Source: Falseniella ignava CCUG 37419 (GTDB lineage: Bacteria > Bacillota > Bacilli > Lactobacillales > Aerococcaceae). Taken from it: a stretch of 64,000 nt of DNA. How positions within the stretch are numbered: position 1 is the first letter of the stretch; every line of letters starts with the position of its first letter. The stretch is taken from positions 723,979 to 787,978 of the forward strand of contig NZ_JH932301.1 in NCBI RefSeq assembly GCF_000301055.1, given 5' to 3'. Below the pieces are notes generated by a model that did no database searches, was not told where the DNA came from, and saw only the letters and a list, made by a program, of their open reading frames with translations. Position numbers and translations under genes: made by a program. Positions 1 to 64,000 of this stretch are shown here, piece after piece.

Positions 1-248
1 GGCACGTACTCGTCCCTTATCGGACGGACTATGATGAATATTTGCAACGTCTGTCTGATTTTATTCAAACATTAGACAATGTTCATAAGGTAGAAATCTT
101 ACCTTATCATAAGTTAGGTGTTTATAAATATGAAGCCTTAGGTATTCGCTATCCTTTAGAAGGGATTGAGCCGCCTACAGCAGATCGCGTTGAAAATGCA
201 CGTCGCATTTTACGTTGTGATCAATATACGAAGTATTTAACGGATTAA
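1..248 (+). CDS. pflA: pyruvate formate-lyase activating enzyme, C-terminal part
   Basis: This is the 3' end of a gene cut by the window edge; the open frame runs from base 3 to the stop at 246-248. The peptide ends like PflA, the radical-SAM activase that installs the glycyl radical on pyruvate formate-lyase: a VLVPYRTDYDEYL stretch, a KVEILPYHKLG segment and a YPLEGIEPP segment typical of the family C-terminus. The CxxxCxxC cluster motif would lie upstream and is not visible. A hairpin terminator follows directly. The call rests on family resemblance of about 80 residues. Confidence 0.85.
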   Translation, partial: HVLVPYRTDYDEYLQRLSDFIQTLDNVHKVEILPYHKLGVYKYEALGIRYPLEGIEPPTADRVENARRILRCDQYTKYLTD

Positions 249-272
249 TCCGATCATAAAATACGTCAATAG

Positions 273-306
273 TCGCCAATCTATCTTAGTAGATTGGCGA
301 TATTCT
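273..306 (+). terminator. pflA terminator
   Basis: An 11-bp inverted repeat (TCGCCAATCTA and its complement, six-base loop) is followed by a T-rich tail. It closes pflA and separates it from ssrA. Confidence 0.75.
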
Positions 307-333
307 TTTGAGGGAGGGTTCTCTTTACATTTC

Positions 334-361
334 TTGACATTCAAGCATGTTATGTTAAGCT
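334..361 (+). promoter_or_regulatory. putative ssrA promoter
   Basis: A perfect TTGACA (334-339) is followed after 16 bases by TAAGCT (356-361), placing the start about ten bases before the mature tmRNA 5' end. The -35 is strong and the -10 is weak, so the exact -10 is uncertain. Confidence 0.5.
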
Positions 362-377
362 ATAAGTGTATCTTTGC

Positions 378-740
378 GGGGGCGTTCCGGTTTCGACAGG
401 TATTCTTCGTGCAGGTGATGCGTCAAGGAGGTTGCGACTCCTTAATAACGCTACAGTTAAATATAACTGCAAACAATACAAACAACAATTTAGCTTTCGC
501 AGCGTAAAAAACTGCTAGCTAAGATCAGTCTAACTTCTCCCATGAGTTAGTAACTGGTCTCAAATGAAGTGGGATACGTGTATATTCTCCGTCTGTGAAT
601 GTACAAAGAGATAATCAGACTCGCTAATACTGATGCTTGTTTATCGGCTAGGTTGCAGCTAACTCTAAATAGATAAACTATTGACGTAGATTCATCTGAT
701 ACGTGATATTTGGACAGGAGTTCGATTCTCCTCGCCTCCA
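378..740 (+). ncRNA. ssrA: transfer-messenger RNA (tmRNA)
   Basis: tmRNA rescues stalled ribosomes together with SmpB. The 5' end GGGGGCG (378-384) pairs with CGCCTCC (733-739) to form the tRNA-like acceptor stem, with A740 as discriminator; CCA is not encoded. The T-arm sequence GGACAGGAGTTCGATTCTCC is at 712-731. The tag reading frame starts at GCA 469 and stops at TAA 505-507, encoding ANNTNNNLAFAA after the charged alanine. The last 29 bases (712-740) are also the start of the integrated element's attL, so the gene's 3' end was supplied by, or is shared with, the element and remains intact. Confidence 0.95.
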
Positions 741-759
741 TAATACACTATATATTGAT
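712..759 (+). repeat. attL, 48-bp direct repeat overlapping ssrA 3' end
   Basis: It is identical to 10513-10560. Bases just outside the repeat differ (T711 against G10512; T760 against C10561). The repeat covers the T-arm and acceptor strand of tmRNA plus 19 bases beyond. Confidence 0.93.
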
Positions 760-841
760 TTTAAAATGTTTCATTTAGGCTTGATATGACAATGTTTTTC
801 AGAAACAAAACTTCAATCAATTTCAATCAATTTCAAAAAAA

Positions 842-865
842 CCTTGTAACTTTCCTTGTAACTTT
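842..865 (+). repeat. left integrase arm-type direct repeats
   Basis: Two adjacent copies of CCTTGTAACTTT. The same tandem pair in the same orientation lies just inside attR at 10435-10458. Paired direct repeats at both ends of the element are what arm-binding tyrosine integrases of the Tn916/lambda type recognise. The role is inference from position. Confidence 0.7.
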
Positions 866-915
866 TGAGGATTTAAAAAAATAACCGCCCTATCAAAACA
901 ATAGAAAAGAAATAA

Positions 916-940
916 GCGCATCGATTTTCGGTGCGTTTTT
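916..940 (+). terminator. hairpin with T-tract near the element left end
   Basis: GCGCA and TGCG arms with a short inner CGA/TCG pairing precede a run of T. No plus-strand gene of the element ends here, so it may stop transcription coming from ssrA into the element. Confidence 0.45.
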
Positions 941-1532
941 TAATTGCATGAGAATAGACAAACCTCTTAAATGGCTTAAATTAGCCCGTTTTAGGCGTTT
1001 GATATTACCTAATACAACCCCTTTGGGTCTTCGTTCAAAAGGGAATTTTGTGTGTGATTGATGGACAGGGCGGTCTTTAAGAGGCTATTCTTCATGATTT
1101 CGGGCGGGGGGATACATGTGAAGTTGCACTAAACAATCTGATCGTGTATATGTGGTTGTTCGCTCGTGTTGATTTTTGCTGTTTGTTTTCGCGTTGATTT
1201 CTTCGTTTTTCGTCAGTTTTCTTGCAAAGTTTATTATTTATTTTATCGATTGATTTTATTTGTCTTATTTGCTCATCAACTTAAGAAGATTCTTTATTAA
1301 TGAATAAAATTTTTTTCTATAAAACTTTTCAAATGAACATAAAAAATAAGGGCAAAGGTTAGCGTTAGCATTCGCGCTCCTTTGTACCCTCAGTACGTGA
1401 TTGCACTGTGGATACAACATCGCGTATCAAGCAATCACTTTAATTGCATTGGTGACTTCGGTTGTCGTCTATTACAATAAATCTTTTGAATTAACTGTTA
1501 CCGTTTCAATAATCGGTAGGCACTCATAACGG

Positions 1533-2012
1533 TTAGTGCAATTTACTGGCATCGTATTGCCAATGAAGTCGTACCTTAAACGCAATGTACAACCCCTCTG
1601 GCCATATCTTATCTAGTATCTTTACGGCTCCTTTTCTCATGGCATTGACGTCTTCGATGCTAACGTTCAACTTTTCGGCTATCTCTCTACGCTTTAGGTT
1701 GCCAATGCATTTTAAAGCTAAATAGGTTCCTGATACTTCATCTTTAGCGTGAACAGATTTAATGATTTCCCTAATCTGTTTCAGTTCGCTTTCGTACTCG
1801 TCAACGATTCTTTGTTCTACAATCACGCTGTCATTGAATCCTGAAATATTCGTACTTCGATATGATTCTTTAGACGATTCTAGGTCGTGTTCATGGAGTT
1901 CCTTATACCTTTTGATTCGGGTATAATTTTCAAGTTGTTGAATCTTTGTCTTTTTCTCTCGGTCTTTCAACCGTTCCACTCCTCGTATTCGGGTGTTGTT
2001 TTCAATCTTCAT
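1533..2012 (-). CDS. phage-type transcription regulator, sigma-70 region 4-like HTH
   Basis: A 159-residue soluble protein. The first half is charged and probably helical. Roughly residues 100-145 (LKCIGNLKRREIAEKLNV and what follows) form a helix-turn-helix of the sigma region 4 kind found in ArpU/RinA-type late regulators of phages and satellites. ATG 2012 is chosen because AGGTG lies six bases upstream; GTG 2021 is the alternative. It overlaps the end of the preceding gene, so it is the last cistron of the minus-strand operon. The family call is by pattern only; it may control packaging or late genes of a helper phage, which is inference. Confidence 0.6.
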   Translation of the reverse strand: MKIENNTRIRGVERLKDREKKTKIQQLENYTRIKRYKELHEHDLESSKESYRSTNISGFNDSVIVEQRIVDEYESELKQIREIIKSVHAKDEVSGTYLALKCIGNLKRREIAEKLNVSIEDVNAMRKGAVKILDKIWPEGLYIAFKVRLHWQYDASKLH

Positions 2013-2451
2013 ATAATTCACCTAATATATCATTTATTGTTAATTCGTCTTCGTCTTCTTCTGTCTTGTCTTCAACTTGCCTAATGGATTGTTCAATTTG
2101 AGATATGCGGGTATATTGTTCAACCTCTTCATAAGATAAGGGCGCATCAATGGGTAGCACCTTTATATGTGGGATATCCTTAAATTGCACGTATCTATCT
2201 GTTAAACGATCGATTCGCTTTTGCATCGTGTTTTCAGCGGTTAAGATTGCAACGGTGCCATAGTACGGACTAATGCCACCTTGGTAGTTCTCATCGCTTA
2301 ATAGCATGGTGCCTGTGAACGAATGGTTTTGATAAAATCTTGGGGATATTAATTCCTTTTCGTTTTTAAGGAAATCTATTTTCGCCTCAATAGTTTGATA
2401 AAAACTAATAGTGCGCCTTATCTCCGTGGTACTGGCATCAAATACGCTCAT
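2002..2451 (-). CDS. hypothetical satellite protein, acidic C-terminus
   Basis: 149 residues, not recognised. The chain begins with a helical segment rich in Glu/Lys, has a middle part with aromatic and Gly/Tyr residues, and ends in a strongly acidic tail (KTEEDEDELTINDILGELYED-like). No membrane segment or signal. It overlaps the upstream 61-codon gene by 14 bases and the downstream regulator by 11, so translation is probably coupled. Its place between the replication region and the last regulator would suit a helper-interference or packaging-modifying protein, but nothing in the sequence proves that. Confidence 0.6.
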   Translation of the reverse strand: MSVFDASTTEIRRTISFYQTIEAKIDFLKNEKELISPRFYQNHSFTGTMLLSDENYQGGISPYYGTVAILTAENTMQKRIDRLTDRYVQFKDIPHIKVLPIDAPLSYEEVEQYTRISQIEQSIRQVEDKTEEDEDELTINDILGELYED

Positions 2452-2623
2452 ACACTATCATGGCACTGTATTTAGTCGGTGCGCCGTTGGTGGGTGACGT
2501 TTGAAATTGCACGTCAGTAATGGCATAGCCGTCAGCGAATAACCTTTGAGATTTACAATTCAAGATGTCGGTTAGGTCTTCTGAATCGATGGCACTAACA
2601 ACGGCAAAATGTTTTTGGGTCAT
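2438..2623 (-). CDS. small hypothetical satellite protein
   Basis: 61 residues beginning MTQKHFAVVSAIDSED. ATG 2623 is chosen over upstream in-frame codons because AAAGGAG lies about ten bases before it. The short chain could form a single alpha/beta unit with a conserved-looking cysteine in the middle. Not recognised. It is the first cistron after the putative origin region and overlaps the next gene. Confidence 0.55.
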   Translation of the reverse strand: MTQKHFAVVSAIDSEDLTDILNCKSQRLFADGYAITDVQFQTSPTNGAPTKYSAMIVYERI

Positions 2624-2723
2624 GGGTTCGGGTCTCCTTTCACGTTGTAGGTGATAAATTGATGAGTTGTTACAGTTCAAGTTACACATTGGATTTTTGA
2701 AAAAGTGGCTACAAACCTTGTCG

Positions 2724-2925
2724 CATCAACGATTCTGAAAACTGCTAGGGTTGTTACACATTAATCGTCATACTCTATATTTATATCTATATACTATATA
2801 TATTATTAATTTTAATTTTGATAAAAGAAATAATGCATTACAACTGTAACAGGTCTTCTAATCGTTGATGTATCAAGGTTAAATTGATACACATTGATTT
2901 GTATCATCAATAACAATGTGTACCA
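2724..2925. other. putative replication origin of the element (AT-rich core flanked by repeats)
   Basis: A nearly pure A/T core (about 2770-2835) is bracketed by a perfect 11-bp inverted repeat, CATCAACGATT (2724-2734) and AATCGTTGATG (2860-2870). On the right are three copies of TGTATCA/TGATACA (2869-2875, 2885-2891, 2900-2906) and a variant TGTACCA (2919-2925). It lies directly 3' of the primase-helicase gene. In SaPIs the origin is an AT-rich region flanked by iterons just after rep, so position and structure agree. Function is inferred. Confidence 0.6.
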
Positions 2926-2933
2926 AGTGGGGG

Positions 2934-5330
2934 CTATGCGCTTTGGTCTTTCGGCTCGGTCAGTCTAACTAGGGAACGTATCTGTTTCTGAGGTGCAATT
3001 ACTTTGGGAAACAACATGCTTGGTATTGTTTGAATGTAGTCGCTCGCGTATCGCGCGTTCTTGCTCTCGTATACTTCGCCCGTTAAATCGTTTAAGGCTT
3101 TAATCAGTGGGTTGACAAAATGGTAAGGTAGCTTTTGCCTTATACCTGTTTCGTCCATGTATTCCCTCAACAAGTCTTTGATATGAGAAAGGGGCAATTT
3201 TTCAAAACGGGTTAGGTTCTCGTGAATGAACACTTCTTCGACAAATGCGCGGTAGAAATCATTTTCAAACTTGTACTTATCGATTTCAGCCTTAACAGAT
3301 TTAGGTACGATGAATGTTTCAAATTGCAATTCAAGGGCGGTCTTAAGTACATATTCTAAAATGGCCTTGTTATTTAGAAATGTATTCTTGATGCGTGGGT
3401 CGTTATATAAACCGTTAAAATCAGCATTGAATGGGATTAATAGCATTCGACGATGCCAACCTTGGGATTTGTTCCGTACATTCGGCATGCTATTGCCACT
3501 GAACAAACAGAACAGTTTTAGGTTTACCGCGTAGACGGGTTTGCCTTTGGGTTCGATGGTCACGACGTCACCCGTTGCAATACTCATCAAGTCACTTACC
3601 TCATCTAGGTAGGCATTTGAAATATCATCACCTATGTTGCATACCTTACCAACTAACATTTCTTTACTGAATCGGTCAGCAAACTGTGGTGGTTTGAGTG
3701 ATGCAATATTCTCGGTGCCAATTAGATTTTGAAGAAGTGTTTGAAATGTTCCTTTTCCGCTGTTCCCGTCACCAATAAGAAAGCCTATCTTGTTGCGCGT
3801 ATGATTCGGGTTAATAGCTTCATTGATCACTTGCCATAATAGGGTGACAATCTCATCATCATTGCACGCTATGGATTGTAGCCATTCGTTAAAGTCAAAA
3901 TCACCAATACATGGATTTGTCGCGTCAACATTGTAGGCTGTTTTTATCTTACTCGTGAAAATGTATTTAGGACTGAATGGCAATAGTTGCTGTTCGTTTG
4001 TATTGAAGATGCCATTCGCCACGGGGATCAGATAAGGTTTGTCAGATTCTTGTTTTAGCTTGACCTCGGTTCTCAATACTTCAATGACGTTTTTCCAATC
4101 ACTCGGCTTATATCGATAGTCTACCGCCTTGATAAGTTTATTCATCATGGTTTCGGACGATACATAATGGCCTTTGTCATAATCAAAGTATGCTAACCGT
4201 GCCTTGTCGTGTTCTGTTCCAATCAGAATTACCTTAGCATATCGTTTTAGGATTCTAGCGCATTTTAGATAGGGCATTAAAGGTGCTTTGTCGCTGTCTC
4301 CGTCTTTATTCGCGCGTTCCTTTCGCCATATCTCACCAATGTCGTGCAATAACTCGTATTGCTCTTTCATGCTCTTCGGCAATTCATCTTCTTTAAGAAT
4401 AAAATAATCTGTTTGACCGTCTACCATTTGCACGATCGTAGTGAAATCATATTCGGTACGTATATTGCTATTGCCTTTCTCGGCATGGAATTCTTTTAAA
4501 TTTCCCTGTCTCCATTTTTCATCCCCCATTGCCAATATTTCCATGGCTTTAATTGCACCTGATTCATCAATCACGTTATTTTGGAATGATTTAATGATTT
4601 GCATCTTGACGGCAACATAATAAGGGCGCTCTTTCAGTTGTTCAGCAAATTTATTGACGTACTCGGTCATATAATGTTCGACAACTTCAATGGGATAAGC
4701 CCCGCCCTCGTGTTTAGAAAGAGTGAGGGGGAGGCTGTTATCGTCTATTTTAATTTCTTTGACGGGTACTTTTTCACCTCGATTCACGATGATTCGACAA
4801 TCTTCATACAGTCCATTGTCAACGGGTAGCCCGTGAATGCGTGTAAAATCTTTACTTGATGGGTCAGTAGGGATACTTAACGCGTTCATGAATTCTTCGG
4901 TAATTGCAATGGATTCTGGTTCGTTCATCGGTCTTTCGGGTTCGATAATTAATCGATACCGTGCGTGATTTGGTCTACTGTTAATTGTGGGGTACAGCAA
5001 GTATTGGTATTGCTGGCATACTTCGTGTACTTCTTCGATTACGTCTTCATCAGTGAGTGGGGTAGAGTCGCCTTTTTCTCGTTCAATGTCAAGAATGATG
5101 AGGCCTTTGCTCTTGGTTGAAATTTTAGTACGTCTACTGCCCACTAAATGGCCACTAAAAAAATAGGGCTGTTGGTGCTTAACTCTGTCGGGTACTGGTT
5201 TATCTGAATTCGCATCAATTGTGTAATCTATTTTTTGCGGTGGGTAGTCGGCTATTGCGTCAAAATCGCTCTTATCATTGTCTACCATAACGCCTACGGA
5301 TTCATAGATTCGCTTGAACAGATATATCAA
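2934..5330 (-). CDS. satellite primase-helicase (D5/P4-type SF3 helicase with primase-like N-terminus)
   Basis: 798 residues. Residues about 30-180 look like a primase/polymerase or RepB-type primase module, with ILDIEREKG and HARYRLIIEP strands. The C-terminal half carries a P4/D5-type SF3 helicase: Walker A GDGNSGKGT at residues 520-528, followed by a GKVCNIGDDI segment and an FSGNSMP sensor-like segment. Such proteins start autonomous replication of satellites and phages at a nearby origin, here presumed at 2724-2925. TTG 5330 is used because AAAGAGGTG lies seven bases upstream; an ATG about 15 codons downstream is possible. It is coupled to the preceding gene by only a few bases. Confidence 0.85.
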   Translation of the reverse strand: MIYLFKRIYESVGVMVDNDKSDFDAIADYPPQKIDYTIDANSDKPVPDRVKHQQPYFFSGHLVGSRRTKISTKSKGLIILDIEREKGDSTPLTDEDVIEEVHEVCQQYQYLLYPTINSRPNHARYRLIIEPERPMNEPESIAITEEFMNALSIPTDPSSKDFTRIHGLPVDNGLYEDCRIIVNRGEKVPVKEIKIDDNSLPLTLSKHEGGAYPIEVVEHYMTEYVNKFAEQLKERPYYVAVKMQIIKSFQNNVIDESGAIKAMEILAMGDEKWRQGNLKEFHAEKGNSNIRTEYDFTTIVQMVDGQTDYFILKEDELPKSMKEQYELLHDIGEIWRKERANKDGDSDKAPLMPYLKCARILKRYAKVILIGTEHDKARLAYFDYDKGHYVSSETMMNKLIKAVDYRYKPSDWKNVIEVLRTEVKLKQESDKPYLIPVANGIFNTNEQQLLPFSPKYIFTSKIKTAYNVDATNPCIGDFDFNEWLQSIACNDDEIVTLLWQVINEAINPNHTRNKIGFLIGDGNSGKGTFQTLLQNLIGTENIASLKPPQFADRFSKEMLVGKVCNIGDDISNAYLDEVSDLMSIATGDVVTIEPKGKPVYAVNLKLFCLFSGNSMPNVRNKSQGWHRRMLLIPFNADFNGLYNDPRIKNTFLNNKAILEYVLKTALELQFETFIVPKSVKAEIDKYKFENDFYRAFVEEVFIHENLTRFEKLPLSHIKDLLREYMDETGIRQKLPYHFVNPLIKALNDLTGEVYESKNARYASDYIQTIPSMLFPKVIAPQKQIRSLVRLTEPKDQSA

Positions 5331-5334
5331 TCAT

Positions 5335-5721
5335 TTACACCTCTTTCTTTTTCGGCGTGAACAATCTGTAGATATCAACGCTAAGTTCAAGATAATAACT
5401 ATTGATAAAGTAATCTAATACTCTCTCATTATCAAAATCAAGGGCGGTTTGGGCGTTATTAAGTATTAGGTCGGTTATATATTTTGCGAAAAGGGTGTTT
5501 AGGTTATCAAAAAGAAGTTTGTCAAATTCTTGTCTTAGTATTTCATAGGATTTAATAATCTTTTCGATAAAATATTGCTTTTCGCTTAGTGATACTTTTT
5601 TATCGTGTCCTGAACAATTGATTATTTTTTCCATTTCTGTAAAGCTTACTTCTAAACTATCATCGATCATACTAAATAATTCGCTTAAAGCGCTTGGGAA
5701 TACAGTTCTTTTCGTCTCCAT
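5335..5721 (-). CDS. hypothetical satellite protein, separated from its promoter by an IS
   Basis: 128 residues, probably all-helical with no membrane segment, not recognised. The stop lies in the ribosome-binding site of the primase gene. The start codon region (ATG 5721 and the upstream GAAGATTTCATTT) is part of the 28-bp target duplication of the IS at 5735-7376. The original upstream sequence, including the better AAAGGAAG ribosome-binding site, is now on the other side of the IS at about 7405. The reading frame is intact but expression is likely changed. Confidence 0.6.
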   Translation of the reverse strand: METKRTVFPSALSELFSMIDDSLEVSFTEMEKIINCSGHDKKVSLSEKQYFIEKIIKSYEILRQEFDKLLFDNLNTLFAKYITDLILNNAQTALDFDNERVLDYFINSYYLELSVDIYRLFTPKKKEV

Positions 5722-5734
5722 AAATGAAATCTTC
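5707..5734. repeat. 28-bp target duplication, left copy
   Basis: Identical to 7377-7404. A duplication this long is characteristic of IS1202-like elements. Confidence 0.85.
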
Positions 5735-5821
5735 TGTCAAGCACAAATGAATATGTCCCGATTTTTGGGTTTTTAGCGTGTAACGAAAGAGGGTTAAAAA
5801 CTACCGCGCTTCGCTTGGTTG

Positions 5822-5870
5822 CCTCGTGATGATGGACGATACAAAAAGCGCATCGTCCTTCATCACGAGG
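5822..5870. other. long hairpin after the transposase gene
   Basis: A stem of about 20 bp (CCTCGTGATGATGGACGAT against its near-complement) with a short A/T loop lies just after the transposase stop. There is no T-tract after either arm, so it is not a classical intrinsic terminator, though it could slow read-through into the satellite operon. Confidence 0.6.
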
Positions 5871-5878
5871 GATTATCA

Positions 5879-7291
5879 CTACACTTCAATTAGCTCTTTT
5901 TTCTTTATGTATTCTTGCTTCTTTAGGTAACGTTGATAAGATTGTCCTTTCCACGGATGCGACATCGGTGGAATGTGTGGTTTCGGTTTAGACTTAGCTT
6001 CTTGAATATCTAGTATTTTAGATATGGCTTGGTGTGACGGCATTTCAATTAGTTTAAAGAGTTGATTTTTATGAGAGACAAAGAGTTGTAAATCACGCGT
6101 ACTAATGACCATAACTTTAGTTTTTCTTGGCAAATGGACTTGCCTCCCATGCTGGTCGTAAAGATGATAGACATGGTTGTTGTATCGAACAGTATGACCA
6201 GAGTGAATGACACGCAGGGCAAATCTAGCGAGGATGTAATCGAGATTTGTGTCTGCTGATAGTTTTTCAAAGGCATTTATGCTATCTTTAATGGGATGGG
6301 CGAATTTTTGATTAAACTGTGGGAGGTAGTCCCTTAGAAACTGATTCGCTTCATCCATATTACGGATACCATTTAACCGCATTTCTTGAAGTAAGCGGTT
6401 TTGAAACGTACCGAAAAGACGTTCAATACGTCCTTTAGCTTGGGGTACTGAGGTCGCTTCCAGTTCAATTCCAAGTGTCTGGCAAGCATATCCGTATTGA
6501 GTGAGGGCCTGTTCTTCAAGAGCAGCGCCCTTTTTTGGGGTGTTGACGCCTGAGAAAATGGATCGATAATCTGTCAAAATGCGATGAGGAATACCGTAGT
6601 GGGTCAGGAATTGATGTGAGACTTGATAATAGCCTTCAAGTGTCTCCTGTGCTGCGAAATAAGCACCAACGACTGTACCAGTGGCATCATCAATCGCGGC
6701 ATGGAGATAGTAATAGTTCTCGTCAGCCTCGAACCATTGATGTTCTGAAGCATCCATCTGAAGCAGTTCCCCAGCATATTTGCATCGTGGGCGACTCGGG
6801 TGTGCTTTTGAGGCTTCAACGACTTGAACCTCCTGTAAGGTTTCTTTTTCGTGAGGGGTCAGGCCTTTCTTGTCTGCTTTGTCTTCGAGCTCTTTAGCGA
6901 CACGCCGTTTAGTTCGACGGGTAGCTAGAGGCGAGACAATGTGTGCTTCCTTCAAGATATTTCTTAGCGAGCTTTCAGAGAGAAGGATTTCCTCAACTTC
7001 TTGAAGTTTTTCATGGAAGTGTGTGAAGTTAAAGTCATAGTATTTCGAGCGATAGAGCTGAACGATTCGCTTTCGAGTATGACGGTCAATGGTTTTAGAA
7101 GGTTTGCGATTGGCATTCTTATGTCTGAAGCCTTTTCGCCCCTCTTGTTTGTATTTAAGAATCAATCGATTGATCTGTCGTCTGGATAAGTTTAATTCCA
7201 CTTCAGCACGAGCTTTGGATTTCCGTCCATTGACGACAGCCTTGATGATATTATATTTATGTGTCTCATTCATGTTAAGATAATCCTCCAT
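5879..7291 (-). CDS. DDE transposase, IS1202/ISNCY type
   Basis: 470 residues. The N-terminus has two helix-turn-helix regions (about residues 15-60, then a basic stretch). The rve-type catalytic core follows: first Asp in LLQMDASEHQW (about residue 179), second Asp in ILTDYRSIFSG (about 238), Glu in KGRIERLFGTFQ (about 285). The C-terminus carries a small beta module and a basic tail. The length agrees with transposases of the IS1202 group (about 470). ATG 7291 follows GGAGGG. The gene appears complete, so the IS may still be active. Confidence 0.88.
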   Translation of the reverse strand: MEDYLNMNETHKYNIIKAVVNGRKSKARAEVELNLSRRQINRLILKYKQEGRKGFRHKNANRKPSKTIDRHTRKRIVQLYRSKYYDFNFTHFHEKLQEVEEILLSESSLRNILKEAHIVSPLATRRTKRRVAKELEDKADKKGLTPHEKETLQEVQVVEASKAHPSRPRCKYAGELLQMDASEHQWFEADENYYYLHAAIDDATGTVVGAYFAAQETLEGYYQVSHQFLTHYGIPHRILTDYRSIFSGVNTPKKGAALEEQALTQYGYACQTLGIELEATSVPQAKGRIERLFGTFQNRLLQEMRLNGIRNMDEANQFLRDYLPQFNQKFAHPIKDSINAFEKLSADTNLDYILARFALRVIHSGHTVRYNNHVYHLYDQHGRQVHLPRKTKVMVISTRDLQLFVSHKNQLFKLIEMPSHQAISKILDIQEAKSKPKPHIPPMSHPWKGQSYQRYLKKQEYIKKKELIEV

Positions 7292-7376
7292 TGAGATCCC
7301 TCCTTAGATTTAATATACACTAAAGTGGGACATTTTCATTTACGGTTACTTGAGACATTATCATTTGTGGATGAGA

Positions 7377-7404
7377 TCTTTTCGTCTCCATAAATGAAAT
7401 CTTC
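7377..7404. repeat. 28-bp target duplication, right copy
   Basis: Right partner of 5707-5734. The bases that follow (7405 onward) are the original upstream region of the gene at 5335-5721, including AAAGGAA on the minus strand. Confidence 0.85.
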
Positions 7405-7501
7405 CTTTCAATTAAGGTATTTTTAAGGTATAATAATAATGATACACAAATGATTGCAACTTTCGCTTTGGTGGGGCGTTTGTTCTGTTGTTTGTGTTTT
7501 T

Positions 7502-7780
7502 TTAATTTATGACGTGATTATCCATAAACATATGTAGGTCGGTTCGCTTGATATAGCGTTTGTCGCCTATTTTAATAATCGGGATTCCTTTATTCTCGAC
7601 TTGATTCTTGAACGTGTTGTGTACCATTCCTAACATCGATCTAACTTCAGGTACGGTCAAATAATCTTTGGTAATCGTTGCATCTGCTCGGGCTTGTTCC
7701 ATGGCCTCACGGTAGATGCTTTTTAGTGATTCGTTTAATTCTTCATAAAACTCTTGTGGCAATTCTAACTGTAGTGCCAT
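7502..7780 (-). CDS. xis: excisionase-like DNA-binding protein
   Basis: 92 residues. The C-terminal half contains a MerR/excisionase-type winged HTH: DYLTVPEVRSMLGM, then IPIIKIGDKRYIKRTDL. Proteins of this kind direct integrase toward excision or act as small regulators in satellites. ATG 7780 is chosen because GGGGGGTG lies six bases upstream; the stop of the preceding gene overlaps this ribosome-binding site, so translation is coupled. The xis label is by position and fold; it could instead be a regulator of replication genes. Confidence 0.6.
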   Translation of the reverse strand: MALQLELPQEFYEELNESLKSIYREAMEQARADATITKDYLTVPEVRSMLGMVHNTFKNQVENKGIPIIKIGDKRYIKRTDLHMFMDNHVIN

Positions 7781-7781
7781 C

Positions 7782-8000
7782 TTATTCACCCCCCGCCAAT
7801 GTAAAGTGTACGTTGTCTATCTTTTCAATTAATTGTTGGTGTAGGGCGAATGAAGCACTTAAAAAGTCCTTTGATGTTTTAGTGTATGCGAAAGGGTCTT
7901 CAATTGATCCAACCGCATTCATTGCAATCAGTTGTAGCTCTAACATGGTCATGCATTCGTATAATTCATCAGTAAGTTTTTCAACATCTATTTCTCTCAT
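7782..8000 (-). CDS. small hypothetical satellite protein
   Basis: 72 residues beginning MREIDVEKLTDELYECM. ATG 8000 is chosen because AAAGGAGA lies nine bases upstream; the longer TTG start at 8024 has no comparable site. It appears to be a helical bundle without a membrane segment or known motif. It lies between the cro-like and excisionase-like genes and overlaps the ribosome-binding site of the latter. Confidence 0.55.
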   Translation of the reverse strand: MREIDVEKLTDELYECMTMLELQLIAMNAVGSIEDPFAYTKTSKDFLSASFALHQQLIEKIDNVHFTLAGGE

Positions 8001-8234
8001 GATAGGGTCTCTCCTTTTCTTCAATCTTTGATAAGCGTTCGGTCATTGATGCGCCGTGTCTACTGGTCAATATGGCATGGGGTCACCTCTCTTTTTTGAT
8101 ATTCTTTATTAACATTCTACATGTTTCTGTAGGGGTTACTTTTTAATAGACTTAATATTAGGTAATTCAGTTTCAAAATCGAAAGATTATATGCGGTCGG
8201 TAAGTTAATAAAAATACATTTGAATACCATCTGC

Positions 8235-8444
8235 TTAAAAAAATAATCTGTCAATCGTTAATGATGGGTCAGCTTGCTTGAATATATTTAGCAAAATGAT
8301 TTTTTCCTTGTCATTAAATGGTCTTCTGCCTAATTCTTTAGGATTGTATTGCTGTTTTGTCATACCTAATACATCAGCTACATCTTCTTGTGTTAGATTC
8401 ATCATATTACGATAACCTTTGACTAAATTTAGTGATTCTTTCAT
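8235..8444 (-). CDS. Cro-like XRE-family regulator
   Basis: 69 residues with a single HTH_XRE domain: YRNMMNLTQEDVADVLGM is helix 1 plus the turn, and TKQQYNPKELGRRPF is the recognition region. It is the first gene of the minus-strand operon, divergent from the CI-like repressor, in the position of str in SaPIs or cro in temperate phages. ATG 8444 follows GGAAGGAG. Confidence 0.75.
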   Translation of the reverse strand: MKESLNLVKGYRNMMNLTQEDVADVLGMTKQQYNPKELGRRPFNDKEKIILLNIFKQADPSLTIDRLFF

Positions 8445-8480
8445 AAAACAACTCCTTCCGATTTACTTTTGCATACTTAA

Positions 8481-8509
8481 ATATTACCTTATTTTTAATA
8501 CTGTGTCAA
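8481..8509 (-). promoter_or_regulatory. early promoter of the satellite operon
   Basis: On the minus strand, TTGACA (8509-8504), a 17-base spacer, then TAATAT (8486-8481). This is the strongest promoter in the switch region and drives the cro-like gene. Similar sequences ATACTTAAATATTAC (8473-8487) and ATACTTATATTTACT (8509-8523) flank it and may be repressor operators. Confidence 0.7.
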
Positions 8510-8517
8510 TACTTATA

Positions 8518-8546
8518 TTTACTTTTTCTTTTTAAAATGATATTAT
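8518..8546 (+). promoter_or_regulatory. promoter of the CI-like repressor
   Basis: TTTACT (8518-8523), 17-base spacer, TATTAT (8541-8546), then the ribosome-binding site AAGGGGGGGTG. It starts within 10 bases of the opposing early promoter, as in a lysogeny switch. Confidence 0.6.
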
Positions 8547-8569
8547 TAAGTTAAAGGGGGGGTGAATTA

Positions 8570-9166
8570 ATGAATCTTAAACAATTAGGAAAGAAAATTG
8601 AATCAATTAGGATAAATAAAGGACTCACGATGGAAGAGTTTGGTAAGCTATTCAATACAAGTAAAGGAACAGTCAACAACTGGGAGAAAGGCAGAAATTC
8701 ACCCAATAAGACTAATTTAAAAGCCATCGCGGACTTGGCGGGAATTACGGTTAATGAGTTATTAGGCGTTGAAAGATATGATAAGCAAGAAATAATAGAT
8801 GCTATTCATGATGATGATACAATGGAACTTATTATTAAAGCAAAAACCATAGGGGAAGATGAACCTGAATATATAAAAAAAATTAATGAACAAGCATTAG
8901 ATAATATCATTAATGCAATAGAGTCATCTAGAATACATTTTCAAAATTATGAAATAATATCTATGTATATAGATGTTTGTAAAGGGGCAAAAGTTTATGA
9001 CTTGGTCACCCTTTGCAATTATCTGATAGATTTGCGGGATAAAAGAATTCGTTATATGGAAATGTTCAAGGATACCGATTTTATTGCACCGATGTATGCT
9101 AGTGAGATTAGTAGGTTAAATGGATATATAGATTCGATAAAAAGACAACTAGAATCAGAAAAATAA
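8570..9166 (+). CDS. CI/Stl-like XRE-family repressor
   Basis: 198 residues. An N-terminal HTH_XRE domain occupies residues about 5-65 (KGLTMEEFGKLFNTSKGTVNNWE, ending in ITVNELLG). The remainder is helical and has no visible LexA-type Ser/Lys peptidase motif, so induction by RecA cleavage is not suggested. SaPI Stl repressors likewise lack self-cleavage and are lifted by helper-phage proteins; whether that applies here is inference. The gene is divergent from the cro-like gene and precedes the integrase. Confidence 0.75.
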   Translation: MNLKQLGKKIESIRINKGLTMEEFGKLFNTSKGTVNNWEKGRNSPNKTNLKAIADLAGITVNELLGVERYDKQEIIDAIHDDDTMELIIKAKTIGEDEPEYIKKINEQALDNIINAIESSRIHFQNYEIISMYIDVCKGAKVYDLVTLCNYLIDLRDKRIRYMEMFKDTDFIAPMYASEISRLNGYIDSIKRQLESEK

Positions 9167-9268
9167 CGCGTTCGTACGTATTATGAATTATGTGACACAC
9201 AATACAATCTATCTGATTGGCTTTCTTTTTTATTGCTTTGGTGGGGCGGTAGAAAGGAAGATGCCACG

Positions 9269-10429
9269 ATGGCAAAGTATAAACAGTATCAGAACAAAAA
9301 CGGTGATGTCCTATGGCAAGTTAGGGGATATCTGGGCGTTGATGCGCTAACGGGCAAGGAGAAAACAATTTCTCGTCAAGGCTTCAAGACAAAAAAAGAA
9401 GCCCGTCAAGCTTACAATAAAGCGGTGACGGACTTTGAAAATGGCTCTTTTAAAGCCAAAAATAAAAGAATTACCCTAACTGAATTATACCACGAATGGC
9501 TAGATAACGTCTACAAAGATTCGGTGAAAGAATCAACACTAAACAAGACAAAACAGTATTTTAGATTACATATATTGCCCGCATTCGGTGATATGTATGT
9601 GGATAAGATAACGGCGAACATCGTTCAAAAGCAAATAAACAAATGGCACAAAGAATTCAAACAATGGAAGATGCTCTACAATTACTTAATTCGCTTATTA
9701 GATTATGCCGTGATTCATGGCTATATGAAAGAAAACATCAAGCCTAAATTATCGATTCGTAAGAACAAAATAAAATACGATACTGAACACGATGGCATAA
9801 AGTATTACAGTAGAAGCCAATTAAAAAGGCTATTAGACTATATCAAGTCCACGAACAACACAAGATGGTATTGTTATTTTAGGGTACTGGCCTTTACTGG
9901 AATGCGAAAAGGTGAGGCGCTCGCTCTTACATGGAATGATGTCAACTTTCAAGATGGCACAATCAACATCGATAAGACAATCACTTTAGGTGACAAAAAT
10001 AGGGTGATGGTTAATTCTACTAAAACAGAAGCGGGCATTAGAACGATCTCAATTGATAAGGTCACGCTTAAGATTTTAGATGAATGGAAGAAAGAACAAG
10101 CTGTTGAAATGCTAAAATACGGATTCAATACCATCAAGCCTAATCAATTAATCTTTAGCAAGTATTCCACTAATGAACCTTTGAATCTATCAGCCCCGTA
10201 TAATCGACTGCTTAATTACACAAAAAATTGCAATTTGCCTATGATACCAATCCACGGCTTTAGGCATACACATTGTTCATTGCTATTCGATGCGGGGGTA
10301 AGTATTAAAGATGTGATGAATCGGTTAGGGCATTCAGATATTCAAACGACAATGAATATCTATGCGCACGTAACAGATGAACAAGAAAAAGAATCGGCGG
10401 AAATGTTCGCGCGTTTTGTCGGTTTTTAA
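9269..10429 (+). CDS. int: tyrosine-type integrase of the ssrA element
   Basis: 386 residues. The N-terminus (1-60) is an AP2-like arm-binding domain (WQVRGYLGVDALTGK, GFKTKKEARQAY). A SAM-like core-binding domain follows (70-160), then the catalytic domain: Arg in TGMRKGEAL, His-x-x-Arg in HGFRHTHCS, His in LGHSDIQTT and Tyr in NIYAH. ATG 9269 has AAAGGAAG eight bases upstream; the earlier TTG 9233 has no site. Arm-type repeats at 10435-10458 directly follow the stop. It recombines at the tmRNA 3' end. Confidence 0.93.
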   Translation: MAKYKQYQNKNGDVLWQVRGYLGVDALTGKEKTISRQGFKTKKEARQAYNKAVTDFENGSFKAKNKRITLTELYHEWLDNVYKDSVKESTLNKTKQYFRLHILPAFGDMYVDKITANIVQKQINKWHKEFKQWKMLYNYLIRLLDYAVIHGYMKENIKPKLSIRKNKIKYDTEHDGIKYYSRSQLKRLLDYIKSTNNTRWYCYFRVLAFTGMRKGEALALTWNDVNFQDGTINIDKTITLGDKNRVMVNSTKTEAGIRTISIDKVTLKILDEWKKEQAVEMLKYGFNTIKPNQLIFSKYSTNEPLNLSAPYNRLLNYTKNCNLPMIPIHGFRHTHCSLLFDAGVSIKDVMNRLGHSDIQTTMNIYAHVTDEQEKESAEMFARFVGF

Positions 10430-10434
10430 GTAAA

Positions 10435-10458
10435 CCTTGTAACTTTCCTTGTAACTTT
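10435..10458 (+). repeat. right integrase arm-type direct repeats
   Basis: Two tandem copies of CCTTGTAACTTT, identical to 842-865 and in the same orientation. They lie five bases after the integrase stop codon. Confidence 0.7.
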
Positions 10459-10512
10459 GGTAAAACAAGGCATTTAATAGGACGGAAACGTTGATATATC
10501 AAGTTTCTTCAG

Positions 10513-10560
10513 GGACAGGAGTTCGATTCTCCTCGCCTCCATAATACACTATATATTGAT
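10513..10560 (+). repeat. attR, 48-bp direct repeat
   Basis: Perfect copy of 712-759, including a 29-base tmRNA 3' remnant. Confidence 0.93.
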
Positions 10561-10656
10561 CTTAATACATTTCATTTAAGGTTGATATGACAGTGTTTTT
10601 CAGAAAGGAAACTTCAGTCAATTTCAAAAAAGTCATGTAAAAAATCATGTAATTTT
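10561..10656 (+). repeat. left-arm remnant of a second, related element
   Basis: Immediately outside attR the sequence resembles the element's own left arm (760-865): TTTCATTTA, TTGATATGACA, GTGTTTTTCAGAAA, AACTTCA and TCAATTTCAAAAAA are shared. Where the element has two CCTTGTAACTTT repeats, this copy has two 12-base units TCATGTAAAAAA and TCATGTAATTTT (10633-10656). It looks like the left end of another element with different integrase arm specificity. Confidence 0.65.
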
Positions 10657-10675
10657 CAAGGATAAAAGGTTTATT

Positions 10676-10750
10676 GTCAAATAGGGTTGATATAATATTT
10701 TTTTGGAATTAAGCTACTTTTTGTAGCTTAGTTCTTTTTTTGTGTTTCCC
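10676..10750 (+). repeat. 75-bp intergenic repeat, copy 1, with hairpin and T-tract
   Basis: It contains a TATAAT-like box, a 7-bp hairpin AAGCTAC-ttttt-GTAGCTT (10711-10729) and a T run, then TGTGTTTC. A second copy is at 11568-11643 with about 80 percent identity by eye. The hairpin plus T run could act as a terminator. Confidence 0.65.
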
Positions 10751-10751
10751 T

Positions 10752-11081
10752 ATTGATGAAATAGACTATAAAGCATTACATATCTTCTACGAACAAGATG
10801 GAAAGGTAAAACTATTGACGAATGACTATGCAAGACGATAATCGTGTTTAAGTAGAGCGTATCTTAATGATTGATTACGGTAGTGGCTTAAGTGAAAAAA
10901 CATTAAATAATGCGATTAAATTGATTCGAAAAAAGTTTGATGCAGATAAAATTTATTTAAAAACGCAATATCATGCGAATGATTATTATAAACGCGAAGG
11001 TTTACTGAGCAATCAGAGGGATTTATGCAAAGAGATATTGCTTATGTTGAAATGGAGTTAGAACTTCAACCTATATTCTAG
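10752..11081 (+). pseudogene. decayed ElaA-type GNAT acetyltransferase
   Basis: The frame starting at 10752 reads IDEIDYKALHIFYEQDG, then hits a stop. Another frame from about 10867 reads IYLKTQYHANDYYKREG. A third, after a shift near 11010, reads GFTEQSEGFMQRDIAYVEM and ends at TAG 11079. Joined, these match the order of ElaA-like GNAT proteins (EVD.ID..H, then Y....FGF...E....DGI.H). The N-terminal part is missing and there are at least one stop and two frame changes. The open 64-codon frame inside it is a remnant, not a gene. Confidence 0.6.
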
Positions 11082-11125
11082 TATAATGAATACGATGAAA
11101 ATATAAACTAGAGGATGTAGAGTAG

Positions 11126-11518
11126 ATGGAACAATTTTTTATCTTTAGTGAGCACACGCTAGCACCACTTGTTATTCATATGTTGGAATTGATTGGAATC
11201 TTTCTGATTGCAATGGGATCATTGCGGGCGTTTTGGCGCCTTCTTTGTTCGGGATTTAATTTCTCAGATCGCAGCACTCAAATTATGTTAGGTGAATCAT
11301 TGGCGATGGCTTTAGAGTTCAAATTGGGTGCCGAAATAATTAAGTCGGTAATCGTACGTGACTTGTCCGAATTAATTATTTTAGGATTTGTTGTCGTATT
11401 GCGAATTGTCCTGACATTTGTGATACATTGGGAATTGAAACAAATGGATGAAGATAATTATCATGACACGATCGCTGAGGAGCAGCAAAATGCGGCAGCC
11501 TTCAAAGAGAAAATATAA
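11126..11518 (+). CDS. DUF1622 family membrane protein
   Basis: 130 residues with three predicted membrane segments (about 12-38, 60-80 and 85-110) and a charged C-terminus. The central ERxxLGESLAMALEFKLGAEI-type segment (here LGESLAMALEFKLGAEII) is typical of DUF1622. The function of the family is unknown. It stands alone between two copies of the 75-bp repeat and two pseudogenes, but its own frame is intact. Confidence 0.75.
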   Translation: MEQFFIFSEHTLAPLVIHMLELIGIFLIAMGSLRAFWRLLCSGFNFSDRSTQIMLGESLAMALEFKLGAEIIKSVIVRDLSELIILGFVVVLRIVLTFVIHWELKQMDEDNYHDTIAEEQQNAAAFKEKI

Positions 11519-11567
11519 AAAATAACCTTACTAAATTGGTTTGGTTAAACCAAAATAGCGGGTCTTT

Positions 11568-11643
11568 GTCAAAAAGGTTTGATAAAATACTTTATGGGAA
11601 TTAAGCTACCTTTTGTAGCTTAGTTCTTTTTTTGTGTTTCTCT
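11568..11643 (+). repeat. 75-bp intergenic repeat, copy 2
   Basis: Second copy of 10676-10750; hairpin AAGCTAC-cttttt-GTAGCTT at 11603-11621 followed by a T run. It can serve as a terminator for the DUF1622 gene. Confidence 0.65.
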
Positions 11644-11644
11644 G

Positions 11645-12050
11645 AAATATACAGTCAAGATATTAAAGGAATTCGGTTTATCGAGGGAAAGAATTTCTGG
11701 ATTTTCAGCTATAGCTATCGCAAAACTTAATCGTCCTTGTTGTCCACTCAATAATTTGGACATATGTAAGTTGATTAAATTATGTAGCTGTGTAATATTA
11801 ACTAATTTGTCAAAAGATTTGAGTTGAGGATAATAAGAACGGGATAAAATAATTTTTTGTGCACTTTCAAATTTTTAAGCACAAATATTATTTTGCAACA
11901 TAATTCCTGTCTTCTCTTTGACTTCTTGATGAGAGATTTAAGCCCTAAAGAACGTGACTTTACCATGATTAGTAGTAATTAAATGCTTCATAATACTAAC
12001 TAAAGTTGATTTTTCAAGCTATTTTCCCCTGCCTTTAATCCTATTATATA
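11645..12050 (-). pseudogene. decayed ABC-transporter ATP-binding protein
   Basis: On the minus strand, fragments follow ABC-ATPase order: a broken Walker A (GEN..KSTLV, about 12040-12000), then an ABC signature KLLSGQQGRLSFAIAIAENP (about 11757-11697) and a Walker B remnant EILSLDKPNSF (about 11700-11665). Stops and frame changes lie between them and the Walker A glycines are lost. It resembles ABC-2/drug-export ATPases. The permease partner is absent. Confidence 0.65.
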
Positions 12051-12237
12051 AAAAGTTACAGAATCATTAGTGATTTTTTTGTAAATATGTATGGCAATTA
12101 TCATTGAATCCTATGAAATATAATTACTCGAAGAACATATAAATTCTCTAATGGTTCACGCCACTAAAAACGTTTTCTATGATATTATGAATAAAATAGC
12201 AAATTATATATTTATTTAACAAATAGGACGGTAAATT

Positions 12238-15200
12238 ATGGAAATAAAAAAGTCTCAGGCAAAAGAAGAGATAAAAAAATTAAGACAATTAAAAAATCGA
12301 ATCAATGATCAAATAAATAAAGAAATATCTTCTGATATTATTAAAAATATTAGCGCGTCATTGGACCAAACGTTACAGCAACGGGTGGATGAATTACCAA
12401 AGTCTATCTTAAATAAATTAGTTATTAATATAGGCGAAAAGGATGAAGTTCAAAAGGCTGAGTTAAAGAATTCGATTAAACCTTATTCCTTTCCTTATTT
12501 GAACAGCGAGACTCCCAGCTCAGAGGAAATAGAATTGCTCAATGAATATGTTAATCAATCGAATGTCAAAAAGAAGTATCAAGATCTGAAGAATAAAACA
12601 CATAAAGATTTAGAAGAATTCAATCAAGCTTTAGAAGATATTATTCGCTTAGATAAAAATTTCTTTTTTAAATTATTTCAAAGCAAATCGGATAAATACT
12701 ACTTAAGAGATGCACAGCGTATTGCAAATGAAAAAATGATTATTGTTCAAAATATCGAAGAAAAAATGAGTCAATATGAGCGTATGACCTCTTCTAATCA
12801 TAATTTTATTACTGATTATCGGGAGAATTTTGGGACTTTTCAAGATATTATTGCGAGGATTCTAGATTATAATCCATTAATGATCGATGAATTATGGGGG
12901 CGTTTGTCTGATCTAACTTTGTATTATGTTGAGCAAATTGAGAAAAAAGATCTAAAATCGGTCGAACAACATATTGTTAATAATTGGCTAAATGTTGTTG
13001 ATGAAAAATCTACTGAAAATTTTGATGTTATTTCGATTGATGCGATATCAAGGCGAATTCATAATTCAGAGATGATCACCTATTTAAAAGATAAGGGAAT
13101 TAAAACCTTAGGGGATGTGCGAAATTGGCAAGGAATCATTCCGTCTGAATTTGGTGATGATAAAAATATGCAGCAGGTAGTTGATGCTGTTAATGGCTTT
13201 TATCTGGATAGAGCAAAACAATATTATCCAAAATTCAATTTAAGGGAACTGGGCGGTAACGAAAAAGAGTTACTATTATGGTTATATATTTATAGACGAT
13301 ACACTCCTAAAGAAAAAGAGCTAATCAGTAAATTATCCAAACATTCTCATTTGCTAAGTCAATTGAGTAAAATCTTATCAGAGCCCGTTATCAATATCTA
13401 TCAATATAACCTTTTAAGTGATAAAGATAAGGAATATGTTGGCCAGAAGTACCATCTTTTTTTAGATGAACTCGCAGATTTTATTGAAAAATATAATAAA
13501 ATTTCAATTCCTAAATCCAGCAGTGTAACTACAGATCAAGTATTGTCTGACTTTGAAGAAAATAGTGCGTCATATTATTCATTATTCGAGAAGAGTACAG
13601 GAGCTGGATCAGGCGACAATGTAAATGATCTACCAACTTATATTATTGACGAAGTGAATTGCTTTGAACTAAATGAGACTGAGTTAAAAGCAACATTAAG
13701 ACCATATCAAACCTTTGGCACCAAATATATTTTGACCTATACGAAGACGTTACTTGGAGATGAGATGGGTTTAGGTAAGACAATTCAAGCAATTGCTGCA
13801 ATGAATCATCTCTATCAGGGAGGATCAAAACACTCGATGGTCCTATGTCCTTTAAGTGTGTTACCGAATTGGTCCCATGAAATACGACAATGGTCATCAC
13901 TTCCAGTACATATATATCGTGGATACAGTCGCGAAAGAGAATTGGAAAATTGGCTCGTTAAGGGAGGTGTTCTCTTAACGAACTTTGAGCAAACTAAACA
14001 TTTATTAAAGCGTTCAAGACTTCAAAAAATTGATTGCTTAGTTGTTGATGAAGCCCATAATTTAAAAAATCCTAAGGCTCAAAGAACAAGAGATGTTGAA
14101 AAATTAAGTGAGTATTGCGAATTTATCTTACTTATGACAGGTACCCCGATTGAGAACCGTTTAGATGAAATGAAACACTTGTTGAATATGTTAAATGAAC
14201 CAGTGATATCACGCATTAATTCTAAAAATATTGAAAATAATCCTGAATATTTTAAAGAAATTATCGCACCGGTTTATTTACGACGCAAACGCCTAGATGT
14301 ACTTAACGAACTTCCTGAGATTGAACACATTCAAAAATGGAGTGAATTCCATGAAATTGAAAGAGACTATTATAATAAGGCCTTAGAAGAAGGGTTGGCT
14401 GGTCTAAATAAAATGAGGAGAGCTGGTTATCAAGGAAGAACAAAAAAAGAGTCGCCAAAAATAAAACAGTTGTTGGAAATATGTGAAGAAGCGGCGCAAA
14501 ATGATGATAAAATAATTATTTTTTCTTTTTTCAAACTTGTTTTAGACATTTTAGAACCACTCCTTAAAAATCGAGTTGTAGGTAGAATACAAGGAGGTGT
14601 CCCGCCTAAACAGCGGCAAAAATACATAGATAAGTTAGGAAGTGCTCCTAGTGGTTCTATTCTTCTTGCTCAAATAGATTCTGGTGGAACAGGATTAAAT
14701 ATCCAGGCTGCAAATATTGTAATATTATGTGAGCCGCAGTGGAAACCATCTACTATTAATCAAGCTGTGAGTCGTGTATATCGAATGGGACAAACAAAAA
14801 ATGTCCAAGTATTCCATATGTTATCTGAAGAAAGTTTGGATGAAACGATACTGGAAATGTTAGACTATAAACAATCAATATTCAATACATATGCTGATGA
14901 ATCGTTTGTCGCTGAAAGCTTTGAAGCTAAAGAAAATGAAGTAAATGAAAAGGTGCTGGGTAATCAGATTATAAAACGTGAGCGAGAACGATTAGATCGT
15001 CACAAAAAAGACTTAAAATCTAAGAACATCTCGAATGAAAAGGTAAATAGTCAATCTAAGTCGATATTTACCCCTATCCCGAATCGTGAAAGAAAGACGA
15101 TTAAACCCAAACGAATTATAAGTTATGATGAGGTTGATTACTTGCTTAGACCACGAGGACAAGACTTGAGAAAGTATGTGGCGGTTGATGTGGAGACAAC

Positions 15201-15681
15201 AGGACGTTATTTAACTGATGAAATTATTGAAGTGTCTGCTGTAAAATTTGTTGATGGCTATCCTAAAGAATCGTTTAATCAATTGGTAAAACCATCCGAA
15301 TTAATTCCGGCTGAAGCAACTGAAATAAATAATATAACAAATGAAATGGTGAGAAATGCGCCAAAAATTTCAGAAGTAGTCAAACTTTTTGATGAGTTTA
15401 TCGGGGATTGGCCGATTGTAGGACATAATTTAAGATTTGACTTAAGATTTCTTTATCGAGGTGGGTCACAAATTCTCCGAACACCGCGTAATTATTATTG
15501 CACGCATATGATAGGTAAAGATCGAATCGATCGTGGCCAAGTTGAGAATTATAAGTTGGTAACGTTATGTGGTTATTTTGGTATACAGCTTAATCGAGCC
15601 CATCGAGCCTCGACTGATGCTGTTGCAACAGGAAAATTACTTTATGCGCTTTTTGCCAGCCAAAAAGATAGATATTGGTAA
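12238..15681 (+). CDS. SNF2-family helicase fused to a DEDDh exonuclease
   Basis: 1147 residues. Residues 1-480 are unrecognised, mostly helical, with coiled-coil-like stretches near 1-40 and 110-190. A SNF2 ATPase follows: Walker A GDEMGLGKT (507-515), DEAH box (604-607), TGTPIENR, then helicase C-terminal motifs SGGTGLNIQ (815-823) and QAVSRVYRMGQ (842-852). After a basic linker, residues 980-1140 form a DnaQ-like exonuclease with all five acidic/His positions: D984 and E986 in VDVETTG, D1068 in GHNLRFDLRF, H1122 and D1127 in HRASTDAVAT. The order suggests translocation on duplex DNA coupled to 3'-5' degradation. Base composition is more AT-rich than downstream core genes and the gene stands alone between pseudogenes and dacA, consistent with transfer. 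A defence role is inference; repair is the alternative. Confidence 0.88.
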   Translation: MEIKKSQAKEEIKKLRQLKNRINDQINKEISSDIIKNISASLDQTLQQRVDELPKSILNKLVINIGEKDEVQKAELKNSIKPYSFPYLNSETPSSEEIELLNEYVNQSNVKKKYQDLKNKTHKDLEEFNQALEDIIRLDKNFFFKLFQSKSDKYYLRDAQRIANEKMIIVQNIEEKMSQYERMTSSNHNFITDYRENFGTFQDIIARILDYNPLMIDELWGRLSDLTLYYVEQIEKKDLKSVEQHIVNNWLNVVDEKSTENFDVISIDAISRRIHNSEMITYLKDKGIKTLGDVRNWQGIIPSEFGDDKNMQQVVDAVNGFYLDRAKQYYPKFNLRELGGNEKELLLWLYIYRRYTPKEKELISKLSKHSHLLSQLSKILSEPVINIYQYNLLSDKDKEYVGQKYHLFLDELADFIEKYNKISIPKSSSVTTDQVLSDFEENSASYYSLFEKSTGAGSGDNVNDLPTYIIDEVNCFELNETELKATLRPYQTFGTKYILTYTKTLLGDEMGLGKTIQAIAAMNHLYQGGSKHSMVLCPLSVLPNWSHEIRQWSSLPVHIYRGYSRERELENWLVKGGVLLTNFEQTKHLLKRSRLQKIDCLVVDEAHNLKNPKAQRTRDVEKLSEYCEFILLMTGTPIENRLDEMKHLLNMLNEPVISRINSKNIENNPEYFKEIIAPVYLRRKRLDVLNELPEIEHIQKWSEFHEIERDYYNKALEEGLAGLNKMRRAGYQGRTKKESPKIKQLLEICEEAAQNDDKIIIFSFFKLVLDILEPLLKNRVVGRIQGGVPPKQRQKYIDKLGSAPSGSILLAQIDSGGTGLNIQAANIVILCEPQWKPSTINQAVSRVYRMGQTKNVQVFHMLSEESLDETILEMLDYKQSIFNTYADESFVAESFEAKENEVNEKVLGNQIIKRERERLDRHKKDLKSKNISNEKVNSQSKSIFTPIPNRERKTIKPKRIISYDEVDYLLRPRGQDLRKYVAVDVETTGRYLTDEIIEVSAVKFVDGYPKESFNQLVKPSELIPAEATEINNITNEMVRNAPKISEVVKLFDEFIGDWPIVGHNLRFDLRFLYRGGSQILRTPRNYYCTHMIGKDRIDRGQVENYKLVTLCGYFGIQLNRAHRASTDAVATGKLLYALFASQKDRYW

Positions 15682-15707
15682 ACAGACTAATTAATTAAGT
15701 TAATGAA

Positions 15708-15752
15708 ATGCCCCTCGAAAGTTAGAGTTAAAACTAACTTTCGGGGGGCATA
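15708..15752. terminator. bidirectional terminator between the SNF2 gene and dacA
   Basis: A stem of about 18 bp, ATGCCCCtCGAAAGTTAG against CTAACTTTCGGGGGGCAT, separates the two convergent genes. Confidence 0.8.
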
Positions 15753-15774
15753 TCAAACATTGATACGGTTGCTC

Positions 15775-16953
15775 TTATTTTTTAAAGAAATTGAAGATGC
15801 CACGCATAAAGTTCGTAATCGGATTATCACGATGATTGGTTAGTGTTTGTTCTTCTATTTCAGACTCTTCAGTCGCTTCAATACTGGTTTCTTCTTGAAC
15901 GACAACTTCTTTTGTAATTGTCGGTAAATCTTTTTGGTATAAATCCGGATAATCTAGCAAGCCGTCTAATAAAATTTCAATTTCCCAGTAAGATGAGTAA
16001 GCTTCTTCAAATACTCCCATAGCGATTGCGATATAATTGCGACCGTCTTGAGAACCAGTTGCGACAAAACATTTACCAGCGGAGTTTGTGAAGCCAGACT
16101 TCAATCCAGTAACACCTTGACGCGCATAAGTACCGCCTTCAAGTAGTTGGTTCATATTATAGAGTGGTCGCTCTTGCGCGGTGCCTTCCATAAAGATATA
16201 GTCTTTGGTTTGGGCAATATCTAAGATAAAAGGTTTTTCTTCAATAATATGTTTAGTCACTAGTGCAAGGTCGGCAGCAGACATCATATTTTGGTGTGTA
16301 TCATTTGACCCTGGCATCCAGAAAGATTCAGGGACATCAAGGTTTGGAGCGCCGGAAGTTGAGTAAAGGGCAACATCAGTGATATTCCACTCAGCTAATT
16401 TATTAATCATCGCCTCGACTCCTGCTTGCTCACTGCCGTATAATTTCCACATCAGAGCAGAAGTAGCATCATTAGCTGATTCAATCATAACAGCGTAAAT
16501 TAAATCTTTGACAGGGTATTCTACATCTTCCTCTAAGCCCACATTGCTTAGTTCAGGATTGTGAGAAATACCATCGACAATTTCTTTAGGAATGGTAATT
16601 TTATCATCCATTTTAAGCTGGCCTTGGTCGATCGCATCTAGAATTAAATAGGTAGAAATAACTTTGGTCATTGAAGCGATTGGATAAGGTGTGGTCGCAG
16701 ATCCCTGTGCTAAGATTTTTTCCGTTTCTTGATCCACAACGATATAAGACCGTGAGTCGATATTTTTATTATAAAATTCGAGTAACTCAGTTGGGTAATC
16801 AGCAGGCATTTCTACAGGTTCAATTTCGCTAAAGTCAAGATTGCTTTCTAAGTCTGGGGTTTTACTCATACTATATACTGTCGGTGAAGAAAGATTCAAA
16901 GTAAGAATCAATCCTATGACTAGTGAAAGTATATTTCGAGTGAGTGATTGCAT
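15775..16953 (-). CDS. dacA: D-alanyl-D-alanine carboxypeptidase (low-molecular-weight PBP)
   Basis: 392 residues. It trims the terminal D-Ala from peptidoglycan stem peptides at the outer face of the membrane. An N-terminal signal segment (about 5-28) is followed by the S11 peptidase domain with SMTK (94-97), SAN (159-161) and KSG (285-287). The last 12 residues (NFMRGIFNFFKK) form an amphipathic helix for membrane attachment. ATG 16953 follows AGGAGG. It is monocistronic. Confidence 0.92.
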   Translation of the reverse strand: MQSLTRNILSLVIGLILTLNLSSPTVYSMSKTPDLESNLDFSEIEPVEMPADYPTELLEFYNKNIDSRSYIVVDQETEKILAQGSATTPYPIASMTKVISTYLILDAIDQGQLKMDDKITIPKEIVDGISHNPELSNVGLEEDVEYPVKDLIYAVMIESANDATSALMWKLYGSEQAGVEAMINKLAEWNITDVALYSTSGAPNLDVPESFWMPGSNDTHQNMMSAADLALVTKHIIEEKPFILDIAQTKDYIFMEGTAQERPLYNMNQLLEGGTYARQGVTGLKSGFTNSAGKCFVATGSQDGRNYIAIAMGVFEEAYSSYWEIEILLDGLLDYPDLYQKDLPTITKEVVVQEETSIEATEESEIEEQTLTNHRDNPITNFMRGIFNFFKK

Positions 16954-17122
16954 TTAAGGTCCTCCTAATTTCAAGATTCTTAAATATTATAACGAATTAT
17001 GAAAAGAAATAAAAGGTTAATCGCCGCTTAAATAATTAGCAATTAACATTTATTAAGATGATAGGTATCAACAAATCATTAGGTTTTGGTATAATATGAA
17101 ATGACTGGGAGGTGAGTCCGCC

Positions 17123-18271
17123 ATGAAGCAGGTACAAAGTATGCTTCGAGATTATGAAGCGTTCAGTTTTTTTGTACTAACCGGAATTATGTTCTTACCG
17201 GTATATTTCCATTTACCTTTGGCGCTAATGGTTATTTTCTATCTATTTTATGAACAACGCAAATCGTTAGTTGATATGATTACGGCTCAACCGGTATTGA
17301 TGATTGGACTCATTTATGCCATGTTGAATGCTTTAATTAATCAAAACTTTTTAGGGACCATGGTTCCAGTGGGCTATTTAATCTTATACTTGCTTTCTCA
17401 TATTTATTTAAAATGGATTACACCGTATCGCTATGAGAAGTTAATGGCATTAGTAATGGTTGGGAGTGGCGCAGTGGCTGTGTTATCTTTAATTAAGTAT
17501 TTGATTTATTCGCTTCAACATGGTTATGGGATTTTTTATATTTTCAAATACTCTAATATTCAGACTCGAGCAGAGGGTACATTTTTTAATGCGAATTACT
17601 ATGGTATGTTTTGCCTCTTTGCGTTAGCGGTCGGTTTGTATTTATTTAAAAAAGAAACTAAGGTTTTACGACCCCGTTTGCTTTATTTACTAATTGGTTT
17701 AAATTTAATGGCGATTGTTTTAACAGCTTCACGCATCGTATTGCCGTTGGCAATTTTCGTTTTTGTAGTATTTTATAGTGTGCTCCAGCCCAAACGATTG
17801 ATACCACTCGGGGGAGTACTTGGTCTTAGTGTAATTCTTTTGATTGCTTTCCCGAATATTTTTCCGAGATTTACTTCCTTAGTTTATGCTTTTGAAGATC
17901 GCTTTAGTATTTGGCATGTTGGCTGGGAAATATTTATGCGCAATCCTTTATTTGGTTATGGGCCGATGAGTTATTCGCATTTATTCCATCTGTATACAGA
18001 TAAAGCAGATATTCATTCCCATCAATTGTATATCAACTTATTAGCGAATTATGGAATCATTGGGATGGTGCTATTACTTTACATAGCAAAAAATATTATT
18101 TGTAGATTTTTTAAAGCGTTATGGACTGAACGGACGCCGGAAGCAGCGCTATTTGTGACAGTCGTAATGGTAATCCTTACCCATGGTCTCGTCGATGTGG
18201 CAATTTTGTGGACACAATCGTTCTATTTTGCACTCATTATTACGATTCCACTTATTTATCAAAAAATATAA
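17123..18271 (+). CDS. O-antigen ligase/Wzy-like membrane polymerase
   Basis: 382 residues with about ten membrane segments. The large external loop carries RAEGTFFNANYYG and later FGYGPMSYSH...IHSHQLYINLLANYGIIG, the arrangement of the Wzy_C/WaaL family (conserved Arg and His residues near the loop). Such proteins ligate or polymerise lipid-linked glycans. There are no glycan-synthesis genes next to it, so the substrate is unknown. ATG 17123 follows GGAGGTGAG. It is divergent from dacA. Confidence 0.75.
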   Translation: MKQVQSMLRDYEAFSFFVLTGIMFLPVYFHLPLALMVIFYLFYEQRKSLVDMITAQPVLMIGLIYAMLNALINQNFLGTMVPVGYLILYLLSHIYLKWITPYRYEKLMALVMVGSGAVAVLSLIKYLIYSLQHGYGIFYIFKYSNIQTRAEGTFFNANYYGMFCLFALAVGLYLFKKETKVLRPRLLYLLIGLNLMAIVLTASRIVLPLAIFVFVVFYSVLQPKRLIPLGGVLGLSVILLIAFPNIFPRFTSLVYAFEDRFSIWHVGWEIFMRNPLFGYGPMSYSHLFHLYTDKADIHSHQLYINLLANYGIIGMVLLLYIAKNIICRFFKALWTERTPEAALFVTVVMVILTHGLVDVAILWTQSFYFALIITIPLIYQKI

Positions 18272-18280
18272 GAGAAAGGC

Positions 18281-18309
18281 TTGTTTCTAATAAATAACTG
18301 TGGTATTAT
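18281..18309 (+). promoter_or_regulatory. promoter of the infC-rpmI-rplT operon
   Basis: TTGTTT (18281-18286), 17-base spacer, TATTAT (18304-18309). Transcription would begin near 18316 and give a leader of about 170 bases. Confidence 0.6.
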
Positions 18310-18315
18310 ATAGCA

Positions 18316-18487
18316 GTTGACAAAAACAAGTAGAAACTGGCCGTTTCTCGCCGCGTACGTTTAGGTATTGTGGCAAATATTAAGTAATCCTTCTTCATCG
18401 GAAGAACTATAGGGTTTATTTAGTGCGGCGAGTTTGTAATCAAACTTGCTTTTTATTTTGTCGAAAAAAATATGGAGGTGTCGGAGT
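18316..18487 (+). promoter_or_regulatory. L20-type leader with attenuator
   Basis: The leader of the infC operon ends in a hairpin GCGAGTTTG-taat-CAAACTTGC (18428-18449) followed by T5ATTTTG, only about 30 bases before infC. In other Firmicutes this leader binds ribosomal protein L20, which promotes termination and closes a feedback loop. The upstream part can fold but I could not match the L20-binding element base by base. Confidence 0.7.
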
Positions 18488-19003
18488 ATCGTTAAAGACT
18501 TACCAATTAATGAGAATATCCGGGCGCGCGAGTTAAGAGTCATTGGAGATAATGGTGAACAAATCGGTGTCAAATCATTAGACGATGCATTAACCATTGC
18601 TGAATCTTTTGAGTTGGATTTAGTATTAGTATCACCAAATGCAAAGCCGCCGGTTGCCAGAATTATGGATTATGGCAAATACCGTTATGAGTTGCAAAAG
18701 AAAGAAAAAGAACAGCGTAAAAATCAACGCGTGATTGCTGTTAAAGAGATTCGCTTAAGTCCATCGATTGAAGAGCATGATTATCAGACAAAATTGAGAC
18801 AAGCTATTCGTTTCTTGGAAAAAGGCGACAAAGTTAAAGTATCGATTCGTTTCCGTGGCCGTGAGATTACCCATAAAGATATCGGTAAGGATGTAATTGA
18901 AGATTTTATCGATGATACTTCAGAAATCTCAGTGGTAGAATCTCGGCCTAAAATGGAAGGCCGCAGTATGTTTGCAATTATTGCGCCAAGTACTGACAAG
19001 TAA
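18488..19003 (+). CDS. infC: translation initiation factor IF-3
   Basis: 171 residues with the start taken at ATC 18488. GGAGGTG lies seven bases upstream and the protein then begins at the usual place ([18 protein letters not shown]). infC is known for non-AUG starts that permit self-regulation by IF-3's start-codon proofreading. Two domains: residues 1-75 and 85-171, joined by a basic linker rich in Lys and Glu. IF-3 binds the 30S subunit. First gene of the operon with L35 and L20. Confidence 0.93.
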
Positions 19004-19030
19004 TGTCAATGATATTAAGGAGGACTTATT

Positions 19031-19228
19031 ATGCCTAAAATGAAAACACACCGCGGTTTAGCCAAGCGTGTTAAAAGAACTGGATCTGGAAAATTAAAAC
19101 GTTCACGTGCGTTTACTTCTCACCGTTTCCACGGTAAGACGAAAAAACAACGTCGTCAATTGAGAAAAGCGGAATTAGTTAGCCAATCAGACTACAAACG
19201 TATTAAGGATCAAATTTACAACTTATAA
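19031..19228 (+). CDS. rpmI: ribosomal protein L35
   Basis: 65 residues, highly basic, beginning [20 protein letters not shown], the family hallmark. Part of the 50S subunit. It is 27 bases after infC with AAGGAGG before the ATG. Confidence 0.96.
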
Positions 19229-19251
19229 TTCGGTACTAAGGAGGAATAAAT

Positions 19252-19608
19252 ATGGCACGTGTTAAAGGTGGATACGTTACGCGTCAACGTCGTAAGCGTA
19301 CAATTAAACTTGCAAAAGGATATTATGGAGCAAAGAGCTTAAACTACAAGATGGCTAAGCAACAAGTGATGAAATCTCACATGTATGCTTTCCGTGACCG
19401 TAAACAAACAAAACGTAATTTCCGTCGTTTATGGATTACACGTATTAACGCTGCAGCTCGTCAAAACGATATTAGCTACAGCCGTTTAATGAATGGTCTT
19501 AAAAAAGCTGGAATTGAAATGAACCGTAAGATGTTAGCAGAAGTAGCGGTTCATGATGCAGATGCATTTGCTCAACTATGCGAGCAAGCAAAAGCAGCGT
19601 TAGCATAA
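19252..19608 (+). CDS. rplT: ribosomal protein L20
   Basis: 118 residues, the normal length, beginning [21 protein letters not shown]. It binds 23S rRNA early in 50S assembly and is the likely effector of the leader at 18316-18487. AAGGAGG precedes the start. A terminator follows at 19621. Confidence 0.96.
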
Positions 19609-19620
19609 TTAATTTTGATG

Positions 19621-19655
19621 AACCTTCACTCTAATATGGGTAGAAGGTTTTTTTG
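19621..19655 (+). terminator. rplT terminator
   Basis: AACCTTC and GAAGGTT arms with a 15-base loop, followed by T5. Confidence 0.75.
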
Positions 19656-19669
19656 ATAAGGAGGAGCAG

Positions 19670-20353
19670 ATGTCATTGCATATTTTATTTGATTTAGATG
19701 GAACTTTGCTTAATTTTAGAGAAGCGGAATATGATGCGCTCGCATCATTGTTTAATCATTTCTCGATGGATTCAGCTGAAGAAAATTTCCAACTGTTTTC
19801 TCAAATTAATCAGTCACAGTGGGACTTATTTGAAGATAATCTCGTAACATTGACTCAGTTACGGTTCAATCGATTCAAGCAATTTTTAGAAGTCTTAGGT
19901 AGCGATTTAGACCCCTCTTTGGTGGCTACTTATTATGAAAATCAACTCGCCCAAGGAGCCCATTTGATTACGGAAGCTCACGAATTAATGGGACAACTGC
20001 ATGGGAAGTATCCATTATATGCTGCCACTAATGGCATCGAACATATCCAAACGCAACGTCTCGCTAAGAGTGGATTAGATCATTATTTTGAGAAGGTATT
20101 TATTAGTGAAGCAATGGGCGTCTCTAAACCGGATACGGCTTATTTTAATCATGTGTTATCAGCTATTGAAGCGGAGCCGAGTGACGTTATAATGGTTGGC
20201 GATAGCCTCAACTCAGATATCTATGGTGGAAACCAATCGAATCTGACAACGGTTTGGTACAACCCCCATAACTATGAATTACCTATTGATATTGATCGTA
20301 GACCTAATTATCAAATTCAACATTTGATGCAATTGATTTCTATATTGCCATAA
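19670..20353 (+). CDS. yjjG: YjjG-type HAD pyrimidine nucleotidase
   Basis: 227 residues of the HAD superfamily, subfamily IA. Motif I FDLDGTLLNF (residues about 5-14) carries the nucleophile Asp, motif II lies near AATNG, motif III is the SKPD segment near 155, and motif IV is VGDSLNSDIYGG near 178-189. The four-helix cap follows motif I. Family members dephosphorylate non-canonical pyrimidine nucleotides. It is preceded by AAGGAGG and ends in a bidirectional terminator. Confidence 0.82.
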   Translation: MSLHILFDLDGTLLNFREAEYDALASLFNHFSMDSAEENFQLFSQINQSQWDLFEDNLVTLTQLRFNRFKQFLEVLGSDLDPSLVATYYENQLAQGAHLITEAHELMGQLHGKYPLYAATNGIEHIQTQRLAKSGLDHYFEKVFISEAMGVSKPDTAYFNHVLSAIEAEPSDVIMVGDSLNSDIYGGNQSNLTTVWYNPHNYELPIDIDRRPNYQIQHLMQLISILP

Positions 20354-20391
20354 AATAAAACCCGTCCTTATTTTTGGACGGGTTTGTTTTT
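20354..20391. terminator. bidirectional terminator
   Basis: AAAACCCGTCC and GGACGGGTTT arms with A-rich and T-rich flanks, serving the convergent nucleotidase and spxH genes. The minus-strand gene's stop lies within the stem region. Confidence 0.8.
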
Positions 20392-21054
20392 AACTAGTTT
20401 TAAAAGTCGTTTCGATTGCCGTTTTTGATGATGGATAATATTTTCTTCGACAATGGAATCAATTTCTTCTAACGCTTGTTTGCAAGTGATCGGCCGGTTT
20501 GTTAAAACTCGTCCTTCGTGATGATTAAATTCAAAAATCACTAATGAAGGTGACTGTGTTACTTGCAGTTCCTGTGCAATGCGTTGATCTTTGATAAATA
20601 ATTGTCGTACAAAGTCACTTCGATAATCTGACATAAAAGTTTCCACGTCGCATTGGAGGTCTTTTGCAATTGAGATAAAATGATCTTCGTCGAGCGTGAA
20701 AATATCTGATTTTGCCAATTCTTGTATGCGAAGTAAGAATAAGCGCCCAATCTTTTTGCCTTGAATGCATGCCGCCTTATAAGCGATGGCAGCTTGATAG
20801 ACCGCACGGTATACTTGATTACGTAATTGTAGATTGCTGGCGTCCATTTGGTGACGTCGCATGTAATCTTGAATTAAATTTTGGTTTAATAAAGGTAAAA
20901 TATGGAAATCTATTTTAGAGGTAATTAAATGTGGTAATTTAAGTATTTCCTTTTCTGAAATATAACAAGATTGGCCAAGTGGGTTCACGAATAAATATAA
21001 TTCAAGATAACTCGCTATGCCATTGTGTCGATATTCAATGCGATATTGATTCAT
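20368..21054 (-). CDS. spxH: YjbH/SpxH-like DsbA-family adaptor
   Basis: 228 residues with a thioredoxin/DsbA-like layout: a beta strand ELYLFVNPLGQSCY, a helical insert (residues 60-170) and a later strand with TQSPSLVIFEF (a cis-proline site). In Bacillus and relatives YjbH delivers the regulator Spx to ClpXP. YjbH has a CxxC at the NPL site; here the first Cys is replaced by Gly (GQSC). ATG 21054 is used because AGGAGG lies six bases upstream. The SpxH role is inferred from fold and lineage. Confidence 0.7.
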   Translation of the reverse strand: MNQYRIEYRHNGIASYLELYLFVNPLGQSCYISEKEILKLPHLITSKIDFHILPLLNQNLIQDYMRRHQMDASNLQLRNQVYRAVYQAAIAYKAACIQGKKIGRLFLLRIQELAKSDIFTLDEDHFISIAKDLQCDVETFMSDYRSDFVRQLFIKDQRIAQELQVTQSPSLVIFEFNHHEGRVLTNRPITCKQALEEIDSIVEENIIHHQKRQSKRLLKLVKNKPVQK

Positions 21055-21241
21055 GATTCTCCTCCTATCAACCATTCTTATACTTGTATACTAACAAACT
21101 CTTATCATAAATCCTAATGATTCGCTTAAACGGATAGATAGGTGAAAGATAATTCAACTAACGTAGGTCATTCTATGGTAAAATAGACAAGGTATAAAGT
21201 AAATGACAAGTTGATTAATGTTTTAAAAGGAATGAAAAAGT

Positions 21242-21925
21242 ATGATTGAGGATAATTTTATAGATAATTGGGATATTTTCCTAGCGCCATATGCCCAGGC
21301 TGTCGCAGAACTGAAGCTAAAATTGAAAAATATCCGTAATGAATATCGTACCCATCAAAAGCATGCACCAATAGAATTTGTTACGGGTCGGGTTAAGACG
21401 CGTGAAAGTATTTTAGAAAAAATGGAAGTTCGACAAATCGCACCGCAAGATATGTTAATTGGAGTGCAAGATATTGCAGGTATACGTATTATGTGCCAGT
21501 TCGTTGAAGATATTTATGAAGTGGCTAATTTATTGATTGAGCGGACGGATTTTAAAGTGATTTTAATCCGCGATTATATTCGAAATCACAAGCCGAGTGG
21601 TTATCGTTCATACCATATGGTAGTCGAGTATCCTGTTCATGGTGCCAGAGGGATTGAACCTGTTATCGTTGAAATTCAAATTCGTACCTTAGCAATGAAT
21701 TTCTGGGCTACAATTGAGCATTCATTAAACTACAAATATCAAGGTGAGTATCCTGAACATATTTTAAAGAGATTAGAGCGTGCTTCGGAAGCGGCTTTTC
21801 AACTAGATCAAGAAATGTCTGAGATTCGTGAAGAAATTCGTGAGGCGACTCATTTCTTTGAACAGCGAAAAATTAAAAATATTCCGAATTATGTCGTTCA
21901 ACAGGAAGGGGAACGTCGTGAATAA
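21242..21925 (+). CDS. relQ: small alarmone synthetase RelQ
   Basis: 227 residues, the length of RelQ/YjbM. It has only the (p)ppGpp synthetase domain, with GRVKTRESILEKM, QDIAGIRIMCQF, a RDYIRNHKPSGYRSYH segment and VEIQIRT; no hydrolase, TGS or ACT domain. It transfers pyrophosphate from ATP to GDP or GTP and forms a tetramer in studied homologues. nadK overlaps its stop codon, the usual relQ-nadK-rluD-type arrangement in Firmicutes. Confidence 0.93.
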   Translation: MIEDNFIDNWDIFLAPYAQAVAELKLKLKNIRNEYRTHQKHAPIEFVTGRVKTRESILEKMEVRQIAPQDMLIGVQDIAGIRIMCQFVEDIYEVANLLIERTDFKVILIRDYIRNHKPSGYRSYHMVVEYPVHGARGIEPVIVEIQIRTLAMNFWATIEHSLNYKYQGEYPEHILKRLERASEAAFQLDQEMSEIREEIREATHFFEQRKIKNIPNYVVQQEGERRE

Positions 21926-22736
21926 AGTACTGGTCTATTCCAATGCCCATAAAGAATCTCTTAAAGTCAAAGAAGTTTTAATTGATCTGTTAGATAAAGC
22001 TTCTGTGAGAGTTATTACCGATAAAGAAGTTCCGGATTACATTATCACCATTGGAGGAGACGGAACCTTTCTCCAAGCATTTCACCGCTATTACCAATTT
22101 TTAAACACAAGTCATTTTATCGGTATTCATACGGGGCATCTGGGATTTTATACCGACTGGTTAGCAGATGATTTAGAGCAAGTGGTCACTTGTGTGACAC
22201 AATCTTCGACGCAGACGCATTCTTATCCGTTGCTTGAAACATTAATAACCTATAACAATGGTACGCAACGAAAGATGCTCGCTTTAAATGAAATGACGGT
22301 GCGTTCTAATTCGGGGACGATGGTATGTGATGTAATCATCAAAGATTATTTATTCGAAACCTTTCGAGGTGACGGACTATGCGTTGCAACACCAACGGGT
22401 TCAACTGGGCTCAGTAAATCTTTGGGAGGGGCCGTCTTATCACCACAACTGAATGCCTTGCAGCTGACAGAGATGGCTTCGATAAATAATCGAGTATATC
22501 GGACTCTTGGTTCACCTTTAATTATTACTGAAGATGAATGGATTGAATTGGTTCCACAAAATAAACTATGGATTGATTTAACCATCGATAATATTAGCTG
22601 GCAAGATGTAGAATTAGCGAAAATTCAATGTCGAATTGCTGACGAACGATTGCACTTAGCTAATTTTAAACAAATTGAATTTTGGGACCGAGTTGAAAAT
22701 TCATTTATCGGTGTCAATCGAAATGAATTAAGATAA
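21918..22736 (+). CDS. nadK: NAD kinase
   Basis: 272 residues from GTG 21918; the in-frame extension upstream to 21828 lies wholly inside relQ and is rejected because the family has about 265-270 residues. It phosphorylates NAD to NADP in the cytosol. The GGDGT motif is at ITIGGDGTFLQAF, an NEMTVR segment is near residue 120, and the glycine-rich TPTGSTGLSKS segment is near 160. It overlaps relQ by eight bases. Confidence 0.94.
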   Translation: MNKVLVYSNAHKESLKVKEVLIDLLDKASVRVITDKEVPDYIITIGGDGTFLQAFHRYYQFLNTSHFIGIHTGHLGFYTDWLADDLEQVVTCVTQSSTQTHSYPLLETLITYNNGTQRKMLALNEMTVRSNSGTMVCDVIIKDYLFETFRGDGLCVATPTGSTGLSKSLGGAVLSPQLNALQLTEMASINNRVYRTLGSPLIITEDEWIELVPQNKLWIDLTIDNISWQDVELAKIQCRIADERLHLANFKQIEFWDRVENSFIGVNRNELR

Positions 22737-22753
22737 ATGAGAGAGGAAATAGG

Positions 22754-23353
22754 ATGAAAAAAATTAAAGGGATTATTATACTCTGCTTAGGACTATTTGT
22801 TGTAGGATGTGAAGCATCAAACACTAACGGTAATATTCCAACGGCAGCACAACTAGAGAAGCAATATGAGCATCGGATTGATGCGCCAATTACCTTTGCG
22901 GACGATGAAAAACTATTAGAATTAGATGCAAAGGACAAAGAAGCTCGCTATCAAGCGCTTGATGAAATTGTGACAAATTATCAAAGTAATCAAGCTGCCC
23001 AAGACTACTCACAAATAGAGCTCATTGATTCTGAAATGGCATTAACAGAAATCCTTGATGCATCCTCAACGTCGCCACAAGTCATTTATTTTGGGTTTGA
23101 CGAATGTCATTATTGCAAAGCGTTTGCGCCTAAGATTAATCAAATTGCGAAAGAATTAGATGTTACCATTCATTACTACAATACTGACGCACATCAAGAA
23201 GATGTTACTTTCCAAAATATTATTGAGACTTATGAAATCACGACTGTTCCACGCATATACATTGTTAAAGATGGACTGCCAACGCAAAGTTTAAACCATC
23301 ATTCATCAATGACGGATATTGAAGCTTTTTTTAAGGCTGCTACACAAGACTAG
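22754..23353 (+). CDS. thioredoxin-like lipoprotein
   Basis: 199 residues. A signal peptide with lipobox VVGC (Cys19) marks a surface lipoprotein. Residues about 90-195 form a thioredoxin fold: YFGFDECHYCKAF carries the CxxC and ITTVPRIYIVKDG carries the cis-proline. Such proteins are often annotated bacteriocin transport accessory proteins, but no bacteriocin gene is nearby; a thiol-disulfide role at the cell surface is more cautious. It sits between nadK and a pseudouridine synthase, probably co-transcribed. Confidence 0.8.
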   Translation: MKKIKGIIILCLGLFVVGCEASNTNGNIPTAAQLEKQYEHRIDAPITFADDEKLLELDAKDKEARYQALDEIVTNYQSNQAAQDYSQIELIDSEMALTEILDASSTSPQVIYFGFDECHYCKAFAPKINQIAKELDVTIHYYNTDAHQEDVTFQNIIETYEITTVPRIYIVKDGLPTQSLNHHSSMTDIEAFFKAATQD

Positions 23354-23363
23354 AGGACTTTCT

Positions 23364-24251
23364 ATGGAATTCAAGTATCAATACCAAGGCGAGCGACCGT
23401 TAATTTTACGAGAATTCTTAGTTCAAAAGCAATTACCGAGTAACTTTATAAAAAGTGTGAAATATCAAGGCGGTCAGATGTTGGTGAATCAACAGCCCGT
23501 TACTGTTCGTTATATGTTGCAACCGAATGATTTAGTTACCATTATTGCGCCAGTAGAAGTAGGACATGAGACTGTGATTGCTTCGAACGAACCTTTGGAT
23601 ATTCACTATGAGGATCGAGATTTTTTGATTGTGAATAAACCAGCAGGCCTCCTTTCGATTCCATCGATGTTAAATCCAGATGATTCGGTCGCCAATCGGT
23701 TGAAAGGATATTATCAACAGAAAGCATATCCAGACCAAGTAATCCATGTGGTTACCCGATTAGACAAGGATACTACAGGATTAATGTTAATTGCTAAACA
23801 TCGTCTCGCACACGCTTTTTTTGATCGACAATTGAGAGAGGGAAAATTAACGCGGCAATATTTAGCGATCAGTCATCGATCTATTTGGCCAGACCATGGT
23901 TTTATCGACTCACCCATTGCTAGAAGCGATGATTCCATTATTACTCGTACGGTTTCTCCAACAGGTCAGGCTGCGTTAACCGAGTTTTGGCTTCAAAATC
24001 AATATTCTCAAGGGGCACTTTTAAAGTTACAACTCTACACAGGTAGAACACACCAGATTCGGGTTCATCTAAGTCATCTTGAGGGCGCATTAATTGGCGA
24101 TACGCTTTATGGTGGAGTTTACCATTATAATATGCAAAGACCTGCGCTTCATTGCCATTTACTAGCGTTTCATCACCCTTTTACTGAACAGCCGATGCTT
24201 TTTAGACAGGAATTACCTGATGATATGCAGCAATGGATCAATAATAATTAA
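23364..24251 (+). CDS. RluA-family pseudouridine synthase
   Basis: 295 residues from ATG 23364. The upstream in-frame extension lies inside the preceding gene and is rejected. A degenerate S4-like N-terminal part is followed by the catalytic domain with VTRLDKDTTGLMLIAK (catalytic Asp in RLDKDT, near residue 135), then RTHQIRVHLSHLE and LIGDTLYGG motifs. It modifies uridines in rRNA or tRNA; the specific site cannot be read from sequence. It completes the relQ-nadK-rlu gene order. Confidence 0.9.
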   Translation: MEFKYQYQGERPLILREFLVQKQLPSNFIKSVKYQGGQMLVNQQPVTVRYMLQPNDLVTIIAPVEVGHETVIASNEPLDIHYEDRDFLIVNKPAGLLSIPSMLNPDDSVANRLKGYYQQKAYPDQVIHVVTRLDKDTTGLMLIAKHRLAHAFFDRQLREGKLTRQYLAISHRSIWPDHGFIDSPIARSDDSIITRTVSPTGQAALTEFWLQNQYSQGALLKLQLYTGRTHQIRVHLSHLEGALIGDTLYGGVYHYNMQRPALHCHLLAFHHPFTEQPMLFRQELPDDMQQWINNN

Positions 24252-24339
24252 TTAAAAACCGTATGGACGGCTTCAAATTAGCCGATAAATAAGGTAAACT
24301 ATAGGTGTATGCGAAAGAATAGAAAGAGAGTGATATAAA

Positions 24340-25401
24340 ATGACCGAATTATCCACTGAATCAAGAAAAAGACTAGAAGCTGTGGTTGAATTAACTTCCA
24401 TTCCATCACCAACAGGACACACAGCTCGAATTATCGATTTTATTAGTAAGAAATTATCTGCCTTAAATGTTGACTATCAAGTGACCCATAAAGGAGCTAT
24501 TTTAGTTACCATGAAAGGGAAAAATGATGAGCAACATCGTTTTGTCACAGCCCATGTGGATACGTTGGGCGCTATCGTTCGTAGCGTAAAACCAGATGGT
24601 CGTTTGAAGATTGATCGTATTGGTGGGTTCCCATACAATATGATTGAAGGAGAATACTGTACCGTTCATTCAAGTTTAACAGATCGAGAATATACGGGAA
24701 CAATTTTATTACATCAGACAAGTACACACGTATACCGCGAAGCTGGAACGCTAGAGCGCAACCAAAGTAATATTGAAGTGCGTCTAGATTATGAGGTGAA
24801 ATCACCAAAAGACGTTGAAGAGTTAGGGATTCAAGTTGGGGACTTTATTTCATTTGACGCACGTCCAGTTATTACAGAAGAAGGCTTTATTAAATCACGT
24901 CACCTAGATGATAAAGTAAGTGTTGCAATTTTACTTGAAATTATTGAAAAAGTAAGTAAGGGACAGCTAGATCTAGCGCACACTACACATTTCTTTATTT
25001 CAAATAATGAAGAGATTGGCTATGGTGGTAATTCTAATATTTGTGATAAGACGGTTGAATATCTTGCAGTAGATATGGGAGCAATTGGTGATGACCAAGC
25101 CACCGATGAGTATACTGTTTCGATTTGTGTGAAAGATGCTTCGGGTCCATATCACTTAGGTTTACGCAACCATTTTGTGAAACTTTGCCAAGCAAATGAG
25201 ATTGGCTATAAATTAGATATCTATCCATTCTATATGAGTGATGCTTCTGCTGCAATGTCAGCGGGAGTCGATGTTCGCCATGGACTGATCGGAGCAGGAA
25301 TCGATGCGAGCCATGCTTATGAACGAACTCATTCAAAATCTGTCGATGCGACGTATCAATTAGTTGAGGCGTACTTACAATCTGAATGTATCGGCGAATA
25401 A
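24340..25401 (+). CDS. M42 family metallopeptidase (glutamyl aminopeptidase type)
   Basis: 353 residues. Metal ligands fit the M42 pattern: the AHVDT motif near residue 70, KSRHLDDK near 190, the catalytic NNEEIGYGG near 225, VDMG near 246, and a final His in SHAYERTH near 330. It removes N-terminal residues, typically in large cytosolic oligomers with two zinc or cobalt ions. It has its own ribosome-binding site and stands alone. Confidence 0.9.
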   Translation: MTELSTESRKRLEAVVELTSIPSPTGHTARIIDFISKKLSALNVDYQVTHKGAILVTMKGKNDEQHRFVTAHVDTLGAIVRSVKPDGRLKIDRIGGFPYNMIEGEYCTVHSSLTDREYTGTILLHQTSTHVYREAGTLERNQSNIEVRLDYEVKSPKDVEELGIQVGDFISFDARPVITEEGFIKSRHLDDKVSVAILLEIIEKVSKGQLDLAHTTHFFISNNEEIGYGGNSNICDKTVEYLAVDMGAIGDDQATDEYTVSICVKDASGPYHLGLRNHFVKLCQANEIGYKLDIYPFYMSDASAAMSAGVDVRHGLIGAGIDASHAYERTHSKSVDATYQLVEAYLQSECIGE

Positions 25402-25430
25402 ATGATATCGTAACGAATTAAAGGAGTTAA

Positions 25431-26063
25431 ATGATGAATCAATTATCGCGGAGTATATTCGGCTATAATCCAACCCAAACGGACCAATTATTAAAAGAGC
25501 AGCAAGAAAAAATTAACCGCCTAGAACAACAAATCACAGAATTGGAAGAGCAACTGGCTTCGTATGTTGAGATGGAAGATTTATTAAAAGAAAGTATCGT
25601 TGACGCAAGAATGCGTGGCAATGAAATTCTCGATGAATCACACGTAAAAGCTAACCAACTTATTGACCGAACGAACCACCAAGTGTACGAATATAAATCA
25701 GATATTGCTAACCAAGGAACGGGATTAGTCGAAGCAGGTCAAAATCTACAAGACCAATTAATCCAAATGAAACAAAATATGAAAGATGTTTTGGCTAAAT
25801 TTCAAAGCGAGCTTGATAGTACTGATTTTAAAGCGTATTTTCCAAAAGATTCTGTTGCGACTTTTAAGTTGCATATCGATGAACTCGAAGGTGTACACGA
25901 GATGGAGCCTACGGTGAATCAATCGAAAGACACAATCAATAATCAAAATCCATTAACACGTGAAGAAAAAGCAAACTTGAAAAGCATTATTCACGAAGTC
26001 ATGGCCAATGAGTTAAATGATCAAACGGAAACAGTGACTTCGAATTTAAAAGTAGTTAAGTAA
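25431..26063 (+). CDS. DivIVA-like coiled-coil protein
   Basis: 210 residues. The N-terminus ([17 protein letters not shown]) resembles the DivIVA domain, where an F-G-Y-type segment touches the membrane, followed by a coiled coil (residues 18-60) and long helices to about 150; the tail is Asn/Gln rich. DivIVA-domain proteins mark poles or septa. It is not in the usual ylm/ftsZ context, so it is a paralogue of unknown partner. ATG 25434 is an equally possible start. Confidence 0.65.
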
Positions 26064-26080
26064 TTTATAACACTTCGTTT

Positions 26081-26126
26081 GAAATCCGATCATCTATAGG
26101 GTTCACTCTTAAGATGTTCGGGTTTC
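26081..26126 (+). terminator. hairpin between the DivIVA-like gene and prfC
   Basis: Imperfect arms GAAAtCCGAtCATCT and AGATGtTCGGgTTTC with a 16-base loop. The T-tail is short, so this is a weak call. Confidence 0.45.
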
Positions 26127-26155
26127 TTGTTGAGAAGATTATTAAGGAGAAATGC

Positions 26156-27736
26156 ATGAATATTAATATTGTCGAAGAAGTGAATAAGCGTCGAACTTTT
26201 GCGATTATTAGTCACCCTGACGCGGGTAAAACGACGATAACAGAAGCTTTGCTATTATTTAGTGGCGCGATTCGTGAAAAAGGGACGGTCAAAGCTAAGG
26301 GGAAGAAATCGAATAAATTTGCAAAATCAGACTGGATGGAGATTGAAAAGCAACGGGGTATTTCAGTCACCAGTTCGGTTTTGCAAGTGCACTACGATAA
26401 TCATCAAATCAACATTGTTGATACACCCGGGCATGAGGATTTCTCCGAGGATACATACCGTACCTTAATGGCCGTTGACGCCGCTGTGATGGTAGTCGAT
26501 TCGGGGAAAGGGATTGAGCCTCAAACAAAACGATTATTTGAGGTTGTAAGTCATCGAGGGATTCCGGTCTTTACTTTTATGAACAAATTAGACCGCGACG
26601 GCCGTGAACCGTTAGAATTAGTTGCGGAACTCGAAGAAGTCCTAGGTATTAACGCCCATATTATGAACTGGCCAATGGGAATGGGTAAAAGTTTGATTGG
26701 TTTATATGATTTATACAATCAACGCTTAGAATTGAGAAATCCCCAAGACGATGAAGATGATTTATATTTACCTTTGAATGATCAAGGAGATGTGGATGGC
26801 GATTATGACTTTAAGGAATCTTCTGTCTATCAACAAGCGATGGAAGATGCCATGCTGTTATCGGAGGCGGGTAACCCCTTTGACTTAGAGCAAATTCAAC
26901 AAGGAAAACTTACACCTGTCTTTTTCGGATCAGCTTTAACAGGATTTGGCGTTCAAACATTTTTTGATGCTTATGTGGATTTAGCGCCACATCCTAGCGC
27001 GATTGAAACAGAAGATGGTCAAGAAGTCGAACCTTATTCAGAGGACTTTTCAGGTTTTATTTTTAAAATTCAAGCAAATATGAACCCTGCTCACCGAGAT
27101 CGTATTGCTTTTATTAGAATCGTATCTGGTGTTTTTGAACCTGGAATTAATGTTACCCTTGAACGAACAAATAAGAAGTTGCGTATGGCGCATACGACAC
27201 AATTTTTAGCGGACGCCCGAGAAGAAGTACAGTTGGCTGTTGCAGGAGATATTATCGGCCTATATGATACGGGGAATTTCCAAATTGGAGATACCATTTA
27301 TAATGGAAAAAAAGTGAAGTTTAAACCACTCCCTCAATTTACGCCAGAACTTTTTATGCGAGTAACACCTAAAAATGTGATGAAGCAAAAATCTTTCCAC
27401 AAAGGAATGGAACAATTGGTTCAAGAAGGAGCAATCCAACTTTATAAGACGTATCATACGGAAGAATATATTATTGGAGCAGTAGGTCAACTGCAATTTG
27501 AAGTATTCCAACACCGATTACTCCATGAATATAATGCCGAAATTGTGATGACGCCGATAGGTCATAAAGTAGCCCGTTGGATAGATCCAGCGGATTTAGA
27601 TCCGAATATGTCTTCGAGTCGTAATTTGTTAGTGAAAGACCGATTCGATCAACCTCTCTTCTTATTTGATAACCAATTTGCTGAAAATTGGTTTAAGGAT
27701 AAGTATCCTGAGATTGAATTAAAGTCATTGTTATAA
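26156..27736 (+). CDS. prfC: peptide chain release factor 3
   Basis: 526 residues from ATG 26156, which has AAGGAG six bases upstream; the earlier in-frame ATG lacks a site. It is a translational GTPase that recycles RF1/RF2 from the ribosome. G1 is SHPDAGKTT, the switch region contains [12 protein letters not shown]3 is [14 protein letters not shown] and G4 is NKLDRD. The length matches RF3 rather than EF-G. Confidence 0.95.
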
Positions 27737-27838
27737 TGGAATAGATGGCAAAAGTAAATTTTGATTGTTGAAAACGCCTTTTAATGATATGCTACTAGTA
27801 TATCGAAATAAAATAATGAGTAATTTTGGAGGAATCAT

Positions 27839-28105
27839 ATGGAGAAGAAAGAATTTACAATTATTGCTGAGACTGGGATTCATGCACGTCCTGCAACATT
27901 ATTAGTTCAGGCTGCAAGTCGTTTTGCTTCAGAAATTAACCTTGAATACAAAGGCAAATCTGTTAATTTGAAATCAATTATGGGAGTCATGTCACTTGGT
28001 GTAGGACAAGGTGCTGAAGTTACGATTACGACCGAAGGTGAAGACGAAGTTGAAGCAATGGAAAGCATTGTAGAAACAATGAAGAACGAAGGTTTATCAG
28101 AATAA
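27839..28105 (+). CDS. ptsH: phosphocarrier protein HPr
   Basis: 88 residues. It carries phosphate from enzyme I to sugar-specific EII proteins at His15 (GIHARPAT) and is phosphorylated by HprK at Ser46 ([10 protein letters not shown]), where it acts with CcpA in carbon catabolite control. GGAGG precedes ATG 27839. Enzyme I (ptsI) usually follows directly; here a terminator and an unrelated gene follow, so ptsI must be elsewhere. Confidence 0.96.
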
Positions 28106-28123
28106 TTTAAAACAATTTTTTCT

Positions 28124-28156
28124 AGCCATGCGACTTATATCGCATGGCTATTTTTA
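28124..28156 (+). terminator. ptsH terminator
   Basis: A perfect 10-bp stem AGCCATGCGA/TCGCATGGCT with a six-base loop and T5 tail. Confidence 0.85.
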
Positions 28157-28234
28157 ATATTGGAAAGCTGTTTTTATTGTGCTGCTTGCTGTGTTATAAT
28201 AAAGCATATTATACGATGAGTCTGGAGGGATTAT

Positions 28235-29431
28235 GTGCGAATTGGGATGTTTACAGATACATATTTTCCGCAAGTTAGCGGTGTATCGACTTCCATTGAG
28301 TTACTGAAGGATCAGTTGATTCAATTAGGGCATGAAGTTGTTATTTTTACAACAACCGATCCGAATGCACAAGAAACTCCTGGAATTGTTCGTTTACCGA
28401 GTATTCCATTTGCAAGTTTTGAAGATCGACGAATTGCGTATCGAGGATTTGATGATTGTCTAGCGATTGCGAAAGAATATAACTTAGATATTATCCATAC
28501 TCATACAGAGTTTAGTTTAGGTTTGGCAGGTAAGTATGTTGCAAGTAAAATGAATATTCCTACGGTGCATACTTACCATACGATGTATGAGAATTATACG
28601 CATTATATATGGAATGGCATGTTGATCAAAAGACAACATGTAAAATGGTATTCAAAGCTATTTTGTAGTCAAACGCAAGGCGTCATTGCGCCAAGTCGGA
28701 TGACTTATCAAACTTTGCTCGATTATGGCGTCAAAGTTCCGATTCAAATAATTCCAACGGGAGTTAAACTACCAAAATTTGATCCGAATATTCGTCATGA
28801 ACTTCGACAACAAATGGGCTTGAGAGAGGATGACTTAGTGCTCCTCTCGTTGAGCCGTATTTCCAAGGAGAAGTCGATTGATGAAATTATTGAGGCATTT
28901 CCTAAAATTAAACAATCCTATTCAAATGCCCATTTGCTCATTGTCGGAGATGGCCCACAGCGCGCTTCGCTTGAAGCACTTGTACGTGGTTACGGATTAG
29001 AAGATGTGTATTTTATTGGTGAAATTGATCACAAAGAGGTATTTCGCTATTATCAGATGGCTGACATTTATGTTAATGCGAGTGAATCTGAATCACAAGG
29101 GTTAACTTATTTAGAAGCTTTAGCGAATCGATTGCCAATGATAGCGAAGCACAACGAGTATCTCGACATGTTAGTTAGCAAACCTAGCTATGGGAGACTC
29201 TATACTGCATCAGATCAACTAGCTAATACCGTGATTGCTTTCCTCAATCATCGAGGGCATGGTATGATTCAAGAAATCAATCAAGAGGATTTAAAACAAA
29301 TTTCGGTTGAGCTTTTTGCAGATCGTATATTAGCTTGCTATGAAGAGGCGCTACAAGGAAATTCAAAAGGGACGACAACGTTTTTTAAATATATTGCAGG
29401 CGCAGCTCGCAATCTCTTTAGCTTTCGATAA
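28235..29431 (+). CDS. GT4 glycosyltransferase, diacylglycerol glucosyltransferase type
   Basis: 398 residues from GTG 28235 (GGAGGG upstream). The N-terminus MRIGMFTDTYFPQVSGVSTS and the THTEFSLGLAGKY and HTYHTMYENYTHY segments are typical of the enzymes that add glucose to diacylglycerol for glycolipid and lipoteichoic acid anchors. The C-terminal Rossmann half has SLSRISKEKSIDEII and the nucleotide-sugar EX7E site in ASESESQGLTYLEALA. A peripheral membrane location is expected. The usual second glycosyltransferase is not adjacent. Confidence 0.82.
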   Translation: MRIGMFTDTYFPQVSGVSTSIELLKDQLIQLGHEVVIFTTTDPNAQETPGIVRLPSIPFASFEDRRIAYRGFDDCLAIAKEYNLDIIHTHTEFSLGLAGKYVASKMNIPTVHTYHTMYENYTHYIWNGMLIKRQHVKWYSKLFCSQTQGVIAPSRMTYQTLLDYGVKVPIQIIPTGVKLPKFDPNIRHELRQQMGLREDDLVLLSLSRISKEKSIDEIIEAFPKIKQSYSNAHLLIVGDGPQRASLEALVRGYGLEDVYFIGEIDHKEVFRYYQMADIYVNASESESQGLTYLEALANRLPMIAKHNEYLDMLVSKPSYGRLYTASDQLANTVIAFLNHRGHGMIQEINQEDLKQISVELFADRILACYEEALQGNSKGTTTFFKYIAGAARNLFSFR

Positions 29432-29530
29432 ATAGAATAAACGTTACTATTGCATTTATTTCTAACTTTGTTAACATAATTTAGATGTTGTACATAACAG
29501 AAGTTTTGAAGTGATGAAAGGAATAAAAAT

Positions 29531-29761
29531 ATGAAACCATCAGTACTCACAGGAATTATCCAACGACTAGAAGCTATGATCAAATCGCAACACGAAGAGA
29601 ATGAAGTGCGTCGATTTGAAGTGGATGGAATCGAAAAGTGCCAAGTAACTTATCATAATGATAACGATACTTTTACGCTTTACGATAGCTTGAATAAAAC
29701 TGAATATCAATTCGACAATCTAGATTTAGTAGCGATTGAAATTTATGAGCTTCTAAACTAA
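29531..29761 (+). CDS. ykuJ: YkuJ family protein
   Basis: 76 residues matching the small YkuJ family in pattern: an N-terminal helix IIQRLEAMI, a beta meander with RRFEVDG and a C-terminal FDNLDLVAIEIYELL. The function is unknown. AAGGAATAAAAAT precedes the start. Monocistronic with a terminator behind. Confidence 0.82.
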   Translation: MKPSVLTGIIQRLEAMIKSQHEENEVRRFEVDGIEKCQVTYHNDNDTFTLYDSLNKTEYQFDNLDLVAIEIYELLN

Positions 29762-29766
29762 TTTAG

Positions 29767-29826
29767 ACTCCCGGAAAATGGTAAATAAGTGGACGTGCTT
29801 ATTTACTATCATCTGGGAATTTTTTA
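29767..29826 (+). terminator. ykuJ terminator
   Basis: An inner GGTAAATAAG/CTTATTTACT stem and an outer TCCC/GGGA pairing are followed by T6. Confidence 0.65.
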
Positions 29827-29883
29827 TTTGTGTTAAAAATGGTACAATAGGAGTAATTTATAAGATAGTAGGAGTAGACATTG

Positions 29884-30408
29884 ATGAGAAGATTAATTAC
29901 GCCAACATGGCATGTGAATTCGCTATATTCTTTAACAGCGAGTGATTTATCAAATCACCAAATTGAAGGAGTGATATGTGATTTAGACAATACTTTGATT
30001 GACTGGAATGAAGTTGATGCCACTGAGCGAATGATAAATTGGATTCATCAATTAGAAGGAGCTGGAATCCAGGTCTACTTGTTGAGTAATAATACGAATG
30101 AACGGCTTGAACAGGCAATTGGAGAGCATCAGTTCAGCTATCATGCAAATGCGATTAAACCACTCCCTCATGGGTATCACCGAGTTCTAAAAGAGATGAA
30201 AATTGATAAAGAAAAAGTCGTCGCGATTGGAGACCAAGTCATGACGGATATTATTGGTGCAAACCTTCAAGGAATACGCAGTATTTTAGTGAAGCCAACG
30301 GCGCCCAATGACAATATTTATACTTGGTTGAATCGACGGATTGAACGATTGGCTTTAAAATGGGTTGGAATTGAGCGAAATACAGATTGGGGGGATCAAC
30401 TTGACTAA
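29884..30408 (+). CDS. yqeG: YqeG family HAD phosphatase
   Basis: 174 residues. HAD subfamily IIIA: motif I is CDLDNTLIDW, motif II is LLSNN near residue 70 and motif IV is AIGDQVMTDIIGAN near 115. ATG 29884 fits TAGGAG better than TTG 29881. It starts a conserved Firmicutes cluster linked to ribosome assembly and NAD synthesis; its substrate is not established from sequence. Confidence 0.9.
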   Translation: MRRLITPTWHVNSLYSLTASDLSNHQIEGVICDLDNTLIDWNEVDATERMINWIHQLEGAGIQVYLLSNNTNERLEQAIGEHQFSYHANAIKPLPHGYHRVLKEMKIDKEKVVAIGDQVMTDIIGANLQGIRSILVKPTAPNDNIYTWLNRRIERLALKWVGIERNTDWGDQLD

Positions 30409-31510
30409 TGAAGTATACCAATGCATTGGTTGTGGCGCGACAATACAAACTGAAGACCCTGAAGGGTTAGGTTATTTACCTGCCTCAGCATTAGCCAAAG
30501 GATTGGTCCAAGAATCTTTCTACTGCCAACGTTGTTATCGCTTGAGACACTATAATGAGCTAATTGATTTAGCATTAGACGAAGATCTATTTCTTCAACG
30601 ATTATCAAGTATTGCTTCAGACGATGCTTTTGTGATATTAGTAGTTGATGTTTTTGACGTTGAAGGAAGTATTATAAGTGGGATTCAACGCTTGATTGGC
30701 GAGCAGCCATTTGCGGTTGCTGTAAATAAGTTTGATTTATTGCCTAAAGTAACGCGCCAGAGCAAAGTTAAAGAATGGGTTCGCCAAATTATGAATTCAA
30801 ACCATCTGTATCCTGAGTCTGTTATTATTACAAATGGTATGAAGCGTTCTGGCATTGAAGCATTAGTTGAACTGATTGAACAATATATCCATTCTAAAAA
30901 TATTTATATTGTAGGAATTACAAATGTTGGTAAATCAACACTAATTAATCAACTAATACAGCACTACGGCGGTGAACGTGAGATTATTACCACCTCAAAT
31001 CATCCTGGAACAACACTTGATATGATTCAGATTCCTTTGACTGATGAGCATAGCCTCATTGATACACCGGGTATTATTAAGAAGTCACAATATGCGCATT
31101 ATCTATCCCGTGATGAATTGAAGGAAGTTTTGCCAAGCAAACCGCTTAAACCTAAAACATATCAGCTGAAAAGTGAACAGACTTTATTTTTAGGGGGATT
31201 AGCTAGAATCGATGTTAAAACACAAGCAGACAAAGCGGCAGTTACTTTGTATGTAAATTCATCCCTATACATTCACCGTACAAAAACAGAAAAAGCTAGC
31301 GATTTTTACGAAAAGCATCTCGGAGAGTTGTTAAATCCTCCACATCAAAAAGAGGATTTTCCAGAGCTGAAAGCTCAGTCCTATCGTTTATCAGGGAAGG
31401 AAGACTTAAATATATCAGGTTTAGGATGGATAACATCTAATGCTCCGGTTAATTTAACAGTTTGGGTACCAAGAGGTATTGCTGTCACTAAGCGACCATC
31501 AATTATTTAA
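30401..31510 (+). CDS. yqeH: ribosome biogenesis GTPase YqeH
   Basis: 369 residues from TTG 30401, overlapping the yqeG stop. It acts in 30S subunit assembly. An N-terminal zinc finger (CIGCG...CQRC, residues about 8-50) is followed by a circularly permuted GTPase: NKFDLL comes before the P-loop GITNVGKSTL, then DTPG. A TRAP-like C-terminal domain binds RNA. Longer starts at 30365 lie inside yqeG and are rejected. Confidence 0.93.
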   Translation: MTNEVYQCIGCGATIQTEDPEGLGYLPASALAKGLVQESFYCQRCYRLRHYNELIDLALDEDLFLQRLSSIASDDAFVILVVDVFDVEGSIISGIQRLIGEQPFAVAVNKFDLLPKVTRQSKVKEWVRQIMNSNHLYPESVIITNGMKRSGIEALVELIEQYIHSKNIYIVGITNVGKSTLINQLIQHYGGEREIITTSNHPGTTLDMIQIPLTDEHSLIDTPGIIKKSQYAHYLSRDELKEVLPSKPLKPKTYQLKSEQTLFLGGLARIDVKTQADKAAVTLYVNSSLYIHRTKTEKASDFYEKHLGELLNPPHQKEDFPELKAQSYRLSGKEDLNISGLGWITSNAPVNLTVWVPRGIAVTKRPSII

Positions 31511-31520
31511 GGAGGTAACA

Positions 31521-31829
31521 ATGAATAAAAAACAATTGAAGTTTTTAAGAAGTGAATCACACCAAATTAAACCGCTTTTTCAATTAGGGAAGAACGGTCT
31601 GACGGAAGAATTCATTCATCAAATTGATTTAGCATTAGAAAAACGTGAGTTGATAAAGTTTCATATTTTACAAAATTCAGATGAGGAATTAAAGGATGTT
31701 ACTTCGGAGATTGCGAATCAATTGGGAGCAGAAATTATTCAAGTTATCGGAAGTACAGCGATTCTCTATCGTCCTGCCAGACAAACAAAAAATCAAAAGT
31801 TGAGTTTGCGTGTTAACGCACTAAGATAA
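31521..31829 (+). CDS. yhbY: YhbY/CRM-domain RNA-binding protein
   Basis: 102 residues from ATG 31521 (AAGGAGG upstream). A single CRM domain: LRSESHQIKPLFQLGKNGLT then LEKRELIKFHIL, with the GxxG-type loop GKNG. It binds the pre-50S ribosomal subunit. Same operon as yqeH and nadD. Confidence 0.92.
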   Translation: MNKKQLKFLRSESHQIKPLFQLGKNGLTEEFIHQIDLALEKRELIKFHILQNSDEELKDVTSEIANQLGAEIIQVIGSTAILYRPARQTKNQKLSLRVNALR

Positions 31830-31842
31830 CGAGGAGACGAGT

Positions 31843-32523
31843 ATGAAAAAGGAGTCAACGCTTTACGAAGTAAATGTTGATATCGAAGATTTTTTGCGAC
31901 CGGTCTACTTGTCGAATACTCAGCTTGAAACTTCTGAATTTCGTCCTAAACGAATTGGTATTTTAGGTGGAACCTTTAACCCTCCGCACTTGGGGCACTT
32001 AATGATGGCAGAGCAAGCAGGAACTCAACTTGAGTTAGATCAAGTATGGCTGATGCCAACAGCGAAGCCACCACATGCTCCAGGAAAGCAAACGATTGCG
32101 GCATCACACCGTTTAGAGATGGTACGATTGGCGATTCAATCAAATCCTTTATTAGAGGTACAGCCATATGAGGTTCATCGTGGAGGTAAAAATTACACGG
32201 TGGATACGATGGAATATTTTAAAGAGGCCTACCCAGATTATGAGTTTTATTTTATTATGGGAAGCGATAGTGCTAACGACTTACCATTATGGCGTAATGT
32301 GGATCGGTTAGTTGAATTGGTTCAATTTGTTGGCATCCGCCGGCCAGGACAGCCCGCTTATACGGGGAAATATCCCATTATATGGATCGATTCTCCAATG
32401 ATTGATTTGAGCTCAACCGAAGTGCGTTTGAGAGTGTTTCTTGAACAGTCGATACGTTATCAAGTGCCAAATGAAGTGATGGACTATATATATAAACATC
32501 AATTGTATTGTGATCAAGCATAG
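31843..32523 (+). CDS. nadD: nicotinate-nucleotide adenylyltransferase
   Basis: 226 residues. It makes deamido-NAD from nicotinate mononucleotide and ATP. The nucleotidyltransferase motif GGTFNPPHLGHL is near residue 45 and the C-terminal SSTEVR is present. The chain has an N-terminal extension of about 35 residues (KKESTLYEVNVDIEDFLRPV) before the catalytic domain, longer than E. coli NadD. GAGGAG precedes ATG 31843. Confidence 0.93.
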   Translation: MKKESTLYEVNVDIEDFLRPVYLSNTQLETSEFRPKRIGILGGTFNPPHLGHLMMAEQAGTQLELDQVWLMPTAKPPHAPGKQTIAASHRLEMVRLAIQSNPLLEVQPYEVHRGGKNYTVDTMEYFKEAYPDYEFYFIMGSDSANDLPLWRNVDRLVELVQFVGIRRPGQPAYTGKYPIIWIDSPMIDLSSTEVRLRVFLEQSIRYQVPNEVMDYIYKHQLYCDQA

Positions 32524-32532
32524 GAGGGTATA

Positions 32533-33129
32533 ATGAGAGCGTGGGATACCTTTATTTCTATTTCACGAGATGAATTGATTGATTTGTTAAAAGACCAATT
32601 GTCAGCTCAACGCTTTGAACATGTATTAAGTGTCGAAAGCACAGCGCTCAACTTAGCTAAACAAATCGGTTTCGAAGAATATAATCAGGTGAGTATCTGT
32701 GCTTTATTACATGATCTATGTAAAGAAATGCCAGAACAGGAAATGTATCAATTAGCAATTCAATACCAACCGGCGCTAGCAGATTACGATGGAAATGGTG
32801 CCATTTGGCATGGAGCGGCTGCTGCTCAATATGCTAAAAACCATCTTGGCGTTAAAGATCAAGAGATTTTGCAGGCCGTCTCGGACCATACAATTGGGTC
32901 TGTTGAAATGTCATGTTTAAGTCAGCTGCTATTTGTAGCAGATTATATTGAACCGGGAAGAACATTTGAAGAGGCAAAAAAGGCTAGGGAAGTAGCGAAT
33001 CATTCATTAAAAATGGCTACCCGTCAAATTATGCAACAGACGCTACTTCATCTTGTTAAGTTAGAAAAAAATGTTTATCCTCCAAGTGTTGTAATCTACA
33101 ATCATTGGATGGAAGAAAGGAATGACTAA
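32533..33129 (+). CDS. yqeK: YqeK family HD-domain hydrolase
   Basis: 198 residues. HD superfamily: a first His in RFEHVLSVE, then ALLHDLCKEMP, IWHGAAAA, VSDHTIGS and LLFVADYIEPGR, giving the metal-binding His/Asp set. Proteins of this family hydrolyse diadenosine tetraphosphate. GGAGGG precedes the start. Its stop overlaps the presumed start of rsfS. Confidence 0.92.
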   Translation: MRAWDTFISISRDELIDLLKDQLSAQRFEHVLSVESTALNLAKQIGFEEYNQVSICALLHDLCKEMPEQEMYQLAIQYQPALADYDGNGAIWHGAAAAQYAKNHLGVKDQEILQAVSDHTIGSVEMSCLSQLLFVADYIEPGRTFEEAKKAREVANHSLKMATRQIMQQTLLHLVKLEKNVYPPSVVIYNHWMEERND

Positions 33130-33488
33130 AAATCGAAGAAACAATAAACAAAATTAAATTAATCGTACAACATGCACATGACCGCTTGGCGCAAGAAATT
33201 ACGGTACTTGATGTGCGTGAGTTAACACCTGTAACAGATTACTTTATTATTATGCACGGTCGGAATGGACGACAAGTTAAAGCGATTGTTGATGAGATTG
33301 TCGAATGTGTTCATCAAGCGGGTTATGAATTGTTGAGTGTTGAAGGGAAACAAGATGGGCAATGGACGTTGATTGACTTAAATGACGTCGTCGTGCATGT
33401 TTTCTTAAATACTGAGCGAGAATTATATGGTTTAGAACGAATTTGGATAGATGCTCCTGAACTAAATATTGAAGAATGGATTGATTAA
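33122..33488 (+). CDS. rsfS: ribosomal silencing factor RsfS (apparent N-terminal frame shift)
   Basis: RsfS binds L14 and blocks subunit joining in starvation. The domain (LAQEITVLDVRELTPVTDYF, WTLIDLNDVVVHVF) is open from 33126 to 33488, but this frame has no ordinary start before TTG 33186, which would delete the first helix. ATG 33122, at a normal distance from GGAAG, opens the neighbouring frame; removing one A from the five-A run at 33128-33132 would give MTKIEETINKIKLIVQHAHD joined to the domain, about 121 residues as expected. So this is a one-base indel (real or in assembly), slippage, or an unusual start such as ATC 33132. Confidence 0.8.
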
Positions 33489-33490
33489 CC

Positions 33491-34255
33491 ATGGGCTTTT
33501 CAAAATTAGCCCAAGTATACTCACGTTTTAATGATGAATCAGCTTACTTTGACTGGATTACTTTTGTCGAGCAGTCTTTGGATAAACGTCCACATACACT
33601 TCTTGATTTAGCTTGTGGCACAGGCGTTTTAACGGAAATGATGGGGGCATTAGCGGATGAAATTATTGGGATTGATTTGAGTCCCGAAATGATCTTCCAA
33701 GCTCAGGAGACATTGGTTCACCCCTACTCTAATGTGTCCTTTAGAGTAGCGGATATGACGCAATCGAGTGCTTATCAATGGGTAGAGGGATACGATGTCA
33801 TTACTTGTTTCTTAGATTCCCTTTGTTTTTTAGAGGATGAGACGCAGTTGAACCAAACTTTTCATCAAGTCTATCAACATTTAAATGAGGGAGGACAATT
33901 TTTGTTTGATGTTTGGACACCGTATCATATCCGCTATGGTTTCAATGGCTTTGAATATTTTGACTATGATGAATCTACCGCACTACATTGGGAGAGTTAT
34001 CCAACAGAAGCCCTAGAAGAAATTGAAGTGGAACATGATTTAACACTTTTTATCCAAAAGAACGGTAATCTATATGAACGAACGAATATCACGCTCGTCG
34101 AGCGGAGTCACCCGTTAGAAGCATTTATGCATCATCTTAAAGAAGCTGGCTTTACACCGGATAATATTCAAGTGTATGTAAATCATGGACGAGAAATATA
34201 TGATCCAAGTCGACATCACGAGACACCCCGTTGGTTTTTCCGTTGTTATAAATAA
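33491..34255 (+). CDS. class I SAM-dependent methyltransferase
   Basis: 254 residues. Motif I LLDLACGTGVLTEMM (residues about 37-52), a following IIGIDLSPEMI and a FRVADMTQ segment give the Rossmann SAM-binding site. The substrate cannot be told; homologues occupy the same place after rsfS in many Firmicutes. Spacing to rsfS is two bases and there is no clear ribosome-binding site, so coupling is likely. Confidence 0.85.
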   Translation: MGFSKLAQVYSRFNDESAYFDWITFVEQSLDKRPHTLLDLACGTGVLTEMMGALADEIIGIDLSPEMIFQAQETLVHPYSNVSFRVADMTQSSAYQWVEGYDVITCFLDSLCFLEDETQLNQTFHQVYQHLNEGGQFLFDVWTPYHIRYGFNGFEYFDYDESTALHWESYPTEALEEIEVEHDLTLFIQKNGNLYERTNITLVERSHPLEAFMHHLKEAGFTPDNIQVYVNHGREIYDPSRHHETPRWFFRCYK

Positions 34256-34266
34256 TGAGGTATGCC

Positions 34267-35415
34267 ATGAAAAAAGTGGGAATTCTTGCAGAGTATAATC
34301 CATTTCACCGAGGTCATCAGTATCAATTACAAGTCATTCGCCAACAATTCCCAGAAGCTACAATTATTGTGGCAATGTCAGGAAATCAATCACAGCGTGG
34401 AGAATTTACATTGATGGACAAATGGACTCGAAGTCGATATGCGATTGAAGCTGGAGCTGATATCGTCGTGGAGTTGCCAGTCATCGCTTCGCTCCAATCT
34501 GCTGATTATTTTGCGGATTGGGGAATGCGAATTTTATCAGGCATGGGAATCGATACTTTAGCATTTGGGGTAGAAACCTTGGATCTTAATTCTTTAATTA
34601 AGATTGTTGAAGAGATTGAGACCAATCAATCAATGATTGATTCGACGCTACAGAAGGAAATGAGATCAGGCGTCAGCTATCCGGAAGCTTATTCGAGAAG
34701 TATTGAAGCTCATCTTGGAGAAGTGGCGGCTGAACATTTAAATGCCCCTAACCATATGTTAGCAGTACGTTATATTCAATCAATGAAACGATGGAATCCA
34801 GACGTAAAATTTATGGCAATCCCTCGAAGTCTAACAACGTTTGATGGGAAAACGATTCTGTCTGGAACGCAAATTCGTAAACACTATTTAACAACAGAAG
34901 AATTAATCGCAGTTCCCTATTCAATTCAAGTTGATCAAGGGGTGGTGCTAGAGGATTATTATCCTTACTTGAAATATCGGATTATGAGTGATCAACCAAG
35001 TGGTTTGGAACAAATATTCGATGTGAAGAACGGTTTAGGTCAGTATATATATGAAACAAATCAAAAAGCGAATTCTTACGATGAATTAGTAGAATTGTTA
35101 ACAAGTCGGCGATTTACACGATCGTCAATCCAGCGTAAATTGTTACGGATTATGTTGAATTTTACTGATGAGAAATGGCAGCAATCGATTGAACTCCAAC
35201 AAGAGATGCCAACAGTGCGTCTATTAGGAATTTCATCACGAGGTAGGGTACATCTTCGAATGGAATCATTGAAAACAACCATTTTTACGCGGTTAAATCG
35301 TGAAGTTAATCCTTATTATCAACTAAATTTAACACTAGATCAAATCTATCAAAATAATATGAAGCGCATGATTAATGAACAAAATATCGATAAAATTCCA
35401 TTTTTAGGTAAATAG
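34267..35415 (+). CDS. tmcAL: tRNA(Met) cytidine acetate ligase
   Basis: 382 residues from ATG 34267 (TGAGGT upstream). The nucleotidyltransferase-like N-terminus GILAEYNPFHRGHQYQL holds the HxGH motif that activates acetate with ATP; the enzyme acetylates C34 of elongator tRNA-Met. Further conserved segments are VAMSGNQSQRGE and ADIVVELP. It ends the yqe cluster. Previously annotated YlbM nucleotidyltransferase. Confidence 0.9.
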   Translation: MKKVGILAEYNPFHRGHQYQLQVIRQQFPEATIIVAMSGNQSQRGEFTLMDKWTRSRYAIEAGADIVVELPVIASLQSADYFADWGMRILSGMGIDTLAFGVETLDLNSLIKIVEEIETNQSMIDSTLQKEMRSGVSYPEAYSRSIEAHLGEVAAEHLNAPNHMLAVRYIQSMKRWNPDVKFMAIPRSLTTFDGKTILSGTQIRKHYLTTEELIAVPYSIQVDQGVVLEDYYPYLKYRIMSDQPSGLEQIFDVKNGLGQYIYETNQKANSYDELVELLTSRRFTRSSIQRKLLRIMLNFTDEKWQQSIELQQEMPTVRLLGISSRGRVHLRMESLKTTIFTRLNREVNPYYQLNLTLDQIYQNNMKRMINEQNIDKIPFLGK

Positions 35416-35505
35416 ACAGGAATTAAATCGAAAAAACTTACTCTGTATCTTGACTTTAAAGCTTGAATTCCATATAATAAAGCTTGTTGCTTTAGAGGTG
35501 ATATT

Positions 35506-36060
35506 ATGAAGTACACAATTCGTGAAATAAGAAATAGTTCCGAAGCGATTGTTGAAGTGGATCAAATTATTTCGATCCAAGATGAGTTAATCGACCGTCA
35601 AATTAATCTCGAAATTCAAAAAGAACCACGCTTAAAAGGATATTTTACCTATGACGATCACGAAGTTGCTTTGCATGGGCAAATTGATGTTACATTAATT
35701 CTCCCATCAAGTCTATCTTTGAAACCTGTCGTGTATGACTTAACGATTCCAGTGAGTGAACGGTATGTTGAAGCTCAGTATGACGGGAATATTGAAGACT
35801 ATGCAGAAACAACGGTTGTGATTACAGATGATACAATTGATTTAGTTGATTTAGTTACGGATTTAATATTGATTAATATACCTACCAAAGTCTATGGTCC
35901 AGACGAAGATGAAGCACATCTTCCCCATGGAAAAGATTGGGAAGTTATAACAGAGGCCAACTATATTGAGCAGCAAAGTGAACGTCGCCTACAATCTGAG
36001 GATTCGCCGTTTGCCGCTTTGCAACAATTATTAAATGACCAAGAAAGAAGCGATTCTTAA
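35506..36060 (+). CDS. yceD: YceD family protein (DUF177)
   Basis: 184 residues, conserved immediately before rpmF across bacteria. The middle has LHGQIDVTLILPSSLSLKP (beta strands) and the end VYGPDEDEAHLPHGKDWEVI. A role in 23S rRNA accumulation is reported for relatives. AGAGGTGATATT precedes the start; rpmF follows after 19 bases. Confidence 0.88.
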   Translation: MKYTIREIRNSSEAIVEVDQIISIQDELIDRQINLEIQKEPRLKGYFTYDDHEVALHGQIDVTLILPSSLSLKPVVYDLTIPVSERYVEAQYDGNIEDYAETTVVITDDTIDLVDLVTDLILINIPTKVYGPDEDEAHLPHGKDWEVITEANYIEQQSERRLQSEDSPFAALQQLLNDQERSDS

Positions 36061-36079
36061 ATTGTAGGAGGTGGATAAA

Positions 36080-36247
36080 ATGGCAGTACCTAAGCGTAAA
36101 ACTTCAAAAGCTAGCAAGAGAAAACGTCGTACACACTTTAAACTTCAAGTTCCAGGGATGAACGTTTGTCCTGAATGTGGTGAATTAAAAATGAGTCACC
36201 GTGTATGCGCGAATTGTGGCTACTATGACGGTAAAGAAGTAATTTAA
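36080..36247 (+). CDS. rpmF: ribosomal protein L32
   Basis: 55 residues beginning [20 protein letters not shown]. The CPEC...CANC pairs (residues 30-33 and 43-46) form the zinc ribbon of the zinc-binding L32 type. AGGAGGTG lies upstream. Part of the yceD operon, followed by a terminator. Confidence 0.97.
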
Positions 36248-36256
36248 TGTAATTTC

Positions 36257-36291
36257 ACGGCTAAGTCGAAAGATTTAGTCGTTTTATTTTT
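36257..36291 (+). terminator. rpmF terminator
   Basis: CGGCTAAGTC-gaaa-GATTTAGTCG stem with GAAA tetraloop and a T-rich tail. Confidence 0.85.
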
Positions 36292-36302
36292 AAAACAAAA
36301 AA

Positions 36303-36319
36303 TTTGTCTTTCTTTGACC
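36303..36319 (+). promoter_or_regulatory. CtsR operator before clpP
   Basis: TTTGTCTTTCTTTGACC is the complement of GGTCAAA-GAA-AGACAAA, one mismatch from the CtsR heptad repeat GGTCAAA-NAN-RGTCAAA. It lies about 45 bases before clpP and indicates heat-shock/class III control. Confidence 0.8.
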
Positions 36320-36364
36320 ATTAAGGTAAAATAATAATTGTTGACAAAGATAGGAGGTTTTTAT

Positions 36365-36970
36365 ATGAATTTAATTCCAACAGTAATCGAACAAACTTCA
36401 CGGGGAGAACGTGCGTATGATATTTATTCACGCTTATTAAAAGACCGTATTATTATGTTAAGCGGAGGAATTGATGATCAATTAGCAAACTCCGTTATCG
36501 CTCAATTATTATTTTTAGATGCCCAAGATCCTGAGAAAGATATCTATTTATATATAAATTCACCTGGGGGTAGTGTAACAGCTGGTATGGCTATTTATGA
36601 CACAATGCGCTTTATTAATGCCGATGTACAAACGATTGTAATTGGTATGGCAGCATCAATGGCCTCAGTATTGCTTGCAGCAGGGGAAAAAGGCAAGCGT
36701 TGGGCATTACCAAACTCTGAAGTGATGATTCACCAACCACTCGGTGGTGCTCAAGGTCAAGCAACAGAAATTGAAATTGCAGCTCGCCATATTTTAAAAA
36801 CGAAAGAACGTTTAAATCAAATTTTAAGTGACTTGACAGGTCAACCTTTAGAAGTAATCGAACAAGATACTGACCGTGATAATTTTAAAGATGCGGATGA
36901 AGCGCTTGAGTACGGTCTAATAGATGGTATTATGAAAAATAGTAAAGAATTGAATAAATCAAAGAAATAA
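36365..36970 (+). CDS. clpP: ATP-dependent Clp protease proteolytic subunit
   Basis: 201 residues from ATG 36365 (AGGAGG upstream). Serine protease that assembles as two heptameric rings and works with ClpX/ClpC. Ser98 in [10 protein letters not shown] and His123 in [10 protein letters not shown] are visible; the catalytic Asp lies near 172 in EQDTDRDNF. The CtsR operator upstream fits the family's regulation. Confidence 0.96.
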
Positions 36971-36975
36971 ATAAT

Positions 36976-37018
36976 AGACTCCTTTGATTCCAAAATTGAA
37001 TGAAAGGAGTCTTTTTTG
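36976..37018 (+). terminator. clpP terminator
   Basis: AGACTCCTTTgATTC and GAATgAAAGGAGTCT arms are followed by T6. Confidence 0.85.
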
Positions 37019-37033
37019 TACACATTCACTCAT

Positions 37034-37050
37034 TGGACAGTTAATGTCCA
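37034..37050. promoter_or_regulatory. putative CggR operator, distal
   Basis: TGGACAGTTAATGTCCA, a perfect palindrome containing GGAC-N6-TGTC, the half-site pattern known for CggR. It lies upstream of the cggR promoter. Confidence 0.5.
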
Positions 37051-37079
37051 CTATATTATAAAACGATTCACCTTTTCAC

Positions 37080-37108
37080 TTGTCTTTAATCAGAATCAAT
37101 GGTACTAT
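37080..37108 (+). promoter_or_regulatory. promoter of the cggR-gap operon
   Basis: TTGTCT (37080-37085), 17-base spacer, TACTAT (37103-37108). A palindromic GTTACTGTAAC overlaps the expected start site. Confidence 0.6.
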
Positions 37109-37165
37109 GTTACTGTAACCGTGAGAAATAAATGTTTATGGCTATGTTAATTTGTGATTACGCAT

Positions 37166-37182
37166 TGGACTTAATTTGACCA
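37166..37182. promoter_or_regulatory. putative CggR operator, proximal
   Basis: TGGACTTAATTTGACCA contains GGAC-N6-TGAC about 25 bases before cggR and downstream of the predicted start site. CggR in Bacillus binds between promoter and gene and blocks elongation. Confidence 0.55.
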
Positions 37183-37206
37183 ACTATTTATAGGGAGTGA
37201 AGGTCG

Positions 37207-38247
37207 ATGAATTATTATAAAGAAATTCAAGCACTTGCTCCAGAGATTGCCTCATTAGTTGATATGCGTTTAAGTATATTGCAAGTGATTGATCGAGAAC
37301 AGCTTATTGGACGTAAATCTTTAGCTCAAAAAATTAATTTGAGCGAGCGTGTGACGCGTTCTCAAGTCGAAGTTTTACGAAATCAACACCTAGTTAATGT
37401 TAGCCCGTCGGGTATTGAACTTACCGATGAAGGACGAAGGATTTACCAAATACTAAATCCTTTACTAAGTATTACATACAATTCTCAATGTTATCAGCTA
37501 CAAGAACAACTTAAAGCTAAACTCGGAATTGCTCATTGTGTCGTTGTTCCGGGAGATGCTGGAGAAAATCCGGCGATATTTGATGAGCTGGGGAAAGCTG
37601 TTGTCCAAGTACTTGGAGATTATTTGCCAGTAGGTGATAATACAATTGCTGTAACAGGTGGCACAACTTTGTCGAAAGTAGCTCATCAGTTTGATCTATC
37701 TTTAGCTAAAAATCGTCAGTTAACATTTGTTCCTTCACGAGGAGGGTTAGGTCAAGAAATTGACATTCAATCGAACTCAGTTGGAAATGTGATGGCACAG
37801 CGGACTTCGGGAAGTTATATTCCACTATTTATTCCTGAAAATATCACGCTTGAAACATCAAAGATATTAATGAACGATGAAGAAGTTGCTTCAATTGTCG
37901 CTAAAAGTAAAAATGCAGATTGTTTGATTCTCAGTGTCGGAACAGCTAAAGTTATGGCTGAGAGAAGAAAAATTAATTCCGATAAGCTAAATCAAATTAA
38001 TGATTATCATGCGGTTGGTGAAGCGTTTGGTGCCTTCTACAATCGCCAAGGAGAAATTGTCGCTAGTTACCCTCGAATAGGCCTAAAGTTTAAAGATTTA
38101 GAGCAAATTCCTTTAGTGATTACCGTCGTAGCTGGTGAAGAAAAAGCTGACGCAGTGGAGGGATTCTTCCATTTGGCACCACGTCACAGTTGGTTAATTT
38201 GTGACGAAGCGATTGCATTAAAGATTTTAAACGGGGAAACCCTTTGA
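37207..38247 (+). CDS. cggR: central glycolytic genes regulator CggR
   Basis: 346 residues, SorC/DeoR type. An N-terminal winged HTH (about 25-75, GRKSLAQKINLSERVTRSQVE) precedes a sugar-phosphate-binding domain (TGGTTLSKVA, FVPSRGGLGQEIDIQSNSVG) that senses fructose 1,6-bisphosphate. It represses the operon it heads. GGGAGTG precedes ATG 37207. gapA follows after 27 bases. Confidence 0.94.
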   Translation: MNYYKEIQALAPEIASLVDMRLSILQVIDREQLIGRKSLAQKINLSERVTRSQVEVLRNQHLVNVSPSGIELTDEGRRIYQILNPLLSITYNSQCYQLQEQLKAKLGIAHCVVVPGDAGENPAIFDELGKAVVQVLGDYLPVGDNTIAVTGGTTLSKVAHQFDLSLAKNRQLTFVPSRGGLGQEIDIQSNSVGNVMAQRTSGSYIPLFIPENITLETSKILMNDEEVASIVAKSKNADCLILSVGTAKVMAERRKINSDKLNQINDYHAVGEAFGAFYNRQGEIVASYPRIGLKFKDLEQIPLVITVVAGEEKADAVEGFFHLAPRHSWLICDEAIALKILNGETL

Positions 38248-38274
38248 AATAAATATCCTTAAGGAGGAAATGGA

Positions 38275-39282
38275 ATGACAGTAAAATTAGCAATTAATGG
38301 TTTTGGACGTATTGGACGTTTAGCATTAAGACGTATTTATGAGGTAGGTGCAGATGTTGAGATTGTTGCAATCAACGACTTAACTGATAACGATAACTTA
38401 GCTTATCTTTTAAAATATGATACAGCACTTGGACGTTTACCTTACGACGTTGAAGTAAAAGGTGATTCAATTGTTGTTGACGGTCATGAAATTAAAGCAT
38501 TTGAAGAAAAAGATGCAAGTAAATTACCTTGGGGTGAATTAGGAGTAGATATTGTCCTTGAATGTACAGGTCACTACAACTCAAAAGAAAAAGCACAAGC
38601 ACATATTGATGCTGGGGCAAAACGTGTATTAATTTCAGCACCCGCAAAAGATAAAGAAACAAAAATGGTTGTATTCGGTGTTAACGAAGACATTCTTGAA
38701 CCAACGGATACAATTATCTCAGCTGCGTCATGTACAACAAACTCACTTGCACCTGTCGTTAAAGTATTAAACGATAAATTCGGATTGAAAACAGGTAACA
38801 TGGTGACAGTTCACGCTTATACAGCAACTCAAGCATTACAAGACTCACCAAACGCTAAGAGCGCTCGTTCTGGACGTGCAGGAGCTCAAAACATTATCCC
38901 TGCATCAACCGGTGCTGCGAAAGCGATTGGTCGCGTAATTCCAGAAGTTAATGGATTACTTGATGGATCTGCATTACGTGTCCCAACGATTACAGGTTCA
39001 CACACAATCCTTTACTCATTATTAGGTAAAAATACAACGGTAGAAGAAATTAACGCAGCGATGAAAGAAGCAGAAACAGACTCATTCGCATACAACGAAG
39101 ATGAAATTGTTTCAGCCGATACCATTGGATACCCAGCAGGAGCAATTTTTGATGCTACTTTAACTTCTATTCAAGAAGCTGAAGATGGATCTCAATTAGT
39201 TAAAACAGTATCTTGGTACGATAACGAATCTGGATTTACAGGTAATATGATTCGCTTACTTGAATATTTCGCTAAATTGTAG
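38275..39282 (+). CDS. gapA: glyceraldehyde-3-phosphate dehydrogenase
   Basis: 335 residues. NAD-dependent, with an N-terminal NGFGRIGR Rossmann motif and the active-site Cys in SAASCTTNSLAP (near residue 153). The catalytic His is in HAYTATQ. Codon usage is highly biased, as expected for a strongly expressed gene. AAGGAGG precedes the start. Confidence 0.97.
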   Translation: MTVKLAINGFGRIGRLALRRIYEVGADVEIVAINDLTDNDNLAYLLKYDTALGRLPYDVEVKGDSIVVDGHEIKAFEEKDASKLPWGELGVDIVLECTGHYNSKEKAQAHIDAGAKRVLISAPAKDKETKMVVFGVNEDILEPTDTIISAASCTTNSLAPVVKVLNDKFGLKTGNMVTVHAYTATQALQDSPNAKSARSGRAGAQNIIPASTGAAKAIGRVIPEVNGLLDGSALRVPTITGSHTILYSLLGKNTTVEEINAAMKEAETDSFAYNEDEIVSADTIGYPAGAIFDATLTSIQEAEDGSQLVKTVSWYDNESGFTGNMIRLLEYFAKL

Positions 39283-39319
39283 TCCTTAGAATTTTACAAT
39301 TCTAGACGTCAAACCAAAC

Positions 39320-39353
39320 GGCGGGGAGGCGTAATGCTTTCCTGCCCTTTTTA
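39320..39353 (+). terminator. internal terminator between gapA and pgk
   Basis: GGCgGGGAgGC and GCtTTCCtGCC arms with a T5 tail lie in the only long gap of the operon. It would let gapA be expressed above the distal genes. Confidence 0.65.
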
Positions 39354-39380
39354 GATATTCGCTATATTAGGAGGAATAGA

Positions 39381-40571
39381 ATGGCTAAAAAAACGATTAA
39401 AGATTTACAACTCGATGGCAAAACGGTCTTAGTCCGGGTTGATTATAATGTTCCGATGAAAGACGGTCAGATTACAGATGATAACCGAATCGTTGCCTCA
39501 CTTGAAACATTAAACTACTTATTGAAACATGATTGTAAAATTGTACTATTTTCTCACTTAGGTAAAGTAAAAGAAGAGGCAGATAAAGCCAAAAATAATT
39601 TAGCTCCCGTTGCGAAACGCTTAGGCGAGTTATTAAACCAAGAAGTACAGTTTGTTCCAGTTACTCGCGGTGAAGAGCTTGAACAAGCAGTTGCTAATTT
39701 ACAATCTGGTCAAGTTCTATTGGTTCAAAACACACGTTATGAAGATTTAGATGGTAAGAAAGAATCTAAAAATGATCCAGAACTTGGAAAATATTGGGCA
39801 TCATTAGGAGATGTATTTATTAATGATGCGTTTGGTACAGCACACCGTGCTCATGCCTCAAACGTTGGTATTGCTTCACATTTACCTAATGGTATTGGCT
39901 ATTTAGTAGCGAAAGAGGTTAAATATTTAGGTGAAGCCGTTGACCATCCAGTGCGCCCATTTGTAGCCATTTTAGGCGGTGCCAAAGTTGAGGACAAGAT
40001 TAAAGTCATCGAGTCTTTACTGACTAAAGCAGATAAAGTGATTATTGGTGGAGGGATGGCTTACACTTTCTTGAAAGCTCAAGGAAAAGAAATCGGAAAA
40101 TCTTTATTAGATGAAACGAGCTTAGATTTTGCTAAAGATATGTTAGCAAAAGCGGGTGATAAGTTAGTCTTACCGGTTGATATTGTGGTAGCAGATGAGT
40201 TTTCTAACGATGCTAACCATCAAGTCGTTAGTGCTGACGAAATTCCAGCAGACTGGGAAGGGTTAGATATTGGACCGAAATCGGTTGAATTATTCAAAGA
40301 TATCCTTTCAGAAGCGAAAACCGTTGTTTGGAATGGACCGATGGGCGTCTTTGAATTTGAACAATTTGCGCATGGTACCAAAGCGATTGCTGAAACATTA
40401 GCAAACTTAGATGGAGCTAATACGATTATCGGTGGAGGAGATTCTGCTGCAGCGGTAATTCAAATGGGATTTGAAGATAAATTATCACACATCTCAACGG
40501 GTGGCGGAGCTTCATTAACTTATTTAGAAGGTTCTGAATTACCTGGAATTGCTTCGATCGACGACAAATAA
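39381..40571 (+). CDS. pgk: phosphoglycerate kinase
   Basis: 396 residues. The N-terminal [16 protein letters not shown] and HLGK segments bind 3-phosphoglycerate; the C-terminal [10 protein letters not shown] and [11 protein letters not shown] bind ADP/ATP. It makes ATP from 1,3-bisphosphoglycerate. AGGAGG precedes the start; tpiA follows after 15 bases. Confidence 0.97.
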
Positions 40572-40586
40572 TAAAGGAGAGATGAT

Positions 40587-41345
40587 ATGTCACGCAAACC
40601 GATTATTGCCGGAAATTGGAAGATGAATAAATCATTGGAGGAAGCTGTTGAATTTGTTAAAGAAGTTCAAGACAAATTACCGGATGCTTCAGTAGTAGAA
40701 TCTGTTATCGGAGCCCCTGCATTATTCTTACCAACAATGATTCAAACACGTACGAATGATCAACTAGTGATTGCAGCCCAAAATTGCTATACTGAAGATG
40801 CTGGTGCTTTTACGGGTGAAATAAGCCCTAAATTATTAGCAGAAGTGGGTGTTCAATATGTAATCATTGGACATTCTGAACGCCGGGAATATTTTAATGA
40901 AAGCAACCAATTTATTAATGAAAAAGCGAAAGCCATTTTCCGAAATGGAATGCTTCCGATTATCTGCTGTGGTGAATCACTTGAACAACGTGAATCGGGT
41001 GAGACAGAACCATGGATTAAAGAGCAGATTACTGAAGCGTTGGCTGGACTTAATGCAGATCAGGTCAAACAATTAGTGATTGCGTACGAACCTATTTGGG
41101 CAATTGGTACAGGGAAATCTTCTTCTGCGGAACTTGCGAATGAAACTTGTGGTTTTATCCGTTCAGTGGTTGAAGAGTTGTATTCTCAAGACGTTGCCAA
41201 TGCAGTTCGTATTCAATATGGTGGTTCTGTTAAGCCCGATAATATTGCACAATATTTAGCCGAAGAACATATTGATGGCGCATTAGTGGGTGGAGCAAGT
41301 CTAGAACCAACTTCATTCATTCAATTATTGGAGGTGACTTGTTAA
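40587..41345 (+). CDS. tpiA: triosephosphate isomerase
   Basis: 252 residues. GNWKMN holds the active-site Asn and Lys, IGHSERRE the catalytic His and [11 protein letters not shown] the catalytic Glu and flexible loop; YGGSVKPDN is the phosphate site. AAGGAGAG precedes ATG. The stop overlaps the gpmI start. Confidence 0.97.
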
Positions 41346-42880
41346 TGGAACATAAGCCAGTTGCTTTAATTATCTTGGATGGATTTGGATTACGGGATGA
41401 AGTTATTGGGAACGCCGTAAAAGCGGCAAATAAGCCGAATTTCGACCGATACTGGAATCAATATCCACATAATCAACTCAAAGCTTGTGGCAATGATGTT
41501 GGTTTACCCGAGGGTCAAATGGGGAACTCTGAAGTAGGGCACTTAAATATCGGAGCTGGGCGCATTGTTTATCAATCATTAACGCGGATTGATCGTTCGA
41601 TTGAAGAAGGAGATTTTTTTGAGCGTGAAGCGCTAGTTGAGGCGATGACCCACGCGAAAGAGAATGATAAAGCATTGCATTTGCTTGGATTATTATCCGA
41701 TGGGGGAGTGCATTCGCATATCAATCATCTTTATGCATTGCTTAAAATGGCTAAACAATTTGGTCTGGAACGTGTCTACGTTCATGGTTTTCTAGATGGT
41801 CGTGACGTGGCACCTGACACTGGATTGAAATTTGTCCAAGAGACTGAAGAGAAGTTCAAAGAGATTGGCGTGGGACAATTTGCTTCAATCTCAGGTCGTT
41901 ATTATGCAATGGATCGTGATAAGCGTTGGGAACGAGAAGAACTTGCATATCGCGCCATGGTAGATGGCGTTGGCCCATCTTACCAAAGTGCGGCAGCGGG
42001 AATCGAAGCTTCTTATCAAAATGAAGTGTTTGATGAATTTGTCGTTCCATTTTATATTTCATCGCAAGGTCAACCGGTAGCAACAATTAATGATGAAGAC
42101 TCCGTCGTATTCTTTAACTTTAGACCCGACCGTGCGATTCAAATGTCCACAATCTTAACCAATCCTGGATTTGATAAGTTCGACCTAGGAGAACATGCAC
42201 CTAAAAATATTCAGTTTGTTTCATTTACAGAATATAGTGCAGATGTGTTAGGTTCAATTGTTTTTGAACCGTTAGATTTAAAAAATACGATTGGTGAAGT
42301 ATTACAAGATGCTGGTAAAACACAGCTTCGTATCGCAGAAACCGAAAAATACCCTCACGTAACTTTCTTTATGAGTGGCGGTCGCCATAAAGAATTTACT
42401 GGAGAGAAACGCATTTTAATTCCGTCACCAAAGGTGGCAACGTATGACTTAAAACCAGAAATGTCTGCGTATGAAGTGAAAGATGCTTTAATTAATGCGA
42501 TTAATCAAGATAATCTTGATGCAATTATATTAAACTTTGCTAATCCAGATATGGTAGGACACAGTGGAATGTTAGAGCCAACGGTTAAAGCGATTGAAGC
42601 CGTCGATGAGTGTCTAGGTGAGATTGTTGATCTAATCTTATCAAAAGGTGGTTATGCGATTATTACTGCAGACCATGGTAATTCGGATGAAGTTGTGACC
42701 CTTGAGGGCGAGCCAATGACGGCACACACGACGAATCCTGTTCCGGTGATTGTCACAAAAGAGGGAATTGAACTCCGATCTGGAGGACGCTTGGCAGACT
42801 TAGCGCCAACACTACTTGATCTACTTGATATTGAAAAACCTGCTGAAATGACGGGTGAATCATTAATTGTTAAAAAATAA
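41345..42880 (+). CDS. gpmI: 2,3-bisphosphoglycerate-independent phosphoglycerate mutase
   Basis: 511 residues from ATG 41345, which overlaps the tpiA stop (TAATG) and follows GGAGGTGAC. Alkaline-phosphatase fold with two metal ions: LDGFG near residue 12, the nucleophile Ser62 in QMGNSEVGH, and TADHGNSDE near residue 445. It converts 3- to 2-phosphoglycerate. Confidence 0.96.
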
Positions 42881-42886
42881 TTTTAA

Positions 42887-44206
<1,320 letters not shown>

Positions 44207-44223
44207 TTAAAGAGTGAATAAAA

Positions 44224-44256
44224 GTTGGAGTTTGGCTTCAGACTCCAACTTTTTGT
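44224..44256 (+). terminator. eno terminator
   Basis: AGTTGGAGT and ACTCCAACT arms with a T5 tail close the glycolytic operon. Confidence 0.85.
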
Positions 44257-44283
44257 ATCAAAAGGCATATAAGGAGTGATTTT

Positions 44284-45405
44284 ATGATTATTGGAGTTCC
44301 TAAAGAACGAAAAACGAGAGAAAATCGAGTTGGATTGACCCCTGATAATGTTCGAGAAATTATAGATTCAGGCCATGAAGTTTGGATAGAGACGAAAGCA
44401 GGAACACAATCGCGCTTTGAAGATCAAGATTATGTAAACGCAGGTGCGAAAGTAGTACCAACTGCAGAAGAGGTTTGGCAAGCTGATATGGTGGTTAAAG
44501 TTAAAGAGCCTCAGCCATCTGAATACCAATATTTTAGAGAAGGACAAATTCTTTTCTGTTATCTACATTTAGCAAGTGAAAGAGAGCTTGCGGAAGCGTT
44601 GGTAGAGAAAAAGGTGACGGGGATTGCTTATGAAACCATGACACGTAATGGCCGGAAAACCCCATTACTGATGCCGATGAGTGAAGTAGCAGGTCGGATG
44701 GCTGTTCAAACAGCAGCTCATCTACTCGAACAGTCACAAGGTGGTCGAGGTATTCTACTCGGAGGTATCCCAGGTGTAGGTAAAGCGAATGTTACCATTA
44801 TTGGTGGCGGGGTCGTTGGCGAGAATGCGGCTAAAATTGCGCAAGGTATGGGTGCATCAGTTACCATTATTGATATTAATCCAAATCGATTAGCGGAGCT
44901 TGAAAATACGTTGGGTCAAGGATTGCACACGCTAATGAGTAATGAACAAAATATCCATGATGCAGTGATTCAATCGGATGTTGTCATTGGATCGGTTCTA
45001 ATTCCAGGTCGAGAAGCGCCAGTCCTTGTTAAAGAAGAGACTGTGAAGCAAATGAAACCAGGTGCAGTTATGATTGATATCGCAGTCGATCAAGGCGGAA
45101 ACTTTGAGACTACAACGCATTCAACAACCTTTGAAGATCCAACTTACATTGTTCATGATGTCGTTCATTATGCGGTTGCGAACGTCCCTGGAGCCGTTCC
45201 AAGAACGTCTACTATCGGATTAACAAACGTTAGTTTACCATACGTAAAATGGATTGCAAGCGCAGGACTCATTGAAGCAGTCAAACAAGACATTATGGTT
45301 GAAACAGGAATTAATACTTATCAAGGTCATATTACGCATTATGAAGTTGCAACGTCACTTGATATGCATCATGAACCTTTAAGCAACTTAATTCCAGCTA
45401 AATAA
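44284..45405 (+). CDS. ald: alanine dehydrogenase
   Basis: 373 residues. It interconverts L-alanine and pyruvate plus ammonia with NAD. The N-terminal MIIGVPKERKTRENRVGLTP carries the substrate Arg, VVKVKEP the Lys, and GGGVVGENAAKIA (near residue 175) the Rossmann NAD site. AAGGAGTGATTTT precedes the start. Monocistronic. Confidence 0.95.
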   Translation: MIIGVPKERKTRENRVGLTPDNVREIIDSGHEVWIETKAGTQSRFEDQDYVNAGAKVVPTAEEVWQADMVVKVKEPQPSEYQYFREGQILFCYLHLASERELAEALVEKKVTGIAYETMTRNGRKTPLLMPMSEVAGRMAVQTAAHLLEQSQGGRGILLGGIPGVGKANVTIIGGGVVGENAAKIAQGMGASVTIIDINPNRLAELENTLGQGLHTLMSNEQNIHDAVIQSDVVIGSVLIPGREAPVLVKEETVKQMKPGAVMIDIAVDQGGNFETTTHSTTFEDPTYIVHDVVHYAVANVPGAVPRTSTIGLTNVSLPYVKWIASAGLIEAVKQDIMVETGINTYQGHITHYEVATSLDMHHEPLSNLIPAK

Positions 45406-45414
45406 TATGCACGC

Positions 45415-45442
45415 AAAAAGCCAGACGGAGTCTGGCTTTTTT
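45415..45442. terminator. bidirectional terminator after ald
   Basis: AAAAAGCCAGAC-gga-GTCTGGCTTTTTT serves ald and the convergent PII-like gene. Confidence 0.9.
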
Positions 45443-45449
45443 AGATGGT

Positions 45450-46445
45450 TTAATTACTTTGGTAAAGACCTTTTGCGCCTAAGATTGGCATGGTGAAGTA
45501 CACACCTTGGTGAGGAGCCATCATTATAGGGTGATCTAGTAAGTGGCGATATGCTTCGTTGATTTTATCCGTCTTATCGATTGTAAAGATGATTTCTTTC
45601 CGAGGTGACATAGGAATTGAGAAATATTGTTCAATAATTTCGGAACTCAACGTACCAAAAGCACTAATACTAGTTCCGCCATTCATATTCAATTCTCTCA
45701 TGATATCAACATAAGTTTCTTTCAAATCATCATTGACAATTGAGAATAAGGCAGAAAACTCTGCATTTGAAGGCTCAATTTTTAGTGGGTCCGCAGCTTG
45801 ACTAAAGGCGTCGACTGCCATGGATAATAATTTTAGCCCTTTGGTTTTCTCAATTTGATATCGATTTTCTAAGTGATCGAATACATCTTTTATATGTTCT
45901 TTTGATACAACACTTAGCATCGTCTCTCTTTGAGGAGCAACCTTGATGCCTAGGAAAGATTTCTTTTCGCTAATAAATTCACCACGACCTGTGAAAAAAG
46001 TAGCGCCAGTTAGGCCAGACTCACGAATATTATTCATCATTTCTTTATGCATTCCATGTTTAAATGACAACCAAATTAATTGTTGCAAATGGTCTAATTT
46101 ACTGAAATCATTTTCTGAGTAGTCATAAAAACGAGAAATTGCATTCTTAACTTCCATGTAGAACATAATTCCATGATTTGGCAAATGCATTTGATAGCAT
46201 TGAGCAAGTTTCTCAATAGCTGGTAGCATAATACTTTCACGGTCAAATAATACTACGACATCTTTCTTTTGTGAGCGAATGGATAATAAATTTAAAATTT
46301 CTGAATTGATTAACCCACTTCCAGGACTGATGAATCCACCTCTTAAATCATATTCAATCGCATGATTTACAAAAGGTAAACCTTTCCCATCTTCTAAGAT
46401 AGCGATCGCTAATATTAGTGGGTCATGTTTCATTGGATTAGGCAT
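45450..46445 (-). CDS. PII-like multi-domain signalling protein
   Basis: 331 residues without membrane segments. The middle part (about 135-195) reads like a PII module: NNIRESGLTGATFFTGRGEF, then an APQRETMLSVV strand. The last third (about 235-320) repeats the pattern: DIMRELNMNGGTSISAFG, PRKEIIFTI. The first 110 residues are compatible with a third, diverged copy. The classical T-loop Tyr and nucleotide-binding signatures are not obvious. It is 17 bases after the DUF1538 transporter gene, so it is likely its regulator. The tandem PII assignment is from pattern only. Confidence 0.65.
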   Translation of the reverse strand: MPNPMKHDPLILAIAILEDGKGLPFVNHAIEYDLRGGFISPGSGLINSEILNLLSIRSQKKDVVVLFDRESIMLPAIEKLAQCYQMHLPNHGIMFYMEVKNAISRFYDYSENDFSKLDHLQQLIWLSFKHGMHKEMMNNIRESGLTGATFFTGRGEFISEKKSFLGIKVAPQRETMLSVVSKEHIKDVFDHLENRYQIEKTKGLKLLSMAVDAFSQAADPLKIEPSNAEFSALFSIVNDDLKETYVDIMRELNMNGGTSISAFGTLSSEIIEQYFSIPMSPRKEIIFTIDKTDKINEAYRHLLDHPIMMAPHQGVYFTMPILGAKGLYQSN

Positions 46446-46462
46446 GTTTAAAAAGTTCCTTT

Positions 46463-47932
46463 CTAATCTTCTAGGCGCTTCGTCGCCATGTGGTAGATAA
46501 ATCCTAAAATTTCGATAAATAGAATGGGTGTCATTGCAACGACAGCAATCATTCCAAAGCCATCCACGATAACATCGGCATGGGGGTTGCTAAGCGCGAT
46601 TCCTTGTACAAAGGCAAAGATAAAGGTTCCCGTCATCGGACCACTTGCGACACCACCGGAGTCAAAAGCTAAGCCGACAAATAATTTTGGAATCACCCAT
46701 GATAATGCAATCGAAATTAAAAATCCAGGCAGTAAAATATGCCATAATCGTAGACCCGGAATCATAATCCGAACGATGGTTAAGGCAATTGCTAATCCTA
46801 CGCCGAGACAGATAGTAATCAGCACCATTTTTTTACTGATTGTCCCACCTGTAATTTCTTCGACTTGATCAATTAGAACATAAATAGCAGGTTCTGCTAA
46901 GATAGCTAAAATACCAAGAATAAACCCAATAGCAATAGGCCAAAATGCGGAATAGTTGTCGTAAAGGTCTGCGCCTAAAGTTTGAGTCACGGGCATAAAT
47001 CCAGAAGAAACACCAGTTAGAAACATGGTGAGACCGATTAAGATGTAAACTAAACCAACATTAATATCTTGGATTGTTTGTCTAGATTGTCGTTCAATAA
47101 AAAAGTTAAATAATATGAAAATTATTAATACAGGTAAAATTCCAAGGATGACTTCAAACAAACTACGTGAGGTATCTTGAAGTATAATTTGGAAAATTCC
47201 ATCCGAGGCGACTTCTTGCACAACTTCAAATTCACCTTGAGTCAAATCTGCATCAAAAAATAATCCCATCACCATCATTGCAACGATTGGACCGACTGAA
47301 GCAATCCCAACCATCCCGAAGTTAAATTGATCGTCATCACCTGAACCGAGCGCTGCCATACCGGCACTCATTGCAAGAATAAAAGGAACCGTGATGGCAC
47401 CTGTTGTTGCACCACTCGAATCAAAAGCAAATGTAAAGAATGCTTCTTCAGCAATAAAACTTAGTAAAAAGACGATGCCGTAACATATCGTCATTACGAG
47501 GGCTATATCCCAACGAAATGCAATCCGTAACATCCCAATACTTAGGAAAAATCCGACCCCCAATGATACTACGATCACAACGAGTGTTCCGTTGAGTAGA
47601 CCATTTGACATTTGATCGATTTGACTTCCTAGGATGGTTAAAGCAGGTTCAGCTACTGAAACGGTAAAACCAATAATGGCTCCACCTGCTAAAAGCAAGG
47701 CTAGGTTATTTTTCTTTGTAATCCCTTGACCTAATATTTGTCCCATTTTATTAATTGAGACATCGACACCTAATAGGAAAACAGCGAGTCCTACAAGAAC
47801 TAGAACAGCTCCTGTAAAGAATAATACTAATTCATGATTTGAGAGTGGGACAAAAAAGAAATGCAAAATCAAAACAATGATAGACAGCGGGATGACTGCC
47901 GTAGATACTTCTTTAAGTTTACTTAATAACAT
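46463..47932 (-). CDS. DUF1538 family membrane transporter
   Basis: 489 residues with about 12 membrane segments in two homologous halves. FLLGVDVSINKMGQILG...VSVAEPALTILG in the first is echoed by FLTGVSSGFMPVTQTLG...AILAEPAIYVLI in the second, and AFDSSGATTGAITVPF by AFDSGGVASGPMTGTF. DUF1538 proteins have been reported to work as Na+/H+ antiporters (UmpAB) as two proteins; here both repeats are in one chain. GGGAGG precedes ATG 47932. The PII-like gene follows directly. Confidence 0.8.
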   Translation of the reverse strand: MLLSKLKEVSTAVIPLSIIVLILHFFFVPLSNHELVLFFTGAVLVLVGLAVFLLGVDVSINKMGQILGQGITKKNNLALLLAGGAIIGFTVSVAEPALTILGSQIDQMSNGLLNGTLVVIVVSLGVGFFLSIGMLRIAFRWDIALVMTICYGIVFLLSFIAEEAFFTFAFDSSGATTGAITVPFILAMSAGMAALGSGDDDQFNFGMVGIASVGPIVAMMVMGLFFDADLTQGEFEVVQEVASDGIFQIILQDTSRSLFEVILGILPVLIIFILFNFFIERQSRQTIQDINVGLVYILIGLTMFLTGVSSGFMPVTQTLGADLYDNYSAFWPIAIGFILGILAILAEPAIYVLIDQVEEITGGTISKKMVLITICLGVGLAIALTIVRIMIPGLRLWHILLPGFLISIALSWVIPKLFVGLAFDSGGVASGPMTGTFIFAFVQGIALSNPHADVIVDGFGMIAVVAMTPILFIEILGFIYHMATKRLED

Positions 47933-47965
47933 TCGCTTCCTCCCTTTAAAAAATAGATTTTTATT

Positions 47966-48751
47966 TTACGGTTCAGTGGTTGTTGTAGTCATTGCAGTGT
48001 TTACTTCATCACGATAAGCAATCCATGCTAAATACTCTTCTAAAACCAAATTATACTTTTCCATATATGCGGCGTGTTCTAAGCCTACATAACGAAAATG
48101 CCAAGGTTCAAATTCGATTTGAGTGATTTCTTGCTTGGAGTCAGGGTATCGTAGTACAAAGCCAAACTCCGAGGCATTATCAGCCATCCATATTGCAGAA
48201 GCATCATATTGATAATTTTGATGGAGTCCTTGCCCCGTATTTAGCCAATCTGTTGATAATAAATCAACTGCAAGACCGGTCAAATGTTCTGAAGCCTCTG
48301 GTAATGCATAGAACAAGTTCACTAAATATAAAGCGTCGGCTTCGCTATATCCTTCTGCTAAATATTCATTTAGCGCGTTTGCTCGGTTATTTTGTTGGTA
48401 TTCAATGGTACGGAAACCTGATATTACTTTGAGATAATAACCTTGATTTGCGGCTGCAGCAATAAAGTCACTTAAAGGTTGATAGATATCAACACTAAAG
48501 TATTTATCACCATCGAATGTTGTCAGCTCAGGTTGGGGTTGTTGTTCGACTTGATTATCGATATTAACGAGTTGCAACAAAGGATTGTCTAAGCTAGCAG
48601 ACGGCGGCATTGAATTCAACCGTTCTTCAATCTCAGTTGGATTAAGTGCGTCAATCATCGGTTTAATATCCGGTAATTGATAGGTAGCAGCTTGTGCTGT
48701 AATGGGTAGTATATGAAGGATAATCAAAAAACTTAATAATATTTTTCGCAT
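47966..48751 (-). CDS. VanY-type D-alanyl-D-alanine carboxypeptidase (M15B)
   Basis: 261 residues. The signal peptide (residues 1-22, ending AQAA) sends it outside. Zinc ligands of M15B are seen in EHLTGLAVDLLS (His and Asp) and EPWHFRYVG (catalytic Glu and His). It trims peptidoglycan stem peptides and complements the dacA product. AAAGGAGC precedes ATG 48751. Confidence 0.9.
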   Translation of the reverse strand: MRKILLSFLIILHILPITAQAATYQLPDIKPMIDALNPTEIEERLNSMPPSASLDNPLLQLVNIDNQVEQQPQPELTTFDGDKYFSVDIYQPLSDFIAAAANQGYYLKVISGFRTIEYQQNNRANALNEYLAEGYSEADALYLVNLFYALPEASEHLTGLAVDLLSTDWLNTGQGLHQNYQYDASAIWMADNASEFGFVLRYPDSKQEITQIEFEPWHFRYVGLEHAAYMEKYNLVLEEYLAWIAYRDEVNTAMTTTTTEP

Positions 48752-48950
48752 CAGGTTGCTCCTTTGCTAAATCTATTGTCTGTAAAAATTCTAATAACTC
48801 CATTGTAACGAATTTAAAAAATAAAAGACAGTAAAGGAAGTAAAAAATATCGAAGGAATGTAGTACATTTGAGTTGATGATTGAATTTATCTATTTATTC
48901 CATTATAATAGAGAGCGTTGATAACATTTAGATTTAAAGGAGGTAAATGA

Positions 48951-49181
48951 ATGTATAATTTTTTATTAACAGCATTCATTGTTGTATGTGTGCTTTTAAT
49001 TATTATGGTCGTAATGCAACCCTCTAAAAGCAATGCGGCAAGTATGTTAAGTGGAAGTGACGATGGTCAACCGAAAGCAAAAGCAAGAGGTTTCGAAGCG
49101 TTTCTAATTAAAGCTACAACCGTTTTAGGAATTCTATTCTTTGTATTAGCGCTAGCGTTAGCGTATTTATCAGCAAAATAA
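48951..49181 (+). CDS. secG: SecG preprotein translocase subunit
   Basis: 76 residues with two membrane segments (about 4-22 and 53-73) around the loop MQPSKSNAASMLSGSDDG, typical of SecG. It supports SecYEG. AAAGGAGG precedes the start. A terminator-like hairpin follows before rnr. Confidence 0.93.
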   Translation: MYNFLLTAFIVVCVLLIIMVVMQPSKSNAASMLSGSDDGQPKAKARGFEAFLIKATTVLGILFFVLALALAYLSAK

Positions 49182-49190
49182 TAGTGATTA

Positions 49191-49225
49191 CGACAATGTC
49201 TCTTCGGTGTACATTGTCTTTTTCT
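49191..49225 (+). terminator. secG terminator
   Basis: GACAATGT and ACATTGTC arms with T5 tail between secG and rnr. Confidence 0.7.
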
Positions 49226-49291
49226 TTATTATCGTGGCACACTACGGTATACTTTGACAGTGTAAGGATGGTAGAGTAAAGGAGGGATAGT

Positions 49292-51604
49292 ATGAGTTTA
49301 ACTAAAAAAGAACAGCGGATTTTAAAATTTTTACAAGATCATCAAGAACATAGTTATTCAGTTCAAGAACTCGCGGGAATTTTTAATTATCAAGGGAATA
49401 AAACATATAAAAAACTTGTTAAAGCTCTCGCATATTTAGAGCGAATTGGGGAGATTGAATTTCTTGCCAATGGCCGTGTCCGTGCCTTTGGTCAACTTCA
49501 AACAACATTGACAGGTATTTATCGTGCGAATGATAAAGGGTATGGCTTTGTTGATTACGAAGGAGACAGTGATTTATTTATACCACCTGGCTATGCATTG
49601 AATGCAATGGATCAAGATAAGGTCGAGGTCACGGTTCTAAAACAAGTCAATCCGATGACTGGTAAGGGTTCGGAAGCCCGGGTAGAGCGAATCATTGAAC
49701 GGCACTATCAGCAACTGGTAGGTGAGTTTTATGCTTATTCGAATGAAGAACAAGTTGAGACAGGCTATCTGGGTTATGTGATTCCCCAAGGGACAAGTGG
49801 CCAAGCATATACAGTATTTATCTTGCCCGAAGGAATTGAACCAGTTGACCATTCCATTGTGATTGTAAAAATCCGTGATTATCCAACAAACGAAAATCCA
49901 AGTACATTAACCGGCTATGTGGCCAAGGAAATTGGGCATCGTGATGAGCCTGGTGTGGATATCTTAGCGATTCTTTACCAGTTGAATATTCCCCATGAAT
50001 TTCCACAAAATGTATTGGAAGAAGCTGAGAAGTTTGGGTTAGAGATTAATCCGGAGGATGTCAACGGCCGAGTTGATCATCGAAACCAATTGGTGATGAC
50101 TATCGATGGTGCTGATGCAAAAGATTTAGACGATGCGATTGCCTTAGACCAATTAGCCAATGGAAATTACCGGTTATACGTTCATATTGCAGATGTATCG
50201 CATTATGTGAGAGAAGGCTCACCAATTGATCGTGAGGCATTTGAACGCGGGACATCGGTCTATCTTACAGATCGAGTGGTTCCGATGTTACCTCAGCGAC
50301 TATCGAATGGGATTTGTTCGTTACATCCAGGAGTGGATCGGTTAACCTTAACTTGCGCGATGGAAATTGATGCGCAAGGCAGTGTTGTGGATTATCAAAT
50401 CTATCCCGCGGTCATTAATTCATCTTATCGTATGACTTATGAAGCGATAAACGCGATCTATAACGGTGACAAAGCATTGATTGAAGAATATGATCCAATT
50501 ATATCGACACTCTATTCAATGCGAGATTTACATCACATTTTAGAAGCAAAACGTCATCGTCGAGGAGCAATCAATTTTGATACTACAGAGGCTATCATAG
50601 AAGTAGACGATCAAGGTCATCCAATTTCGATTAAGGCCCGTGAACGGGGCGTAGGCGAGCGTTTAATTGAAAGTTTTATGTTAGTAGCGAATGAGACGGT
50701 AGCCCAATCGTATCATGAGAAAGAGTTACCGATGATTTATCGTGTGCATGAACAACCGGATGCAGATCGAATGTTAAAATTTGCTGAATTATTAACCGGA
50801 TTTGGAATTATATTACAAGGGCATGTTGAAAGTATTCAACCGAAACAACTGCAACGCGTGATGCAAAAGTTAAAAGATTCCCCATACGAAGAAGTCGTCT
50901 CAATGATGCTACTTCGGAGCATGCAACAAGCGCATTATAGCGAAGAATCATTAGGACACTATGGGCTTGCTGCTAAATATTATACTCATTTTACTTCGCC
51001 GATTCGACGTTATCCAGATTTGATCGTTCATCGATTAGTACACCAATATTTAATTAAACGGCCAAATCAAGCAGAAATAGATCGTTTAGAACAGCGTCTG
51101 CCAGAAATCGCAGTGCAATCCTCGAAAAGAGAGCGACGCTCTGTTGAAGCTGAACGTGAGACGGATGCTTTGAAAAAAGCAGAGTATATGCAAGACAAAA
51201 TTGGTGAAGAATTTGAAGGGATGATTAGTTCGATTACTTCTTTTGGTATCTTTGTCCAATTGCCTAATACCGTTGAAGGACTTGTTCATTTGAACAAGTT
51301 AAATGATGATTATTATCAATATTACCCAGAGCAATGGGTACTGATCGGTAAAGAACGAGGTAAAGTCTATCGAATTGGACAATCCGTACGCATAGTGGTC
51401 GATCAAGTTAATATTGAAGAGCGAGAGATTGATTTTAATATTATCGATGCAGAAAATGCGGAGACAGATGATTTGTCGCACTTGATTAAACGAGAGTCAT
51501 CTTCAAAAAAGAAACGTAAATCACGTAACCAATCCCATCCCGTTCGACAACGCAAGAATACGAAAGCAAAAAAACATTCACCTAAGAGAAGACGCCGTAA
51601 GTAA
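49292..51604 (+). CDS. rnr: ribonuclease R
   Basis: 770 residues. A winged HTH at the N-terminus (5-65), cold-shock RNA-binding domains (70-230), the RNB catalytic domain with TIDGADAKDLDDAIAL (conserved Asp cluster, near 275) and YTHFTSPIRRYPDL, and an S1 domain (about 635-715) precede a strongly basic tail. The 3'-5' exonuclease works on structured RNA and with tmRNA on faulty messages. smpB follows after 29 bases. Confidence 0.96.
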   Translation: MSLTKKEQRILKFLQDHQEHSYSVQELAGIFNYQGNKTYKKLVKALAYLERIGEIEFLANGRVRAFGQLQTTLTGIYRANDKGYGFVDYEGDSDLFIPPGYALNAMDQDKVEVTVLKQVNPMTGKGSEARVERIIERHYQQLVGEFYAYSNEEQVETGYLGYVIPQGTSGQAYTVFILPEGIEPVDHSIVIVKIRDYPTNENPSTLTGYVAKEIGHRDEPGVDILAILYQLNIPHEFPQNVLEEAEKFGLEINPEDVNGRVDHRNQLVMTIDGADAKDLDDAIALDQLANGNYRLYVHIADVSHYVREGSPIDREAFERGTSVYLTDRVVPMLPQRLSNGICSLHPGVDRLTLTCAMEIDAQGSVVDYQIYPAVINSSYRMTYEAINAIYNGDKALIEEYDPIISTLYSMRDLHHILEAKRHRRGAINFDTTEAIIEVDDQGHPISIKARERGVGERLIESFMLVANETVAQSYHEKELPMIYRVHEQPDADRMLKFAELLTGFGIILQGHVESIQPKQLQRVMQKLKDSPYEEVVSMMLLRSMQQAHYSEESLGHYGLAAKYYTHFTSPIRRYPDLIVHRLVHQYLIKRPNQAEIDRLEQRLPEIAVQSSKRERRSVEAERETDALKKAEYMQDKIGEEFEGMISSITSFGIFVQLPNTVEGLVHLNKLNDDYYQYYPEQWVLIGKERGKVYRIGQSVRIVVDQVNIEEREIDFNIIDAENAETDDLSHLIKRESSSKKKRKSRNQSHPVRQRKNTKAKKHSPKRRRRK

Positions 51605-51633
51605 GGTGATTGTGAAATAGATTGAGGTGCATT

Positions 51634-52095
51634 ATGGCCAAACAACATGATAAACCACTGGCTCAAAATCGCAAAGCAAGACATGATTATGATATTTTAG
51701 AGACGCTGGAAGCTGGACTTGTTTTAAAAGGAACGGAAATAAAATCCATTCGTGCAGGCAAAATAAGTCTAGTGGACAGTTATGTTTCATTTCGTAATGG
51801 AGAAGCCTGGTTAAAAAATTGTCATATTAGTCATTATGAACAAGGAAATATCTTTAATCATGATCCCCTAAGAGATCGAAAATTACTCTTACATCGAAGA
51901 GAAATTTTTCAATGGGAAACTCGTGTCAAACAAGAGCAATTAACGGTCATCCCATTAAAAGTTTATTTAGTACGTGGAAGAGCGAAAGTATTGATTGGCT
52001 TAGCACGTGGTAAGCGTAATTATGATAAACGTCATGCCTTAAAAGAGCAACAAATGAAACGTGAAATTGATCGTGTTATGAAAGAAAGATATTAG
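51634..52095 (+). CDS. smpB: SsrA-binding protein SmpB
   Basis: 153 residues from ATG 51634 (GAGGTG upstream). [22 protein letters not shown] begins the OB fold that binds the tRNA-like part of tmRNA; the basic tail [20 protein letters not shown] enters the ribosomal mRNA channel. In many relatives ssrA follows smpB, but here it lies about 51 kb upstream. Confidence 0.96.
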
Positions 52096-52124
52096 TTAGT
52101 GGATTAATTATTATGGAATAAGCT

Positions 52125-52166
52125 AAAGCGCCCCCTAAATATAAAATTGGGGGGCGCTTTATATTG
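52125..52166. terminator. terminator after smpB
   Basis: AAAGCGCCCCC and GGGGGGCGCTTT arms between convergent genes. Confidence 0.85.
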
Positions 52167-52179
52167 TATAAATATATTT

Positions 52180-52832
52180 TTAATTATCTAACTTAGTATG
52201 ATAGCCAGTATTATTATCAGGACGATAAGCGTTAGGATATTGCTGGTCAGTTGTAACATCTAGCGCATTTTTCTTAATCATATTATATATTTCATAAGGA
52301 TTTTCAATACCAATTAATTTAATACCACTTATGGTATAGCTGCCATCACCATCTGAATAACTGCGATCAGGAGTTAAAGATACAGTTCCTCTATGGAGTA
52401 ATTTACCTAACAAGTTGACATTAACATTTAATTTACTGATTTCTTTATATTCTAAACTTTGAATATCCGTTCCAATAATTCCTGACTCGATATAAACGCG
52501 TAAATCTGTTACATAATATTTGACCTTAAAAGATTCAATGATACGTTTAATTGGAAAAATAACGAAAATGGTGAAAATTATAAAAAAGAAAATTAAGGGA
52601 ACCAGCGAAAAGATAGAGAATGGTGTTTTAAAGAAATTATCGACAGGAAAATCCAACTTTCTAAATTCATTCGAGATTGAAAAAAATGACCTCCGATGGT
52701 GATTACAATGGAAGACCAAACAATTAAGAATAAAAAAACAAAGAGATTAAAACCATTAAATAAATACATTAATTTACTTGGTTTACTTTGCCAAAGGATC
52801 TTTTCATGTTCATCTAAAAAATATGGTTTCAT
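52180..52832 (-). pseudogene. bacterial PH-domain membrane protein broken at a T7 run
   Basis: The first 50 residues, from ATG 52832 (MKPYFLDEHEKILWQSKPSK and a membrane segment), and the rest (second membrane segment PLIFFFIIFTIFVIF, then a bPH2-like domain VKYYVTDLRVYIESG) lie in two frames that meet at a run of seven T on the minus strand (52686-52680). One extra T would join them into a protein of about 216 residues of the YdbS/bPH2 kind. So it is a frameshifted gene, a phase-variable one, or a sequence error. Confidence 0.7.
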
Positions 52833-52930
52833 AATGCCTCCTAAGTTTGTTTATTTGTGTTGCTTATCTTTATCATACACCAATTTAATAAAAGCTAATA
52901 ATTTATTGCTTTTAGATTTGTTCAACATAA

Positions 52931-52976
52931 AAACGCTAGGACTTTGAGGTGACCCTCAAAGTCCTAGCGTTTTTTG
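52931..52976. terminator. strong bidirectional terminator
   Basis: A perfect 18-bp stem AACGCTAGGACTTTGAGG with a four-base loop and T6 tail, just beyond the amidase stop. Confidence 0.9.
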
Positions 52977-52983
52977 TGAAAAA

Positions 52984-54480
52984 TTAAATGGTAACGGAAC
53001 AGATATCGGTATGAAGAAGGCCTACTTCTTCAAGCGAGTTTGCTATTTGTAAGAGACGATACTCCTCTCCAATCGCAGCGGCAAAATGAACGCCCATTGC
53101 TAGACCTTTATCTGTTTCATGGACAGGCAAGGAGATTCCTGGTTGTCCTGTAATATTTAGCAGTGGACAATAAGACGTGCGTAAATAGGTAAAATCAAAA
53201 GCTTTCTTCGTAACATCCCACTGTGCCTCATAGTTTAGCTGTTCCATTTGATGAATTTCGCTTAAAAGTTCCTCAGGATAGACTAAGTCTGTATTATTAA
53301 CTGCTGGACTTGAGCAAGTTGGGGTCAAATATAGATCATATGTTTGATGCAAAGTTTGCATTGTTTCAACCCAAAGATCTTGTTGGGCTGAAAACTTTAT
53401 ATAAGCACTCGCAGGGACATTCGGTGCAAATTGGTACGTTACCCAAGTGAGAGGATCGAGTTGATCAAATTCAATGGTTGTTTGATTTTGTTCAATTTGC
53501 CGAACGAGTTGGCCCGTTTCCGTAGCCATTATCGTATAATAAGCTTCCATCACCGCTTCGTAATCCACTGGCAAGTCAATTTCGATGACTTCATGACCGA
53601 GATTCTTAAGTGTATTCAGTGTCTTCTTCATGGCAATAATTGCTTCTGGATCCGTATCTAAGCCACGAGGGTGTTGATAAGAATAGGCAATCTTTAATGG
53701 CTTTTCAAGCGATTCAAGGGTGGGAGCCTCAATTAAAGGTAGATGATGGATGGCTGTTTTTTGATTTGCTTGGAAAGTTTTCAAAGAATGAAATACATCA
53801 CGTACTGAACGAGATACGACGAGGCTTGTAGCTAAACCATTGACTGGACGGTAACGATTTGGTCCTTGGGCAATTCGTCCACGACTCGGTTTTAATCCAA
53901 TCAATCCAGTGTCAGAAGCAGGGACCCGAATTGATCCTCCAGCATCAGATGCTGCAGCAATTGGAGCAATCCCTGCTTTGACAGCAGCAGCTGCTCCTCC
54001 TGAGGATCCACCGGGATTATAAGATAAGTTCATCGGATTATTTACTTTGCCAAAGTATTTTGAGTCCGATACGGTTTTTAGACCAAATTCAGGGACATTG
54101 GATCTCCCCCAGTAGATTAACCCCGCATCCAGTCCTTGTTGCAATGAACGGTCGGTATGTTGTGAGATAGACTTAAGTAATAAGCTAGAGCCTGCGGTAG
54201 TAGGATGGCCTTGATAAAATTGGCCTAAATCTTTTAAAAGATAAGGAACCCCATAAAAAGGGGAGAGTGTTTGACGGGTTTTTGCGTCCATTTGAGCTAA
54301 GCATTGATCCATTTTTTTTGCTTGTTGAAGTGCTGAGTCAGGATAAGTTTCCGTAATGGCATTTAGCTTAGAGTTAAAATGTTTGGTATTCTCCAAAACG
54401 GCCTCGACTAAATCCGTGCAACGATAATCGCCATTTTTAATGGCTTGGCCATAGTAACTAGCATCTTGGTTAAAAATCAT
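52984..54480 (-). CDS. amidase-signature family hydrolase
   Basis: 498 residues from ATG 54480 (GGAG nine bases upstream; ATG 54489 has no spacing). The Ser-cisSer-Lys triad is visible: K83 in YLLKDLG, Ser in [13 protein letters not shown] (159-160) and S183 in [13 protein letters not shown]. It belongs to the GatA-like family, but with no gatC/gatB neighbours it is more likely a stand-alone amidase with unknown substrate. It overlaps the queuosine precursor transporter gene by 11 bases. Confidence 0.87.
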
Positions 54481-55114
54481 AAAGTTCATCTCCTAAATAG
54501 TTTTGTCCAGTATGAATAAGAAAACGCGTTAGCGGATATAAGATAATTTCATAACATGTCTCAAAGAGCGTGCCGCCGATTATCATTGAAAGCAATGCAT
54601 TATTAGGTAACACACCCCAAAAAGCTAGTGCTGCAAACACAAGGTTATCAAGTAACTGACCAAAAATCGTTGAGGTAATCGCTCTGAAAAAGAGCGTGTC
54701 AGGATATTTGGTTTTAAGTTGCGCCATGACTTTTGCATTTACGAGAGATCCGATCAAATAAGCAAGTAGCGAAGCTGCTGTAATCCGGAAGGTTGTTTTA
54801 AGAATGGTGACAAAAGCTTCTTGATGGGGCCAAAAAGTCGATGGTGTAATCATCATTGCGAGCTGATAGATCATTGTGGCAACCACTAAAATGGTAAAGC
54901 CAGTATAAATCATTCGTTTTGATTGTTGGTAACCAAATAATTCAGTTGTGACATCTTGAATTATAAAGGCAATCGGGGAAACTAAAATTCCCGTAGTGAC
55001 TGTAAAATGCCACAAATCAAATTGTTTTGTGGCCAATAGATTCATTGCGAGTAATGAACTAGCATACGCCGCATAGAGAATAGGTAATAAGTTCAAAGTT
55101 TTTAATTTTTTCAT
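54470..55114 (-). CDS. queuosine precursor transporter (YhhQ/VUT family)
   Basis: 214 residues with six membrane segments. The family pattern includes NLLATKQF near the first helix, FIIQDVTTELFGYQQSKRMIY near residue 55 and SLLAYLIGSLVNAKVM with GQLLDNLVF further on. It imports preQ0/preQ1 or queuine for tRNA modification. A preQ1 riboswitch with terminator lies upstream, which supports the call. Confidence 0.88.
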   Translation of the reverse strand: MKKLKTLNLLPILYAAYASSLLAMNLLATKQFDLWHFTVTTGILVSPIAFIIQDVTTELFGYQQSKRMIYTGFTILVVATMIYQLAMMITPSTFWPHQEAFVTILKTTFRITAASLLAYLIGSLVNAKVMAQLKTKYPDTLFFRAITSTIFGQLLDNLVFAALAFWGVLPNNALLSMIIGGTLFETCYEIILYPLTRFLIHTGQNYLGDELYDF

Positions 55115-55152
55115 CGATGATATGTCCTTTTCTTTATAGGTTTATTTCACCA

Positions 55153-55182
55153 TATAAAAAAGCCTCTAAAGACTAGAGGCTT
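55153..55182 (-). terminator. riboswitch-controlled terminator
   Basis: AAGCCTCTA-gtct-TAGAGGCTT stem and T6 on the minus strand, directly after the aptamer. Its 5' arm region (CTAGT) can alternatively pair with the ACTAG end of the aptamer. Confidence 0.8.
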
Positions 55183-55230
55183 TCCCTAGTTTTGTTTATA
55201 GACAGGATGGTGTTAATGAACTGTCTGTTA
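55183..55230 (-). promoter_or_regulatory. preQ1-I riboswitch
   Basis: On the minus strand AGACAG pairs with CTGTCT (P1), the loop carries GTTCATTAACACC and the tail reads ATAAACAAAACTAGGG. This follows the preQ1-I plan (stem, loop with a UUC and ACACC segment, A-rich tail ending ACUA that makes the H-type pseudoknot). When preQ1 holds the tail, ACTAG is not free to disrupt the terminator, so the transporter is turned off. Found by pattern, not by a covariance model. Confidence 0.75.
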
Positions 55231-55253
55231 CTTAAATCGTAAGTAAATTTTGA

Positions 55254-56969
55254 TTAGTTATTAACTTTTTGTCGTGGACGAACGCCTTTGTTGATATCTA
55301 AAAGTACCGGAAGAATCATCGGTGAACGTTGCGTTCGGTCGTATAAGAAGGGCTTAATCGTTTCAAAAATAATATCTCGAATTAATTTTTCATTAATATG
55401 ATTTCCATTTTCATTAAGTCCTCGATTGATTGCGGCTTTTAATTCAACTTGCATATCATGAATTAAATCACCTGATTCTTTCATATAAATGAAACCTCGA
55501 GACATAATATCAGGTCCACTGACTAGTTGTTTGCGTTCATAATCAATGGTTGCAGTAATGATAACTAAACCATCTTCAGATAGCATTTTTCGGTCACGCA
55601 AAACAATATTTCCTACGTCCCCGATTCCACTACCATCGACATAAACATCATCTGCTTCGAATTGTCCAGCTCGGCGGGCACTATTACGTGTTAATGCAAG
55701 CATTTCGCCGTTACGCATGATGAAACAATTTTCCTTAGCAATGCCAACTTCTTGGGCTAATTGACTTTGGATACTTAACATTCGATACTCGCCGTGTACT
55801 GGCATAAAGAATTTTGGTTTTAATAAGCGCATCATTAACAGTTGTTCAACTTGTGATCCGTGCCCTGAAGTATGGATATTATTAACTTTACCGTGGATAA
55901 CATGAGCGCCTGTCTCGAGTAGTTGATTAATTACTCGGTTAACACTGGTTGTATTTCCCGGAATGGGGCTACTTGAAAAGATTACCGTATCATGCGGTTG
56001 AATTGAGATTTGATTATGGGTTCCATTAGCAATTCGACTCAAAGCGGCCATCGGTTCACCTTGCGAACCGGTACATAAAATAATGAGCGATTCAGGATTG
56101 TATTGGGCTAAGTTGCGATTATCAACAAATATATCCAATCCGTAGTCTTCAATATAGCCTAGCTCCAATCCATTCGTAATGGAATTTTCCATACTGCGAC
56201 CAAACACTGCAATCTTTCGATTTGTTTGGATGGCAGCTTCCACAACTTGTTGAAGTCGTGAAACGTTGGAAGCGAATGTTGCAAAGATAACCCGACCTTT
56301 AACACTTTGAATAATATTGTGAATCGATTGACCGACAATTTTTTCTGACATCGTAAAGACAGGGATCTCTGCATTGGTACTATCGCCCATCATCAGCAAT
56401 ACTCCATCGTGGCCAAGCTTTGCCATTCGGTAGAGGTCAGCAGGTTCACCAACTGGGGTGAAGTCAAATTTATAGTCTCCAGTAAAAATAATATTCCCTT
56501 CAGGGGAGTGAACTACAATTCCGTGAGCTTCAGGAATAGAGTGGGTGACTCTAAAGAAGCTAACTGATAATTTTCGGAAGTTAATCACCGTGTCATCATT
56601 ATATTCATGGATTACAGCGTCACGTAATAAACCACGTTCTTGTAGTTTATTCCGGATTAATGACGCTGCTAATGGATCGGCATAGATTGGGAGATTAATT
56701 TGTTGAAGTAAGTAAGGTAACCCACCAATATGGTCTTCATGTCCATGGCTAATAACAACGGCCTTGACTTTATCTCGGTTTTGTAAAATATAACTGTAAT
56801 CGTTAATAACGTAGTCGATTCCAAGTAGCTCATCTTCTGGGAAGAGGACGCCACAGTCTAAAATAATAATCTCATCTTGAAATTGGACGCCATACATATT
56901 TTTGCCAATTTCATTCAGTCCTCCAATGGCGAAGACACCAACTTCATTATTTTTTAAATTTACTGACAT
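55254..56969 (-). CDS. rnjA: ribonuclease J1
   Basis: 571 residues. Metallo-beta-lactamase/beta-CASP nuclease with the metal motif SHGHEDHIGG (His75, His77, Asp79, His80), TGDYKFD, and GQPMAAL-like and VHGEYRML beta-CASP motifs, plus a C-terminal domain. It degrades RNA as 5'-3' exonuclease and endonuclease. The complete HxHxDH motif favours J1 over J2. It overlaps the rpoY stop by one base. Confidence 0.95.
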   Translation of the reverse strand: MSVNLKNNEVGVFAIGGLNEIGKNMYGVQFQDEIIILDCGVLFPEDELLGIDYVINDYSYILQNRDKVKAVVISHGHEDHIGGLPYLLQQINLPIYADPLAASLIRNKLQERGLLRDAVIHEYNDDTVINFRKLSVSFFRVTHSIPEAHGIVVHSPEGNIIFTGDYKFDFTPVGEPADLYRMAKLGHDGVLLMMGDSTNAEIPVFTMSEKIVGQSIHNIIQSVKGRVIFATFASNVSRLQQVVEAAIQTNRKIAVFGRSMENSITNGLELGYIEDYGLDIFVDNRNLAQYNPESLIILCTGSQGEPMAALSRIANGTHNQISIQPHDTVIFSSSPIPGNTTSVNRVINQLLETGAHVIHGKVNNIHTSGHGSQVEQLLMMRLLKPKFFMPVHGEYRMLSIQSQLAQEVGIAKENCFIMRNGEMLALTRNSARRAGQFEADDVYVDGSGIGDVGNIVLRDRKMLSEDGLVIITATIDYERKQLVSGPDIMSRGFIYMKESGDLIHDMQVELKAAINRGLNENGNHINEKLIRDIIFETIKPFLYDRTQRSPMILPVLLDINKGVRPRQKVNN

Positions 56970-57184
56970 TATATTTTCTCAATCTTGAACTCAGGATGGT
57001 GTTCTTTTTCATATTCTAAGTGCTCCTGAGAAATTTCACTAACACTTTCAATCATGTATGGCGTATTTTCGGCTAAATAATGAATCACTTCACGACGTGA
57101 AGACGCATCAATAAATAATGATTGTGTTGTTTCACGACGCGGTGCTTTGACCGCATTATCTTGGTATAAAACTTTATATATCAT
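56969..57184 (-). CDS. rpoY: RNA polymerase epsilon subunit (DUF1447)
   Basis: 71 residues beginning MIYKVLYQDNAVKAPRRETT, the pattern of RpoY, a small subunit of Firmicutes RNA polymerase. Its gene precedes rnjA in many relatives. AAAGGAGA precedes the ATG and the stop overlaps the rnjA start, so the two are coupled. Confidence 0.92.
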   Translation of the reverse strand: MIYKVLYQDNAVKAPRRETTQSLFIDASSRREVIHYLAENTPYMIESVSEISQEHLEYEKEHHPEFKIEKI

Positions 57185-57244
57185 TTAAATTCTCCTTTTT
57201 TTATTTACTGAAATATAACTACCTTATTTTAACATAGATATGCT

Positions 57245-57270
57245 CGGCTGTCATGCAGCCGCTTTTTAAT
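57245..57270 (+). terminator. terminator-like hairpin in the comG leader
   Basis: CGGCTG-tcatg-CAGCCG followed by CTTTTT, about 95 bases before comGA. There is no upstream plus-strand gene to terminate (rpoY is divergent), so it may be an attenuator or a leftover. Confidence 0.5.
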
Positions 57271-57361
57271 TATTAAGAAATTATTAAGATTGATGCTTCA
57301 TGCAAGATTTTCTCAATTTTTTCGTATCTATTATTAGGCTAGGACAAAAGGAGGTGAGGGA

Positions 57362-58411
57362 ATAATTGAAACAATTGCTCAGACCGTTTTAAATCAAGCG
57401 GTTCGCTTTGGGACATCAGATATTCATTTTTTACCCAATAAAGATGACTATCATATCTTTTTTCGGATGAATGGTCAGCTTGAATTTATTCAAAGTCTGT
57501 CCATTGATGAGGGGAAGCGTTTAATTAGTTATTTCAAATACTTAGCCAATATGGATACAGGGGAGAAGCGTAAGCCTCAATCTGGAGCTAGTGATTATAT
57601 ATTAAGAGATGGTCAACGGATTGAGTTGAGGTTTTCAACCTTACCGAGCGTATTATTATTAGAATCGCTCGTAATTCGTATTCTTAAACAACAGTTTAAA
57701 GAAAATCAAACACTCGCTACTTATTTTCCGAATATGGTGGCCGTGTTACGCCATCTTGTGGGGAGAAAAAGCGGTTTATTATTATTTTCGGGTCCGGTCG
57801 GCTCAGGCAAGACGACAACGATATATCAATTGTTGCGAGAAAGATTGCACGATGAATCGCTCCAAATTATTACAATGGAAGATCCGGTTGAAATGTATGA
57901 GCCGAAATTTCTACAAGTTGAAGTGAATGAACGTGCGGGTATTGGATATGACACGATCATTCGCGCTTCACTCCGACATCATCCCGATGTATTGATGATT
58001 GGAGAGATTCGCGATGAAGATACAGCACGAATGGCAATTCGGGGTGCGCTAACGGGGCATTTAATGATTGCGACCATTCACGCAAAAAATACACTCGGAG
58101 TTGTTGGGCGATTGCAAGAATTACAAATTACTGACGAACAACTTAGACAAACGTTAATTGGAATTAGCACCCAAAGGTTAATTCCACGTTATTGTCCACG
58201 TTGTAATGGGGCATGTCATTTTGATTGTCAATATTATGCAGGACATCAGAAGCGAATGGCCCTGTATGAAATTTTGACAGGAAAGGAGTTAAAAGCAGTA
58301 CTGGATGGCAATATGTTGACGAATATGAAGACGCTCAATCATCACCTTAGAAAGGCTTATGCTTTAGGATATATTGATGAAAAAACATACGATAAATTTG
58401 AAATGGTTTAA
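57362..58411 (+). CDS. comGA: competence pilus ATPase ComGA
   Basis: 349 residues if started at ATA 57362, seven bases after GGAGG. The frame is open from there (IETIAQTVLNQAVRFGTSDI), matching the ComGA N-terminus, but no ATG, GTG or TTG lies in frame until ATG 57467, which would delete about 35 residues. Walker A GPVGSGKTTT (144-153), an Asp-box/Walker B HHPDVLMIGEIRDEDTA, a His box ATIHAKNT and a CxxC pair (PRYCPRCNGAC) are present. It powers assembly of the DNA-uptake pseudopilus. Confidence 0.88.
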   Translation: MIETIAQTVLNQAVRFGTSDIHFLPNKDDYHIFFRMNGQLEFIQSLSIDEGKRLISYFKYLANMDTGEKRKPQSGASDYILRDGQRIELRFSTLPSVLLLESLVIRILKQQFKENQTLATYFPNMVAVLRHLVGRKSGLLLFSGPVGSGKTTTIYQLLRERLHDESLQIITMEDPVEMYEPKFLQVEVNERAGIGYDTIIRASLRHHPDVLMIGEIRDEDTARMAIRGALTGHLMIATIHAKNTLGVVGRLQELQITDEQLRQTLIGISTQRLIPRYCPRCNGACHFDCQYYAGHQKRMALYEILTGKELKAVLDGNMLTNMKTLNHHLRKAYALGYIDEKTYDKFEMV

Positions 58412-59447
58412 AGGGAAGACTATCCCTCAATCTGTAGCAAAAAAAGATCAGAGTTATCTAATGAAAGTGTTGGGGGAACTTCTACAGGAAGGCTTTTCCA
58501 TGAATCAGTCGATTCAATTTACAGTAATTTTATTACCTAAGTATCAAAGTATTTTCAACCAATTTGATCAACTACATGAGCGTGGTGAATCCATTGAACG
58601 CGGCTTAAGAATGCTAGGTTTTTCTTTACCAATTTGTGCCCAACTCTTTTATGCTCAGCGGCAAGGGCGGTTTATTGAATCATTGATGGAAGTGAGTGAA
58701 CAACTCGCCCAAGAAGCAACGTATCGGGAAAAATTAATTAAAATCCTTGTCTATCCATGTTTTTTAATGATTTTCCTAGGTGGGATGTTATTTGGAATGC
58801 GGAATTTTGTACTCCCTCATATTTTAAGTTTTATTTCAATGGAAACCTATGAAAATCAGTATCTTATTAAAATATTAGTCAATTTCTTTGGTTATCTGCC
58901 TCAAATTACATTGACCTTGTTAGGGGTTATCATATTAATTTATGGGTTAGTCGATTATTTTTTCTTAAAAAAGAGTGCTATTGAACGATATCTTTTCTTG
59001 AATCGTTGGCCGCTAATTGGGCGATGGTCAAGGCAATATGCAACTTACAAACTTACGCATCAATTAGGCCATTTTATGAGAGGAGGTTATTCAATTCAAC
59101 AAATTATTCAATTGATTCAAGATTACCCGATTGATCCATTTTTAACTGAAGTAGCTATGATGATACGTCAAGGAATGTATGAAGGGCGAGAGTTAACAGA
59201 GATACTCGATCGGATGAATTTGTTTACCGAAGAATTAGGTTTAGTCATTTATCAGGGCGAACTAACGAGTCAAACAGCTCAAAAGTGCAAATTATATTCA
59301 CAAAAAGTTTATCAAGATTTATTGAATGATATTGAGAAAAAGATGGCATTCGTACAACCCATTTTGTTTATTTTTGTTGCGTTATTAGTCTTAAGTATGT
59401 ATTTAATGATGATGCTACCAATGCTTATGATGAGTGAATTTAATTAG
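58377..59447 (+). CDS. comGB: competence pilus membrane protein ComGB
   Basis: 356 residues from ATG 58377, overlapping comGA by 35 bases. GspF/PilC type with three membrane segments (about 125-150, 170-195 and 330-352) and two repeated cytosolic helical domains (GELLQEGFSMNQSI; HQLGHFMRGGYSIQQII). It anchors the pilus assembly machine. Confidence 0.9.
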   Translation: MKKHTINLKWFKGKTIPQSVAKKDQSYLMKVLGELLQEGFSMNQSIQFTVILLPKYQSIFNQFDQLHERGESIERGLRMLGFSLPICAQLFYAQRQGRFIESLMEVSEQLAQEATYREKLIKILVYPCFLMIFLGGMLFGMRNFVLPHILSFISMETYENQYLIKILVNFFGYLPQITLTLLGVIILIYGLVDYFFLKKSAIERYLFLNRWPLIGRWSRQYATYKLTHQLGHFMRGGYSIQQIIQLIQDYPIDPFLTEVAMMIRQGMYEGRELTEILDRMNLFTEELGLVIYQGELTSQTAQKCKLYSQKVYQDLLNDIEKKMAFVQPILFIFVALLVLSMYLMMMLPMLMMSEFN

Positions 59448-59461
59448 AAGGAGTGGAAAAT

Positions 59462-59815
59462 ATGAAGAAAATTATCAGAAAACTAAATTCAAAAAAACAT
59501 AAAAAAGGTTTTACATTAATTGAAATGTTGATTGTATTAGTCGTAGTTGGATTATTAATGGCAATTATTATTCCGAATGTATCTGGTCAGCGTAAACGAA
59601 TTAACCAACAAGCTGCTGAAAATATTGCAGAGATTTTGACAACGCAATATAATACTTATGTCATAGCGGAAAGTCCGCAGGGTTCAGTTACACTAGCGGA
59701 ATTAGAAACTAAAGGTTATATTACTTCAAAACAAAAAGATCAAGCTGTGAAGTTATTAAATATTGAAGATACTTCAGAAATAAAACCTCCGATTGTGGTA
59801 CCAGAAGTAGATTAA
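59462..59815 (+). CDS. comGC: major competence pseudopilin ComGC
   Basis: 117 residues from ATG 59462 (AAGGAG eight bases upstream; GTG 59453 is the alternative). The prepilin signature KKGFTLIEMLIVLVVVGLL is cleaved after Gly by ComC peptidase; Glu5 of the mature chain is present. The tail is acidic and ends PPIVVPEVD. Confidence 0.93.
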   Translation: MKKIIRKLNSKKHKKGFTLIEMLIVLVVVGLLMAIIIPNVSGQRKRINQQAAENIAEILTTQYNTYVIAESPQGSVTLAELETKGYITSKQKDQAVKLLNIEDTSEIKPPIVVPEVD

Positions 59816-60234
59816 TGAATCGAGGTGGTTACACTTTAGTTGAAAGTCTACTTGTCTTGGCTATATTGAGTCTATTGCTCATTTTATGGCCCCGACCGGA
59901 TCAAAGTGTTGCTAATCAAATAGAAGAAAGATTATTCTTTTCAACCTTAAGTAGTTCAATACAATATTGTCAGCAACTTGCTTTGACGAGTCAATATCAA
60001 ACAAAAGTAAGGTTTGATGCTCAAGAACAACAAATTTTATTCTATTTATATGGGAATTACTGTTATGAAATATTAACTTTGCCGGAGGATTTGTTTTTAT
60101 TAAATCAACTGCAAATTCAATATAATCAATACGGTCATGTGTCTTATTTTGGGACGGTCCGTTTCCAAAATAATCAAAATCGACGTTATAATTTAGTTTT
60201 TCAATTAGGGAATGGTCAATTTGAAATACGATAA
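59815..60234 (+). CDS. comGD: minor pseudopilin ComGD
   Basis: 139 residues with the prepilin start RGGYTLVESLLVLAILSLLL. The ATG overlaps the comGC stop (TAATG). It is a minor subunit of the competence pilus. Confidence 0.88.
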   Translation: MNRGGYTLVESLLVLAILSLLLILWPRPDQSVANQIEERLFFSTLSSSIQYCQQLALTSQYQTKVRFDAQEQQILFYLYGNYCYEILTLPEDLFLLNQLQIQYNQYGHVSYFGTVRFQNNQNRRYNLVFQLGNGQFEIR

Positions 60235-60553
60235 ATTACATCAAAATGGGTTTACAATTGTAGAATCTATCGCAGCATTACTGTTATTTAGCGTGATGTT
60301 AATGTTATACTTGCCTGCCTTTATGACCGAAATGCATCGTCAACATGCCCTGTCACATCAGACAGCAAATTACCGAATCTTTTATGAATTAGCAGCGATG
60401 TATTATGCGCAACCAATTTCGCTTATAGAAACTGGAGTTGAATATCATAACTTTTCGATGCATTCAAAGTCAATTGCAACTTTTAGAGCTTCAAAAGAAG
60501 GATGTCAAATTGAATTTATGGATGGAGAGTATATTGATGTCTCACAACAATAA
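60221..60553 (+). CDS. comGE: minor pseudopilin ComGE
   Basis: 110 residues from TTG 60221, placed because AGGG lies about ten bases upstream; ATG 60212 is possible but has no spacing. Prepilin motif QNGFTIVESIAALLLFSVML. It overlaps comGD. Confidence 0.82.
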   Translation: MKYDKLHQNGFTIVESIAALLLFSVMLMLYLPAFMTEMHRQHALSHQTANYRIFYELAAMYYAQPISLIETGVEYHNFSMHSKSIATFRASKEGCQIEFMDGEYIDVSQQ

Positions 60554-60968
60554 ATATCTACGAGGCTTCACTTTTATTGAGTTAATCGTCTCAATGTTTG
60601 TGATGAGTCTCATACTTTATAGTTTGTCAGCTGTCTATCAAAATTATCAACGAATTGATCATAAAATTGAAGGAGACAATCAAATTCATTTTTTACATTT
60701 TATCACCATGCTTGAGAACGAATTGGTCTATTATCGATATCAGTCGATTCAACAAAATCAGTTATGGTTGCAGCGACGAGATGATGCTTCTCAAAAACAA
60801 ATTATCGCAATAGATCGCCTACGAATCGTAAAACGACCAGGAACTCAAATTATGCTTTATAACGTAAGGGCATGGCAAATTGAAGAAATAGGTCAAAAAA
60901 TTTTCATTAAGGTGACATTTAATAATGGGCAAGTTTATGAAGCGATTATTCCAATTTTTAAGCTCTAG
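60537..60968 (+). CDS. comGF: minor pseudopilin ComGF
   Basis: 143 residues from ATG 60537, with GGAG nine bases upstream; the longer frame from 60438 lies inside comGE and is rejected. Prepilin-like RGFTFIELIVSMFVMSLIL. The C-terminal strand FIKVTFNNGQVYEAIIPIF is the usual ComGF end. It overlaps comGE by 17 bases. Confidence 0.87.
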   Translation: MSHNNKYLRGFTFIELIVSMFVMSLILYSLSAVYQNYQRIDHKIEGDNQIHFLHFITMLENELVYYRYQSIQQNQLWLQRRDDASQKQIIAIDRLRIVKRPGTQIMLYNVRAWQIEEIGQKIFIKVTFNNGQVYEAIIPIFKL

Positions 60969-61797
60969 GTATCGTAACCATCAGGCGGGCTTTGCATTAA
61001 ATATTGTGATAATATTTATGTTACTATCACAATTGTTATATTGGTCTTTAATCGTAAAAAATCAATATGCAACTCGGCAATATAAGCAATATCAACGACA
61101 CTATTTGAATCAAATTCAACTTTTAGTCAGTGAGAAGTTATTTGAAGGCGTGATTTTAGATCAACTTGGTGACTTTCAATCGGAGGTGGAGCGAAAACTT
61201 TCAGAACGCATCCGTGATTTTTTAACGGAACCCATTGACGAGTGGCTCATCCAAACCCCTCAAATGGGTTTAGCAAAACTAAAGATGAATATCGAGGATA
61301 CGTTACTATGTCTCTATTATTTTGAAATTGATTGTGATGAATTGTTACGCGAATATATGCTGTCTCATCCACCACAATCTTGGCAGGTGAACCAGTGGCT
61401 TGTAGTAGAGCGAAATCAAAATATTGAATCTCGACTACAAGAAGACATGCGAGGGGTTGAGGAAGTAACACAAAATTCTTCTGAGATAGAATATCAAGCA
61501 ATGATTCAAACGCTCACTCAAATGGGATATACACCGGCCAAATTACCCGTACAACGAGAATATTTGTATCAATATCAATTCAGCTCTTTACCGAATCAGT
61601 GGAATTATGATGATGGTCTAGTTCAATTAAAGACGGATACATCAACAGGTCAGACTTTGTACTATTTAGTTTCTCAACGCATTCAAGATGAAAGTGGTCG
61701 AATATCTCAATTGATCTTTCGTGATCCGTATTATCGCATTAAAATGGAGCTACGGTGGTTTATTAAAACGTCATCTGTTGATTTCGAAAATACCTAA
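60925..61797 (+). CDS. ComGG-position protein, unusually long
   Basis: 290 residues, in the place of comGG and overlapping comGF by 44 bases. One N-terminal membrane segment follows QAGFALNIVIIFMLLSQLLYW, which resembles a degenerate prepilin-like start (G-F-A-L, without the Glu5). ComGG proteins are usually about 120-140 residues, so the extra 150 residues, helical then beta-rich, are unusual. ATG 60937 is an alternative start. The assignment to the pilus is by position. Confidence 0.6.
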   Translation: MGKFMKRLFQFLSSRYRNHQAGFALNIVIIFMLLSQLLYWSLIVKNQYATRQYKQYQRHYLNQIQLLVSEKLFEGVILDQLGDFQSEVERKLSERIRDFLTEPIDEWLIQTPQMGLAKLKMNIEDTLLCLYYFEIDCDELLREYMLSHPPQSWQVNQWLVVERNQNIESRLQEDMRGVEEVTQNSSEIEYQAMIQTLTQMGYTPAKLPVQREYLYQYQFSSLPNQWNYDDGLVQLKTDTSTGQTLYYLVSQRIQDESGRISQLIFRDPYYRIKMELRWFIKTSSVDFENT

Positions 61798-61812
61798 TTA
61801 TATGATTAAACC

Positions 61813-61853
61813 AGCGTCCGCTAAATACATATTTAAGCGGACGTTGAATTTTG
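61813..61853 (+). terminator. comG operon terminator
   Basis: GCGTCCGCTaAAT and ATTTaAGCGGACG arms, followed by TTGAATTTTG. Confidence 0.65.
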
Positions 61854-61892
61854 TTATAATAAAATAAAAGAATTCAAGAAAGAAGGGGCAGC

Positions 61893-62954
61893 ATGTCTAG
61901 AGTTGAAAAGCTAAGAAATTGTATGAAAGAATTGGAAGTTGATGGTTATTTTGTCACGACCCTTCAAAATGTCCGATATTTAACAGGATTTACAGGAACA
62001 ACGGGAGTAGCATTTGTTACGGCAAACGAGCAATTTTTCATTACAGATTTTCGCTATCGTGAGCAAGCGACAGAACAATGTAAAAATTTTGATGTGATTA
62101 TTCATCAAGCAGGCGTCTTCCAAGAATTAGCTTGTATTATTGATGATCTCGGCTTGCAACGTATAGCTATAGAAGCGGATGAAATGAATGTTGCAACTTA
62201 TCAACAATTGCAATCGATTCTAAATATCGAAATAGTTCCAACTTCAGGAGTGATTGAAAAGATTCGAGAAGTTAAAGATGCATCAGAAATTAAGATCATC
62301 CGCCAAGCAATTGAGATTGCTGATCAAGCTTTTGAGCATATTTTAACATTTATAAAGCCAGGTATAACTGAAATCCAAGTTGCGAATGAACTAGATTTCT
62401 ATATGCGCAGTTTAGGAGCAAGTGGTGTTTCATTTGATACGATTGTTGCCAGTGGGGTTCGTTCTTCGATGCCACATGGTGTCGCTAGCCAAAAAGTGAT
62501 TGAATCTGGCGATTTGATTACACTCGATTTTGGTTGTTATTACGAAGGCTATGTGTCTGATATGACTCGCACTATTGCTTTAGGCACCATTGATCCAAAG
62601 TTAAAAGAAATCTATGAAATAGTACTTCGAGCCAATGAAATTGTTAATGAAAATACAAAAGCTGGGATAACCGGTAAACAAATGGATGCCCTAGCTCGAG
62701 ATTACATTACACAAAAAGGATACGGAGATGATTTTGGTCATTCTACAGGACATGGTATTGGTTTAGATATTCATGAGGGACCATCGATTTCGTTTCGTAA
62801 TGAAGAACCACTCGTAGTTAACAATATTGTAACGAATGAACCGGGTATTTATCTTGCTGGGTTAGGTGGTGTCCGAATTGAAGATGATCTGTTAATTCAA
62901 GAGGGCGGCGTAGAAATTTTAAATCACAGTCCAAAAGAATTAATTATTTTATAA
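61893..62954 (+). CDS. Xaa-Pro aminopeptidase/dipeptidase (M24)
   Basis: 353 residues. A creatinase-like N-terminal domain (1-125) and the pita-bread catalytic domain, with metal ligands in LDFGCYYEGYVSDMTR (two Asp), GHSTGHGIGLDIHEGP (His) and NEPGIYL and VRIEDDLL (two Glu). It cleaves X-Pro bonds in the cytosol. GAAAGGGG precedes ATG. efp, its frequent downstream neighbour, is absent. Confidence 0.92.
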   Translation: MSRVEKLRNCMKELEVDGYFVTTLQNVRYLTGFTGTTGVAFVTANEQFFITDFRYREQATEQCKNFDVIIHQAGVFQELACIIDDLGLQRIAIEADEMNVATYQQLQSILNIEIVPTSGVIEKIREVKDASEIKIIRQAIEIADQAFEHILTFIKPGITEIQVANELDFYMRSLGASGVSFDTIVASGVRSSMPHGVASQKVIESGDLITLDFGCYYEGYVSDMTRTIALGTIDPKLKEIYEIVLRANEIVNENTKAGITGKQMDALARDYITQKGYGDDFGHSTGHGIGLDIHEGPSISFRNEEPLVVNNIVTNEPGIYLAGLGGVRIEDDLLIQEGGVEILNHSPKELIIL

Positions 62955-62998
62955 ATATGGTATACTAATGGAGACAAAGATGTATAGGAGGAATTACC

Positions 62999-63421
62999 AT
63001 GTCGAAACCAACCGAAGTACCCTTCCAATCTGAACCTAATCATTTAGGAGAAATTAAAGTTACGACGGCAGCGTTAGAATCAATCGCAGTCAAAGCAGCG
63101 AGTGAAGTGCCAGGTGTTGTCGTCTATCAAGAAAGTACTCAACGTCAAATTGGCAATTTATTAGGAATCTACAATGACGTTCTAGAAGCGAAAGTTAAAT
63201 ATGAAGCACCGCATATTAATATTGCTGTGAAAATTGGTGTTCAATTTGGGTATTCTGTACCCGAAGTAGCTTTCCAAGTGCAAGAACGAGTTAAAGAGCA
63301 AATTTTATTTATGACGGATATCTCAATTTATCAAGTGGATGTTCACGTAGTTTCAGTTGAAACAGAGCCTGCTTATGATGAAGCGCCGTATGAATATGAA
63401 TACGAAGACGGTGAGGCTTAG
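62999..63421 (+). CDS. yqhY: Asp23/Gls24 family protein (YqhY type)
   Basis: 140 residues. GEIKVTTAALESIAVKAASEVPGV is the family start; VKYEAPHINIAVKIGVQFG and VQERVKEQILFMTDISIYQVDVHV follow. The C-terminus is acidic. YqhY proteins lie beside nusB in many Firmicutes and influence acetyl-CoA carboxylase in Bacillus. AGGAGG precedes the start; nusB follows after three bases. Confidence 0.9.
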   Translation: MSKPTEVPFQSEPNHLGEIKVTTAALESIAVKAASEVPGVVVYQESTQRQIGNLLGIYNDVLEAKVKYEAPHINIAVKIGVQFGYSVPEVAFQVQERVKEQILFMTDISIYQVDVHVVSVETEPAYDEAPYEYEYEDGEA

Positions 63422-63424
63422 CCA

Positions 63425-63883
63425 GTGAAAGGGATTAAGCGACGTCAAGCAGCAAGAAGAGTGGCGGTTCAAGCATTATATCTTCTTAACGAAACAGATC
63501 AAGTCACAGTCGATCAAGCGATTGAGTTTGCGCTAGAGTCAGGAAATTTTCCTGAAGAAGGATATGGTCAGCTAGAAGAACCTTATTTGCATGAATTGGT
63601 TCAAGGTGTTCAAAATCATACGGAGGATCTCGATTCAAAAATTACGCCGTATTTAATTAATTGGACGCTCGATCGGATTGCTAAAATCGATTTAATTATT
63701 TTACGCTTAGCTTTTTATGAGATATTCTACCAAAGCGATGAGAAAGTTCCACCAGCGGTTGCAGTGAATGAGGCCATTGAGTTAACGAAAGTATTTAGCG
63801 ATGATCGTTCACGACAGTTTGTAAGTGGGGTACTGGCTCAAGCAATGGATGCTTTAAAAGACGAAAAAAACAATGACGAATGA
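63425..63883 (+). CDS. nusB: transcription antitermination factor NusB
   Basis: 152 residues from GTG 63425. The all-helical NusB pattern is clear: RRQAARRVAVQALYLL at the start, WTLDRIAKIDLIILRLAFYEIFY and VAVNEAIELTKVFSDDRSRQFVSGVL. It binds boxA RNA with S10 during rRNA transcription. A hairpin overlaps its stop. Confidence 0.95.
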   Translation: MKGIKRRQAARRVAVQALYLLNETDQVTVDQAIEFALESGNFPEEGYGQLEEPYLHELVQGVQNHTEDLDSKITPYLINWTLDRIAKIDLIILRLAFYEIFYQSDEKVPPAVAVNEAIELTKVFSDDRSRQFVSGVLAQAMDALKDEKNNDE

Positions 63884-63908
63884 TTTTTTAAATCATTCGT
63901 TTTTTTGT
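63877..63908 (+). terminator. nusB terminator
   Basis: CGAATGATT-tttta-AATCATTCG stem and T7. The 5' arm includes the last codons. Confidence 0.85.
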
Positions 63909-63970
63909 GAAAAATGTATGAAGAAAATATGTAAAAGTAGCTATTAGACCATCAATAATTTTCATTATGG

Positions 63971-63998
63971 TATAATTAACTTAATGAATGGAGGTAGT
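63971..63998 (+). promoter_or_regulatory. -10 box and ribosome-binding site of the next gene
   Basis: TATAAT at 63971-63976 and GGAGGT at 63990-63995, at the window edge. The gene itself is outside. Confidence 0.5.
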
Positions 63999-64000
63999 TA

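Follow-up and report, generated by a model that had tools for sequence, protein, structure and literature searches.

A solitary SNF2 translocase–DEDDh exonuclease fusion in an accessory interval of Falseniella ignava, a candidate single-gene defence protein

A 64,000-nucleotide stretch of the Falseniella ignava CCUG 37419 genome (hereafter the window) was examined in the present study, with a focus on a single gene coding for an SNF2-family motor joined to a DEDDh exonuclease (Table 1). The open reading frame has an ATG start and no internal stop, and its 1147-residue product matches the Pfam families SNF2-rel_dom (residues 490-724, 1e-35), Helicase_C (741-851, 6e-16) and RNase_T exonuclease (981-1134, 8e-26). 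The motor motifs are GDEMGLGKT (507-515), DEAH (604-607) and SRVYRMGQ (845-852), followed in the exonuclease part by DVETTG (984-989), HNLRFD (1063-1068) and HRASTD (1122-1127). A preliminary description of the locus had proposed a fusion of these two domains in one frame with all five DEDDh residues present, and both points are borne out, the residues being D984, E986, D1068, H1122 and D1127. It had also called the gene AT-rich, which holds for the 5' end coding for the N-terminal part (30% GC versus 37.6% in core genes) but not for the exonuclease part, where the GC content is core-like at 36.7%.

Table 1 Features of the tmRNA-dacA interval and of the SNF2-DEDDh fusion gene, with positions in the window
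Feature	Position	Strand	Evidence or remark
tmRNA gene, bordering the accessory interval	378..740	+	
Integrated element at the tmRNA gene	712..10627		attL-like 712-826 and attR-like 10513-10627 (115 nt, 91%)
Terminator-like stem-loop upstream, parting the SNF2 gene from the DUF1622 gene	11596..11628	+	
Whole gene, SNF2 motor-DEDDh exonuclease fusion	12238..15681	+	uninterrupted 1147-aa ORF, all motifs present
N-terminal all-helical region, residues 1-467	12238..13638	+	common to long-form homologues; AlphaFold2
SNF2-family motor, residues 481-925	13678..15012	+	Pfam; Walker A 13756-13782, DEAH 14047-14058, SRVYRMGQ 14770-14793
Charged linker, residues 926-976	15013..15165	+	found in the window protein only (alignment)
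DEDDh 3'-5' exonuclease domain, residues 977-1145	15166..15672	+	RNase_T; DVETTG 15187-15204, HNLRFD 15424-15441, HRASTD 15601-15618
Strong hairpin where the SNF2 and dacA genes converge	15708..15751		fold -35.9 kcal/mol, z -7.7
Core gene for a dacA-like D-alanyl-D-alanine carboxypeptidase, bordering the interval at its other end	15775..16953	-	Pfam Peptidase_S11; orthologues beside thrS in several relatives

Assignment of the motor to the SNF2 group of superfamily 2 ATPases is based on the Walker A and DEAH motifs, the motif VI arginines and two RecA lobes, as seen by Pfam, motif inspection, the structure model and Foldseek. Its catalytic residues are unvarying across 25 family members, and among solved structures the Sulfolobus SNF2/Rad54 core 1z63 is nearest in sequence (1.3e-47). 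SNF2 proteins are double-stranded DNA translocases that generally do not separate the strands, while DEDDh enzymes trim 3' ends. The exonuclease domain has the D, E, D and D residues and the histidine of an Hx4D motif that define the DEDDh (DnaQ-like) group, and scores 85.5 bits against TIGR00573 (dnaq; cut-off 71.5); 3'-5' activity is predicted from these intact catalytic residues. In a full-length structure model the linker has low confidence and is partly helical; confidence is low for the DEDDh part as well, since the relatives in the alignment all lack this domain.

The N-terminal region was originally described as a 480-residue stretch of unrecognised sequence, possibly a sensor unique to this protein. 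Residues 1-480 indeed have no Pfam match above cut-off, but the region is conserved within a wider SNF2 family, and the idea of a unique sensor is not supported. When residues 1-487 alone served as the query, 7 of the 397 other genomes searched in the order contained relatives, and alignment indicates that the long N-terminus is common to proteins of ~920-957 aa from Ruoffia, Facklamia, an Aerococcaceae isolate, Aerococcus tenax and Lactobacillus crispatus. We refer to proteins with this homologous helical N-terminus and the motor as the long form, to which the window protein belongs; a short form of ~710-740 aa keeps only the motor-proximal part of the N-terminal region. The family profile matched the helix-hairpin-helix (HhH) of the RNA polymerase alpha-CTD (1.8e-5) and of Rad51 (8.9e-5); single family members matched Pfam HHH_5 weakly. 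AlphaFold2 predicts the region to be all helices (mean pLDDT 86), with no fold match in the PDB at E<=0.001. The HhH element of the window protein, near residues 265-325, is degenerate and has lost the hairpin glycines, so that DNA binding through it can only be presumed.

Phylogenetic analysis nested the window protein within the Aerococcaceae long forms, together with those of Aerococcaceae DSM 111020 and Ruoffia (supports 96/92 and 97/95), and neither of these nearest relatives has a DEDDh domain. Relatives of comparable length stop 63-167 residues past the RxGQ motif (mostly 65-95), while the window protein runs on for ~295 residues past it. An order-wide genome search gave matches ending near residue 920-940, in open frames of at most 961 aa, and among 182 SNF2-motor ORFs scanned in the fetched loci a DEDDh domain was found in one, the window gene. 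Since the protein sits among unfused Aerococcaceae long forms in the tree, the exonuclease is most simply explained as a lineage-specific gain. The coupling of motor and exonuclease suggested at the outset therefore stands for the architecture of this protein but not as a rule of the family, most members of which lack a fused exonuclease.

Nucleases are nonetheless associated with the family elsewhere. In A. tenax (locus L040), a 552-aa DEDDh protein with a TPR-like C-terminal part is encoded convergently beside the SNF2 relative (12835-14493, minus strand). In the family member of a Bacillales MAG (L046), the N-terminus is extended by a PD-(D/E)XK-like domain (PADLOC RTasPDDEXK, 2e-6), and the gene lies 205 bp beyond a HsdM-HsdS-HsdR-like operon, the whole arrangement spanning 427-10046. 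The A. tenax and L046 relatives acquired these nucleases separately, and nuclease recruitment has been repeated in the family. Proteins of 546-600 aa resembling the A. tenax exonuclease stand alone in two further genomes (G008 and G040; loci L130 and L131). For descent of the window exonuclease from that of A. tenax there was no support, PolC-type and other DnaQ-like domains being about equally similar to the window domain.

The SNF2 family is accessory, being present in 10 of 77 genomes of the taxonomic family, 16 of 398 of the order and 4 of 400 of the class, while in the phylum sample the window genome was alone among 399 at the chosen thresholds. Homologues are therefore patchy rather than the conserved core genes in syntenic housekeeping positions that would have spoken against the original proposal, yet the gene occupies a stable place in Phocicoccus and Oceanobacillus, where it appears to be genus-stable. 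Most members are solitary, many of them beside housekeeping genes. Defence genes around the homologues, a further check proposed in the preliminary description, were found in part: RM, Mcr or Mrr neighbours occur at 7 of 24 Bacilli loci, six of them independent (a raw count from a 12-protein panel and reading), but at none of ~60 mostly clostridial loci, where absence from the same 12-protein panel is weak evidence. Close relatives with a type I RM, McrBC or Mrr gene nearby are those at L034, L036/L037, L038, L040, L046 and L048. Clustering of neighbours identified no conserved partner gene other than a DUF4236-like one, seen at five clostridial loci.

In L058, L074, L079, L094 and L114 the short form adjoins, and often overlaps, the DUF4236-like gene (named by reading). 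The short-form gene in two genomes of one genus (L036 and L037) overlaps a McrB-like gene, is followed by a McrC-like gene and lies beside HsdR. At L096 11218-12105, from a Methanococcoides MAG, an archaeal relative is found near a gene that reads as CD-NTase-like. Phage origin is unlikely, as a first viral scan was empty and an alignment scan gave one family-level match (L173).

In the window, the gene was described as solitary, and its setting agrees: it is convergent with dacA, with a strong hairpin between the two that is probably a bidirectional terminator on the basis of its predicted fold, and has a terminator-like site upstream. Around it lie only core genes, remnants of genes and an integrated element, with no defence operon. 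The element at the tmRNA gene carries an integrase (9233-10429), a D5-type primase (2934-5330) and an rve-domain transposase gene (5879-7291) that may itself have been inserted into the element; a 31-nt repeat (5704-5734 and 7374-7404) brackets the transposase gene. The SNF2 gene starts 1.6 kb past attR, and we accordingly rejected it as mobile cargo of this element. Between the two, a 78-nt direct repeat, 90% identical (10674-10751 and 11566-11643) and including a terminator-like stem, flanks the DUF1622 gene (11126-11518), and a short ABC transporter ATPase-like fragment, by reading probably a gene remnant, lies on the minus strand at 11620-11763.

In several relatives dacA directly adjoins thrS, indicating that the tmRNA-dacA interval is variable. 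In a genome of a related genus (G020), the tmRNA gene (L160 9076-9438) and dacA bracket ~17 kb (L160 9438-19501 and L150 46-7436) with genes for Avs2 (8e-193), a type IIG RM, Mrr and TIR. The earlier view of a hotspot at the tmRNA gene is thus upheld, and the same interval with defence genes in a second genus supports it more strongly than the window alone.

The protein was compared with known systems built around similar domains. Scores fell far below the model cut-offs for DISARM (DrmD, 71-77 bits versus NCBIfam cut-offs of 610/950), Dpd (DpdE, NF041062, 89 versus 500), Zorya (ZorD, NF041790, 101 versus 1500) and the PLD anti-phage protein (NF042964, 59 versus 1100), while the DinG-exonuclease model TIGR01407 covers the exonuclease part only (85 bits versus 547.7). 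By reading, no methylase, DrmA, DrmB or PLD ORF neighbours the gene and no 7-deazaguanine DNA-modification gene is nearby. The PADLOC models PDLC02852 ('DpdE') and PDLC02627 ('DrmD') do match the window protein strongly, and diverged family members (L113 and L120) match them over nearly the full length. Because these models capture lone members of the same family, their names should not be taken as a function. The proteins they describe share the motor subfamily and, in the long form, the same helical N-terminus, but the other members found lack a C-terminal DEDDh domain, and their loci are mostly lone genes that are not visibly Dpd or DISARM operons.

Type I Zorya ZorD likewise has an SNF2 motor with a nuclease, but the nuclease is Mrr-like and the protein needs ZorA/B/C; the PLD anti-phage model also has an SF2/SNF2-type motor, with PLD in place of DEDDh as the nuclease. 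In BREX-related systems, fusions of SNF2 to a nuclease have been described and given the role of restriction effectors (PMC12839542). These resemble the window protein in architecture and proposed defence role, but their nucleases are PD-(D/E)XK or HKD endonucleases, two of their three types have TUDOR domains, and they act with methylase and ATPase partners (PMC12839542). What appears new here is the joining of DEDDh to SNF2, fusions with PD-(D/E)XK or HKD nucleases having already been described (PMC12839542). We found no description of an SNF2-DEDDh fusion in the open-access literature, in line with the initial statement that no named single-gene system is known to have this order.

Based on these observations, we propose that this solitary accessory gene codes for a single-gene translocase-exonuclease directed at foreign or aberrant DNA, a sequence-based reading to which we assign a probability of about one half. 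Defence is favoured because of the location, the patchiness and the repeated recruitment of nucleases. Docking on DNA or on a DNA-bound partner would be the task of the helical N-terminal region and its degenerate HhH, and the SNF2 domain would translocate on double-stranded DNA with the strands kept together, as SNF2 proteins generally do. The tethered DEDDh domain would then remove nucleotides from 3' ends or nicks reached by the motor. The likeliest targets would be DNA of phages or plasmids, either entering the cell or replicating, or the aberrant ends that it creates. Unfused relatives would supply the motor only, with the nuclease separate or neighbouring. More tentatively, and with the balance somewhat against it, the protein may by itself constitute a defence system, its SNF2 motor translocating on invading double-stranded DNA and dragging the tethered DEDDh 3'-5' exonuclease along. 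It would then represent, in fused form, a widespread and unnamed class of defence helicases of the SNF2 type to which DEDDh, PD-(D/E)XK or type I restriction nucleases are recruited by fusion or proximity.

The main rival is a motor-exonuclease for DNA repair or recombination, acting at stalled forks, crosslinks or recombination intermediates and sporadically kept in few lineages. It owes this position to S. aureus DinG (SaDinG), the nearest functionally studied fusion of a DEDDh domain to an SF2 helicase, which is a repair enzyme needed for crosslink resistance (PMC12345164). Like the window protein, SaDinG combines a DEDDh 3'-5' exonuclease and an SF2 motor in one Gram-positive polypeptide, but its exonuclease is N-terminal, its motor is an XPD-like unwinding helicase instead of SNF2, and its role is in repair (PMC12345164). 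The Rad54-like nature of the nearest solved motor, the resemblance of the family HhH element to those of Rad51 and RNA polymerase alpha-CTD, and the many solitary relatives beside housekeeping genes are all consistent with repair. We nevertheless consider this explanation less likely than defence, given the patchy presence of the family, the defence genes in the corresponding interval of G020, and a separate probable DinG with an N-terminal DEDDh domain (836-aa frame) already present in the window genome.

By analogy with Hachiman, the protein could also be an abortive sensor of genome integrity, in which the motor would patrol intact DNA and restrain the nuclease until damaged or phage-altered DNA frees it, leading to destruction of phage and host DNA alike. 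Hachiman HamAB similarly couples a motor as sensor to a nuclease as effector on DNA, but does so with two proteins, another SF2 helicase and another nuclease (PMC12278908). PMC12839542 likewise cites, as its reference 106, a helicase/nuclease that confers phage resistance through abortive infection. Separation of the Hachiman activities on two proteins, the different nuclease type of HamA, and the need of a processive 3'-5' exonuclease for an end, which makes it less obviously able to destroy intact genomes, render this mechanism improbable. Least probable is a chance or decaying fusion, with a recently joined DEDDh domain adding little to a protein that works like the unfused members: the lack of a second fused member among the family proteins compared, the unfused nearest relatives in the tree and the core-like GC content of the exonuclease part next to an AT-rich N-terminal part would fit it, but the five intact catalytic residues, the unbroken frame and the DEDDh gene independently placed beside the SNF2 relative in A. 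tenax, which suggests a functional pairing, argue against it.

If the protein instead serves in repair, SaDinG would be joined by a helicase-exonuclease repair fusion of another kind. If the proposed defence function is correct, it would provide a function for a scattered, unnamed SNF2 family labelled only DpdE or DrmD by PADLOC, and the pairing of a DEDDh exonuclease with an SNF2 motor would join the helicase-nuclease defence proteins. The tmRNA-dacA interval of the Aerococcaceae would then also be marked as a place to seek further defence genes.
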